Source of the DNA: Candidatus Aenigmatarchaeota archaeon
GTDB lineage: Archaea; Aenigmatarchaeota; Aenigmatarchaeia; GW2011-AR5
Assembly: GCA_016180925.1 (NCBI GenBank)
Contig: JACPAH010000001.1
Span: 1 to 42,274 of the forward strand
Reading direction: 5' to 3'
DNA length: 42,274 nucleotides
Positions 1 to 42,274 of the stretch are shown piece after piece. The notes below the pieces were generated by a model. That model saw nothing but the letters and a program-made list of their open reading frames with translations, was not told the origin of the DNA and did no database searches. Numbering within the stretch: position 1 is the first letter of the stretch; each line of letters begins with the position of its first letter. The position numbers and the translations under genes are program-made.

Positions 1-1
1 A

Positions 2-106
2 CAAAAAGTTATAGGGAAATATCTTTTGAGAGTGATATATGAAAAAGAAGGAAATGCATATAAGGTTATTACTGCATACTATTCAAAGCCTGAAAGATAT
101 GGGTGA
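2..106 (+). CDS. C-terminal end of a DUF4258-like small protein (5' cut by window)
   Basis: An open frame runs in from the window start and ends with TGA at 104-106, giving 34 visible residues. The segment LRVIYEKEGNAYKVITAY resembles the last beta strands of DUF4258 proteins, RelE-like small folds often encoded just before a DUF2283 protein. The downstream DUF2283 gene begins at GTG 103-105, so the two overlap as GTGA and are probably translationally coupled. A toxin-like role is sometimes proposed for such pairs, but nothing here proves it. The assignment rests on a short tail plus context. Confidence 0.55.
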   Translation, partial: QKVIGKYLLRVIYEKEGNAYKVITAYYSKPERYG

Positions 107-321
107 AACCGATGGAAATTGTATACGATCCTGAAACGGATTCAATGGACATTGAATTCCAGAAAGGCAAATATGAAGTAAGCAAAGAAATAGCCGAGGG
201 CATAATTATTGACTACACCAAAGACGGCAAAATAATTTCAATCGAAATTCTCAATGCCTCGAAAAGGATGCCAAAAGACAGCATAAAAGGTATCTTGGTT
301 AAACTGCCACAAAAAGCATAA
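103..321 (+). CDS. DUF2283 family protein
   Basis: This 72-residue protein has the DUF2283 pattern: an N-terminal YDPETDSMDIEF strand pair, then a segment with EGIIIDYTKDGKIISIEIL, and a short basic tail. The GTG start at 103 overlaps the stop of the upstream DUF4258-like gene. An alternative ATG at 112 would remove three residues. Members are small beta-rich proteins found in archaea and bacteria next to DUF4258 or RelE-like genes, with no firmly established biochemical role. The pairing suggests a toxin/antitoxin-like or accessory module. That is inference from neighbourhood. Confidence 0.8.
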   Translation: MKPMEIVYDPETDSMDIEFQKGKYEVSKEIAEGIIIDYTKDGKIISIEILNASKRMPKDSIKGILVKLPQKA

Positions 322-439
322 ATTCTGCATTCCTTAACTCGTTTGTCCGGGCTCTGCAACTTGGGCAATCCATTTCGTTACTGCATATGCTGCATTTTAC
401 CTTTTCCATGTCTTCTTTGTCATAATCTCTGGCTCTCAT
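299..439 (-). CDS. Possible 46-residue CxxC zinc-binding microprotein
   Basis: A short minus-strand frame (ATG at 439-437, stop at 301-299) encodes 46 residues with CSIC at 16-19 and CPSC at 25-28, a compact zinc-knuckle spacing. It overlaps the 3' end of the DUF2283 gene by about 20 nt. Upstream of its ATG on the minus strand is an AT-rich TAAATATA stretch at roughly promoter distance. Two other tiny CxxC proteins occur nearby (4340-4465 and 6690-6806), which raises its plausibility. No family is recognised and it may still be a chance frame. Confidence 0.35.
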   Translation of the reverse strand: MRARDYDKEDMEKVKCSICSNEMDCPSCRARTNELRNAEFMLFVAV

Positions 440-508
440 ATAATGTCCATTCCTATCTGTATATTTAGCCTGTCAAACTCTTAAGTAATTTTTAACTATC
501 TTATCATC

Positions 509-1696
509 ATGAAGTTCGCGCAGTTCCCCGACTGCCATCTCGGCTCATGGTCGTCCCAGCCCGACATGAGGGAATACCCATTACAGGCTTTTGAGAAGGC
601 CGTCGGCATATGCATAAAGGAGAAGGTCGATTTCATCCTGCAGTGCGGGGACTTCTTCGACACGTCAATACCTGGTATAGATGCTTTGCGGAAGGCGGCG
701 GCAGTCCTGAGAAAATGCAAGGAGGCCGGCATCAGGTTCTACGCGATAAACGGCTCCCACGACTTCTCACCGACGGGGAAGACCATGCTCTCCGTCCTGG
801 AGGATGCAGGACTGCTGATGAACGTCGCCAAAGGCGTCGAGGAAAACGGGAAGTTCAGGCTGTCCTTCACCGAGGACCCTTCCGGAGCCAGGCTCACGGG
901 CATTGTCGGGATGAGGAATGCCCTTGACAGCGAATATTTCCGCAAACTTGACAGGAGCATCGAAAGGGGAAGCGGAATGAAGATATTCGCCTTCCACGCG
1001 GCCATAACGGAATGCAGGCCGGAAGGCATGAAGCTCGAGTCCATGCCCATGTCGCTTCTCCCGAAGGGATTCGACCATTACGCGAGCGGCCACGTGCACA
1101 AGCGCCTCGAGTGGGAGTACGAAGGCAGGAAAGTGATGTATGCCGGCGTCCTGTTCCCGACAAGCTTCGACGAGCTGGAGAACTACGAGAGCGGGTTCTA
1201 TATATTCGAGGACGGCGACATGCGGTGGCTCGACATGAGGCTTTTCGAGACGAAGCTGATAAGAATCGATGCCGATGGCAAGCGCCCGGAAGACATAGAA
1301 CGCGAGGCGAGGGAGAAGCTGGAAGGCAGCAAAGGAAAGTTCGTCCTCCTCAGAGTTGCCGGAACGCTCGAAAGCGGCAAGCCGACAGACATAGATTTTC
1401 ATTCAATAATAAACGAGGCGATAAAAGACGGCGCCATATCCATCAAAATAAACCGCAACGCCCTCACGACGAAGGAGTTCGAGGAGATAAAGATACGCCA
1501 TTCGTCGTCCATAGAGGACATGGAAAGGGAGATAATAAGCGAGCACGAAAGCCAGATAAAAATGGCCGGCATCGAGAACTCCACGGCGGTGAGGGAACTG
1601 ATGAGATGCCTCAAGGCAGAGAAGCAGGAAAACGAAAACGCCTCGCTGTACGAAGAAAGGATAATATCCGAGGCGAAGAAGGTGCTGGAAATATGA
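509..1696 (+). CDS. mre11: Mre11 DNA double-strand break repair nuclease
   Basis: This is a 395-residue metallophosphoesterase. Phosphoesterase motifs appear in order: D8-x-H10 near the N-terminus, GDFFD at 47-51, GSHD at 82-85, an FAFHAAITE motif, and GHVHKR. Mre11 is the Mn-dependent 3'-5' exonuclease and endonuclease of the Mre11-Rad50 complex that processes DNA ends. The usual GNHD is GSHD here, replacing the metal-contacting Asn with Ser. The rad50 ATG overlaps the mre11 stop, so the subunits are co-translated. No herA or nurA is in the window. An AT-rich box about 25 nt before the ATG fits a leaderless promoter. Confidence 0.95.
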   Translation: MKFAQFPDCHLGSWSSQPDMREYPLQAFEKAVGICIKEKVDFILQCGDFFDTSIPGIDALRKAAAVLRKCKEAGIRFYAINGSHDFSPTGKTMLSVLEDAGLLMNVAKGVEENGKFRLSFTEDPSGARLTGIVGMRNALDSEYFRKLDRSIERGSGMKIFAFHAAITECRPEGMKLESMPMSLLPKGFDHYASGHVHKRLEWEYEGRKVMYAGVLFPTSFDELENYESGFYIFEDGDMRWLDMRLFETKLIRIDADGKRPEDIEREAREKLEGSKGKFVLLRVAGTLESGKPTDIDFHSIINEAIKDGAISIKINRNALTTKEFEEIKIRHSSSIEDMEREIISEHESQIKMAGIENSTAVRELMRCLKAEKQENENASLYEERIISEAKKVLEI

Positions 1697-3660
1697 TGCT
1701 GAAATCCGTCAGCCTCCGCAACATAAGGAGCTACACGGACGAAAAGATAGATTTTCCCGAGAAGGCGACCCTTCTCTCGGGGGACATAGGCTCCGGCAAG
1801 TCCACCATACTGATGGCTGTCGACTTCGCCCTCTTCGGCCTGAAGAAGGGGGAACTGCAGGGCTCGGAGATGCTAAGGCACGGCGCGGACGACGGGTTCG
1901 TCGAACTCGAGTTCGAGTCGGGCGGGAAGACCATATCCGTGAAAAGAACCCTGAAGAGGGGGAAGAGCGTGACGCAGAACTCAGGCTCCATAACAGAAAA
2001 CGGCAAGGAGACTCAGATGAGCCCCACCGAACTGAAAGCCGCCATAATGGGGATGCTCGGGTATTCGCAGCCCGGCATATTCAGGTATACCGTCTACACC
2101 CCGCAGGAAGAGATGAAGTCCATACTCCTGAAGCCCGAGACCAGGCTTGAGATACTGAGAAACGTCTTCGACGCCGAAAAATATTCCAGGATAAAAGGCA
2201 ACTCGAAGAGCCTGCTGTCCGAGATGCGCGCCATGAAAAGGGAAGCCGACGCCTTCTCGAAGGACATAAACGAGAAGAAGAAATTCGCGGAGGAGCAGAG
2301 AAATCTCATGATATCTCTGGACGGCGAGCTGCTTTCGGTAGAGTCGTCCCTCGGCTCAGTGAACGCGAAGCACGGCGAGCTGAAAAGAGCCATAGCTGCG
2401 ATGAAGTCGGATTACGAGAAAAACGTCAGGCTGCGAGGCGAGGCCGAGAAGAAGGAGCTTGAGATGAAGAACGCCAAAACAAGGGTAGAAAAAGCCGTGA
2501 GGGACATAGCTGAGATACGGAAAAGGGTCGAGGAAAGCTCGGCAGCGCTCGAAGGATACCGGCAAACTGATATAGAATCCCTAGAAAAGGCTGCAAGCGA
2601 GACGGACGCGGAAAAGGGGAGGCTGATTTCCAGGAAGGCTGTCATCTCAAGGGAGACCGACAACCTCTCCGCCATACTTGAAAGAAAGTTCTGCAACGTC
2701 TGCGGGCAGGAGGTCGCCAGCCCGGAAGGCTTCAGGAAAAAGATAGACGCCATGGCAGACGAGATGAAGTCCATTGAAAGCCGGATGAAAGGGTTCTCCG
2801 AGCAGCTCTCCATGCTGAGGGAAACAATAGCCAGGGCCCACAGGATGGAGAGCATCATCAAGAGCCATGATACGGACAAGAACTGGCTCGAGCGCCTGGA
2901 GAAGGAAAAAAGCGAGGCCGGGGGTATTATTCTGTCGCTTGAAATGGATATAGAGGCTTTGAAGCCGGCCGCCGCGGAAGCCGAAACAGCCGAGAAGAAG
3001 ATACTGCTGGCCGAGAACGAGCTCTATCTGGTGCAGGACGAAAAGCTGAAGCTGGAGAAGTCAAAGGCCAGGAAGGAGCAGGAAAGGAACGACATCACGG
3101 CGTCTGTAAGGAGAGTGGAGGAGGAAATAATGCTGAAGACCGAGGCGAAGAAGAGGTCACTGAGGCTCTCCGAAAGAGGGCAGTGGCTCGAATCCTACTT
3201 CCTTCCTCTGGTGGACACGATAGAGAAAAACGTCATGGCCAACATACAGCTCGAGTTTGACAGGTTCTTCCAGCAGTGGTTCGGCGTCATAATGGGAGAC
3301 CAGCTTTCCGTCAGGGTGGACGACAAGTTCACGCCGATAATAGAGCAGAACGGATACGAGACCGACTACGGCAACCTTTCCGGAGGCGAGAAGACGTCGG
3401 TGGCGCTTGCATACAGGCTCGCCCTCAACAAGACGATAAACACGCTCTCGGACGAGATAAAGACGAAGGAAATAATAATACTCGACGAGCCCACGGACGG
3501 CTTCAGCACAGAGCAGCTCGACAGGATAAGGGACGTGATAAACCAGCTCAGCCTCAGGCAGATAATAATAGTATCCCACGAGCCGAAAATAGACACATTC
3601 GTGGACAGCGTCATAAGGGTCTACAAGGAGAACCACGTGTCGAGAATATCTTACAGCTAG
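1693..3660 (+). CDS. rad50: Rad50 ATPase with shortened coiled coil and zinc hook
   Basis: Starting at ATG 1693 (ATGA overlap with mre11) the protein has 655 residues. The Walker A motif GDIGSGKST is at 30-38, long charged coiled coils flank a zinc hook CNVC at about 334-337, the ABC signature LSGGEK is near 562, and Walker B IIILDEPTDG is near 594. Rad50 dimerises through its ATPase heads and, by Zn coordination, at the hook. It works with Mre11 at DNA ends. Archaeal Rad50 proteins are commonly 850-1000 residues, so the coiled coil here is markedly short. Both catalytic halves are intact. Confidence 0.95.
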   Translation: MMLKSVSLRNIRSYTDEKIDFPEKATLLSGDIGSGKSTILMAVDFALFGLKKGELQGSEMLRHGADDGFVELEFESGGKTISVKRTLKRGKSVTQNSGSITENGKETQMSPTELKAAIMGMLGYSQPGIFRYTVYTPQEEMKSILLKPETRLEILRNVFDAEKYSRIKGNSKSLLSEMRAMKREADAFSKDINEKKKFAEEQRNLMISLDGELLSVESSLGSVNAKHGELKRAIAAMKSDYEKNVRLRGEAEKKELEMKNAKTRVEKAVRDIAEIRKRVEESSAALEGYRQTDIESLEKAASETDAEKGRLISRKAVISRETDNLSAILERKFCNVCGQEVASPEGFRKKIDAMADEMKSIESRMKGFSEQLSMLRETIARAHRMESIIKSHDTDKNWLERLEKEKSEAGGIILSLEMDIEALKPAAAEAETAEKKILLAENELYLVQDEKLKLEKSKARKEQERNDITASVRRVEEEIMLKTEAKKRSLRLSERGQWLESYFLPLVDTIEKNVMANIQLEFDRFFQQWFGVIMGDQLSVRVDDKFTPIIEQNGYETDYGNLSGGEKTSVALAYRLALNKTINTLSDEIKTKEIIILDEPTDGFSTEQLDRIRDVINQLSLRQIIIVSHEPKIDTFVDSVIRVYKENHVSRISYS

Positions 3661-4298
3661 CGCCGGACTGCCTGCCTCACGGCGCCCTCTATCTCACTCA
3701 CGGTGTCAAAATCATTCGCTATGACAGGGATATATTCATAGCCCGAAAACGCTCGCGACCTTCTTTCGGCCTCCTCCACGGCAGGCACGACATCCAATAT
3801 TTTCCTGCCGATTATAGCATCGACCTGAAGGAACTCTCCGTCGCGCGCCTTCACGTACTTCTTCCACCTGAACGGCTCCCTCATGCTGTCAAGAGAATGG
3901 TAAAGCGCGTCCTCGCCGTCCTCTTCTGTGACACCTCTCGGATAATGCCTTGCAGTCATTTCCTCATACGGAACCGCCGGCCTGTGATGCACGGGCTGGT
4001 AACCCACATATCCTCTGACGACCGGTGCAGGGTAAAATACGGGCTGCGGCATTACTTCGTAGCTGCTGAAGTCGATGTGCAAATTTCCTGTGCTTAAATA
4101 CCCGCCAAAATAATTTCCGCCAACCGGAATTCCACGGTGCAGGACAACCATCGGGCCCGCATAGCCGAAAGGTATGTAGCTTCTGTGGAGCCATCGGTCA
4201 TGAATTCTAACACGGCATCCAAATTGCGCGTCCGCTTCCTCTCCGGAGAGCGCAAGTACTGCGGCGCCTATGCCGGCCATTGTCGAGAGCCTTCCCAT
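3657..4298 (-). CDS. Hypothetical protein with N-terminal hydrophobic segment
   Basis: From ATG 4298 the protein has 213 residues. The start MGRLSTMAGIGAAVLALSG resembles a short signal sequence or membrane anchor, followed by an ADAQ-like possible cleavage region. The middle is rich in Tyr, Pro, Gly and Val (roughly residues 35-110), and the C-terminal half is an ordinary charged domain containing FRWKKYVKARDGEFLQVD. The start was chosen over an upstream TTG because a TATA-like TTCTTAAG lies about 25 nt before this ATG. The 3' end overlaps the rad50 stop convergently. No family recognised. It may be a secreted or membrane-attached protein. Confidence 0.65.
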   Translation of the reverse strand: MGRLSTMAGIGAAVLALSGEEADAQFGCRVRIHDRWLHRSYIPFGYAGPMVVLHRGIPVGGNYFGGYLSTGNLHIDFSSYEVMPQPVFYPAPVVRGYVGYQPVHHRPAVPYEEMTARHYPRGVTEEDGEDALYHSLDSMREPFRWKKYVKARDGEFLQVDAIIGRKILDVVPAVEEAERRSRAFSGYEYIPVIANDFDTVSEIEGAVRQAVRR

Positions 4299-4339
4299 AG
4301 GAACAAGACGCTGCAAATCTTCTTAAGAATAGCGCGAAA

Positions 4340-4465
4340 CTACTTTTTCGGCGAATTCATCTTCTGCTTGCACGCAAAACATATGACGCCCTTCGCCCTG
4401 TCGACAAGCCTTATCTTCTTGCACTGGGAGCACCGGGAAATCGACAGTTTCATCACTATAATCAT
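4340..4465 (-). CDS. 41-residue zinc-ribbon microprotein
   Basis: A minus-strand frame starts at ATG 4465 (alternative ATG 4453) and stops at TAG 4342-4340. The peptide carries CSQC near residues 12-15 and CFAC... CxxC near 29-32, with lysines around each knuckle: a minimal zinc ribbon. A TATA-like CTTTATAT lies just upstream on the minus strand, in keeping with leaderless expression. Single zinc-ribbon proteins of 40-60 residues are common in archaea and usually unassigned. It sits between two unrelated minus-strand genes. The function could be nucleic-acid or protein binding, which the sequence does not decide. Confidence 0.6.
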   Translation of the reverse strand: MIIVMKLSISRCSQCKKIRLVDRAKGVICFACKQKMNSPKK

Positions 4466-4519
4466 TGCACCCGTCTTGATATAAAGTTATAAATCTGCAG
4501 ATTTCCGGCGGTTTTAAAT

Positions 4520-4643
4520 GGTGGTGGAAATCTGAGATGTTCAGCGGCCGGGTGTACTTCAATGCACAAAGACGAGAGGTCTTTGGCATCTCAAAGAGCT
4601 TTGCTCTTTGCAGACAAGTCACCGCCTTCAGGCGGTGGTCGCT
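4520..4643 (+). repeat. Structured intergenic element, copy 1 of the GGCGGT-hairpin pair
   Basis: The stretch holds an outer stem (TCAGCGGC near 4532 with GTCGCTGA near 4631) enclosing three hairpins: AAAGAC/GTCTTT, CTCAAAGAGC/GCTCTTTG (4591-4610) and ACCGCC-TTCA-GGCGGT. The order TCTGAGAYG, outer stem, GGSTGTACTTCA, ACCGCC hairpin, outer stem recurs on the opposite strand at 9661-9730. There the outer stem differs by paired changes (TCAATGAC/GTCATTGA). This copy has about 50 nt extra inside. Such ends resemble palindromic ends of IS200/IS605-type elements, but no transposase is present, so that link is only a guess. Confidence 0.6.
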
Positions 4644-4648
4644 GACAG

Positions 4649-4954
4649 TCACCCGATTTTTCTTACTTCCTTCCGTTCCTCATGCGATTTCAGTATCTGC
4701 TCCGACTTCCTGATTCCGGAGCCGACGAACTTCAGGGTCCTTCCGCGCTCAAGGCGGGAAAGGTTCTGTTCCTCAAGTATGACCAGATTGGGCTCGACCT
4801 GGTCGAGTATGGAGAATATGGAATTCCTCTTCTCGTAGTCCCTAATCTTGTTGGCTTTCTCCCTGACCCTGTCGTATTTTTTCCTGAGCTTGTATATCTT
4901 GTGGCGCCTGCTTACAAGAAACAACAAAGGGCCGGTTATCCTTCCCAGAACCAT
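4649..4954 (-). CDS. Hypothetical small coiled-coil protein
   Basis: This 101-residue protein starts with a hydrophobic segment (MVLGRITGPLLFLVSRR), followed by a strongly charged helical region rich in Lys, Arg and Glu from about residue 18 to the end. That fits a membrane-anchored or peripheral coiled coil. The ATG at 4954 lies about 22-28 nt below a TATA-like TTTATATC (4976-4983), which sits in the loop of a perfect hairpin. No family is recognised. Codon use and the absence of internal stops support a real gene. Confidence 0.6.
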   Translation of the reverse strand: MVLGRITGPLLFLVSRRHKIYKLRKKYDRVREKANKIRDYEKRNSIFSILDQVEPNLVILEEQNLSRLERGRTLKFVGSGIRKSEQILKSHEERKEVRKIG

Positions 4955-4962
4955 ATGTAATT

Positions 4963-5000
4963 ATGAGCAAAGATGTTTATATCTCCTGCATCTTTGTCAT
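4963..5000. promoter_or_regulatory. Hairpin with a TATA-like box in its loop
   Basis: ATGAGCAAAGATG pairs imperfectly with TGCATCTTTGTCAT, and the loop contains TTTATATC. On the minus strand this box is at the right distance from ATG 4954 to serve as its promoter. A cruciform or bound protein at the hairpin would directly affect promoter access. That is inference. Confidence 0.45.
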
Positions 5001-5011
5001 TATGTAAAAGC

Positions 5012-5177
5012 CTCTGGCTTTTAACATCTCAAAGGAATTTCATTCCTTTGCAGACTCAGAAGCCTCTCTTCATATTTATCCCACAACTCTGTAGAAGCAT
5101 CTTTAGATGTTTCTGAGATGTCAAAAACCAAAGGTTTTTGCACATTCGGTTGTGGGTTTTATAGAGGCTTCTGCAGA
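5012..5177 (+). repeat. Cluster of nested intergenic hairpins (CTCA...TGCAGA modules)
   Basis: This 262-nt gap (4955-5216) holds several inverted repeats: AAAGCC/GGCTTT (about 5007-5022), CTCAAAGGAA/TTCCTTTG (5029-5050), and a large outer stem CAGAAGCCTCT (from 5057) with AGAGGCTTCTG (to 5173). The outer stem encloses CCCACAAC/GTTGTGGG, AGCATC/GATGTT and CAAAAACC/GGTTTTTG. Both main modules start with CTCA and end TGCAGA. The last ends 40 nt before the rnhC ATG, just upstream of its TTTAATATAAA promoter-like box. The elements are candidate insulator/terminator DNA, small RNA, or MITE-like remnants. Confidence 0.65.
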
Positions 5178-5216
5178 TGATGTCAGGTTTAATATAAACC
5201 CTTTACAATTATCGTC

Positions 5217-5840
5217 ATGGGAAGGATAGGAATAGACGAGTCGGGGAAGGGCGACTATTTCGGATACCTGGTGGTGGCGGGAGCCTATTCCGACGAGAAA
5301 ACGGACGCAAAGCTGAAGGAAATGCGGATAAGGGATTCAAAAACAGTGAGCGACCCGGCATGCCTGAGGCTCGCGACCGGAATAAAAAAAATATGCGTCC
5401 ACGACGTCCTGAAGATATCGCCGGAGAAATACAACAAGCTTTACGGGAAATTCGGCAACCTCAACAGGCTCCTCGCATGGGGGCACGCGAAAGTCATAGA
5501 CAACATGACAAAGAAGGTGAAGTGCACGAAAGTCCTCTCCGACAAGTTCTCCGAGGAAAACCTCATAGAAGGCTACCTCGACCAGATGAAGAAAAAGAAC
5601 CCCGCCATGGAGAAGGTAAGGCTCGAAAGAAAGGTCCGCGCGGAGAGCGACATGGCCGTCGCGGCCGCGTCAATCCTGGCAAGGGCCGAATACCTCAGGA
5701 CGCTGCGCGCCCTGTCGATGGAGATTGGATACAGCCTCCCGAAAGGCGCGACACATGTCAGGCAAGCAAAGGAGGATGTCGCCAAGATGCACGGCGAAGA
5801 CGCATTGCAGCACGTCGCAAAGCTGCACTTCAATGTGTAA
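5217..5840 (+). CDS. rnhC: Ribonuclease HIII-like, catalytic domain only
   Basis: The 207-residue protein begins with the RNase HIII hallmark GIDESGKGDYFG (residues 5-16), which includes D7 and E8. It also has LSDKF with D109 and an AESDMAVAAASILAR block with E143. These match the four acidic catalytic residues of type 2 RNases H that cleave RNA in RNA-DNA hybrids. HIII proteins usually have about 300 residues with an N-terminal TBP-like substrate-binding domain. That domain is absent because the catalytic core begins at residue 1. The DESGKG signature favours HIII over HII (DEAGRG). A palindromic GGTTTAATATAAACC at 5189-5203 is the likely promoter. Confidence 0.88.
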   Translation: MGRIGIDESGKGDYFGYLVVAGAYSDEKTDAKLKEMRIRDSKTVSDPACLRLATGIKKICVHDVLKISPEKYNKLYGKFGNLNRLLAWGHAKVIDNMTKKVKCTKVLSDKFSEENLIEGYLDQMKKKNPAMEKVRLERKVRAESDMAVAAASILARAEYLRTLRALSMEIGYSLPKGATHVRQAKEDVAKMHGEDALQHVAKLHFNV

Positions 5841-5951
5841 ATGTATGAAAACCGCAGGTTTTTGACATGCCAAATATCAAAGCTCTTTGCACAAATCGGT
5901 GGGAAAAGCCAGGGAACGCGGATATTTATACATTCTTAAGAATCCGGAATT

Positions 5952-6689
5952 ATGGGAGAAATAAAAGTTCTCATGGACCCGGAGCGGAGGGAAAAGTATG
6001 TTTCTGAGCTTTTCGAACTAGAGGGATGGCAAAGCGTGACAGAGGACGCCAATGCTGCATACTGCCCGATATCCCTTACCTCAACCCCGAAAAAACTGAA
6101 GCCCTACTTGAAGGGGCGGCAGGAAATGTTGAAAAATGTCCTGAGAAGGTCCGGAATCACCTCATATGATCCCAGCGACTCAAGGGCGTACAGTCCGGAC
6201 TTCGACGGAGACGCCAATCCGGGTGATGTCTATAATTTTGACTCCAGAAAGGTAGCGGAAGCCAGATACTTCACCGGGCACCTGATTATACCCACGATGG
6301 GCGTCGGCACCGAGATGGAAAAGGCCAGAACACTGAACAAGATAGCTGTTGCCCTGGTGGATGACGGAATAAGGATAAGCCGCATGCTGCCGAGCAGGGT
6401 GATTTATCTGAAATACAGCGATTTTGGCGAAGAAATGTACAGGTTTGTTCCAGTTTTTGACATGCTGAGAAGGTTTGAGCCCGGAATGGGGCTTAATGAC
6501 GGGAAACCGGTTCTTCTTGGCTTTGAAAGGGACTCCGGAAGGGTGGTGGACCTCGGGGAAGAGGTCTTTGAGGAATTTCCGGAACTGACATTCAGCTACA
6601 GGAAGGGAACGCCGCTGATGGAACTGGAATGCACGAACATGGAGCTCATACGCGGAAGCCTTACAGCAAGAGTGCTGCACCCGGACTGA
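5952..6689 (+). CDS. Conserved-looking hypothetical protein
   Basis: This soluble 245-residue protein has no signal peptide or membrane helix. A central block, HLIIPTMGVGTEMEKARTLN at about 113-132, followed by a VALVDDGIRISRM strand, is faintly like nucleotide-binding Rossmann-type proteins such as nucleoside 2-deoxyribosyltransferases (a Glu in a helix after a Gly-rich turn). The match is too weak to name. A TTTATACATTCTTAAG promoter-like stretch lies about 25 nt before the ATG. The gene ends convergently against a tiny zinc-ribbon gene whose stop directly abuts it. Confidence 0.6.
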   Translation: MGEIKVLMDPERREKYVSELFELEGWQSVTEDANAAYCPISLTSTPKKLKPYLKGRQEMLKNVLRRSGITSYDPSDSRAYSPDFDGDANPGDVYNFDSRKVAEARYFTGHLIIPTMGVGTEMEKARTLNKIAVALVDDGIRISRMLPSRVIYLKYSDFGEEMYRFVPVFDMLRRFEPGMGLNDGKPVLLGFERDSGRVVDLGEEVFEEFPELTFSYRKGTPLMELECTNMELIRGSLTARVLHPD

Positions 6690-6806
6690 TTATTTCCTCA
6701 TCTTGTCCTTGCAGACGTTGCATATGCTGCCGGCATTTGATTTCTCGAGCGCCCCTTCGCATATGATGCATTTTCCAGAAGAAGCCTTTTCTCTCAGGAC
6801 TGCCAT
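6690..6806 (-). CDS. 38-residue zinc-ribbon microprotein
   Basis: The minus-strand frame from ATG 6806 to TAA 6692-6690 encodes 38 residues with CIIC at 13-16 and CNVC at 29-32, a classic two-knuckle zinc ribbon with a basic tail (KDKMRK). The minus strand upstream of the ATG is AT-rich (AATTTATTAAGG region). Its stop abuts the convergent gene exactly, typical of compact archaeal genomes. The exact role is unknown. Similar single-ribbon peptides are scattered through archaeal genomes. Confidence 0.6.
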   Translation of the reverse strand: MAVLREKASSGKCIICEGALEKSNAGSICNVCKDKMRK

Positions 6807-6932
6807 GTTATCACTGCATTAATTTGCACGGAAAATTTATTAAGGCAAGGAGCCAATTACACGGGAATTACACCGTAACCCAGACTAACCTGTTGAATGG
6901 TTTTAAGTAAATTGCATACAGAATAAAGCCAT

Positions 6933-7028
6933 TATAGTGCTCAAAGAAAAGATTTGAGTATTACTTTTCTTTGGCACTATATGTGAAGCCACAAAAACAT
7001 ATCGGGATTCTTTTGTGGGTTCACTATA
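6933..7028 (+). repeat. 96-nt twin-hairpin element, copy E1
   Basis: Two adjacent hairpins make up the element. The first pairs TATAGTGC-TCAAAGAAAAG with CTTTTCTTTG-GCACTATA around the loop ATTTGAGTATTA. The second pairs TGTGAAGCCACAAAA with TTTTGTGGGTTCACTATA around CATATCGGGATTC. The reverse complement of 31777-31872 matches it at 91 of 96 positions. A third copy of the same length (26926-27021) keeps the fold but changes stem bases in pairs. The rest of the 309-nt gap 6807-7115 shows only a small hairpin at 7036-7056 and AT-rich DNA. Confidence 0.85.
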
Positions 7029-7035
7029 ACATCCC

Positions 7036-7056
7036 AGAATGAACATCGTTCATTCT
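7036..7056. repeat. Perfect short inverted repeat upstream of sepF
   Basis: AGAATGAAC-ATC-GTTCATTCT is a perfect 9-bp palindrome. It lies just before an AGATTTAAATCT palindromic AT box (around 7059-7070) that could be the TATA region of sepF. It may be an operator or part of the adjacent twin-hairpin element. Confidence 0.5.
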
Positions 7057-7115
7057 GAAGATTTAAATCTTTCATGAGATATTAATAGAATATCTCCGGC
7101 AGAAGAGGTGCGCAT

Positions 7116-7448
7116 ATGCTGAACATTTTCAACAGGAAAAGGGAAGAGGAACCGAAGATAGAGGAGTTCACCGAAGTCCCCCAAGAAGACAACGAGCAGA
7201 AGAAGATAAACATAATGATAGAGAAGCTCGAGGGCCTCGTGGACGCCGACCCCATCATAAAGAAGGTCAAGGAAGGCCACATTGTCCTCGCCCACATAAA
7301 GGGCCTCCGGGAGAACAACATGGAGGAGCTCAAGCAGAGCATAGGAAAGATACGCACATACACCGCCAACATGAACGGCGATGTGGTAGGCGTCGGGGAC
7401 GAATGGCTTGTCGTGGCGCCTTCAAGCGTCGAGATAAAGAGGAACTAG
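7116..7448 (+). CDS. sepF: SepF-like cell division protein (archaeal)
   Basis: The 110-residue protein starts with MLNIFNRKR, a short amphipathic membrane-targeting helix, then an acidic linker. A SepF domain runs from about residue 45, including IVLAHIKGLRENN and MNGDVVGVGDEWLVVAPS. SepF anchors FtsZ filaments to the membrane in archaea that divide with FtsZ. The length matches archaeal SepF. No ftsZ is in this window. The start at ATG 7116 has a weak AGAGGTG upstream. Confidence 0.92.
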   Translation: MLNIFNRKREEEPKIEEFTEVPQEDNEQKKINIMIEKLEGLVDADPIIKKVKEGHIVLAHIKGLRENNMEELKQSIGKIRTYTANMNGDVVGVGDEWLVVAPSSVEIKRN

Positions 7449-7600
7449 GATGCAAAGGTCTGGGGCATATCCGGAAAGAAAAGAATCTGACATCTGAAGG
7501 GCAAGAAGACACTACGAGACGGCAGAAAGAGTTCATTCTAAGAACCTTTAAGAACGGCATCCTACAATTATAATCAGGCACGTTGGTGCTTATCAATCAT

Positions 7601-7700
7601 AAGTATTCTTAATGTCTGCAGGCTAAAGCCTGCAGTATGTTGAATACTTTGATCTCAAAGAGTATGGCTTAAAAGCTATAACATCCATACTCTTTGCAGA
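7601..7700 (+). repeat. 100-nt double-hairpin module upstream of the SWIB-like gene
   Basis: The first hairpin nests CTGCAGGC-TAAA-GCCTGCAG (7616-7635) inside AAGTATTC/GAATACTT (7601-7608 with 7642-7649). The second is CTCAAAGAGTATGG/CCATACTCTTTG, ending GCAGA at 7700, with GCTTAAAAGC in its loop. The two-hairpin, roughly 100-nt architecture and the CTCAAAG...CTTTG core echo the 96-nt E elements. It ends 24 nt before the ATG at 7724, directly at a GATAAAAAATC TATA-like box. The remaining part of the gap (7449-7600) shows no gene. Confidence 0.65.
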
Positions 7701-7723
7701 TAAAAAATCGGAGTGTGGTTTGA

Positions 7724-7879
7724 ATGGCAGCAAAGAAAGCTTTCGGCGGATACAAGATATCCTTCAAGGGAAGAAGCGACACTGTTGAAGATGTCTTCGG
7801 GAAGGGAGACCTTGCGCCGAGCGAAATGACCAAGAAGCTTTGGGTATACATCAAGGCAAAGAAACTGGCCGGCAAATAA
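7724..7879 (+). CDS. SWIB-like small basic protein
   Basis: The 51-residue protein starts MAAKKAFGGYKISFKGR. Its C-terminal half, LAPSEMTKKLWVYIKAKKL, matches the helix of SWIB/MDM2 domains (usually TEVVKKLWEYIKKNNL), here much shortened. Similar tiny basic proteins appear in DPANN archaea and are thought to be chromatin-associated, although no function has been proved. The histone-fold gene next door supports a nucleoid role. It appears leaderless, with a TATA-like box about 22 nt upstream. Confidence 0.7.
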   Translation: MAAKKAFGGYKISFKGRSDTVEDVFGKGDLAPSEMTKKLWVYIKAKKLAGK

Positions 7880-7968
7880 TCGGCAAACTTTCTTCTTTTT
7901 GTTTACCTTAATTATAAATACTAGGCTACCCAATAACAAAATATCAAAATATTTCCGGAGGCGGTTTT

Positions 7969-8139
7969 ATGGCACTAGTAGTGGTATCGGGCGTGAAGGA
8001 AGTCGTGAAGAAGCACGAGATGAACTGCGGCGGGGATTTCTGTGAAGCCCTCGACAAGAAGGTGGAGCAGCTCGTAGCCGAGGCGGCATCACGCGCGAAA
8101 TCCAATGACAGGAAGACAGTAAGGTCAGGCGACCTGTAA
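7969..8139 (+). CDS. Histone-fold small protein (DUF1931-like)
   Basis: The 56-residue protein starts at ATG 7969 after a GGAGGCGG ribosome-binding site. It has a helix with CEALDKKVEQLVAEAASRAK followed by NDRKTVRSGDL, which corresponds to the L2 loop and start of helix 3 in archaeal histones (AGRKTIKAEDI). The fold is therefore histone-like but lacks a full third helix, as in short DUF1931-type proteins of DPANN archaea. DNA binding is likely. Whether it wraps DNA is unknown. A TTATAAATAC box at about 7911-7920 is a good promoter. Confidence 0.75.
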   Translation: MALVVVSGVKEVVKKHEMNCGGDFCEALDKKVEQLVAEAASRAKSNDRKTVRSGDL

Positions 8140-8175
8140 GGTTCCTTTTAATCCTGTTATTTCCATTTTATTTTT

Positions 8176-8931
8176 ATGGCTGTCCTTCTTTCCACATTGC
8201 ACGACCCTGACGGGAAGTTCGCCCGGATAAAAAATGCGGAAAAACTCGTTGAAGGCGCAACTGCCAACTACACGAAGTCTGTGATAAACATCACAAAGGC
8301 CACTTCGTCACGGACAAAAAAGCTTGTTTCGAAACGCTTCGAGTGCATATACTCGGGAACAGGGACGATGGGCGAGCATATGATAAGCCTGATGAAACAC
8401 TCACGGGCAAAAAGCAATACTTTTCATTACTGCGATTTCGACAGGCTGCTTCACTGGCAGCTGCATTATCCGAAGGAGCTGCGGAGGACTGCCGGCGCAA
8501 TATCAAAGTCAAAGGGCTTCGTCTTCATAAACAGGACAAGGCGCGCATTCGAGAGCCATCCCGAAACGCAGAAGGACACGGAAACCGTCATGAACATGCT
8601 CGTATCGGCGTACATGGGAAGGCGCGTCGACATCGGAAGCGGCACCTTCGGCTTCGACAGGAAAGCCTGCAGGAAATTCGCCGGCATAAGGGGCGACGTT
8701 TCAGAGCTGAGGTTCCTCGGGCACTTCGTCGCGTGCGTAAAGAAAAGCGGGATGCATGTGAAGTGCATGAATTCCGAAGGCATGGAATGGGAGACGCCCG
8801 ATGTCCACCGGAAAGAAATTTCCCGCCTCGGATACGGCAGATGGCTGTCGCAGTTCCAGAGCCAGAAGGAATGGGCAAGAAGAGTGGAGAGCCTGAGGCA
8901 GGTCGCCGAGATACTCATGGATGATTTTTAG
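8176..8931 (+). CDS. Hypothetical protein, possible GT-A-fold transferase
   Basis: The 251-residue soluble protein contains HYCDFDRLLHW at about 84-94, a DxD-like motif in a setting seen in some uncharacterised nucleotide-sugar transferase-like proteins. Later comes a segment with GSGTFGFDRKACRKF. The N-terminus VLLSTLHDPDGKF resembles the first strand of a GT-A Rossmann domain. I cannot identify substrate or acceptor. The 3' end overlaps the convergent gene at 8915 by 17 nt. Confidence 0.55.
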   Translation: MAVLLSTLHDPDGKFARIKNAEKLVEGATANYTKSVINITKATSSRTKKLVSKRFECIYSGTGTMGEHMISLMKHSRAKSNTFHYCDFDRLLHWQLHYPKELRRTAGAISKSKGFVFINRTRRAFESHPETQKDTETVMNMLVSAYMGRRVDIGSGTFGFDRKACRKFAGIRGDVSELRFLGHFVACVKKSGMHVKCMNSEGMEWETPDVHRKEISRLGYGRWLSQFQSQKEWARRVESLRQVAEILMDDF

Positions 8932-9622
8932 TCTTTTTTTGACTTTTTTTCTCGGCCGTCGCATGGGCCATCCTTGCTCTGCATCTTTCCATCAGAGCCT
9001 CATCTTCACTCAATCTTATCCTCCATGTCTCCCTTTGCGCTTTCGACCTGTCTGCCACATTCAACCCAAGGGCATGAACGTCCATCAGCACTGCATGATA
9101 AAGCCCTTTTGGATACCTATTTAACAAGTTAGGATATCTTCTAACTCTCCTAGCAACAGAAGAGACAGAAACTTCTTCGGGCGGCAAATACACGCCATCT
9201 TTGCCCCTGGTCCCAAATCTTGGGAGTATAACACTACTCAATAAAAGTCTTCTCCTCTCCTCAACGCGGTTTCTGGTGTGTTCCGCAGCCCTGCCAATTG
9301 CCATTCTCTGTGTTTCATAATCCTGAGACATTCGAGCTTGTTTGAGATTTTCAAGAATTGTTTGGCGATGACCCTCATCGTAACGCATCTTGTGATAAGA
9401 CGCTATGCTTATCGCCTCACCCCTGCCTACTTCAACCTCCTCAATAGTCCCCCTATCCATCATTTCAGCTATGTCGTCAGCAGCCAGCCCGTATGATATC
9501 AAATCCTGCCGCCTGAATCTGTGTGTTTTCAGAGACAGATAACCCAATAAATATTCTGCGGTGTCATCAGACTGCCTTATTGCATCAAGTATTCTTTTAT
9601 GATTGAACTGGTAGACCTTCAT
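8915..9622 (-). CDS. Hypothetical protein
   Basis: The 235-residue protein is highly charged and Arg-rich. The N-terminus, MKVYQFNHKRILDAIRQSDD, plus a short LSLKTHRFRRQDLISYGL segment could form a winged-helix-like unit, and the tail EKKSQKKTKNHP is lysine-rich. No family is recognised. Nucleic-acid binding is possible from the charge alone. It faces the XPD-type helicase across a gap full of hairpins. Confidence 0.55.
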   Translation of the reverse strand: MKVYQFNHKRILDAIRQSDDTAEYLLGYLSLKTHRFRRQDLISYGLAADDIAEMMDRGTIEEVEVGRGEAISIASYHKMRYDEGHRQTILENLKQARMSQDYETQRMAIGRAAEHTRNRVEERRRLLLSSVILPRFGTRGKDGVYLPPEEVSVSSVARRVRRYPNLLNRYPKGLYHAVLMDVHALGLNVADRSKAQRETWRIRLSEDEALMERCRARMAHATAEKKSQKKTKNHP

Positions 9623-9660
9623 AGATGGCGTAAAACAGTTAATTATTTATGCTTGATTCG

Positions 9661-9735
9661 TCAATGACCACCGCCTTCAGGCGGTGATATGCTGAAGTAC
9701 AGCCAGTCATTGAGCGTCTCAGAATTCCATTATAC
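9661..9735 (-). repeat. Structured intergenic element, copy 2 of the GGCGGT-hairpin pair
   Basis: Read on the minus strand, it has TCTGAGACG, the outer stem TCAATGAC, GGCTGTACTTCAGC, the hairpin ACCGCC-TGAA-GGCGGT and the closing stem GTCATTGA. The same order exists at 4520-4643 on the plus strand with outer stem TCAGCGGC/GTCGCTGA. Several stem positions differ in pairs, so pairing is conserved rather than sequence. That argues for a folded RNA or single-stranded DNA structure. Confidence 0.6.
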
Positions 9736-9837
9736 CACTGCTTGATTCGTGAAAAGCGGAGCTTTTCCTAATTGCCAAAACTTTGGAAGAACTTTGTTCT
9801 TCCAGTGCTTTGAGCAAATGCAGTGGAATTCTGCAGA
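9717..9837 (+). repeat. Long CTCA...TGCAGA hairpin upstream of the XPD-type helicase
   Basis: The outer stem CAGAATTCCA (9719 on) plus CCACTGC pairs with GCAGTGG plus AATTCTG (ending 9834). Inside are GAAAAGCGGAGCTTTTC and GGAAGAACTTTGTTCTTCC hairpins. It begins CTCA and ends TGCAGA like the modules at 5029, 5055, 7655 and 17469. It ends 28 nt before the chosen helicase ATG, leaving only a CTTAAG-like box between. Confidence 0.65.
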
Positions 9838-9864
9838 CTTAAGCCCTTGCTCCAATATCTAAGA

Positions 9865-11730
9865 ATGTTCCCGTTCTCCGAGGCGAGGCCCGTCCAGAAA
9901 GAGTTCATCGCGGACGTAAAGAACTGCCTCGACAACGGAAGGCACCTGATAGCGAACGCGCCGACAGGCCTCGGGAAGACTGCGGCGACCATATCTTCAT
10001 GCCTTGAGTACGGGATTGAGAACGGAAAAACCATATTTTTTCTGACGCCGAAGCACTCGCAGCACCAGCTCGCCATAGACACGCTCAGGCTGATAAAGAA
10101 GAAATTCCCCGACAAAAGCTTCGTCAGCACGGACATCATAGGGAAGAAATGGCTGTGCTCCGTGGGCGGGATACAGGAGCTGACAAGCGGCGAGTTCCAC
10201 AACTACTGCAGGACGGTGGTAAGGGAGGAGAGGTGCAACTACTACAACAACACGAGGTCAAAGAGCCACGCCCTGACCTCGTCGGCTGAATCGAAGCTGA
10301 AGGAGCTCCTTTTGCTGCAGCCCCTTCACGCGGAGGAAACGCTTTCAGACAGGTTCTGCCCCTATGAGCTTCTGACAGAGCTCGCCAGGAAGAGCGACAT
10401 AATAATCGGCGACTATTACCACATATTCTCTCCTCACAGGGGCCCGCTCCTCATGAAGATGAAGAAAGAACTGAATGATTTGATACTCATAGTGGACGAG
10501 GCCCACAACCTTCCGGACAGGGTGCGCAGCCTCATGACGAGGAAGATAAGCTCTTTATCTCTTGAGATGGCGATGAAAGAGGCAAAGACATTCGGGTATG
10601 AGGACATAAAGCAGAGGATACTTGGCATAATGGAAGCCATGGAGTCCGTCAGGCGGGACAAGCTGAAAGACGGCGCGGAGAATTTCATCGAGAAGGATGC
10701 ATTCGCCAGGCTGATGGAGGAGAAGGCCGGGAACCTGGGCGATTTCACGGAGGCGCTTGACGAGGCCGCCAAAGAAGTGATAAAGGACAAGAAGCGCTCC
10801 TACATCGACATGCTGTCCGAATTCATAAGGGGATGGATGGAAAGCGACGAGAAGGGGTATTCAAGGGTCATATCCAAGAGGAAGACCTTGGGCGGAAAGA
10901 AATTCACCCTCCTGAGCCACAGGTGCCTGGACCCCTCGCTTTATACCGGCGACATAATAGGGGGCACGCACTCCACGATAATAATGTCCGGGACCCTGTC
11001 GCCTACGGAGATGTACAGGGACATACTCGGATTCCAGCCCGACAGGACTGACATGCGGAGCTACAAGTCGCCTTTCCTCAGGAAGAACCGCCTGAACATA
11101 ATAGTCAGGGGCGTCACTACGAAATACTCCATGAGGACGGACGACAACTATGCGAAGATGGCAGGCCACATCGTCGAAGCATGCCATCGCATCCCGAACA
11201 ACGTCGCAGTGTTCTTCCCAAGCTACTTCATGAGGGACATGATGCACAGGCTCGTAAGGGACAGGCTGGGAAAAGAGATAATACTTGAGGAGCAGAACGC
11301 CGGCAAGGCGGAGAAGCGGATGATATACGACAGGTTCGTCGCGGCGCATGAGAAAGGCGCCGTCCTTCTGGGCGTGCAGGCCGGGAGCTTTGCCGAGGGC
11401 GTTGACCTGCCTGGAAAGTTTTTGAACGGCGTCATCGTGGTCGGCATCCCGCTGGAAAGGCCGGACCTTGAGACGAAGGCCCTCATAGAATACTATGACT
11501 ACAAGTTCAGGCGCGGATGGGACTACGGCTATACATACCCGGCAATGGTGCGCTCGATACAGGCGGCCGGGCGCTGCATCCGCTCCGAAAGCGACAGGGG
11601 AGTGTGCATATTCCTTGACGAGCGCTTCGGATGGGCCAATTACAGGAAGGTCTTCCCGCCGGACCTCGACATAAGGACAATGGACAACCCTGCAGCTCTT
11701 GTGGGAGAATTCTTCAAAGATACTACATGA
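9865..11730 (+). CDS. XPD/Rad3-type Fe-S helicase
   Basis: From ATG 9865 the protein has 621 residues. A GTG at 9823 would start inside the upstream hairpin and is less likely. Walker A is APTGLGKT (32-39). Four cysteines, C98, C115, C124 and C165, sit where the XPD iron-sulfur cluster is expected. The DEAH box is IVDEAHNL. The C-terminal helicase half carries AEGVDLPG and AAGRCIRS motifs. XPD helicases unwind DNA 5'-3' in repair. Cys spacing is longer than in Sulfolobus XPD. The gene ends overlapping the convergent PP2C gene by 8 nt. Confidence 0.92.
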   Translation: MFPFSEARPVQKEFIADVKNCLDNGRHLIANAPTGLGKTAATISSCLEYGIENGKTIFFLTPKHSQHQLAIDTLRLIKKKFPDKSFVSTDIIGKKWLCSVGGIQELTSGEFHNYCRTVVREERCNYYNNTRSKSHALTSSAESKLKELLLLQPLHAEETLSDRFCPYELLTELARKSDIIIGDYYHIFSPHRGPLLMKMKKELNDLILIVDEAHNLPDRVRSLMTRKISSLSLEMAMKEAKTFGYEDIKQRILGIMEAMESVRRDKLKDGAENFIEKDAFARLMEEKAGNLGDFTEALDEAAKEVIKDKKRSYIDMLSEFIRGWMESDEKGYSRVISKRKTLGGKKFTLLSHRCLDPSLYTGDIIGGTHSTIIMSGTLSPTEMYRDILGFQPDRTDMRSYKSPFLRKNRLNIIVRGVTTKYSMRTDDNYAKMAGHIVEACHRIPNNVAVFFPSYFMRDMMHRLVRDRLGKEIILEEQNAGKAEKRMIYDRFVAAHEKGAVLLGVQAGSFAEGVDLPGKFLNGVIVVGIPLERPDLETKALIEYYDYKFRRGWDYGYTYPAMVRSIQAAGRCIRSESDRGVCIFLDERFGWANYRKVFPPDLDIRTMDNPAALVGEFFKDTT

Positions 11731-12397
11731 AATACCTGACAATGGCGGTGACGTCATCTTCCTTGAACCTGCCGTAGACGTCGTCCCTTCCGGCATCCGT
11801 GGACCTTTTATGCGACATCAATTTCCTCAGTTTGCGGATAGTGCCAAGAGGCGTTCTGCATCCATGAAATATATCCATTATTTCGGCCGGATAAACGTTG
11901 TCGCTGATTCCGTCCGTCATGACAAGCAGCCTGTCGCCGCCCGTCAAGTCCATCTGAGTCATATGATACATAAATTCCCGTCGTCCAACATAATTTGTTA
12001 CATATGCAGGAGATTCTGCGGATTCCTTGTCTAATGTGGTGACTTCTCCTGCTATCCCGTTCCTTACAATAAATGCCGGGCTGTCGCCGATATTTATCAT
12101 GTATAGACGGCTGCCGGTTTTGACGGAAACGGTTGCGGTTGTTGAAGAACAGCCATGATATCTTTCATATAACTCGTCGTTGGCTTCCTCAAGAACCCTT
12201 ATAACATCATCAGGTGTTGCTATGTTTGCCTCAGCTAATTTCCTGGAGGTCAAAGAACTGGCTGTGCTTCCCTGAGCCGTAGATATGCCGTCAAATACCG
12301 CATCCAAAACGGAATATGGACCGAATTCCCTGACAAGCCATGCGTCATCCCCGTGCCGCCGATTATCAAAGTAATGCGCGCATCTCCCGTTATACAT
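11723..12397 (-). CDS. PPM/PP2C-type serine/threonine phosphatase
   Basis: The 224-residue single domain has GDDAW (16-20), VFDGIS with D36-G37, SSTTATVSV, INIGDSPAF, MTDGISDN and a terminal KEDDVTAIV, matching PPM motifs in order. These aspartates bind two Mn or Mg ions that activate water to remove phosphate from Ser/Thr. The usual DGxGG is DGIST, a slight change at the metal-binding glycine region. PP2C enzymes are uncommon in archaea. No kinase or partner is adjacent. It appears leaderless, with an AACTATACG box upstream on the minus strand. Confidence 0.88.
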   Translation of the reverse strand: MYNGRCAHYFDNRRHGDDAWLVREFGPYSVLDAVFDGISTAQGSTASSLTSRKLAEANIATPDDVIRVLEEANDELYERYHGCSSTTATVSVKTGSRLYMINIGDSPAFIVRNGIAGEVTTLDKESAESPAYVTNYVGRREFMYHMTQMDLTGGDRLLVMTDGISDNVYPAEIMDIFHGCRTPLGTIRKLRKLMSHKRSTDAGRDDVYGRFKEDDVTAIVRYFM

Positions 12398-12504
12398 GAA
12401 GAATGCTAAACGTATAGTTTTTTTAAAGCCGTGAAAGGCTTCAGGTCAGGAGCTGTAATTCAGTATGGTATCAAATTCTTATAAGACTTCCATATATCGG
12501 AATT

Positions 12505-12945
12505 TCATTGTGCGGTGATATCCGATTCTTGGGCGTAATAAGGCATTATCATCTCAACTTCTTCAGGGCTTCGGGGGTTGCCGTCCCTCTGGTCAGGGTA
12601 ATCCTCGAATTCTATTCCCCTCTGCCTCATCTCATTCCTCACATAAAGCGGCGTCAGGAATACATTCCTTTCCATTGATACGTAATCCAGTTCGGGATGA
12701 TATACTCTCATTGAATCCATTCGATACGGCACTCCCGGACATTCGATGAATTTCCAGAATCTGTCCATGTTGCCTCCTTCGGCCGCCGGGATTATTCCTA
12801 CATATTCACACTGAACTTCCAGGTACCGCCCCACCCCGGCCGACAGCATCAAGACCTGTTCATCAGGCATGGTGCCTCCAAGATGATGCAGCAAGGCGTC
12901 TGTAAGAAGTCGTTTATGCACGCCGAGGCCCGCTTCATGCCCCAT
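12505..12945 (-). CDS. Hypothetical protein
   Basis: The 146-residue soluble acidic protein contains MPDEQVLMLSAGVGRYLEV near 26-44 and ends with an acidic ...EEVEMIMPYYAQESDITAQ-type tail. No signal peptide, membrane helix or recognised motif is visible. Two TATA-like TATAAATA stretches lie upstream of ATG 12945 on the minus strand, so expression is plausible. No family was recognised and the neighbours (PP2C, thiI) give no clear clue. Confidence 0.55.
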   Translation of the reverse strand: MGHEAGLGVHKRLLTDALLHHLGGTMPDEQVLMLSAGVGRYLEVQCEYVGIIPAAEGGNMDRFWKFIECPGVPYRMDSMRVYHPELDYVSMERNVFLTPLYVRNEMRQRGIEFEDYPDQRDGNPRSPEEVEMIMPYYAQESDITAQ

Positions 12946-12978
12946 GGATTTTATTTATACCAGCTATTATTTATACAT

Positions 12979-14094
12979 TTATACTTTGACGACTTCCTTC
13001 GACTTCATCGCCTTCAATACAATAGAATCCATGTCAAGCTTCTTCTCTATGCCCTCCACATCGGCGAGGGAAGCGCGCGTCTCCGGATGCTTCGCCACCA
13101 TGAACGAGCAGCAGTCCTGGTATTTCCGTATGGAGGCGCCGTAAGTGCCGATTCTCTTGGCTTCGTCCACTATTTCCTGCTTGTCCATGCCGATGAGCGG
13201 CGCAAGCACCGGATATGTAGAAGCCGTGTAGATGCACCTCAGGTTGTGCATGGTCTGGCTGGCGACCTGCGACAGCGAGTCGCCGGTGACGAAGGCCTTG
13301 GCATTCTCCTTGAGAAGGAGCTTCTCCGATATGCGCAGCATGACGCGCCTGTAAAGCAGCATCCTGTACTTGTCCGGGCACGAGACGATGATTTCATTCT
13401 GCGCCTCCCGGAAGGGGATGAAATAGAGCTTGCAGGAGCCCTGGAATTTTTTCAGGTTTTTCACTATGTCCGTGAGCTTGCTCCTGTCCTTCTGCGTATA
13501 GAAATGGGCGAATATCACCTTGCAGCCGCGCTTCATCATGCGGACGGCTGCCACAGGACTGTCAATGCCGCCTGACAGCATGCAGACGGCCTTCCCGGCA
13601 GTGCCTACGGGCACGCCACCCATTCCCCTGAGCTTTTCGCCGTAGACCAATGCCGTATCCTTGCCGACCTCGACGAAAAATTCCGCTTCAGGCTTTTCAA
13701 GGTCGACCTTTTTCCGCATCTTCCATATGACTCCGGCCAGCTTCCTGTTGAGCTCCATCGAGTTCATGCGGAACGACTTGTCGGAGCGCGTGGCCGTGAT
13801 GCGGAACGTCCTGAAATCGAGCTTTCTGGCTTCTGAAACCAGGGCCTTTTCCATTGCCCTGACTTCAGGCCTGCAGGAAACGGTATAGGAGAAATTGGCT
13901 ATGCCGGGTATTGACGAAAGGGCGGCCGTAAGCTTCCTTGAAGGACGGGCTCTGGCCAGGAGGCTCCCGAACCTTATTTCAGGGGACAGGCCTGCCAGCA
14001 GCTTCACGTTCTCGGCCAGCTTCCTCTCGAAAAAGCGCCTGTTTCCGCCTTTTACGCCTATTTCCGCATACCGTATCACGACAAATCGGGCCAT
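12979..14094 (-). CDS. thiI: ThiI-type tRNA 4-thiouridine synthase
   Basis: From ATG 14094 the protein has 371 residues. The N-terminus MARFVVIRYAEIGVKGGNRR is the ferredoxin-like ThiI start, followed by a THUMP domain (about 60-160) and a PP-loop adenylating domain with CMLSGGIDSPVAA. ThiI activates U8 of tRNA for sulfur transfer. There is no C-terminal rhodanese domain, as is usual in archaea, where sulfur is carried by Cys in the PP-loop domain. The start excludes five upstream in-frame residues because the TATA box at 14117-14126 fits a leaderless ATG here. It is divergent from pepA. Confidence 0.92.
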   Translation of the reverse strand: MARFVVIRYAEIGVKGGNRRFFERKLAENVKLLAGLSPEIRFGSLLARARPSRKLTAALSSIPGIANFSYTVSCRPEVRAMEKALVSEARKLDFRTFRITATRSDKSFRMNSMELNRKLAGVIWKMRKKVDLEKPEAEFFVEVGKDTALVYGEKLRGMGGVPVGTAGKAVCMLSGGIDSPVAAVRMMKRGCKVIFAHFYTQKDRSKLTDIVKNLKKFQGSCKLYFIPFREAQNEIIVSCPDKYRMLLYRRVMLRISEKLLLKENAKAFVTGDSLSQVASQTMHNLRCIYTASTYPVLAPLIGMDKQEIVDEAKRIGTYGASIRKYQDCCSFMVAKHPETRASLADVEGIEKKLDMDSIVLKAMKSKEVVKV

Positions 14095-14116
14095 AAGGAA
14101 GAAATTCAAAGATAGG

Positions 14117-14126
14117 CTTATATAAG
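14117..14126. promoter_or_regulatory. Palindromic TATA box shared by thiI and pepA
   Basis: CTTATATAAG is a perfect palindrome lying 23 nt before the thiI ATG on the minus strand and 45 nt before the pepA ATG on the plus strand. thiI would be leaderless, while pepA would have a short leader with GGAGGG at 14158-14163. One box could drive both directions. Confidence 0.6.
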
Positions 14127-14170
14127 TTCAATCAGTCTACTAATTTGTTGAATTACCGGAGGGAACTGCA

Positions 14171-15691
14171 ATGGACATCAATATCAGCAATGAAACCGCC
14201 GACAGGATAAATACAGGCCTGCTAGTGGCCGGGATGTTCGAGAAGGACATGAATGAAGCGATAAAGGGCCTTGACAGGCACCTGAAAGGCGCCATATCTT
14301 CCATGATATCGGAAGGAAGGTTCAGGGGCGAATGGGGAGAGACGGAAACCATAGACACCCTCGGATGCATGGGGGCCGGGAGGATACTTCTTGTAGGCCT
14401 CGGGAAGAAGGAAGAGTTCACGCTTGAAAAGCTCAGGAAGGCCGCCGGAATATCGGCAAAGGCCGCCCGCGACAGCGGCATAAAGAAATACGCCACGAGC
14501 CTGCAGAATGTCCTGACAAAAGAAAGCGTGCAGGACAGGTGCCAGGCGGTGGCAGAGGCAACGCTCATGGCTCTCTACGCCTTCGACAAGTACAAGACAG
14601 ACAGGAGCAAGATAAAAACAGCCGATTCTTTATCCCTCGTTATTGAGGAAGGCCGGGATGAAGCCAGGAAAGGCCTGGAGAGGGGGATTGTATATGCGGA
14701 AGCCGCCAACCTCGCAAGGGATGTGGTGAATACGCCGGCCAACATAATGACCCCGCAGGCATTCGCGGACGAGGCGAGGAAGACGTCAAAGGAATGCGGG
14801 CTCAGGATAACCGTAATGGGAAAGAAAGAGCTCGAGAAGGCCGGCATGAACGCCATAGTTGCAGTTTCCGAGGGCAGCGACAAGGAGCCGCAGCTCGCCA
14901 TAATGGAATACTTCCCGGAAGCGGAGGAAAAAGTCGCGCTCGTCGGGAAGGGAATAACATTCGACACAGGCGGGGTCGACCTCAAGCCTTGGGATTCCAT
15001 GGAAAGCATGAAGTCCGACAAGGCGGGCGCCGCGGCCGTGCTCGGCGCGCTCAAGGCGTGTGCACAGCTGAAGCCGGGGACAGGCGTGATAGGAGTGATG
15101 GTCCTGGCGGAGAACATGGTCGGGGAGAAGGCCATGAAGCCCGGCGACATAATAAAGGCGTACAACGGAAAGACGGTCGAGATAATGAACACGGATGCCG
15201 AAGGAAGGCTGGTGCTGGCGGACGCCATAAGCTACGTGGAGAAGAATTACAAGCCTTCAGCAATAATAGACATCGGAACCCTGACGGGCTCCTGCATAAT
15301 CGCCCTGGGTTACCACGCATCCGGCCTCATAAGCACCGACGACAAGCTGGCGAAGAGGCTCGCAGAAGCCGGGGAGAAGAGCCATGAAAGGGTATGGCAG
15401 CTCCCGTTCTGGGAGGAATACCAGGAAGTCTACAAGAGCGACAACGCGGACGTCCGCAACGTCGCCAAGGAAAAGTACGGCCCTGGAGCGATAAGCGGCG
15501 CGGTATTCATAAAACAGTTTGTCGAGAAGACGCCTTGGGCGCACCTTGACATCGCAGGCCCTGCATGGCTCAGTTCCGGAAGAGACTACATACCGGCAGG
15601 CGGCACGGGATGGGGCGTGCGGCTCATGGCGCAGCTCATAGAAGACTGGCAGGCACCAGATAATGGTCCAAGAGCGACATCAAATCCCTGA
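14171..15691 (+). CDS. pepA: Leucyl aminopeptidase, M17 family
   Basis: The 506-residue protein has the M17 catalytic core: VGKGITFDTGGVDLKP, SDKAGAAAV (metal-bridging), NTDAEGRLVLADAI and a GTLTGSC segment. It is a hexameric two-metal enzyme that removes N-terminal residues from peptides. The N-terminal domain (about 1-170) is the usual macro-like regulatory domain. Length is typical. The start has a GGAGGG ribosome-binding site 7 nt upstream. The last 56 nt overlap a minus-strand receiver-domain pseudogene. Confidence 0.95.
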   Translation: MDINISNETADRINTGLLVAGMFEKDMNEAIKGLDRHLKGAISSMISEGRFRGEWGETETIDTLGCMGAGRILLVGLGKKEEFTLEKLRKAAGISAKAARDSGIKKYATSLQNVLTKESVQDRCQAVAEATLMALYAFDKYKTDRSKIKTADSLSLVIEEGRDEARKGLERGIVYAEAANLARDVVNTPANIMTPQAFADEARKTSKECGLRITVMGKKELEKAGMNAIVAVSEGSDKEPQLAIMEYFPEAEEKVALVGKGITFDTGGVDLKPWDSMESMKSDKAGAAAVLGALKACAQLKPGTGVIGVMVLAENMVGEKAMKPGDIIKAYNGKTVEIMNTDAEGRLVLADAISYVEKNYKPSAIIDIGTLTGSCIIALGYHASGLISTDDKLAKRLAEAGEKSHERVWQLPFWEEYQEVYKSDNADVRNVAKEKYGPGAISGAVFIKQFVEKTPWAHLDIAGPAWLSSGRDYIPAGGTGWGVRLMAQLIEDWQAPDNGPRATSNP

Positions 15692-15997
15692 TGAGATAAG
15701 GTTTATTAAGAAATGCGTCTGCACATTCAGGCTTAAGCTTATATCCAGATGCGCATATGACAGGGGTGTGCTCATGCTTTTCTCTGGATATCGTCATGAC
15801 CCGAATTCCGTCAATATCGGGAAGCGACAAATCAACAACCGCAATGTCGTATCTCAATCCCCGCTCAATATCATGTATTGCTTCTCCCCCTTGCGCATAA
15901 CACAAAAACTCATACCCGCGGGGATTCAACTGTCTTGGCATTGGCTGGTATATATAAACTTATGCTCATCTTCAACAAAGAGAACTCTTCCTCCCAT
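15636..15997 (-). pseudogene. Stand-alone response-regulator receiver domain with a frameshift
   Basis: A first frame from ATG 15997 reads MGGRVLFVEDEHK and then stops after about 23 codons. A second frame resumes with VYIYQPMPRQLNPRGYEF and continues through YDIAVVDLSLPDIDG (phospho-Asp region) and FLNKPY (conserved Lys) to the stop at 15636. Joined by one base change near 15960, they give a full-length receiver domain of about 118 residues. It is either a recent pseudogene or a sequencing/assembly error. No histidine kinase is nearby. The 3' end overlaps pepA. Confidence 0.7.
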
Positions 15998-16040
15998 ATC
16001 TTGCAGCTATTTTATTATAATTATTAATAACAGTATAATC

Positions 16041-16133
16041 ATGCAGGACAAGCAGGAAGCATTCGAGCGCCGGAAGAAGAAAGGCAGGAAGGTTTACAGG
16101 AAAGGCATCGGGAGAAGGGTAAAACTAAAATAG
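16041..16133 (+). CDS. Possible 30-residue highly basic peptide
   Basis: A short frame starts at ATG 16041 and ends at TAG 16131-16133. Sixteen of its 30 residues are Lys or Arg, with runs such as ERRKKKGRKVYRK. The stretch upstream is AT-rich (TTATTATAATTATTAATAAC), giving a plausible TATA box. It could be a ribosomal or RNA-binding microprotein. No family was matched, and a chance frame is possible. Confidence 0.4.
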   Translation: MQDKQEAFERRKKKGRKVYRKGIGRRVKLK

Positions 16134-16183
16134 ACTCCAATGTTTTAATGATGATTTAAATAATTTCACTCAAAAGTAATACA

Positions 16184-16720
16184 ATGAACCTTGAAGGAAA
16201 GCGCGTTATCATTCTCTGTGCGGAAGATTTCCAGGACATGGAGCTCATGTATCCTTACTACAGGCTCATCGAGGAAGGCGCAGACGTTTTCGTCGTCGGG
16301 GTGAAGGACGGTGAATACAAGGGCAAATACGGATATCCTGTAGAGACGAATGGCAGCATAGACCAGCATGACCCTGCGGAATGCGACGCAGTCATAATTC
16401 CGGGCGGGTGGGCGCCGGACAAGCTGAGGCGCAGCAAGGATATCCTCAATTTCATAAAGGCAATGAATGAGGAAGGGAAGATAGTCGCCGCCATATGCCA
16501 CGGCCCCTGGGTTCTTGTGAGTGCAGGCGTCGCCAACGGCCGCAGGATGACGTGCTTCAATGCGATAAAGGATGATATAGTGAATGCCGGCGCCGAATAT
16601 TCCGACGAGTCCGTGATAATAGACGAAAACATAGTCACCTCAAGGACGCCTGACGACCTCCCGGACTTCTGCCGTGCCGTCATAGGCCTTCTGCAGCTCA
16701 AGAAAGCCGAAGCCGAGTAA
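16184..16720 (+). CDS. DJ-1/PfpI family protein
   Basis: The 178-residue protein has the DJ-1/PfpI layout: VIILCAEDFQD with the conserved Glu14, PGGWAPDKLR, then the nucleophile elbow AAICHGPW with C105 and H106. Family members include PfpI proteases and deglycase or glyoxalase III enzymes. The sequence does not separate these. Length equals that of PfpI. A TTTAAATA box at about 16154-16161 precedes the ATG. Confidence 0.88.
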   Translation: MNLEGKRVIILCAEDFQDMELMYPYYRLIEEGADVFVVGVKDGEYKGKYGYPVETNGSIDQHDPAECDAVIIPGGWAPDKLRRSKDILNFIKAMNEEGKIVAAICHGPWVLVSAGVANGRRMTCFNAIKDDIVNAGAEYSDESVIIDENIVTSRTPDDLPDFCRAVIGLLQLKKAEAE

Positions 16721-16769
16721 GTTTTTGCGTTTTCTAAATCTTATAAACATTTGCGGCATATAGACGAGA

Positions 16770-17381
16770 ATGACAGTAATAAAGGAAATCATGAAGGATA
16801 TCTGGTCCTGGCACCTTTACAACGACATAAAGGGGGTGGACTTCAACGGCTTCCTCGTCAAGACGGGTAAAAAAGAGTGGATAGCCATAGACCCTGCAAC
16901 ATTTACTGACCTCAACCACCTGAAGAAGTTCAAGCTCAGCGCTCTCCTGCTGACGAATGCCGACCACGCCCGCGACGCGAAGAAGTTCAGGGAATTCTTC
17001 CAGTGCAAAATACTTGTCAACGAGAAGGACGCGCCGCTCCTGGAGGACGTGAAAGCCGACGGGACGTTCAAGAACGGCGACGCCATACACGGGATGCGCG
17101 TCGTGGAAGTGCCGGACAACAAGACGCCGGGCGAGTCCGCCTTCCTGTGGGAAGAGCGCAGGATACTTTTTGTGGGCGACGCCGTCGTGGGAAAGCCCAT
17201 GTGGAAGCTCAATCTCCTTGCAGACGACAAGTACAAAGACGTGCAGAAAGCCAGGGAAGGAATAAAAGTCCTTTACAACCTGGACTACGGCACCATGCTG
17301 CTCGGCGACGGCGAGCACCCCAAGGACAAAGGAAAGGAATACCTAAAAGACTTCTTCACCAGGCATGGAATTCGGATTTAA
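16770..17381 (+). CDS. Metallo-beta-lactamase-fold protein lacking canonical metal ligands
   Basis: The 203-residue protein threads like an MBL domain: AIDPATFTDL (strand with the first Asp), LLLTNADHARDAKKF in place of the THxHxDH motif, VPDNKTPGESAF in place of HTPGH, FVGDAVVG for the GD motif, and GDGEHP near the end. The first two His of the motif are Asn and Asp, and the PGH His is Glu. Normal Zn chemistry is therefore unlikely, though a few alternative ligands (D, H, D) remain. It may bind a different metal or be non-catalytic. A TTATAAAC box sits upstream. Confidence 0.65.
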   Translation: MTVIKEIMKDIWSWHLYNDIKGVDFNGFLVKTGKKEWIAIDPATFTDLNHLKKFKLSALLLTNADHARDAKKFREFFQCKILVNEKDAPLLEDVKADGTFKNGDAIHGMRVVEVPDNKTPGESAFLWEERRILFVGDAVVGKPMWKLNLLADDKYKDVQKAREGIKVLYNLDYGTMLLGDGEHPKDKGKEYLKDFFTRHGIRI

Positions 17382-17433
17382 ATCGGCATTTTACCAAATG
17401 CCGATTAATCCGATTTTCTGCGAAAATCGGATT
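17381..17433 (+). terminator. Twin perfect hairpins after the MBL-fold gene
   Basis: AATCGGCATT/AATGCCGATT (17381-17406) is followed at once by AATCCGATTTTC/GAAAATCGGATT (17407-17433), then two more AAATCGGATTT-like repeats and an AT stretch. They directly follow the stop codon and could end transcription or stabilise the mRNA. The gap from here to 17795 holds no convincing gene, only the hairpin elements listed next. Confidence 0.5.
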
Positions 17434-17468
17434 TAAATCGGATTTAAATAGGTTTTCAGGATTGTAAT

Positions 17469-17553
17469 TCAAGGGCATCACATTCCATATGAAGTAAGAG
17501 TCGCGGAGCCAGAGGCTCTGCTTGCTTCAGGAAAAATCATAGCCCTTTGCAGA
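17469..17553 (+). repeat. CTCA/TGCAGA-type hairpin module
   Basis: The outer stem TCAAGGGC (from 17469) pairs with GCCCTTTG and ends GCAGA at 17553. A GGAGCC-AGAG-GGCTC-like inner hairpin lies at about 17505-17520. The 3' boundary GCAGATGATA matches the modules at 5177 and 7700. A TTTTATAAAG box (about 17561-17570) follows. Confidence 0.5.
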
Positions 17554-17703
17554 TGATAATTTTATAAAGACTGGCAGAAGATGAATACTATGGCAGCGAA
17601 ACTTTGCGGTTTCTGGCGGCATTGCTAGTTCTTCTTAGGCAGACGTTTCCATATTCAAGGGTTCTATTCCTTTCAGGACTTTGCATCTGGTTCGTCTATG
17701 TCC

Positions 17704-17755
17704 TCAAAGGAGCTTCGCTCCTTTGGGATGTCAACGAAACGAAGTTTCGTTGCAA
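17704..17755 (+). repeat. Two adjacent small hairpins upstream of the trpD-like gene
   Basis: CAAAGGAGC-TTC-GCTCCTTTG is followed by CAACGAAAC-GAA-GTTTCGTTG. They have the same design as the small modules near 4591 and 5029 (CAAAG stem, 3-nt loop). They end about 40 nt before the Shine-Dalgarno-preceded ATG at 17796. Confidence 0.5.
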
Positions 17756-17859
17756 CACAGATTACGGTCTGTATAATTATATGGAGGTGCAATACATGAA
17801 AAATATGCAAGAAAAAGGGGATTGCCGGTGGCTATGTCCCCATATATAAAATTGAGGAA

Positions 17860-19008
17860 TTGAGAGAGAAAGCGGAAAGATTTAGCGTAAACGACATGCT
17901 CAAGCAGAGAGCGTATCGCGTCAGGCCTCTGGACTTTGAATCATCTTATCTTCTCGGAATATACGTCCTTTCCCCTTACAGCAAAGCCCCGAGGAAACTT
18001 TTCAGGGGAAACAGGCGGCTTGCGGAGATACAAAGCACAGCCGCGCTTTGCGCGTTCCATAACGCAGGGATTTACGGGTCTGAAGCATCGGCAGAACAAA
18101 TAGCGGGCATATGCGCGGCGGTCTTCGATTACGACATAGCGGCGTCGGAAAGCGGATTCCTCGCTCCTGATGTTGAATACGCAGTGGACAACTGCGGCAT
18201 GGGAGGCGACCTTTACAGGACGCCCAATGTCAGCACGCTGGCTGCGCTTATAGCGGCTGCGGACGGCATAACGGTGTGCAAACACGGTTCTCCAGGAAAC
18301 ACCGATTCAACCGGCAGCAGCGATTTTCTTCTCCATCTCGGGCTTGACTTATTCGCTCCAAAAGAATGTGTAGAGAAATCTGCGGGACAGCTCTGCTTTG
18401 GATATACGGACGCCCTTGACACCAGATACAAGACCATCCATGTCCAGACGCACAAAACGGCAAAACTGGCTCATATGAACGACATAATAGGGCCTATAAC
18501 AAACCCCCTTGATCCCAAGCTGATGAAGAGACGCATCCTTGGAGTCAACCATCTTATGGAGCCGAAGAGGGTCGCTGAAGCCTACAGGATACTGAATGAA
18601 AGAGGCATCACAAACCTGCAGCACGGACTTTTCGTGAGGGGCTTCGTCGATGAAGGCGGGAACGGCGGCATAGACGAGGCGTCCGTGTTTGGCGGAACAT
18701 CCGTTGCAGAGCTCGAATATGGAAGCATCAAAACATACGAGCTGCGTGCAGAGGACTTCGGAATAAAGACACAGCCGTACGAAGAGCCTCCGGAAGAAAA
18801 GGCTGAATTCAGCAGGCAGATACTCGAAGGGAAAGTAAAAGGCGCTCCAAGAGACCTCGTGATAGCCAATGCGGCGCTCCTCGAATACCTTGCAAAGGGC
18901 ATTGATATCAGAGAAGGCTTCAGCAGGTCCATGGAAATCCTGGAATCCGGAAAGGCCCGGGAGAAAGCGGAAGAGATAGTGGAATTTTCGGGGAGGGGTG
19001 GGAAATGA
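17860..19008 (+). CDS. TrpD-like class IV phosphoribosyltransferase
   Basis: The frame from TTG 17860 gives 382 residues, with anthranilate phosphoribosyltransferase motifs: CGMGGD (112-117, usually GTGGD) for PRPP, NVSTLAALIAAADG, CKHGSPGN (usually KHGNRSV), GSSDFLLHLGLDL, IIGPITNP, and GIDEASVFGGTSVAEL with the Mg-binding D272-E273. The R of KHGNR is missing, so the acceptor may not be anthranilate. No other trp gene is near. The true start is probably ATG 17796 (GGAGGTG ribosome-binding site at 17783). Its frame is one base off, breaking at AAAAAGGGG (17812-17820). It is ATGA-coupled to the HAD gene. Confidence 0.82.
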   Translation: MREKAERFSVNDMLKQRAYRVRPLDFESSYLLGIYVLSPYSKAPRKLFRGNRRLAEIQSTAALCAFHNAGIYGSEASAEQIAGICAAVFDYDIAASESGFLAPDVEYAVDNCGMGGDLYRTPNVSTLAALIAAADGITVCKHGSPGNTDSTGSSDFLLHLGLDLFAPKECVEKSAGQLCFGYTDALDTRYKTIHVQTHKTAKLAHMNDIIGPITNPLDPKLMKRRILGVNHLMEPKRVAEAYRILNERGITNLQHGLFVRGFVDEGGNGGIDEASVFGGTSVAELEYGSIKTYELRAEDFGIKTQPYEEPPEEKAEFSRQILEGKVKGAPRDLVIANAALLEYLAKGIDIREGFSRSMEILESGKAREKAEEIVEFSGRGGK

Positions 19009-19634
19009 TAAGATATGCCATCTTCGACAACGACGGAACGACGTACAGGATGCCGGAGGGCTTTGTGGAGGCTGTAATGGATTCCCTCATAAGATATGCG
19101 GCAGGCGAGCTTATGCTCTCGTATGATGAGACGAGCGCCGAACGTTCGAGGCTGGTAGAGAAATACAGGGTCAGGTGCACCGAGTTTGTCTTCGGAGAGG
19201 AGTATGGAATGAAATACGAGGGTTTTGTGCAGAATGCTTACATGAAGGTGCCACTGGAAGATTTCATACATCCTGATATAAGGCTTGCGCGTACTCTGGA
19301 GCGAATGAACATGCCAAAATCCATCCTTACCAACAATCCATCAGAATTCGGCAAGAGGATTCTGGAGCTTCTTGGCATTGCCGACATGTTCGAGCGTGTG
19401 ATAGGGAGCAGGGAGGTCGGCTTCCGGCTGAAGCCTGAAAAGGAAGCCTTTGAAAGGGCGCTGAAAATCACAGGTTATGAGCCGCTGGAAACTTTGTTTG
19501 TTGATGACACCCCAGAAAACCACGCATGCGCCAAGGAACTTGGCATGACAACAGTACTCATGGGACAAGGCGAATACCCTTATGTAGACTATCCAATAAG
19601 GGAAATATACGACATCGAGAGGTGCATAAAATGA
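19005..19634 (+). CDS. HAD hydrolase, pyrimidine 5'-nucleotidase-like
   Basis: The 209-residue HAD phosphatase has FDNDGTTY (nucleophile D8 and D10), SILTNNPSEF (motif II Thr/Asn), KPEKEAF (motif III Lys) and FVDDTPEN (motif IV). The helical cap between about 15 and 95 fits subfamily IA, and the overall pattern resembles SDT1/PHM8 pyrimidine 5'-nucleotidases. It probably dephosphorylates a nucleoside monophosphate or sugar phosphate. The ATG overlaps the trpD-like stop, and its own stop overlaps the nucleoside hydrolase start, so the three genes are translationally coupled. Confidence 0.82.
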   Translation: MIRYAIFDNDGTTYRMPEGFVEAVMDSLIRYAAGELMLSYDETSAERSRLVEKYRVRCTEFVFGEEYGMKYEGFVQNAYMKVPLEDFIHPDIRLARTLERMNMPKSILTNNPSEFGKRILELLGIADMFERVIGSREVGFRLKPEKEAFERALKITGYEPLETLFVDDTPENHACAKELGMTTVLMGQGEYPYVDYPIREIYDIERCIK

Positions 19635-20530
19635 AAAATATAATAATAGACACCGACCCGGGTCATGATGACGCGCTCGCAATAATGCTTGCAGTGAAGT
19701 CGGGCATGTTCAACATACGCGCCGTAACGACCGTTGCAGGCAACTCGACAATAGAAAACACGACAAGGAATGCGAGATATATTCTGAAGCTTCTCGGCAG
19801 GGAAGACATACCGGTCTATTCCGGAGCTGAAAAGCCGCTGAAAAGGGAACTCGTACAGGCGGCAGTCCATGGGAAAAGCGGGTTTGAAGGCTTAGACCCG
19901 CAAAATGACGCAAACCTCACCGGAAATGCCGCGGAAAAAATAATATCCATCGCCGGCGAGGGAAATGTAACCCTGATAACACTGGGGCCGCTGACAAACA
20001 TAGCCACAGCCATAAAACAGAATCCGGAAGCGATGTCGAAACTGAAAGAAATAGTGATGATGGGCGGAGCCATAAGGGTTCCGGGAAACAAGAGCCGCAC
20101 CGCGGAATTCAACATCTTTGTCGACCCGGAAGCAGCCGACATAGTGTTCAGGTTTCCTGCAAAGAAGACATTAGTGCCGCTTGACGCGTGCAATCATGTC
20201 AAGCTGCAGCTCGAGGATTTTGAGAGAATAGGCGGCAAATTGCGCGAGCCTGCAATTGCAATGATGAAACCGTACATCAGAAACATAAAAAATAACGAAG
20301 GTGTGAGCGCAGCACTGATGTACGATCCGCTTACAATATATTCCATCATGAATCCTTCAGCCTGCATGAAAGGCTTGTATAATGTCATGGTGGAAACAAA
20401 GGGCGAACTGACAAGCGGCATGAGCGTCGCAGATATGAGAAAGAAATGCGGGAAGCCAAACATGACAGTAATAGAAAGGATAGACAGTGAGGCATTCAAA
20501 AACGACTTCATCAGGATACTTTCAGGCTAA
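19631..20530 (+). CDS. Inosine/uridine-preferring nucleoside hydrolase-like
   Basis: From ATG 19631 (overlapping the HAD stop) the protein has 299 residues. The N-terminus IIIDTDPGHDDALAIML carries the Ca-binding Asp cluster D7, D9, D13, D14. VTLITLGPLTNIA and MMGGAIRVPGN follow. The C-terminal motif is ALMYDPLTI with Y231-D232, where most family members have His-Asp-Pro. Nucleoside hydrolases split ribonucleosides into base and ribose. The His to Tyr change at the leaving-group acid site suggests an unusual substrate. Its place in the operon points to base release after the HAD step. Confidence 0.88.
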   Translation: MKNIIIDTDPGHDDALAIMLAVKSGMFNIRAVTTVAGNSTIENTTRNARYILKLLGREDIPVYSGAEKPLKRELVQAAVHGKSGFEGLDPQNDANLTGNAAEKIISIAGEGNVTLITLGPLTNIATAIKQNPEAMSKLKEIVMMGGAIRVPGNKSRTAEFNIFVDPEAADIVFRFPAKKTLVPLDACNHVKLQLEDFERIGGKLREPAIAMMKPYIRNIKNNEGVSAALMYDPLTIYSIMNPSACMKGLYNVMVETKGELTSGMSVADMRKKCGKPNMTVIERIDSEAFKNDFIRILSG

Positions 20531-20943
20531 ACATCCAGCACAACCCGCGCCTTCCATACCTTGCCGTGCTTCACCTCAAACATGTGCATCGTCACGGCCT
20601 TCACGTCAACCAGCATCTCGTGCTCCTTCATGTCAAGCTTTTCGCCGAGGATTTCGCCTGAAAGAGAAGTCTCCGATACCTTCAGCTTGAATTTGCCGAA
20701 GACCATGACTTTAGAATCCTTCAGGAATATAAGCTCTTCGAGGAACGCGTAAAGCAGTTTCCCGACATTCTCGGCCTTCAGTGAAAGTTTTTTCCTGACT
20801 TTAGGCTTTATGGTCTTCAAATCTTTAACCATCGTCAATGTCACGGCTTCTGCAGCCGACACGAACATCTCCTCAAGCGTTTTGCCTCTCGCCTCGAACG
20901 CGACGTCCGCAAGCGATATGCCTTCAAGGAACTTGTAGCTCAT
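20527..20943 (-). CDS. Archease (RtcB activator)
   Basis: From ATG 20943 the protein has 138 residues and matches archease throughout: MSYKFLEGISLADVAFEARG at the start, LYAFLEELIFLKD in the middle, and the VDVKAVTMHMFEV strand near the end. Archease binds metal at conserved Asp residues (here SLADVAF) and promotes guanylation and turnover of the RNA ligase RtcB, encoded 3 kb away. The ATG lies 22 nt below an ATTTATATAAG box. It is convergent with the nucleoside hydrolase (4-nt overlap). Confidence 0.93.
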   Translation of the reverse strand: MSYKFLEGISLADVAFEARGKTLEEMFVSAAEAVTLTMVKDLKTIKPKVRKKLSLKAENVGKLLYAFLEELIFLKDSKVMVFGKFKLKVSETSLSGEILGEKLDMKEHEMLVDVKAVTMHMFEVKHGKVWKARVVLDV

Positions 20944-20975
20944 GTGTTTTAATAAAATTATACGCTTATATAAAT
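20944..20975. promoter_or_regulatory. Divergent archease/asd promoter region
   Basis: Only 32 bp separate the two start codons. The minus strand has ATTTATATAAG (20975-20965), suited to archease. The plus strand has TTTTAATAAAATTATA (20947-20962), suited to a leaderless asd transcript. The two TATA regions interleave, so the promoters probably compete. Confidence 0.5.
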
Positions 20976-22094
20976 ATGAAAAAATTAAGGGCCGGAATAT
21001 TGGGGGCAACGGGCTCAGCCGGCATGGAATTTGTAAATGCCCTATACGACCATCCATGGCTTGAGATAGACGGCTTGCACGCATCACCAAAAAATGCAGG
21101 AAAGCCATTTTCCGAGGCTACAACCTTTGATACCGGGCATCTTCCGGAAGGAATAAAAAACAGGACGGTCAGAAGCCTGGGAGAAATCGGTTCCGACTAT
21201 GATGTGATATGCTCGGCCCTGCCTTCGGATATCGCAAGGGATGTGGAAGGCGAGTGCGCAAGACATACTCCTGTCATAAGCACAACATCGGCTTACAGAT
21301 ACGAAAGCGATGTACCGATTATTATAACAGAAATAAACTCAGACCATTACAGACTTATCGAGGCCCAAAGAAGAAGGGGATGGAACGGGTGGGTTGCTCC
21401 CGGGCCTAACTGCACAACTGTGGGGCTTGTCATGTCCCTTCACCCCCTGCATCAAGCGCTTGGCATCAGAAGGGTTTATATGTCGTCATCCCAGGCTGTT
21501 TCAGGCGGCGGCTATTCCCTCCTGCGGAGATGGGAATCCCAGAGAATGCCGGAACTCCCGGAGCCTGTTCGTTCCTATGAACCAATAGAAATCAGGGGGG
21601 ATGTCAGGGTAGAAGGAAATGTCATCGGTCATATACCCAAAGAGGAGGAAAAGGTGCAAACAGAGACAGGAAAAATTCTTGGAAACTACAGAGAAGGCAT
21701 GGTAGTTCCTGCTGATTTTGAAATCGAGTGCTTATGCTCCAGAGTGCCGGTAGTCGACGGCCATTACGAAGCCGTCTTTGTCGAAACTGAAAAATCGTGC
21801 AGCGCGGAAGGCGCGGCAGAACTGTATGAAAGTGCAAATGAACGTAATAGAGATAGATTTGGCAGCTTGCCGTCAAGCCCGAGGCAGACTTTTTATGTTC
21901 TAGACAGGCCTCCGATGCCTCTTTATGACGCATATATCGGAGGCGGCATGTCAGTTGCAGTAGGCAGAATCCAAGAAACGCCCCACGGGTTAAAATACCA
22001 GGTTTTGTCCAACAACGTCGTAAAGGGCGCGGCAAAGGGCATGGTTCAGGTTGCGGAATACTTGGCAAGCATCGGTTTTCTGGAGGCTAAATAA
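20976..22094 (+). CDS. asd: Aspartate-semialdehyde dehydrogenase
   Basis: From ATG 20976 the protein has 372 residues. The N-terminus LRAGILGATGSAGMEFV is the NADP-binding Rossmann turn (GxTGxxG), and the active-site Cys is C146 in PGPNCTT. SSSQAVSGGGY and GMSVAVGRI complete the archaeal/fungal-type ASADH pattern. It reduces aspartyl phosphate to aspartate semialdehyde for Thr, Met or Lys synthesis. Length is slightly more than the usual 350. No other biosynthetic gene for these amino acids is in the window. Confidence 0.93.
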   Translation: MKKLRAGILGATGSAGMEFVNALYDHPWLEIDGLHASPKNAGKPFSEATTFDTGHLPEGIKNRTVRSLGEIGSDYDVICSALPSDIARDVEGECARHTPVISTTSAYRYESDVPIIITEINSDHYRLIEAQRRRGWNGWVAPGPNCTTVGLVMSLHPLHQALGIRRVYMSSSQAVSGGGYSLLRRWESQRMPELPEPVRSYEPIEIRGDVRVEGNVIGHIPKEEEKVQTETGKILGNYREGMVVPADFEIECLCSRVPVVDGHYEAVFVETEKSCSAEGAAELYESANERNRDRFGSLPSSPRQTFYVLDRPPMPLYDAYIGGGMSVAVGRIQETPHGLKYQVLSNNVVKGAAKGMVQVAEYLASIGFLEAK

Positions 22095-22968
22095 CACACT
22101 TCCTCACTGCTTCGGATATTTCCTTTTCCACGCTTTTGACTCCCTTCCCTATGAAAACCAGCTTGGTCTTTTCGGCAGGAAACTCCTCAAGGTCATAACG
22201 CCCGGCAACATAATTGAAGATATATGATGCGTCTTCAAAGACTGCAAACCCCTTAGCCCTGTATATGTCTTCTGGCATGGACTTGACGAATGAAACGAAC
22301 TTTTCCATGTCAAGCCTGCCGGCCTCTACCGAGAAGAATTGCATGTTCTCGTCCTCTATGTGGCTGTGCTCGTGCATGTCGACGTATTTTGAGGAATAAA
22401 TGCCGAAAAGCAGGTTTATGTCGGCATTGCACTTGACAGTCCGGAGCTTGACGGCCTTCGGGTTGAGCTCGTGTATCTTCTCCTCGACCTCCTCCAGCTG
22501 CTTTTCTGTAACGAGGTCTTTCTTGTTGACGAGTATTATGTCAGCCATCTCGAGCTGCACCCTTCCGGTATAGCCGATGCTGGGATATTTCATCATGGAA
22601 TCCGCGTCCGCTACGGTGATTATGGAGTCAAGCCTGACGCCTTTTATGTTCTCGTCTATATCCACGACGATAGCGTCGGGCTCGGCGACGCCCGTCGTCT
22701 CCACGACTATATGCTCGGGCTTCGCTTTTTCTATCACTTCCTTCACGGCAGCCTCGAACTCGCCCGTGAGGGAACAGCACACACAGCCGCCGGACAGCTC
22801 CACCATGTCCACATTCTTCCCTTTTATGATTTCGCCGTCGATGCCGACCTCGCCGAACTCGTTCATTATCACAGCGAGCTTTCGGTTGCTGTCGCTGAGT
22901 ATGCGGCGCAGGAGCGTGGTCTTTCCGCTGCCCAGGTAGCCAGTTATGACGGATATGGGGATGCGCAT
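22087..22968 (-). CDS. COG0523/CobW-family GTPase metal chaperone
   Basis: The 293-residue G3E GTPase has Walker A GYLGSGKTT (10-18), the family-defining metal site CVCC at 62-65, ETTGVAEP, and NKKD for guanine specificity. A short His/Asp/Glu run, DMHEHSHIED (about 194-203), could bind metal, and the C-terminal CobW domain follows. Such proteins deliver Zn, Co or other metals to client enzymes using GTP. The client is unknown. The 3' end overlaps asd convergently by 8 nt. Confidence 0.92.
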   Translation of the reverse strand: MRIPISVITGYLGSGKTTLLRRILSDSNRKLAVIMNEFGEVGIDGEIIKGKNVDMVELSGGCVCCSLTGEFEAAVKEVIEKAKPEHIVVETTGVAEPDAIVVDIDENIKGVRLDSIITVADADSMMKYPSIGYTGRVQLEMADIILVNKKDLVTEKQLEEVEEKIHELNPKAVKLRTVKCNADINLLFGIYSSKYVDMHEHSHIEDENMQFFSVEAGRLDMEKFVSFVKSMPEDIYRAKGFAVFEDASYIFNYVAGRYDLEEFPAEKTKLVFIGKGVKSVEKEISEAVRKCVI

Positions 22969-22992
22969 AACAATCTCTTGGAAGAAGTGGTT

Positions 22993-23169
22993 TTAAGGGT
23001 TATTCCGTTTTGCCTTTACAGCTTTCTTCATCAGTCTTTTCCTTAACTTGTACGTATTTCTATGCATGGCATAGGCATTCCAGCTATCGATACACCCAAG
23101 AATATCATGTTTATCCAAAATACCATTCCTGTACATCTCGATAAAATCATCTGCTCTTTGGCTCCATGT
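22993..23169 (-). pseudogene. C-terminal remnant of a group II/DGR-type reverse transcriptase
   Basis: Directly after the vapC stop, the minus-strand frame reads 58 residues to a stop at 22995-22993. They include FIEMYRNGILDKHDIL followed by SWNAYAMHRNTYKLRKRL. In reverse transcriptases of group II introns, retron-like and DGR elements, the C-terminal thumb commonly ends with an nG..d..di..s..SW..ha...NTY.LRk pattern, which this matches closely. No catalytic domain, intron core or template/variable repeat is seen around it. It is a decayed fragment. Confidence 0.6.
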
Positions 23170-23550
23170 TCAGTAAGGCTCTTCCACACGAATTTCCTTT
23201 ATTTTCCCGAAGTCTTTTGCATTTTTTGTCCATAAAATGCAGTTTTCATGAAAAGCCGTGGCAGCTATGATGCAATCAATAAGGGACACATCATAATTTC
23301 TTCTGAATTCCGCGGCTTTTCGCAGGATTTTTTCGCTGATATTTATCTTGGTGAAAATCCCCAGCAAATCCAGAGTTTTTTCCATAACATTCTCTTTGCT
23401 GCAGTCTTTGCCCGACAACATCTCTCCTTCGGTAATCATTGAAATGAGCCCTGCAATCTCTTTTTTTACCATCCTTGTCATCAGCTCTACGGCCGGCGCA
23501 TAGCCCCTTGATTCATCAACCAGAATTCCTGTGTCAAAAACAGCTCTCAT
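23170..23550 (-). CDS. vapC: VapC-type PIN-domain toxin
   Basis: This is a 126-residue PIN domain with its acidic quartet at D6 (VFDTG), E41 (MITEGE), D92 (SLIDCIIAATA) and D113 (TKNAKDF). VapC toxins are Mg-dependent ribonucleases that cut specific RNAs. The gene follows the vapB-like antitoxin by one nucleotide, the standard operon order. Its stop abuts the reverse-transcriptase remnant, so the 3' junction may mark an old insertion or deletion. Confidence 0.92.
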   Translation of the reverse strand: MRAVFDTGILVDESRGYAPAVELMTRMVKKEIAGLISMITEGEMLSGKDCSKENVMEKTLDLLGIFTKINISEKILRKAAEFRRNYDVSLIDCIIAATAFHENCILWTKNAKDFGKIKEIRVEEPY

Positions 23551-23551
23551 T

Positions 23552-23833
23552 TTACAATCCCATTCTTTTCATCCTTTTCTCGCTTTCACTCCTTATCCTT
23601 CTGGTGTATTCTTCCCCTGTTTCCTTTATTTTCCAGATGCCGGCGCTTTTTCTCACTATCTCAAGCCGTTTTTTTATTTCCGCCTCACCGCACGCTTCTT
23701 TTTCATTCATGTGCTCTTCCATCATTTCATTCGCTATTTTTGACAGGCTTTTCGTGTTGCCATATCTCTCCAGAGAAGCTTCAACCAGTTTTTTGTACAC
23801 ATCATCCCGCAATTCAAGCGTTGTCTTCACCAT
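23552..23833 (-). CDS. vapB: VapB-type antitoxin
   Basis: The 93-residue protein begins MVKTTLELRDDVYKKLVEAS, a ribbon-helix-helix DNA-binding start, followed by a charged C-terminal tail suited to wrapping the PIN toxin. It lies immediately upstream of vapC. RHH antitoxins usually repress their own operon. A TATA-like TTAAATATTTAGATGG lies just upstream on the minus strand and includes a palindromic TTAAATATTTA-like core, a possible operator. Confidence 0.85.
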   Translation of the reverse strand: MVKTTLELRDDVYKKLVEASLERYGNTKSLSKIANEMMEEHMNEKEACGEAEIKKRLEIVRKSAGIWKIKETGEEYTRRIRSESEKRMKRMGL

Positions 23834-23902
23834 GCCGTATCACCGTATTACCATATAACCATCTAAATATTTAAAGGTTATTGCGCTGACTCATCTTTTC
23901 CA

Positions 23903-23992
23903 TTACTTGATATCCGGCGAGAAGTCAAGCTGGTAGTCAGGTATTCCCAGAGAAACGCCATATTTGACGGCTTCATCGTAGCCGAAATCGAA
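23903..23992 (-). pseudogene. Possible truncated gene fragment between vapB and rtcB
   Basis: A minus-strand frame just after the rtcB stop reads FDFGYDEAVKYGVSLGIPDY and ends after QLDFSPDIK. It has protein-like composition but no start codon and only about 29 codons. It looks like the C-terminal end of a lost gene. No family recognised. Chance is possible. Confidence 0.3.
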
Positions 23993-23998
23993 TATTCA

Positions 23999-26902
23999 TC
24001 ATCCCTTCACATTGCCAATTGGAATTAACTTACATACCCTTTTTGATATTCCGGCTTTGTCTATAGCTCCTACTACTTCATCTATATCTTTATAACTGGC
24101 GCCTGCTTCCTCTGCGAGCCCGGGCATCGATGTGCTGCGGACGTATATACCGCGCTTGAGCATGTCCTTCTGCAACTGGTCTCCGCGGAACCTGCGTTTC
24201 GCTTCCGTGCGCGACATTGTGCGGCCGGAGCCGTGGGCAGTCGTGCCGAACGTGTTCTTCATGGCGCCGTCCGTGCCGACAAGCAGATATGAGCCTGTTT
24301 CCATTGAGCCGCCGATTATAACTGGCTGGCCGAAAGAGCGGTATTTATGGGGCACTTCATCCCTGCCGGGACCGAACGCCCTGGTAGCGCCCTTCCTATG
24401 CACCAAAACTTCTTTCTGCTTCCCGTTCACTTCGTGCTTCTCTATCTTCGCGGTGTTGTGGGCGACGTCGTATATCATTTCCATGTCCATGCTCTCGGCG
24501 CTGGAATTGAAGACCTTCGAGAAGCATTCGCGTATGCGGTGCAATATGACCTGGCGGTTGGCGAAAGACATGTTTATGCCGCACTGCATTGCCTTGAAGT
24601 AGTCCTGGCCTTCCTGGCTCTTGAATGGAGCGCATGCAAGCTCCTTGTCCAGAATCCTGATTTTGTACTTGCTTTCCATGACATTGAGAAACGTCTGAAG
24701 GTAATCAGTCGCGACCTGATGGCCGAATCCTCTGCTTCCGCAATTGCCTGTTACAAAGCCATCTGCTATAAAATTATGGTCGCTGTGGCTGACTGTGAAA
24801 TCAAAAACCCTGCCTCTGAAATCTTTCACTTCTTCCTTTGATTCTATATCATCCCAGATTACAGGTGTCGGAGGATTTAGTTTGTATTCGCTTCTAAATT
24901 CTTCAAATGTGGGATAATCAACAGACCTGAATTCGTATGGCGTTATAGACAGGCTTGACTGCAATTTATTTGTCAAGACGGCTTCATTTTCCAAAAGTCT
25001 CTGTTTTAGAGTAAGGTATTGAAGAGCGTAGCATGAAATGTTTATCCTGTCTTGGCAGTATTCAAATCCGACACGGGACCACAGTTTCTTCACGTTTTCT
25101 TCCTTGGATGAGAGTTTTAGCCTAAGCTTTGTCGTAGATTCGCCTTTCTTCGTCTTGACACCGGCATGTTCTGTTATTTTTACGGACTTTACTCCAAATC
25201 CTCCCAAGAGTTCAATTATCTGGTTCAAGAAAGTATAGCCACTTGCTTTCATTTTTTCTGTTTTGTTCACTGATATGCTGGGGTTTCCAAACCTGTATTT
25301 TTCTTCCTTTCTTACAAGAGGTCTTGTCATTTCAGCTCCAAAATATCCAGCCAGATACAGCCTTTTTATCCATAGAGGCGATTTGAATACCCATCCTGGG
25401 ACTTCAAAGTCTGAAGAATTCTTGCTTCCAGCAGGAGCTCCAAGGGCACGCATGAGCACAGGCAATGAAGTAGAACCGCAAACAATGGTATGAGTCTGAC
25501 CTTCTATCTTCCTTACCTCGTTGTTTGTATATGTGACTTCGCTTTTACAATCCTGGGAGTAGAATGATGTCTTGTACCCTAATTCTTGCAAATCCTTGCT
25601 TATGACAGCCAAATCTTCCGGCTTGCCTATGAATTTCATCACCCATCTGTCGCGGATTTTACCGTTAAGCGTATCCCGCGTTTTACCCAGCCATCCGTCT
25701 CCTGTCAAAAATCCTAATATTTTTGACAATATGGGTAGTTTTGTAGAATTGTATCGCAAAGGCAAAAGCTCCAGCTTTTTGAGATTATCTACAATTCTAT
25801 CGCTATTTTCTATCTTTCGTATGTCATCCTCACTTATAATTATATCATCTGAGGGTTCTTCATATTCAACACCTTCAAACGGCATTACAGCAACTTTATC
25901 CTTTACATCAAGTTCCTTCATCAATTTCAGGCCTTTTGGTGTTAAAACTGGATGGTCTTCGGTTGCAATTAGTTCCTTTCCGGTTTTTGTTTTTATCTTT
26001 AAAACCTTTCCGCATGGGTCAAGCTCAAAGAATTTTATTATGTCAGTATCTTCCACGTTATGCTTGTCAATATTCATACATTTGACATCAGTTTTAGCCC
26101 ATTTCTCTTTTAGCTTTTCAATTTCTATGGTATAGCCGTGTTTTGTCAGGATTCTGGAATTTCCAGGCAAGCAGTGAAACATAACAACGACCTGATTCGG
26201 GAATATGCCGAGCTTTTCGGCTATTTCCCTGTCAATTATGTTCTCTTCCCTGACGACCTGTATCTCAAGATAATGGTTGCCGGAACCGAGCGTGCCGATC
26301 TGGTTCAGCCCGCGCTTCACCGCGCGGTCGCTGACCTTCGACTGGTCGGCGCCTTTCATGCAACCGTCTTCCTCTATGAACTCAAGGTCCTTCTCCCATC
26401 CGTAGCCCTGCTCGACGCACCATTTCGCGCCGCCCATTATGGCTTCCCTGAACTTCTGGGCATTCAGCTTCACGAAGCCCTCGCTGCCGACTCCTGCCGG
26501 CACGCGCTGAAAAAGAAGGTCGACAAGCTCCTTCAGCTTCGGCTTCACGTCGTCATAAGTAAGATTCGTGCGCAAAAGCCGCATCCCGCAATTAATATCA
26601 AAACCAATCCCGCCAGGTGAAATGACGCCTTCCTCAAGGTCCATTGCTGCAACGCCGCCTATCGGAAATCCATACCCGGAATGACCGTCGGGCATGCAAT
26701 AGGCATGGTTTATGATGCCTGGAAGAGTTGCGACATTCGTGAGCTGGTCGTATACCTGCCTGTCCATCTGCTCCACGATGCTCTGGGTGCCGAATATGCG
26801 CCCAGGCACGCGCATCCCTTTCTTGAAGGATGCAGGTATTTCCCATACAGTGTCACTGATCTTCTGTATTCCATTTGGTATTGCCACTTTTTGTTCCTCC
26901 AT
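23999..26902 (-). CDS. rtcB: RtcB RNA ligase containing an in-frame intein
   Basis: From ATG 26902 the precursor has 967 residues. Removal of a 477-residue intein leaves a 490-residue RtcB of usual size. Extein motifs are DGHSGYGFPIGG, GFDINCG (metal Cys), GSGNHYLE, MFH/CGSRGFGHQ, and HGSGRTMSR near the guanylated His. RtcB joins 2',3'-cyclic phosphate and 5'-OH RNA ends, for example in tRNA splicing. The start was chosen because CTATAAAAG at 26930-26922 lies about 24 nt upstream. An in-frame ATG at 26938 lies inside the twin-hairpin element. Archease is encoded at 20527-20943. Confidence 0.95.
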   Translation of the reverse strand: MEEQKVAIPNGIQKISDTVWEIPASFKKGMRVPGRIFGTQSIVEQMDRQVYDQLTNVATLPGIINHAYCMPDGHSGYGFPIGGVAAMDLEEGVISPGGIGFDINCGMRLLRTNLTYDDVKPKLKELVDLLFQRVPAGVGSEGFVKLNAQKFREAIMGGAKWCVEQGYGWEKDLEFIEEDGCMKGADQSKVSDRAVKRGLNQIGTLGSGNHYLEIQVVREENIIDREIAEKLGIFPNQVVVMFHCLPGNSRILTKHGYTIEIEKLKEKWAKTDVKCMNIDKHNVEDTDIIKFFELDPCGKVLKIKTKTGKELIATEDHPVLTPKGLKLMKELDVKDKVAVMPFEGVEYEEPSDDIIISEDDIRKIENSDRIVDNLKKLELLPLRYNSTKLPILSKILGFLTGDGWLGKTRDTLNGKIRDRWVMKFIGKPEDLAVISKDLQELGYKTSFYSQDCKSEVTYTNNEVRKIEGQTHTIVCGSTSLPVLMRALGAPAGSKNSSDFEVPGWVFKSPLWIKRLYLAGYFGAEMTRPLVRKEEKYRFGNPSISVNKTEKMKASGYTFLNQIIELLGGFGVKSVKITEHAGVKTKKGESTTKLRLKLSSKEENVKKLWSRVGFEYCQDRINISCYALQYLTLKQRLLENEAVLTNKLQSSLSITPYEFRSVDYPTFEEFRSEYKLNPPTPVIWDDIESKEEVKDFRGRVFDFTVSHSDHNFIADGFVTGNCGSRGFGHQVATDYLQTFLNVMESKYKIRILDKELACAPFKSQEGQDYFKAMQCGINMSFANRQVILHRIRECFSKVFNSSAESMDMEMIYDVAHNTAKIEKHEVNGKQKEVLVHRKGATRAFGPGRDEVPHKYRSFGQPVIIGGSMETGSYLLVGTDGAMKNTFGTTAHGSGRTMSRTEAKRRFRGDQLQKDMLKRGIYVRSTSMPGLAEEAGASYKDIDEVVGAIDKAGISKRVCKLIPIGNVKG
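24743..26173 (-). mobile_element. Intein with LAGLIDADG homing endonuclease, in rtcB
   Basis: The 477-residue insert starts CLPGNSRILTKHG (block A, Cys1), has TEDHPVLTPKG (block B with the T-x-x-H motif), and ends SDHNFIADGFVTGN followed by Cys+1 of the extein. Two LAGLIDADG helices are visible, LGFLTGDGWL near residue 152 and YLAGYFGAE near 271, so it is a full-length homing intein. It interrupts FH|CGSRG, directly after the metal-binding His of RtcB. Splicing must occur for activity. Base composition is more AT-rich than the exteins, which suggests transfer. Confidence 0.93.
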
Positions 26903-26925
26903 TTTCACTTTGATGAAAAGTCTTT

Positions 26926-27021
26926 TATAGTCATGCAAAGAAACATTGGGGTATTAGTTTCTTTGCTGACTATATGTGAAGCAAATAAATAATCCGGATA
27001 TTATGTATCTGCTTCACTATA
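26926..27021 (+). repeat. 96-nt twin-hairpin element, copy E2
   Basis: It has the same length and fold as E1 and E3 but diverged stems. Hairpin 1 pairs TATAGTCA-GCAAAGAAAC with GTTTCTTTGC-TGACTATA around ATTGGGGTATTA. Hairpin 2 begins TGTGAAGC and ends GCTTCACTATA around AATCCGGAT. Stem changes relative to E1 are compensatory. Its left end forms the rtcB TATA box on the minus strand (CTATAAAAG). Its right end CACTATATATCC is 24-31 nt before the ATG at 27048. Confidence 0.8.
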
Positions 27022-27047
27022 TATCCATGAAAAAGCATCTATATTCA

Positions 27048-27335
27048 ATGAAAAAGGCAAGAAAATTCACGGCAACAAGGATAGGGGTCATGTCAACGGC
27101 CAAAATGTATACTGCAATAATGTTCATCGCAGGGCTTGTGCTGGGTATAATGACGATATTTTTCAGCTCTTTGTTATACCCTGGCATTTCATACGGTGAA
27201 GGGGTTATTATTGCTTTGATGATGCCGTTTCTGTACGCTGCGTTTGGTTTTGTCATGGGCGCAGTTTCATCCGTCATATACAACTTCCTTGCGAAATATA
27301 TAGGCGGCATCGAGTTAGAATTCAGGGAAAAGTAA
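27048..27335 (+). CDS. Small two-helix membrane protein
   Basis: From ATG 27048 the protein has 95 residues: a basic start (MKKARKFTATRIG), then two transmembrane helices (about 22-43 and 54-80) and a short polar tail. This layout resembles small archaeal membrane proteins related to DUF3566-like pairs, without firm assignment. ATG 27027 would add seven residues, but the TATA at the end of element E2 (27017-27024) fits a leaderless start at 27048. Function unknown. Confidence 0.6.
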   Translation: MKKARKFTATRIGVMSTAKMYTAIMFIAGLVLGIMTIFFSSLLYPGISYGEGVIIALMMPFLYAAFGFVMGAVSSVIYNFLAKYIGGIELEFREK

Positions 27336-27368
27336 TCCCATTAAGTCTTTTTGCGCCATTAGTTTATC

Positions 27369-28343
27369 ATGTATGTCATTCTTGGCGAGTCCCCCGAGCA
27401 GTTCTTCGGCGATTCGCTTGACGAGGCCATGAAGGCGTCAGTGAGTGAAAACCTGAGGGGATGGTCGCCTGAACTGAGGCCCGGGACAAACCTCTACCTT
27501 CCCCAGTACATAGTGGCGGGAAAATACTGCGACTCGGCGAGGGACGTGTGGTGGAAATACGTCAGGGAGGAGCCCATGAAAAGGACCAGGCCGCTGCTCA
27601 CCGGAGGGCTTTACCACAAACTGATTTCAGAAATAATTCAGGAGGCGAAGAAGTACATATACAACAGCGGCATGGAGCCCGGGTTCGACATATCGAAGCA
27701 CCTTTCGTCAATAATGGAGGCCGTCATAAACAGCATCTTCGAGCAGGAGAAAGGCGACGTCATCAACCTCCTCAGGGTCAGCGACATAAACGAGATAAAG
27801 GACAACATGAGGAAGATGTGGAACTACCAGGCCGTCCAGATATCGGCATCGGTCAACATGGTACTTTCGAAATTCACCACGATAGACACCGACGCCCTCG
27901 TGTCCAAGGCCATACCGATAAACGTCGAGCAGAGGCTTGACGGCTCCAGGATAGGGCTGAGCAGGCAGCTTTCAGTGGACGCCATGCAGGTCCCCCACGC
28001 CGTCATAATGGACATAAAGACAGGGAAGCCCCGCCATTTCCACAAGCTTACGGTCACGGGATATGCGATGGCCTACGAGAGCGAGTTCAGGCAGCCCGCG
28101 AACATGGGATGTATAATATATCCCCAGTTTATGGAGGGCAAGAGCGTCCCGTACATAGAGAAGAGGTTCTACGTCATAGACGACTCCGCCAGGAAGGAAT
28201 TCATAGAGGAAAGGGACAGGAAAATGCGCATAATACTTGAAGGGAAGGACCCAGGGCTGGCAACGCACTGCCCCGACTCCTGCGGGTACTTCGCCAGGTG
28301 CCATCCCAGCGGGAAGGACGAGAGGGTCAAGGCCGACCAATAG
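27369..28343 (+). CDS. Csa1/Cas4-like Fe-S exonuclease, orphan
   Basis: The 324-residue protein follows the Csa1 (Cas4-related) plan: a first Cys, C54 in GKYCDSARDVWW; a PD-(D/E)XK core with DIKTGK (D215, K217) and a fhKLTVTGYAMAYES helix; then three cysteines, C301, C305 and C311, in CPDSCGYFARC. Together these four Cys would hold a 4Fe-4S cluster. Csa1/Cas4 proteins process DNA ends for CRISPR spacer integration. No CRISPR array or other cas gene is in the window, so it may be a free-standing repair nuclease. Confidence 0.8.
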   Translation: MYVILGESPEQFFGDSLDEAMKASVSENLRGWSPELRPGTNLYLPQYIVAGKYCDSARDVWWKYVREEPMKRTRPLLTGGLYHKLISEIIQEAKKYIYNSGMEPGFDISKHLSSIMEAVINSIFEQEKGDVINLLRVSDINEIKDNMRKMWNYQAVQISASVNMVLSKFTTIDTDALVSKAIPINVEQRLDGSRIGLSRQLSVDAMQVPHAVIMDIKTGKPRHFHKLTVTGYAMAYESEFRQPANMGCIIYPQFMEGKSVPYIEKRFYVIDDSARKEFIEERDRKMRIILEGKDPGLATHCPDSCGYFARCHPSGKDERVKADQ

Positions 28344-28348
28344 ATCAT

Positions 28349-28575
28349 TTACTGATCTTTCTTTGGAAGCGCAACTTCCATTACTATCTCGGGATTTGGC
28401 TCGCCGTCATACCGCGGGCGGGAGGCAACCCAGTCGCCGCCGGAGGAGGAGGGGCGCCCGGACGCAACGAAGAACCGCCCAATATGATTGAATGAAGAAA
28501 AATCAACACAATGCTTACGACAATTCCTGTTAAGCCCCCCTTTAGCCAATTCATGCGACTTCTTTCCATACTCAT
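28349..28575 (-). pseudogene. Small membrane protein with a probable frame break
   Basis: A minus-strand frame from ATG 28575 (or 28554, MNWLKGGLTG) gives a transmembrane helix up to about residue 33, then becomes Pro/Ala-rich and stops at 28384. A second frame takes over near the CCTCC-repeat and GGCGGCG region. It reads GGDWVASRPRYDGEPNPE with normal composition to a stop at 28349. A one-base shift would join them into a protein of about 70 residues. It is an assembly error or a decayed gene. No family recognised. Confidence 0.4.
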
Positions 28576-28605
28576 TTATTATTAGAAGTCATTTTTAAAG
28601 GTTCT

Positions 28606-28842
28606 TCACTTCAAGTCAAGCGCCTTCTTTATAGCTCCCCTATCGAAGCCGACGATTATCTTGCCGTCTATGTCTATGACGGGGACGCCCATCTGGCCGC
28701 TCTTCTCTATCATCTCCTTCTGGGCCTTCTCGTCATCCTCGACGCTTATCTCCCTGTACTTCACGCTGTTCTGCTTGAAGAACTCCTTCGCGAGCTTGCA
28801 GAAATGGCATGTAGTTGTCGTGTATATGGAAACGTTGTGCAT
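28606..28842 (-). CDS. Glutaredoxin-like thiol reductant protein
   Basis: The 78-residue thioredoxin-fold protein has the active site CHFC at 12-15 and the cis-Pro segment MGVPVIDIDGK, with GFDRGAIKKAL at the end. The size and motif match the archaeal/NrdH-type glutaredoxin group, which passes electrons to ribonucleotide reductase or mixed disulfides. It has no signal peptide, so it acts in the cytoplasm. It lies next to genes for extracytoplasmic redox proteins but on the opposite strand. Confidence 0.9.
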   Translation of the reverse strand: MHNVSIYTTTTCHFCKLAKEFFKQNSVKYREISVEDDEKAQKEMIEKSGQMGVPVIDIDGKIIVGFDRGAIKKALDLK

Positions 28843-28923
28843 AGAATCACCTGAAAATAATTATGCGTTACATTTATAAACGGATTTGCCCAAAATATAG
28901 CTTAACTCTTCGGGGTCATCAAC

Positions 28924-29574
28924 GTGAAAAACTATGCACTTCTCATGGTATTGCCGATACTTATCGCAGGATGCACTTCCCAACTCCCTTCATACACGCT
29001 TTCTATAATATCGCCGTCTGACGGCCAGAGCATTCAGGGCAGCACTGTAAACGTGGAGCTTTCCACCGACATGAAGCTTGTCCCGGCCGGGGCCGAGGTG
29101 AAGGAAGGAGAAGGGCATTTCCATGTGTACATCGACGGGGCAAACGAGCAGAGAGGAGCAGGGACGTCATTCGCTTTCTCTAACGCGGCTCCGGGCGTGC
29201 ATACCATAAGGGCGGAACTCCACAGGAGCGACCATTCGTCCTACGAGGGCATGGTCAAGACCGTCACGGTGAATGTCGGCGGCTCTCCCGCGACCATAGC
29301 CACTAAGCAGTTCGATATCACGGCACGGCAGTTCGAATTCGAGCCTAGCACCATAGAAGTTGACCAGGGAGACGTTGTAATACTGAAAATAAAGAGCGTG
29401 GATGTCGACCACGGGTTTGCGCTGCCGGACTTCGGCGTTTCGCAATATCTCGAGCCCGGAAAGGAGGCCGTGGTGCAGTTCACGGCGGACAAGAAGGGCA
29501 CATTCACGTTCTTCTGCAATGTCCTGTGCGGTTCGGGCCATGAAAGCATGAAGGGAACCTTGGTGGTCAAGTGA
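28924..29574 (+). CDS. Lipoprotein with CuA-type cupredoxin domain
   Basis: This 216-residue protein starts at GTG 28924. Its signal peptide ends in a lipobox LIAGC (C17), so it is probably lipid-anchored outside the cell. Residues about 28-120 form a DUF4399/Ig-like domain, and about 128-216 a COX2-like cupredoxin. All CuA ligands are present: H163 (DHGF), C198, C202, H206 and M209 in CNVLCGSGHESM. CuA centres are electron entry sites of cytochrome oxidase and N2O reductase. No oxidase subunit I is here. The stop overlaps the RnfD-like gene (GTGA), so both are co-translated. Confidence 0.85.
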   Translation: MKNYALLMVLPILIAGCTSQLPSYTLSIISPSDGQSIQGSTVNVELSTDMKLVPAGAEVKEGEGHFHVYIDGANEQRGAGTSFAFSNAAPGVHTIRAELHRSDHSSYEGMVKTVTVNVGGSPATIATKQFDITARQFEFEPSTIEVDQGDVVILKIKSVDVDHGFALPDFGVSQYLEPGKEAVVQFTADKKGTFTFFCNVLCGSGHESMKGTLVVK

Positions 29575-30272
29575 CGCTGAATAAAATCACGACAGAACAC
29601 TGGGTTTCCGCGTTCCTCGTCATCACTCTTGCATATTCGTATGTCATATCGCCTTCGGACGGCAAGCTCTACCAGATTATCATTGCGCCGGCCGTTGCCG
29701 TTGTTCTTGATGCCGTAATATACAAAATCAGACAGAAAAGATTGGAATTCCCGTGGCTTGGCCTCATTACAGGCCTCATAATAGCGGCCCTCATGGCGCC
29801 CAATATCCTCCTCGCCGCCGTCATTCCTGCAGCAGCCATAATCCTGAAGCATGTGATAAAATTCAGGGGCAGGAATGTGTTCAACCCGGCGGCTCTAGGG
29901 CTCCTTATCGCGACCTTCCTGGGCGCTTTCGCATCGTGGTGGGCCGTTTCTTTCCTTGTCATACCTTTCGGATTAATAGCTGTGTACAAGACGAGGAGAT
30001 ACTACAACGCCGCCGCTTTCCTCGTGCTCTACTACATCCTGTCGGCAGCCAGGGGCAGCGCGTTCCTTCTTGACTACGCTGCACTGTTCTTCGCCCTTAT
30101 TATGGTTATAGAGCCTGTGACGACGCCGTCGGCCAAGAAGGGCCAAATAGCGTTCGGCGCGGCAGTCGCTGTCCTTTCAACCGCGCTTGCAGTGTATACG
30201 CGCATCGACTTCTTCCTTCTGTCGCTCCTGCTCATGAACCTGTTCTCCTACAGGCTCAACAGGTTCAGATAA
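29571..30272 (+). CDS. NQR2/RnfD-like integral membrane protein
   Basis: The 233-residue protein starts at GTG 29571, overlapping the cupredoxin stop. It has about seven hydrophobic helices. The motif GRNVFNPAALGLL is typical of the NqrB/RnfD family, and MVIEPVTTPSAKKGQIAFG matches the second conserved block of RnfD. The protein is shorter than NqrB/RnfD (about 330-400) and seems to be a reduced core. In that family a covalent FMN sits on a Thr. A site is not obvious here. With the CuA lipoprotein it suggests a membrane electron-transfer pair. Confidence 0.75.
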   Translation: MTLNKITTEHWVSAFLVITLAYSYVISPSDGKLYQIIIAPAVAVVLDAVIYKIRQKRLEFPWLGLITGLIIAALMAPNILLAAVIPAAAIILKHVIKFRGRNVFNPAALGLLIATFLGAFASWWAVSFLVIPFGLIAVYKTRRYYNAAAFLVLYYILSAARGSAFLLDYAALFFALIMVIEPVTTPSAKKGQIAFGAAVAVLSTALAVYTRIDFFLLSLLLMNLFSYRLNRFR

Positions 30273-30957
30273 AGCCCGTGAAATAGAGCAAAGCCAGCAG
30301 GACCGGCTGGTGGATGAGGTAGATGAAAAGCGAGCGCCTTCCGAGAAGCATGAACGGCTTCGCAGCCGAAGGCGCCTCGCGGATGCCGTATCTTCTCTTG
30401 GCGCTATCATACAGGTTACTTCCGATGAAAACTCCCAGCAGGAACACGCCGAACCACGGCAGCAGCGGGAAATAGTCGAATGTCTGGAATATTTGGGGCA
30501 CGAGCCAGAACGCCGGCGAAAACTGCAGGTTCTGCATTCCAAGGTATGCTCCCATGAGGATGAAGAGCAGGGCTAGAGGAAGCATCTTCCTTCTGGCGAG
30601 GAACGGAATGGAAAGCATTATCGAGACGCCTATGAGATGGAGTATGCCGAACGTTATCATGTAAGCCGGAAAAAATATCCATGTGACAAGCGTGACTGCC
30701 ATGCCGTATGCGAATATCCTGGCGCCGCGCAATGCAATCCTCCTCGCGGAAGGCGCCCTCGACCAGCTGAGCCACAGGGAAATGCCGGCCAGAAGGATGA
30801 ACAACGACGCTATGATGCGGGGAAACAGCCACTCAAATGCCCATCCATCACCCATATAAAATACGCCGAAGTATTTCAGCGCCACTGAATAGTTGAAGGC
30901 GACCATGAAAACCAGGGAGACTCCCCGGAGAAGGTCTATTTCCCAGAACCTCTTCAT
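30265..30957 (-). CDS. HGSNAT-like (DUF1624) membrane acyltransferase family protein
   Basis: The 230-residue multi-spanning protein opens with MKRFWEIDLLRGVSLVFMV, the R-x-x-x-x-D-x-x-R-G start of the heparan-alpha-glucosaminide N-acetyltransferase/DUF1624 family, and ends GRRSLFIYLIHQPVL, the family's terminal helix. About seven helices are visible. Human HGSNAT moves acetyl groups across the lysosomal membrane. The archaeal substrate is unknown, perhaps a surface glycan. The 3' end overlaps the RnfD-like gene convergently by 8 nt. Confidence 0.85.
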   Translation of the reverse strand: MKRFWEIDLLRGVSLVFMVAFNYSVALKYFGVFYMGDGWAFEWLFPRIIASLFILLAGISLWLSWSRAPSARRIALRGARIFAYGMAVTLVTWIFFPAYMITFGILHLIGVSIMLSIPFLARRKMLPLALLFILMGAYLGMQNLQFSPAFWLVPQIFQTFDYFPLLPWFGVFLLGVFIGSNLYDSAKRRYGIREAPSAAKPFMLLGRRSLFIYLIHQPVLLALLYFTGFI

Positions 30958-31029
30958 GATGATAATTATAGAAATTCAGCATAAAAACTGCGATGTTAGG
31001 TTTAAAAGCGCTTTTGATTATTGATAACA

Positions 31030-31749
31030 ATGGCAGAGGAAAAAACGGAATCGACAGTGACAATAAAGAAATCGACGCTGACGCTTGTTCTCGTTGCAAT
31101 CGTCTTCCTTGTAGCCGGATTCGGCATAGGCAAGTTCACGACGCCCACGGCAAACGTGGCCGCAGGCGGGAACAACAACCTGCCCAGCGACCCAGGCGAC
31201 GGGACGCCGACCAGGTTCAATGTACAAGTAGGGGATGCGCCTGCCATAGGAAGCAGCGACGCAAAGGTCACCATAATAGAATTCAGCGACTACGAGTGCC
31301 CGTTCTGCAGCCGCTTCTACGAGCAGACTGAACTACTCCTCAAGACGGAGTACATAGACACCGGCAAGGTAAGGCTGGCGTACAAGGACTACCCGCTCAG
31401 CAGCCTGCATCCAACGGCACAGAAGGCGGCTGAAGCAGCAAGATGCGCCGGCGAGCAGGGCAAGTACTGGGAGATGCACGACCTGCTTTTCGAGAAGCAG
31501 AGCGAATGGGCCCAGCTGGGAGTAACCAAACTGAAGGACTACGCGCCGACGCTCGGCCTGGACTCTCAGGCATTCAGCTCGTGCATTGATTCGGGCAAGT
31601 ACGCATCTGCGGTGCAGAAGGACTTCAATGAGGGCAGTTCTCTTGGAGTAAGCGGGACACCGACGTTCTTCGTGAACGGCATTCAGCTTGTGGGTGCACA
31701 GCCTTACGCCGTATTCCAGCAGGTAATCGAGCAGGAACTGTCAGCGTAA
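31030..31749 (+). CDS. DsbA-family extracytoplasmic thiol oxidoreductase
   Basis: From ATG 31030 the protein has 239 residues. A membrane anchor (about 17-40) is followed by a Gly/Asn-rich linker and a DsbA/DSBA-like thioredoxin domain, with ECPFC placing the active Cys at C90 and C93 and the cis-Pro loop SGTPTFFVNG. It probably forms or reshuffles disulfides outside the cell. A TTG at 31021 was rejected because GGTTTAAAAGC lies about 25 nt before the ATG. A poly-T run (31752-31767) after the stop is a likely terminator. No DsbB/VKOR is visible here. Confidence 0.92.
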   Translation: MAEEKTESTVTIKKSTLTLVLVAIVFLVAGFGIGKFTTPTANVAAGGNNNLPSDPGDGTPTRFNVQVGDAPAIGSSDAKVTIIEFSDYECPFCSRFYEQTELLLKTEYIDTGKVRLAYKDYPLSSLHPTAQKAAEAARCAGEQGKYWEMHDLLFEKQSEWAQLGVTKLKDYAPTLGLDSQAFSSCIDSGKYASAVQKDFNEGSSLGVSGTPTFFVNGIQLVGAQPYAVFQQVIEQELSA

Positions 31750-31768
31750 AGATTTTTTTCTTTTTTGA
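31750..31768 (+). terminator. Poly-T terminator after the DsbA gene
   Basis: Two T runs (GATTTTTTTC and TTTTTTG) follow the stop codon directly, the typical form of archaeal intrinsic terminators, just before element E3. Confidence 0.55.
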
Positions 31769-31776
31769 TTGCATTT

Positions 31777-31872
31777 TATAGTGAACCCACAAAATAATCC
31801 CGATATGTTTTTGTGGATTCACATATAGTGCCAAAGAAAAGTAATACCTGAATCTTTTCTTTGAGCACTATA
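31777..31872 (-). repeat. 96-nt twin-hairpin element, copy E3
   Basis: The reverse complement matches E1 (6933-7028) at 91 of 96 positions. Differences are three in the first loop (CAG for TGA), one at GAATCC for GAAGCC and one near the second loop. Most differences fall in loops or tolerated pairs. The downstream end GCACTATAAATACC supplies a near-consensus TATA box (about 31869-31876) ahead of the gene at 31903. Confidence 0.85.
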
Positions 31873-31902
31873 AATACCTGATATTTCTATATTTTATTAG
31901 TC

Positions 31903-32238
31903 ATGTCAAAAGTCAGAATAAAGCAAAGACGAATAGACCCGGACCTTCATTGCAATCCTGATGGGACAGCAGTGACTTACAGGGGATGCAATCCGTTCTA
32001 TAGAGGAGTTACATACGTCATATTGAGAGGAGACGGCAACTGCCATCCCATGCACGTGGCCGGGGTGCATTTTGGCGGCGACATAGGAAAGGTGCACAAA
32101 TACATGAGCGAAAGAATGGGGCTTGACACCGTTGTTGTTCCTGTAAGTACCGCCATGAGAAAATACAATTTCAGGCCTGTAGGAACTCCATACGCCTCGC
32201 CGCATGAGCCGCATCATATATACACAACACAACTTTGA
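31903..32238 (+). CDS. Hypothetical protein
   Basis: The 111-residue protein is rich in His, Tyr and Arg, with DLHCNPDGTAV, GDGNCHPMHVAGVHFGG (about 43-59) and a His-rich end (SPHEPHHIY). The Cys and His clusters could hold a metal but match no motif I know. No signal peptide or membrane helix. Expression is plausible from the CTATAAATA box contributed by the E3 element. Unassigned. Confidence 0.5.
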   Translation: MSKVRIKQRRIDPDLHCNPDGTAVTYRGCNPFYRGVTYVILRGDGNCHPMHVAGVHFGGDIGKVHKYMSERMGLDTVVVPVSTAMRKYNFRPVGTPYASPHEPHHIYTTQL

Positions 32239-32294
32239 AGTGTAATTTCCAAATCACACAACTGGCTTAAAAGCATTCCCGCTTTACTTCTCAT

Positions 32295-33185
32295 ATGAAC
32301 AATTACGGGGAGCTTGCAGCGAAGATAAAGGAGCGCAACGCCAGGCGCGTTATGCTCCAGCTGCCGGAAGGCCTGAAGATGAAGGCCGCGGATATGTGCA
32401 GATTTCTCCAGGAAAGCGGCATAGAAGTCCTGCTTTCCAACGAGCCGACCTACGGTGCATGCGACCTGGCCGATGCCGAGGCGAAAGCTACCGGATGCGA
32501 GCTTCTCGTGCATGTAGGCCACAGCAAGTTCTACGTCGATTTCGAAACCGATGTTCCTGTATTATATTATATATGGCCGGAGAGAATACAGGTCAAAACA
32601 GACTTTTCCGGGATAAAAGAAAAGCGCATAGGCATCCTCACGTCGATACAGCACATGGAGCTGCTGTCCGACATAAAATCCATGCTCGAGGGAGCAGGAA
32701 AAGAGGCGATAATAGGAGGCCAGATGCTCGGCTGCTGGACAGCCAACGCCGACAAGATAAAGGAAATGGTGGACGCCTTCCTCTTCGTGGGGAGCGGCGA
32801 GTTCCATCCGCTTGCGCTCAGCGGAAAACCGGTGTACAAGCTCGACCTTGAGCGCATGGAAATAGGGGATGTCGACGCGGAAAAGTTCCAGAAAATAAGG
32901 TACGGCAGGATATTCAGGGCCAGGGACGCCGCGACCTTCGGCATACTGGTGTCAAGCAAGAAGGGCCAGAAGGAGCTCCTCGCGAAGGCCGATTATGTCA
33001 GGCAAAGGCTGGAACAAAGGGATAAAAAAGCTTTCATCATAGTTATGAATGAGATAACAAACGAGAAGCTGCTGGGCATAAAGGCCGATGCATTTGTAAA
33101 CACGGCATGTCCCCGCATCAGCGACATGCAGTTCACCAAACCCATGATAAATGCCGATGATATAGAGCTTCTGCTGGAGGAATGA
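32295..33185 (+). CDS. dph2: Diphthamide synthase, Dph2-type radical enzyme
   Basis: The 296-residue protein carries the three cysteines that bind the 4Fe-4S cluster of archaeal Dph2: C56 (YGACDLAD), C147 (LGCWTAN) and C272 (NTACPRIS). The N-terminal LQLPEGL motif is characteristic. It transfers the 3-amino-3-carboxypropyl group of SAM to the His of elongation factor 2, step one of diphthamide synthesis. It is the first gene of a dph2-rpoL-HD operon, with a 4-nt ATGA overlap to rpoL. Confidence 0.95.
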   Translation: MNNYGELAAKIKERNARRVMLQLPEGLKMKAADMCRFLQESGIEVLLSNEPTYGACDLADAEAKATGCELLVHVGHSKFYVDFETDVPVLYYIWPERIQVKTDFSGIKEKRIGILTSIQHMELLSDIKSMLEGAGKEAIIGGQMLGCWTANADKIKEMVDAFLFVGSGEFHPLALSGKPVYKLDLERMEIGDVDAEKFQKIRYGRIFRARDAATFGILVSSKKGQKELLAKADYVRQRLEQRDKKAFIIVMNEITNEKLLGIKADAFVNTACPRISDMQFTKPMINADDIELLLEE

Positions 33186-33451
33186 AAATGGTCAAAATAA
33201 AGATTATAGAGAATGATAAGGGCAAGCTCAAAGCCGAGATAAGCGACAATTCCACCATAGTCAACGCGATAAACGAGCAGGTGTGGAACCAGAAGGGAGT
33301 CGACGTGTCCACATACAGCACGGGCCACCCGTACCTGGGCAAACCCACCCTCCTGATGAGGGGCAAGGACCCGGAGAAGGCAGTGATTGCGGCCGCGGAG
33401 AAGGTGGCAGAGAACGCCCGCTCATTGAAGAAGCAGCTCGAGAAGCAATGA
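33182..33451 (+). CDS. rpoL: RNA polymerase subunit L (Rpo11)
   Basis: The 89-residue protein (start ATG 33182 overlapping dph2, or ATG 33188) shows the Rpo11/RPB11 pattern: VKIKIIENDKGKLKAEI, DNSTIVNAINEQVW, and YSTGHPYLGKPTLLMRG. It pairs with subunit D in the polymerase assembly platform, like the bacterial alpha dimer. Length is normal. Coupled to dph2. Confidence 0.93.
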   Translation: MKMVKIKIIENDKGKLKAEISDNSTIVNAINEQVWNQKGVDVSTYSTGHPYLGKPTLLMRGKDPEKAVIAAAEKVAENARSLKKQLEKQ

Positions 33452-33473
33452 AAATTTTCCGCTTCATTCAATC

Positions 33474-34019
33474 ATGATGAAAGACATTCTCAAGCTCCTG
33501 TTCGAGCTTGGCGTCCTTTCGAGGATGCCCAGAACCGGGCCTTACCACGCCGGTATAACAAGCCACGAGACGGCTGCGGCGCACAGCTTCCGCGTTTCCG
33601 CCTTGGCATACTTCATCGCCCAGGAGGAAAAAGCCGACGCTGGAAAGGTGCTGAAGATGTGCCTTGTCCACGATTTCCCCGAAGCCCGTCTCCTCAACCA
33701 GACGTTCGTGCAGGAAAATTTCTATTCCGTCAAGGAGAAGCAGCCGGAAGTTCTTGAAAAGCAGCTGCGCGGCATCAAAGGCTCCGCCGAGCTTCAGGAA
33801 GCATTCGACGAGTTCTTGAAAGGCGAGAGTAAGGAGGCAAAAATAGTCCATGACGCCAACATGCTCGAGGCGCTTGTAGAGGCAAAGGAATATTCCCAGC
33901 AGGGTATAGAAATAATGAAAATATGGTTTCTAGGCAAGAAGAAAAATCTCAAAACAGAGTCCGCCAGGAAGCTTTTTGATATACTGGAAAATGAAGACAT
34001 CTTCTGGTGGAAGGAATAA
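33474..34019 (+). CDS. HD-domain phosphohydrolase, HDDC2/YfbR-like
   Basis: The 181-residue HD protein has SHETAAAHSFRV (first His), CLVHDFPEARLLNQ (His-Asp pair) and IVHDANMLEALVEAKEY (last Asp). This is the metal-binding set of the 5'-deoxynucleotidase YfbR/HDDC2 group, which removes phosphate from deoxynucleoside monophosphates. The gene follows rpoL by 22 nt and probably belongs to the same operon. It ends 2 nt before the convergent TFS gene. Confidence 0.85.
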   Translation: MMKDILKLLFELGVLSRMPRTGPYHAGITSHETAAAHSFRVSALAYFIAQEEKADAGKVLKMCLVHDFPEARLLNQTFVQENFYSVKEKQPEVLEKQLRGIKGSAELQEAFDEFLKGESKEAKIVHDANMLEALVEAKEYSQQGIEIMKIWFLGKKKNLKTESARKLFDILENEDIFWWKE

Positions 34020-34021
34020 AT

Positions 34022-34363
34022 TTATTTGTATTCCCGCCAGACGTTCTTGCATCTCATGTTCGTGCACTTGAAGAACTGGGTCGGGGGCTCGTCGGCGTCC
34101 CGGGTCTGCTGGAGCCAGTAATAAGCCTTCTTGTTGCCGCATTTCTCGCATTCCCTCTCTGTTATAGGAAGCGGCACATTGTCCTTTTCTATTATAGGCA
34201 CGGAGGGCTTTTTCTTTTTCTCCTCCATGAGCCTGACGTTCCTCGCGTCCTTCCTCCTAGTGAATTTGCACTTTCTGCACTTGAGCACGAGGCTTTTTCC
34301 CTTCTTTTCCGGAACGAGTATCGAGCCGCATTTATCGCAGAAATACAGACCAGATGCCGTCAT
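34022..34363 (-). CDS. tfs: Transcription factor S (TFIIS-like)
   Basis: The 113-residue protein has two zinc ribbons: CDKCG...CRKC at about 9-33 and CEKCG...CTNMRC at about 72-107. Between the second pair is the hairpin QTRDADEPPTQFF, whose Asp-Glu pair is the catalytic tip inserted in the RNA polymerase channel. TFS restarts backtracked polymerase by RNA cleavage. The linker is longer and more basic than usual. It appears leaderless on the minus strand. Confidence 0.93.
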   Translation of the reverse strand: MTASGLYFCDKCGSILVPEKKGKSLVLKCRKCKFTRRKDARNVRLMEEKKKKPSVPIIEKDNVPLPITERECEKCGNKKAYYWLQQTRDADEPPTQFFKCTNMRCKNVWREYK

Positions 34364-34546
34364 TTTAAAACCCTCTGTTCTTCACACCTTATGAAAAGAT
34401 GATTATATAAACTCACTTGAATTAAGTAAAACCCGGCCAAAAAAACGGCGCGAATATCAGGCCATCATCCCCCCATGCAGCAAAATTCCCATCAGATGGG
34501 ATAATCAAAGGAAATCCATTATGACAAGTTAGCTTTATATATTTTT

Positions 34547-34582
34547 TGTGGGACTTTAGTGTTATCCTGTGGGACATTAGTG
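34547..34582 (+). promoter_or_regulatory. Direct-repeat operator candidate upstream of the AbrB-ACT gene
   Basis: TGTGGGACTTTAGTG (34547-34561) is repeated as TGTGGGACATTAGTG (34568-34582), 14 of 15 identical and exactly 21 bp apart, two helical turns. A TTTATATAT TATA box lies at 34533-34541, so the repeats sit around the expected transcription start. A dimeric regulator binding one face of the helix here would block its own transcription. Autoregulation by the downstream protein is an inference. Confidence 0.6.
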
Positions 34583-34593
34583 GGGTGAAAGCC

Positions 34594-34986
34594 GTGAAAA
34601 ATTTCAACGTCGTGAAGCTTGATTCCAAGGGAAGGATTATAGTGCCATTCCATATAAGGGACTACATAGGCCTGAAGGAGGGCACCGAGCTGATAATAGT
34701 CAACAACGAGAAGAGGGAGCTGAGGATATTCCCCCTGATAAACGGAAACACGGCGCAGGTAAGGGTAATCATGAGCGATGTGCACGGCTCGCTGTCAAAA
34801 ATAATGACGGCCATAGCCAGGAACAACGTCGACATACTCATGAGCATGTCGAGGACGATAGAAAGGGGGAAGACGGCAGAATGGTCCGCGATAGTGGACC
34901 TCTCGGACTGCAAGAACCCGAAGAAATTCGAGTCCGACATCTCGAAGCTTGACGTCATCAGGAAGATAGAATTTGAGAGGAAGTGA
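34594..34986 (+). CDS. AbrB-ACT domain transcriptional regulator
   Basis: The start GTG 34594 (preceded by GGGGTGA) gives 130 residues. GTG 34585 would add three. Residues about 3-48 form an AbrB/SpoVT swapped-hairpin DNA-binding domain (VVKLDSKGRIIVP...). Residues about 55-125 form an ACT domain (VRVIMSDVHGSLSKIMTAIA), which binds small ligands such as amino acids. Together they suggest a ligand-sensing regulator. The 15-bp direct repeat just upstream is a natural operator. Possible targets nearby include the HisG-like gene 50 nt downstream. Confidence 0.82.
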   Translation: MKNFNVVKLDSKGRIIVPFHIRDYIGLKEGTELIIVNNEKRELRIFPLINGNTAQVRVIMSDVHGSLSKIMTAIARNNVDILMSMSRTIERGKTAEWSAIVDLSDCKNPKKFESDISKLDVIRKIEFERK

Positions 34987-35035
34987 CAAAAGGAAAGGCT
35001 TAAAGGCTTTCCGGGGAATCTGAAAGCCTCAAGAG

Positions 35036-36088
35036 ATGAAATTTATGACAGAACCGTGTAAGAACGGAAACGGATACAGAGAAGATGAAGGTTGCCTGAA
35101 AGTTTCGCTGCCTTACGGACATCTGTTCAAGGCCGAAGGCGAGGCGGTAGGCGGCGGGGAAGAGTTGTGGAAGTATACAGGACTTCCCTATGGAATGCTA
35201 AATCGAAGAGAACAAGACATTGGCACCCCCGAAGGTGATGGCAACGGAAAATCATATGTTCTGAGCGTTAGCAGCGATGAGTTGAAAGGCCTCAAATACC
35301 CTACAGGTGATATATCAAGACTCATACTTTCCATAAGAGCCGCCCAGGATGTTCCGGGCGATGTCACAAGATATGGATTAGGAATAACAGGAAAGGATTT
35401 GCTGACCGACAGGCTGGGTCTTGACATTTATGAAAAGCCGTCAGTTCGCAGAAGGTTTTCCTTGCGCGGGCCTGCGGAAGACAGCGCGGCTGTTGAAGAA
35501 AAATGGTTCAGGAGAGAACTCAAGGACAGGGGCATATATCCCATAGAAAACCTTGAATACAGGCCGGCGCATCTGGTTTTTGCATTCATGGAGGAACTTG
35601 ACATAAGAAACGTGAAAGACGTGAAGACGAGTCTAAGAATACCTGTCCACGGCTCCCGCATAACTATAGCATCAGAATATCCCGCTTTAGCCAAGCTTGC
35701 GATGAGACATCTTGCAAAAATGTCAAATTTTGATATATTACCAACCACAGGAAAGACCGAATCGTATGCTTTGGCCCGCGATGTGGACGGAATTGTAGAA
35801 GTCGTCGAGAGCGGCAACACCATGTACGCCAACGGCCTCAGGCCTGTAAGGCCCTTGGTTATGGACGTAACGACTCCATACTTCGTGGTGAACGGCAAAA
35901 CGTACGATAATCCCGCATTCAAAGATTTCATAAAAGAACTCCGCAGAAGGTTATCAGAAGGCAGGGAATACCTCAGAGACAGGATGCCAGAATTGTTCGA
36001 AGACAAGCTTAATCCTTCTATATTTGGCGACCCTGAGAAAGATAGTGATAGCGAAGAACTGTGTGAAGAACTGTACGAGCGTGAATAA
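35036..36088 (+). CDS. HisG-like ATP phosphoribosyltransferase family protein
   Basis: The 350-residue protein matches HisG blocks in order: LKVSLPYGHLF near residues 21-31 (HisG: lalPKGRL), SIRAAQDVPGDV...YGLGITGKDLL at about 100-122, RITIASEYPALAK, and VDGIVEVVESGNTMYANGL at about 250-268 (HisG: DAIVDLVSTGTTLRANGL). HisG joins ATP and PRPP in histidine synthesis. The loop is ESGNTM instead of STGTTL, and the C-terminal tail (about 310-350) is acidic. No other his gene is nearby, so the substrate may differ. It is preceded by the AbrB-ACT regulator. Confidence 0.75.
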   Translation: MKFMTEPCKNGNGYREDEGCLKVSLPYGHLFKAEGEAVGGGEELWKYTGLPYGMLNRREQDIGTPEGDGNGKSYVLSVSSDELKGLKYPTGDISRLILSIRAAQDVPGDVTRYGLGITGKDLLTDRLGLDIYEKPSVRRRFSLRGPAEDSAAVEEKWFRRELKDRGIYPIENLEYRPAHLVFAFMEELDIRNVKDVKTSLRIPVHGSRITIASEYPALAKLAMRHLAKMSNFDILPTTGKTESYALARDVDGIVEVVESGNTMYANGLRPVRPLVMDVTTPYFVVNGKTYDNPAFKDFIKELRRRLSEGREYLRDRMPELFEDKLNPSIFGDPEKDSDSEELCEELYERE

Positions 36089-36095
36089 ATCATTC

Positions 36096-36641
36096 TTACA
36101 GGAGAAGCGAGCAGCTTCCGCCAAGGTTCAGCGGCCGCCCGGTAATCAGGCCTTCCATGTAATACAGTATGAGGCGCGGCGAGCCCAGGAGCGGCATTGC
36201 AAATACCATCCTTCCCTCGAGCTGGGAGGAAAATATGGGCTGGTCAGGGCCGGCGTTGTTGTCGCCCTTCGTGACGTAGCCGGACTCTGTTTTCTCGGTT
36301 ATCCTGTGAACTATGGTGTATCCGGTGCCGGGCCTTGAGTATATCACTATATCCCCGATATCTGGGCTGTCGTCCTTCACAACGAACAAAAGGTCGCCGC
36401 AGCGGAGGCCGCCTGCCGCCGGAAATCCGGCGAACTCGTCTTCAGCTATTCCGATGCCTGAATAATAAGCGCCGCGCGAATCCCACCACCCGCCGAAAGG
36501 CTGCGTATGGAGCATCGAGTCGGAGACCACGGAGACTATCGGCATGCCCGTCCCTGTAATCACTGAAAGCCCCTGATAGAAAAGCCACGCAACGGCAAAT
36601 GCCGCCAGTATTTCGAGCGCGTCCTTCTTCCCGAAAGCCAT
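36096..36641 (-). CDS. Signal peptidase I, archaeal S26 type
   Basis: The 181-residue protein has an N-terminal membrane helix (about 9-30), then VVSDSMLHTQ with the catalytic S42, GDIVIY and YTIVHRI with the catalytic His, and VTKGDNNAGPD with the Asp of the archaeal/ER-type Ser-His-Asp active site. It removes signal peptides outside the membrane. An insertion of about 30 residues (GGWWDSRGAYY...) follows the Ser motif. A second hydrophobic stretch near the C-terminus may be another membrane segment. Confidence 0.92.
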   Translation of the reverse strand: MAFGKKDALEILAAFAVAWLFYQGLSVITGTGMPIVSVVSDSMLHTQPFGGWWDSRGAYYSGIGIAEDEFAGFPAAGGLRCGDLLFVVKDDSPDIGDIVIYSRPGTGYTIVHRITEKTESGYVTKGDNNAGPDQPIFSSQLEGRMVFAMPLLGSPRLILYYMEGLITGRPLNLGGSCSLLL

Positions 36642-36677
36642 TCTGAAGATTTGACTCCGAGGCTTAAGAAGATTCCT

Positions 36678-37166
36678 TCAGTAGCCGTCGAAAAGCCCCT
36701 CTATATAAACGAATTTCGCGTATTCGCCGTAAGATGCCGGTACAAAATTGACCGGATGCTCAAAGACGTCGCCGTTGCCGAATTTCGACCTCACTTTTAT
36801 GTCGTCCCCGACGACTTCAACCACTCTCCCGGCGTGCGTAGGCACCCTCCACATCCTTCCTCCCCAGGGCGCAAAATCGTCTCCCAGATAAGCGATTATG
36901 CTGTCATCCCGGGGCTCCACACACGGCCTTAGCAGCACTTCCCTCTTGAGATACTCCCTGCTTCTCATCCCCATTTTTCTCGCATTGGACCTGTCAAAGA
37001 CATACTCCCAGCATTCATATCCTGACTCATGGTCCGAATGGTAGTCCCGGCGCTCGACCAGACTGAGGCCGGCCACGTTTTTCACTTCACCGACGGCTCC
37101 TTCCTCGTCAAGCTTCTGAAGTTCACGCCTGGTCTTGCCAGGGAGCAGTCGGTACAAAGTTTCCAT
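36678..37166 (-). CDS. Hypothetical protein
   Basis: The 162-residue soluble protein starts METLYRLLPGKTRRELQKL, which could be a helix-turn-helix-like beginning, and has a beta-rich C-terminal half (GRVVEVVGDDIKVRSKFGNG). Two cysteines (YECWEY, RPCVEP) are isolated. No family was recognised. A TTAAGTTTATCG box upstream of ATG 37166 on the minus strand supports expression. Confidence 0.55.
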   Translation of the reverse strand: METLYRLLPGKTRRELQKLDEEGAVGEVKNVAGLSLVERRDYHSDHESGYECWEYVFDRSNARKMGMRSREYLKREVLLRPCVEPRDDSIIAYLGDDFAPWGGRMWRVPTHAGRVVEVVGDDIKVRSKFGNGDVFEHPVNFVPASYGEYAKFVYIEGLFDGY

Positions 37167-37205
37167 TTCAGTAGGGTGTACGATAAACTTAAGAAAACCT
37201 GAAAA

Positions 37206-38114
37206 TCATTTATCTTCAGGCCGTGCCATCCTCTTGAACTTGCTGTCCGGCACCTGTGAATACATGCAGTAGCCGAGGCCGTTCTTCAGGGGACCGTCAA
37301 GCTGCTCGCCCGGTATCTCCTCTATCTCGTCGCGAGTGAACGGCGGCTTCTTCATATCAAGCCAGACATCGCGGCCGAACTTCTTCATGACAAGCCTCTC
37401 GGATTCAGCCATGACAACGCCACCTATTTCCATCCTTTCATACCTGCCTTCGGTGAAATGCCTCAGCAGGGCGTCGCCTGCGGCTTCCTTCAGCACTTCC
37501 ATCCTTTCGCTCTCCGGCCGTCCGGGTGCCACGTCGTCAAGAAGCCTCGATACAACAGGCATATTCTTCAAGGCGGCGTATTCGGTGTAGACGCCCGAGC
37601 CTATCCTCCTCTCACCGAGATGGAGCCTTTCCGACATCCTGTCCACGTCGTACGGGCTTATTATGACCAAGCCATGGAGCAGGGCGCGCTCAACGCCCCA
37701 GACCATGGCATGGCTTGCTATCACCCTTCCGTCAACGTTAACTGTAGACGCCCTGTTGTCGACGTCTACATTTTCTACTCCCAAGCTTTCGAGCGCCAGG
37801 GCCACCTTTTCCGCGTAATAAGCGCGCATGTCCTCGTATGTCCTGAAAGTGCCGTCACGTGGCACGGCAACGGAATACGCAAGTATGTTCGGACCTGTCT
37901 GGACGTGGGAGCCGCCCGAGATGCGGCGCGCAATTTCACTGTCGCGATTCTTTATGGCATCGGTCGCCTGGGCATAGCCGAGTATCGTCGCGTCCCTCGG
38001 GAAGCTGTAAAGCCTGAAAGTCGCCTTCATGGGCATGCGAAGGAAATACTCCTCGAGGGCCATGTTCGCGAGCGCGCCGTAGCTCCCGCTGCCGAAATAT
38101 TCATAATCGAACAT
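37206..38114 (-). CDS. Lipoate-protein ligase A-like protein
   Basis: The 302-residue biotin/lipoate ligase-fold protein has LPRDATILGYAQ-type start motifs, ARRISGGSHVQTGPNILAYS (LplA: RRxSGGGaVyhd.gNL) and VDGRVIASHAMVWGVERALLHG. In LplA the last motif has a catalytic Lys (gKKi.G.A). Here it reads GRVIASHA with Arg-Val, so ligase chemistry may be altered. It could be a lipoyl/octanoyl transferase-type relative. No lipoate-dependent complex is in view. The start lies about 25 nt after a CATAAAAATCC box. Confidence 0.75.
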   Translation of the reverse strand: MFDYEYFGSGSYGALANMALEEYFLRMPMKATFRLYSFPRDATILGYAQATDAIKNRDSEIARRISGGSHVQTGPNILAYSVAVPRDGTFRTYEDMRAYYAEKVALALESLGVENVDVDNRASTVNVDGRVIASHAMVWGVERALLHGLVIISPYDVDRMSERLHLGERRIGSGVYTEYAALKNMPVVSRLLDDVAPGRPESERMEVLKEAAGDALLRHFTEGRYERMEIGGVVMAESERLVMKKFGRDVWLDMKKPPFTRDEIEEIPGEQLDGPLKNGLGYCMYSQVPDSKFKRMARPEDK

Positions 38115-38148
38115 TTCTATTCACCGTTTCGAAAGGATTTTTATGATT

Positions 38149-38385
38149 TCACGCCCTGAAAGAACGGGCAGTCCTGGCATTCTTGCTGACCTCTACAGAA
38201 GTAAGCGTAAGGGAAGTGTCGTTTTTTGAAATGACCACATCTTCGTCTTCCAGGTATAATTCTATTGCCTCTTGCAGGTTGTTTTTAGCCTCTTCGATGG
38301 TTTTGCCTGAGCTCGCTATATCCAATTGAGGGCACCATGAGGAATAAATATCATCTTCTTTTGTTATCACAACATCAAAATGCAT
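38149..38385 (-). CDS. HicB-like protein (solitary)
   Basis: The 78-residue protein (ATG 38385, with GGAG 9 nt upstream; an ATG at 38391 sits on the ribosome-binding site) has the HicB fold: FDVVITKEDDIYSSWCPQLD, SGKTIEEAKNNLQEAIELYL. HicB antitoxins neutralise the RNase HicA. No hicA is adjacent on either side, so this is a solo HicB-like protein or a remnant. The C-terminal DNA-binding region is short and ends in a basic RTARSFRA tail. Confidence 0.8.
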   Translation of the reverse strand: MHFDVVITKEDDIYSSWCPQLDIASSGKTIEEAKNNLQEAIELYLEDEDVVISKNDTSLTLTSVEVSKNARTARSFRA

Positions 38386-38469
38386 AAGCATCTCCTAGTT
38401 AAGGTTCTCTTTCAACTCTATTTAAAGTTTTTAACCTGATACTATAAAAATTCATTTTGAGCTGATTAT

Positions 38470-38877
38470 ATGGACCTTGCCAAGAATTTCCCGAGAAGCC
38501 CATACGACATGCTGGCCGGAGTCGTCATGCTGCCGCGAACGATAGACAAGGCCAGGGCCTTTAACGGAGGGACGCTTGGAGAATACCACTACAACTGCCC
38601 CCTCGACCAAAAAGTTCTCCAGTTCTTCGGCGTGAACCACGAGGCCTTCGCCCAGAAACTGAAGGAGCTCCAGACGGATGAGAAGATGGCCGGGTGGCTC
38701 GGGGGGACGAAGAGCCGCGAGGAAAAGGACAAGTTCAACAACAGCATGAGGCATCTTGAGCCTGACACCCCTGAAAAAAAGCAGTGGCTCGCGGAGCAGA
38801 TAAAGCTCCACTGCAGGCAGGTCAGGACCTACTTCGACAACCTCGACGCCGACGAGAAGAGGTTCTATACTGAATGA
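38470..38877 (+). CDS. DUF5069 family protein
   Basis: The 135-residue protein matches DUF5069 at its start: DLAKNFPRSPYDMLAGVVML, PRTIDKARA, GTLGEYHYNCPLD and QFFGVNHEAF. Members are small soluble proteins of unknown role. The last residues (RFYTE) and the stop codon lie inside the E4 inverted-repeat element, which also encodes the end of pyrC on the other strand. Confidence 0.82.
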   Translation: MDLAKNFPRSPYDMLAGVVMLPRTIDKARAFNGGTLGEYHYNCPLDQKVLQFFGVNHEAFAQKLKELQTDEKMAGWLGGTKSREEKDKFNNSMRHLEPDTPEKKQWLAEQIKLHCRQVRTYFDNLDADEKRFYTE

Positions 38878-38959
38878 CATAATTTATTGAACATTATAAT
38901 AATGTCATTCAGATATACCAAAGACATTATTTGTACAAAAATTAATGTCTTTGAGTATA
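38866..38959 (-). repeat. Diverged 94-nt twin-hairpin element, copy E4
   Basis: Two AT-rich hairpins lie back to back: CTGAATGACAT/ATGTCATTCAG and CCAAAGACATTA/TAATGTCTTTGAG, framed by TATA at both ends as in E1-E3. On the minus strand it begins TATACTCAAAGA...TCTTTGGTATA, similar to TATAGTGCTCAAAGA...TCTTTGGCACTATA. It overlaps the 3' ends of two convergent genes, DUF5069 (stop 38875-38877) and pyrC (stop 38944-38942), and may act as a two-way terminator. Confidence 0.65.
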
Positions 38960-40204
38960 GTGTCTATACACTTTTCCGCGCACTATAGTGCAGGAGACGC
39001 TTCCTGGAAAAGTCATGCCTTCGAACGGCGACCATCCGCATTTCGTTTTCAAGTTTTCCCTGGTGACCATGTAAGGGGCAGACATGTCGATAACCGTGAG
39101 GGAGCCTGCATATCCGGGCTCAATCCTTCCATATTTAACCGGCATGAAATGCCCGGCAAACAGCCCGGGATTATACGAGCAGACCCTTGCTATGTCCTGC
39201 GGAGTGTAACAATGCTCTCTCATGAGCCATGTCGTGAAAGCCCCGTAGGTGTCAAGATGTGGAATACCTGAAATGCCTTTCAATTTCTCGTCCCGCGTGT
39301 GCGGCGCGTGGTCAGTTGCAAGGTAGTCAATGTCCCCATACCGCAGGCCTTCTATGAGGGCCTCCCTGTCGTCCGGGCTCCTCAACGGTGAATTCACCTG
39401 GAGCCACAGCCTGTTTTTATCCATGAGCATCGATGTATCAAAATAAAGATGGTGGGGTGTCGCTTCGAGAACCACATCAACATATCGCTCTCTTGCCCTG
39501 CGTATTCTGTCCATGTGCGTTCCAATGGAGAAATGGCATAATTTTCCGTGCTGCCTGTATTTCCGTATGAGATACAGCGCGAAATCAGTGGCCATGACTT
39601 CGGCCTCGCGCGGCCTCCTTTGCTCGTGAGTCATCTGAGCTGCCGAACGCGCCAAGACATCCGAATCTTCGCAGTGATAACTGACATTCCGATGTCCGTA
39701 ATGACTCACGGCTTCCTCGACATCATCCCTTGTGTGTAAATCCAGCCTCTCCACATACGGGTTGGGGCCGCCTCTCGATACAGCGCCAATATAGGCCTTG
39801 TAAGGGACTTCTCTTCTGAGAGGGCGTGTGCCGGGACCTATGCCTGCATACAGGAATACATCCACCAGAGACGCTTTCGCCAGCCCCTCCTTGGCCTCAT
39901 AGCTTTCGTCATCAACCGGAGGCACGTCATTGTTTGGCATATCACCCGCAAGCACAACACCGCCGTTTATGGCGGCCTCCGACATCGTGTGGAATGTTTC
40001 CTTGTGGACCTTCTTTCTGCCCGCATCCTCCCTTGCATGGATGTGAAGGTCAACGAACCCGGGAAACACCAGCTGCTCATAGAACCTGATGTCAGGTGTT
40101 CCAAGATACTCCCCGACATCCTCTATAAGGCCTGTATCGGGATTTATCCCCACCTGGCCGAACCTCTCGCCTTCGTGGCTTATCAGCCTTCCTTCAACTA
40201 TCAT
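38942..40204 (-). CDS. pyrC: Dihydroorotase
   Basis: This 420-residue amidohydrolase has DLHIHARED with H54 and H56, SYHCED and ATPHHLYFD with further metal His, and LATDHAPHT with the catalytic Asp. The bridging carboxylated Lys is probably in YKAYIG. It cyclises carbamoyl aspartate to dihydroorotate. It follows pyrD by 9 nt on the same strand, so the two form an operon for consecutive pyrimidine steps. The last five codons lie within element E4. Confidence 0.92.
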   Translation of the reverse strand: MIVEGRLISHEGERFGQVGINPDTGLIEDVGEYLGTPDIRFYEQLVFPGFVDLHIHAREDAGRKKVHKETFHTMSEAAINGGVVLAGDMPNNDVPPVDDESYEAKEGLAKASLVDVFLYAGIGPGTRPLRREVPYKAYIGAVSRGGPNPYVERLDLHTRDDVEEAVSHYGHRNVSYHCEDSDVLARSAAQMTHEQRRPREAEVMATDFALYLIRKYRQHGKLCHFSIGTHMDRIRRARERYVDVVLEATPHHLYFDTSMLMDKNRLWLQVNSPLRSPDDREALIEGLRYGDIDYLATDHAPHTRDEKLKGISGIPHLDTYGAFTTWLMREHCYTPQDIARVCSYNPGLFAGHFMPVKYGRIEPGYAGSLTVIDMSAPYMVTRENLKTKCGWSPFEGMTFPGSVSCTIVRGKVYRHYTQRH

Positions 40205-40213
40205 CCAGGCACC

Positions 40214-41374
40214 TCATCTGTCGCAAAGCAGTTTTCTTCCGTTCCTCACTTCTTCCTGAAGCTGCTCCAGGTCGTCGTAACGGTCCGCCATGAGTCTGTC
40301 GACAACCCTTTCCTGCTTCCTTGCGACAAGCCCGGGGCCGTAGAAAGTCTCGGGTGTGTAGCTTTCCAGCGCGGTCGCGCCAAGTTTGAAGGTTTCGTAA
40401 GCGTCGTCGCCGTCGAATATGCCGCCGCAGGCGAAGATTACGGCTTCAGGAAATACCTGATGCGTGTCCGCTGTCATGCGCAGCCTGTAAGGCTTCAGGG
40501 GCGCGCCGCTCCTGCCTGCAGATTTATACCCCCATCTTTTTGAAGGCACCTGTTCCTTCGGGACCATTTTGGTATTGGGCCCGACTATGCCGTGGCCGCC
40601 GCCGTCAAGGAACGCTTCCGTCAATCTTAGATGCTGCTCCATTCCGTCTCCCTCGTAAGGCCCCATCTTGACAAGCCTCAGCTTGTCTGGAGCGTGCCTC
40701 GCCATGAGCCCTGCATGCTCCCTGAAGGCTTCCGGAGTCCTTAGAAGCTTCAGGGCGTCCGTATTCGGCGAAAACGGGTTCCATACATGTCCCTGAACGT
40801 ATGGGTCCAGCTCCGTCAACAGAACTTTCATTTGCGCCAGTGCGGTTTCCACGGCATTTTCCTCCGACAATGGGAGGCCGCATTCGCTAACATATATCGG
40901 ATAATCAGGCATTGTTTTCCTGAAATATCTTATTTGTGAAAGAAAGTAATTCATGCCTTCGCTCGGAAAGCCCTGGGCATTGTACAAGTCATCTGCATTC
41001 CCGACAGCGACCGTCGGCCTGTCATTCCCCCTTCTTTGGGAAACGATTACTGTCCCGGGCTCCTGAAACCCGTATACGAGGGAAAGCGGCTTGAGTGCAT
41101 CGCCGTCCTTGTCGAGCCCGGCAGCCGTTCCCATGGCCCGTACTCTCTGGCCGTTCAGGGAGATTTCCAGCCACGGAGAATCAAAAATATAACTGTTACT
41201 TCTCAGAACTTCAACAGCATCCGGGTCATTCAGCATGCCAAGCACGTAATCGTGCACCCTTTCAGGGTCTCCTTCGCTCCTCCTGTAAAGCCCGGGCCTG
41301 ACGAGGTGCCTGAACAGCAGGGGATGATGAAGGCTCTGCTCAAACAGAAATCTTTCGGCAGAATTCAGGGGCAT
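40214..41374 (-). CDS. pyrD: Dihydroorotate dehydrogenase, class 2-like
   Basis: The 386-residue FMN barrel has AAGLDKDGDALKPL, GFQEPGTVIVSQRRGNDRP, NAQGFPSEG, NPFSPNT, KSAGRSGAPLKPYR, and ACGGIFDGDDAYETFKLGA with ESYTPETFYGPG. This layout follows class 2 (quinone-type) enzymes, including the N-terminal helical region with a RHLVRPGLY segment that may touch the membrane. It oxidises dihydroorotate to orotate. It precedes pyrC in the same operon. Some motifs are more divergent than in typical PyrD (LDKDG for FDKNA). Confidence 0.88.
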   Translation of the reverse strand: MPLNSAERFLFEQSLHHPLLFRHLVRPGLYRRSEGDPERVHDYVLGMLNDPDAVEVLRSNSYIFDSPWLEISLNGQRVRAMGTAAGLDKDGDALKPLSLVYGFQEPGTVIVSQRRGNDRPTVAVGNADDLYNAQGFPSEGMNYFLSQIRYFRKTMPDYPIYVSECGLPLSEENAVETALAQMKVLLTELDPYVQGHVWNPFSPNTDALKLLRTPEAFREHAGLMARHAPDKLRLVKMGPYEGDGMEQHLRLTEAFLDGGGHGIVGPNTKMVPKEQVPSKRWGYKSAGRSGAPLKPYRLRMTADTHQVFPEAVIFACGGIFDGDDAYETFKLGATALESYTPETFYGPGLVARKQERVVDRLMADRYDDLEQLQEEVRNGRKLLCDR

Positions 41375-41449
41375 AACAAATTATGCCGACGAACCTTTTT
41401 ATTTCTGGGCATAAAAATTTCCAATTCCGGAAGAATTACGCATACACTG

Positions 41450-42274
41450 CTAGAACCTTCTTCTCCTGAAACCCATGCGGTTGCCGAACCTGCTGCTTCT
41501 TTCAGGCATCCTGAACTTTATCACCGGGAACTTCTCCTGTAAGCCTTTCTCTATCTCCTGCTTCCCTATTATCTTGCGGAAAACTTCGTGGTCCCTGTTG
41601 GAAAGAAGGGTGATAGCCTTTCCCTCGGCGCCGATGCGGGCCGTGCGCCCTATCCTGTGGATGTAGTCCTCGGGACCGTTCGGGCAGTCGTAGTTGAATA
41701 TGTGAGTGACGTTCTTTATGTCAAGACCTCGGGCCGCGACGTCGGTCGCCACGAGGACATGCACTTTGCCGGAATGAAACCCTTCCATTATGGCGTTTCT
41801 CCTGCTCTGCGTGTGGCCGCCGTGAATCGCTTTTGCCTCGATTCCGTTCTGCTCGAGGGCGGAAGCGACGATGTCCGTTATGCCGCGGGTGGCGCAGAAC
41901 ACTATCGCGAGCGTCGGCTTCTCCTTCTTCATCAGGTGCACAAGAAGCGACATCTTGTACTCCTGCTTCACGTCATAATATACCTGCCTGAGTTTGTGCT
42001 TCGAGACATGGGCCTGGGCCCTGACGCGCACCGGATTTATCATATAGTTCTTCACTATATACATCAGTTCGTCAGGTATCGTGGCCGAAAACATCATCGT
42101 CTGCCTCTTCCTCGGCATCTGGCTGACTATCAGCTTGATGTCGTCTATGAATCCCATGTCAAGCATCCTGTCGGCCTCGTCAAAAACGAGCATCTTCAGG
42201 CCGGAGTAGTTTATGTTGCCGCGCCTCATGTGGTCGAGGATGCGGCCGGGCGTGCCCACGACGACGTCAGCATG
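41450..42274 (-). CDS. DEAD-box RNA helicase (5' end cut by window)
   Basis: The visible 274 residues begin at ADVVVGTPGR (motif Ib) and include VFDEADRM (DEAD), MFSATIP (SAT), VATDVAARGLDI and IHRIGRTAR, then a basic Arg/Gly/Phe-rich tail (SRFGNRMGFRRRRF). These are the RecA-like domain motifs of DEAD-box helicases, which unwind short RNA duplexes with ATP. The Q motif and Walker A are outside the window, so the full length is unknown. Confidence 0.93.
   Translation of the reverse strand, partial: HADVVVGTPGRILDHMRRGNINYSGLKMLVFDEADRMLDMGFIDDIKLIVSQMPRKRQTMMFSATIPDELMYIVKNYMINPVRVRAQAHVSKHKLRQVYYDVKQEYKMSLLVHLMKKEKPTLAIVFCATRGITDIVASALEQNGIEAKAIHGGHTQSRRNAIMEGFHSGKVHVLVATDVAARGLDIKNVTHIFNYDCPNGPEDYIHRIGRTARIGAEGKAITLLSNRDHEVFRKIIGKQEIEKGLQEKFPVIKFRMPERSSRFGNRMGFRRRRF

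Follow-up and report, generated by a model that had tools for sequence, protein, structure and literature searches.

The twin-hairpin repeats in this aenigmatarchaeal DNA are copies of a non-autonomous mobile element (MITE), and not of an RNA gene. The repeat is short, multicopy, and noncoding, it has terminal inverted repeats, and its insertions carry a target-site duplication for which clean empty sites are found. Insertion is at TA, and the TA is duplicated, as in the IS630/Tc1-mariner class.

The window, i.e. the whole stretch of 42 274 nucleotides that was analyzed, contains three full copies of exactly 96 nt, as the original prediction had stated: E1 (6933–7028, + strand), E2 (26926–27021, +), and E3 (31777–31872, −). 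In E1, the TA target duplication is at 6933–6934 and 7027–7028, so the element proper is 6935–7026. Hairpin 1 (6933–6981, +) has a stem of 18 bp, with an unpaired T at 6941 and GTATTA in the loop. Hairpin 2 (6978–7028, +) has the stem GTGAA...TTCAC and ATATCGGGATT in its loop, and its first TATA is common to hairpin 1. Five mismatches in 96 positions separate E1 from the reverse complement of E3, giving the predicted identity of 91/96, and the compensatory changes described for E2 (GTGC/GCAC vs GTCA/TGAC) are correct, as are its loop motifs. The termini of all three are TATAGT...ACTATA. The two-hairpin fold of E1 has a predicted energy of −36.9 kcal·mol−1, with z = −7.4 relative to folded shuffles; z is also −7.4 for E2, and across the copies it ranges from about −7 to about −9; none of the shuffled sequences folds equally well. 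E4 (38866–38959), which has 94 nt and the ends TATAC...GTATA, was originally counted as a fourth copy of the same family. It does have the same two-hairpin plan (z = −9.0), but its sequence is different and it has no match to the E1 covariance model in the scan of its own genome, so it belongs to a sibling lineage.

Some neighboring features of the window may be recorded here. More perfect short hairpins, together with AAATCGGATTTAAATCGG palindromic repeats, are found in intergenic DNA at 7035–7057 and 17369–17445. E2 is on the 5′ side of an intein-containing RtcB RNA ligase gene (23999–26938, −), and a CRISPR-associated exonuclease, Csa1 (Pfam, 209 bits), is encoded at 27369–28343 (+) in this small DPANN genome.

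The genome of the window, 0.84 Mb, gives 21 matches to E1 by blastn. A covariance search of the genome and its relatives, as proposed in the original prediction, turned up many further copies. With a model built from 13 copies, the own genome shows 13 strong full-length hits and about a dozen expanded copies; the element is 94–98 nt long and has no coding capacity. The E1 model matches 21 of 59 genomes, consisting of 17 of the 19 in the same family, the window's genome counted, and four in two other families of the order, with no match elsewhere in the class among the 59 genomes searched. Some genomes have 50–69 matches, 69 being the highest number in a relative, although these counts may be inflated by opposite-strand matches to one copy. 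When about 85 000 prokaryote species were scanned for a pattern of the element, 69 stretches were returned, all titled Candidatus Aenigmatarchaeota. The same pattern had no matches in viral contigs, and phages gave only chance matches of 20 nt. The E4 lineage has copies of its own, with matches in 13 of 30 genomes, and the E4 copy of the window is 98% identical to one in another genus (G004:C1:72815–72907), which suggests either recent horizontal spread or very strong constraint. The elements are numerous in genomes of about 1 Mb.

Mobility is seen directly in an orthologous pair of sites with flanks that are 98% identical. Genome G009 has a single TA (...GGCTGT-T-TA-ACACTT...), while G014 has TA-element-TA (...GGCTGG-T-TA-[TAGTC...CACTA]-TA-ACACTT...), so that the empty and filled sites differ by exactly one element and one TA duplication. 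A paralogous empty site is present in the window's own genome, where a second hairpin repeat is uninterrupted at 7656–7696 of the window (GCTTT-TA-AGCC) and contains an expanded element at L096 12197–12343. G005 offers further paralogous pairs, as its elements are inserted into one another, again with TA duplicated. The insertion target is T-TA-A: 57 of 93 insertions are in TTAA and 18 of 93 in TTAT, and the other flanking positions show no preference. Furthermore, three identical copies occur at unrelated loci across two species, and copies are found in both orientations (E1 on the + strand, E3 on the −). L058 was considered as a clean empty site and rejected, as another element adjoins it. 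Since the element contains no gene, it must be moved in trans.

The second hairpin repeat is the longer of the two, CAAAGAGTATGG...CCATACTCTTTG, with GCAGAT outside one arm. It is multicopy in the own genome and hosts twin-hairpin insertions; besides 7656–7696 of the window, the repeat is seen at L096 12174 and 12344, L097 17320, L104 482–507, L105 10014, L108 14875–14902, and L110 13905–13930. In the expanded copies of the twin-hairpin element, about a dozen in the own genome, hairpins 1 and 2 are separated by a module of about 51 nt, CTGC-hairpin-GAG-hairpin-GAGCAT (L096 12197–12343 and L097 17161–17308, and in L025, L026, L029, L030, L033, and L034). In G005 and G030, either a loop or the hairpin junction contains a comparable module, TACAAG-hairpin-CTGTACAG-hairpin-CTTGTA (L140 16556–16658, L123 93–195, L196 4296), apparently with TA on both sides. 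At L074 1231–1380 and 1471–1929, a copy in G018 has about 55 nt, including the hairpin CACGACTTTAGTCGTG, in the loop of hairpin 1; near this copy is a Y1 transposase gene whose end hairpin looks similar.

The pairing of both hairpins is retained across genera while the sequence changes. Over 83 distinct rows, 97.0% of cells are paired, and two-sided changes are seen at 19 pairs, with 372 two-sided cells compared with 112 in shuffles; these counts are not probabilities, because alignment to the model biases the rows toward the structure and because the rows are kin by descent. When the partner is slid by 1–3 columns, pairing falls below 48%. This covariation, which the original prediction had emphasized, matches that of an RNA gene in strength, and together with the conserved loops and the intergenic location in the window it is what a functional RNA would show, or a pair of RNA hairpins serving as a terminator or processing site that has become multicopy by duplication. 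We nevertheless consider an RNA very unlikely. Exact TA insertion into intact sites, the nesting of copies, and the occurrence of E1 and E3 in both orientations relative to genes, in unrelated flanks, are all against it. G-T makes up 0.8% of element pairs, whereas G-U is 9.5% in 33 tRNAs of the same DNA, and no Rfam family matches at its gathering score in the window, with chance-level scores only around E1. The near absence of G-T points to Watson–Crick complementarity in DNA, or to a hairpin required on either strand. Since an RNA hairpin required on either strand would likewise avoid G-U, the element may have a secondary RNA effect, for example as a two-way terminator. Of the two options originally offered, functional RNA or single-strand DNA hairpins of a non-autonomous mobile unit, it is the mobile unit that stands. 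The element is thus also a warning that covariation alone is not proof of a functional RNA.

What keeps the arms of a mobile element complementary? The arms of hairpin 1 are 97% identical to each other, but identity is only 61% between the outer arms of hairpins 1 and 2, which have low mutual information. Hairpins 1 and 2 therefore drift largely independently, with the arms within hairpin 1 matched, and a shared double-stranded binding site alone is insufficient. Template switching that corrects quasi-palindromes could maintain the arms in a MITE for which folding has no function, and would also yield Watson–Crick pairs only and few broken pairs. However, copies that are 1–3 differences apart have 10 one-sided and no two-sided stem changes, though these numbers are small and come from sequence pairs that are not independent; two-sided changes appear only with distance. 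Such a pattern is more readily explained by selection through spread than by instant correction. Moreover, the bulged T described below is left uncorrected in 72 of 76 copies, and we regard template switching as the sole cause as unlikely. Because covariation is accompanied by one-sided changes only among the closest copies, pairing seems instead to be filtered through the spread of the copies.

The bulged T, which is absent from the original description, is at position 9 of hairpin 1 (T9), where it is unpaired in 72 of 76 distinct copies and flanked by freely varying pairs. The outer ends of the element share a common register, TATAG(T/C)NN(T/A)NCAARNAAA, with 61% identity over positions 5–18. 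T9 gives both ends the equal spacing TATAG(T/C)NN(T/A)N-CAA-RN-AAA, and without it they would be out of register. The simplest reading is that T9 would set the register for the transposase.

A conserved bulged T, hairpins at both ends, and Watson–Crick-only covariation could also suggest an IS200/IS605- or REP-type single-stranded DNA element, whose hairpins would be recognized by a Y1 (HUH) transposase, and Y1 genes are present in some relatives. This is highly improbable, and the single-strand hairpins originally offered are not supported in the IS200/IS605 sense. No Y1 gene (PF01797) is found in the own genome, nor is there a hit in G000, G001, G005, G015, or G030, all rich in the element, whereas Y1 genes are present in genomes that lack it; Y1 transposase was thus rejected as the mover. 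The hairpin starts at the terminal base, which leaves no space for a guide sequence between the cleavage site and the hairpin. Furthermore, IS200/IS605 insertion is without target-site duplication, while here the filled site has TA on both sides and the empty site has one TA, though these two bases could be a target-site mimic. The covariation is nevertheless consistent with a requirement for folded ends.

Which transposase, then, moves the element? An IS630 transposon (NCBIfam transpos_IS630, 227 bits) is multicopy in G020, a genome of the same order; its left end is TATAGATAACTGCGAAACTTGGATGACG and its right end TATAGATAACTGCATAAGTTACATGACATA, the latter flanked differently in two copies. 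Both ends recur, one per side, in a 94-nt twin-hairpin element of G005, at 24/30 and 28/30 bases, compared with at most 21/30 for shuffled queries. The sister lineage with these ends (TATAGATAACTGC...) is therefore very probably an IS630 MITE, judged from end similarity; it shares the TATA boundary with the transposon, which differs in encoding the transposase. Beyond TATAG, the ends of the transposon and of the E1 lineage differ in sequence; we infer the same class for the E1 lineage from what is shared, namely the plan, the TATAG ends, and the target. No IS630 or other transposase bordered by E1-type ends turned up in the own genome (81% complete) or in 156 genomes of the phylum. There is no DDE_3 hit in G005 (90% complete), the genome with the most matches, and the IS630 copies of G003, G012, and G021 have no TATAG-type ends. 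The presence of DDE_3 (PF13358)/IS630 was rejected as a tracker, as it does not follow the element, though the ends tie the two in a sister lineage. Other candidates were also set aside. Ends lacking a partner arm, considered as parts of an autonomous long form of E1, are truncated, mutated, or contain short hairpin modules. The repeated ORFs of G005 that were read resemble, on inspection, cellular genes or antisense frames, and they gave no support for composite transposons formed from inverted copy pairs about 2 kb apart. Frames of a second type of IS630 in G020 are interrupted by TATAG-ended elements (L119 1692–1829, L122 about 528–750).

We suggest that the element is probably a MITE moved in trans, most likely by an IS630-type transposase, with pairing kept through the spread of fold-capable copies. 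The mover would be an IS630 (Tc1/mariner-type) DDE transposase with the outer terminal repeats as its substrate; this assignment comes from end homology for the sister lineage and is made by extension for the E1 lineage. Each terminal repeat has its own reverse complement behind it, so each end can form a hairpin. Copies with unpaired arms would leave no new copies, so pairing would be held as the sequence drifts. Folding would likely serve to present the ends as hairpins or as a cruciform, for example during replication. To our knowledge, no Tc1/mariner element requires folded ends, so the standard mechanism leaves the constraint on the inner arms unexplained. A bolder form of the proposal, which we put forward tentatively as a possibility and no more, is a Tc1/mariner-type element that spreads only if each end folds into its own hairpin, in single-stranded DNA or as a cruciform, combining folded-DNA recognition with TA insertion in a DPANN lineage. 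The family makes the need of a TA-inserting element for folded ends directly testable.

As far as we have searched, this mobile-element family of DPANN archaea is undescribed in the literature, and no known repeat family matched it in the resources searched. The family itself is real and well supported. Its general kind, a MITE, is known, and its twin fold-back design is unusual and under clear constraint. End hairpins with a bulged base are shared with IS200/IS605 and REP/BIME elements, but the twin-hairpin element has no Y1 association and no guide sequence, and duplicates TA. It resembles the Correia/NEMIS repeats of Neisseria in its TATAGTG ends, TA target duplication, and size of about 100 bp. 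A Correia sequence was checked by search, and at least 40 places in Neisseria gonorrhoeae match it at 98%. When only the ends are compared, the best agreement with the twin-hairpin element is 17/20; 29 of 2000 shuffles do as well or better, as do about 10% with TATAGTG fixed. With TATAGTG fixed, the similarity is not significant and does not establish common ancestry. The ends of Correia/NEMIS pair with each other, whereas those of the twin-hairpin element each pair with themselves. Correia/NEMIS repeats have forms of 107 and 155 bp, the long one with a 50-bp internal module (PMC2229807), and our expanded copies are a parallel of design to these two forms, with no homology implied. RUP of Streptococcus pneumoniae, derived from IS630-Spn1, is about 107 bp and targets TA, and an IS630 transposase has been proposed as its mover from shared ends (PMC2229807); we liken it by description, and twin fold-back ends are not reported for it. 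CIR repeats of Caulobacter and Brucella are about 110 bp, with two hairpin arms, a linker, and TA at the termini (PMC2229807). CIR has a conserved GANTC site and its mobility is unclear, whereas the twin-hairpin element inserts with TA duplication. By analogy of design, the closest analogues can be taken to be the Correia/NEMIS, RUP, and CIR repeats.
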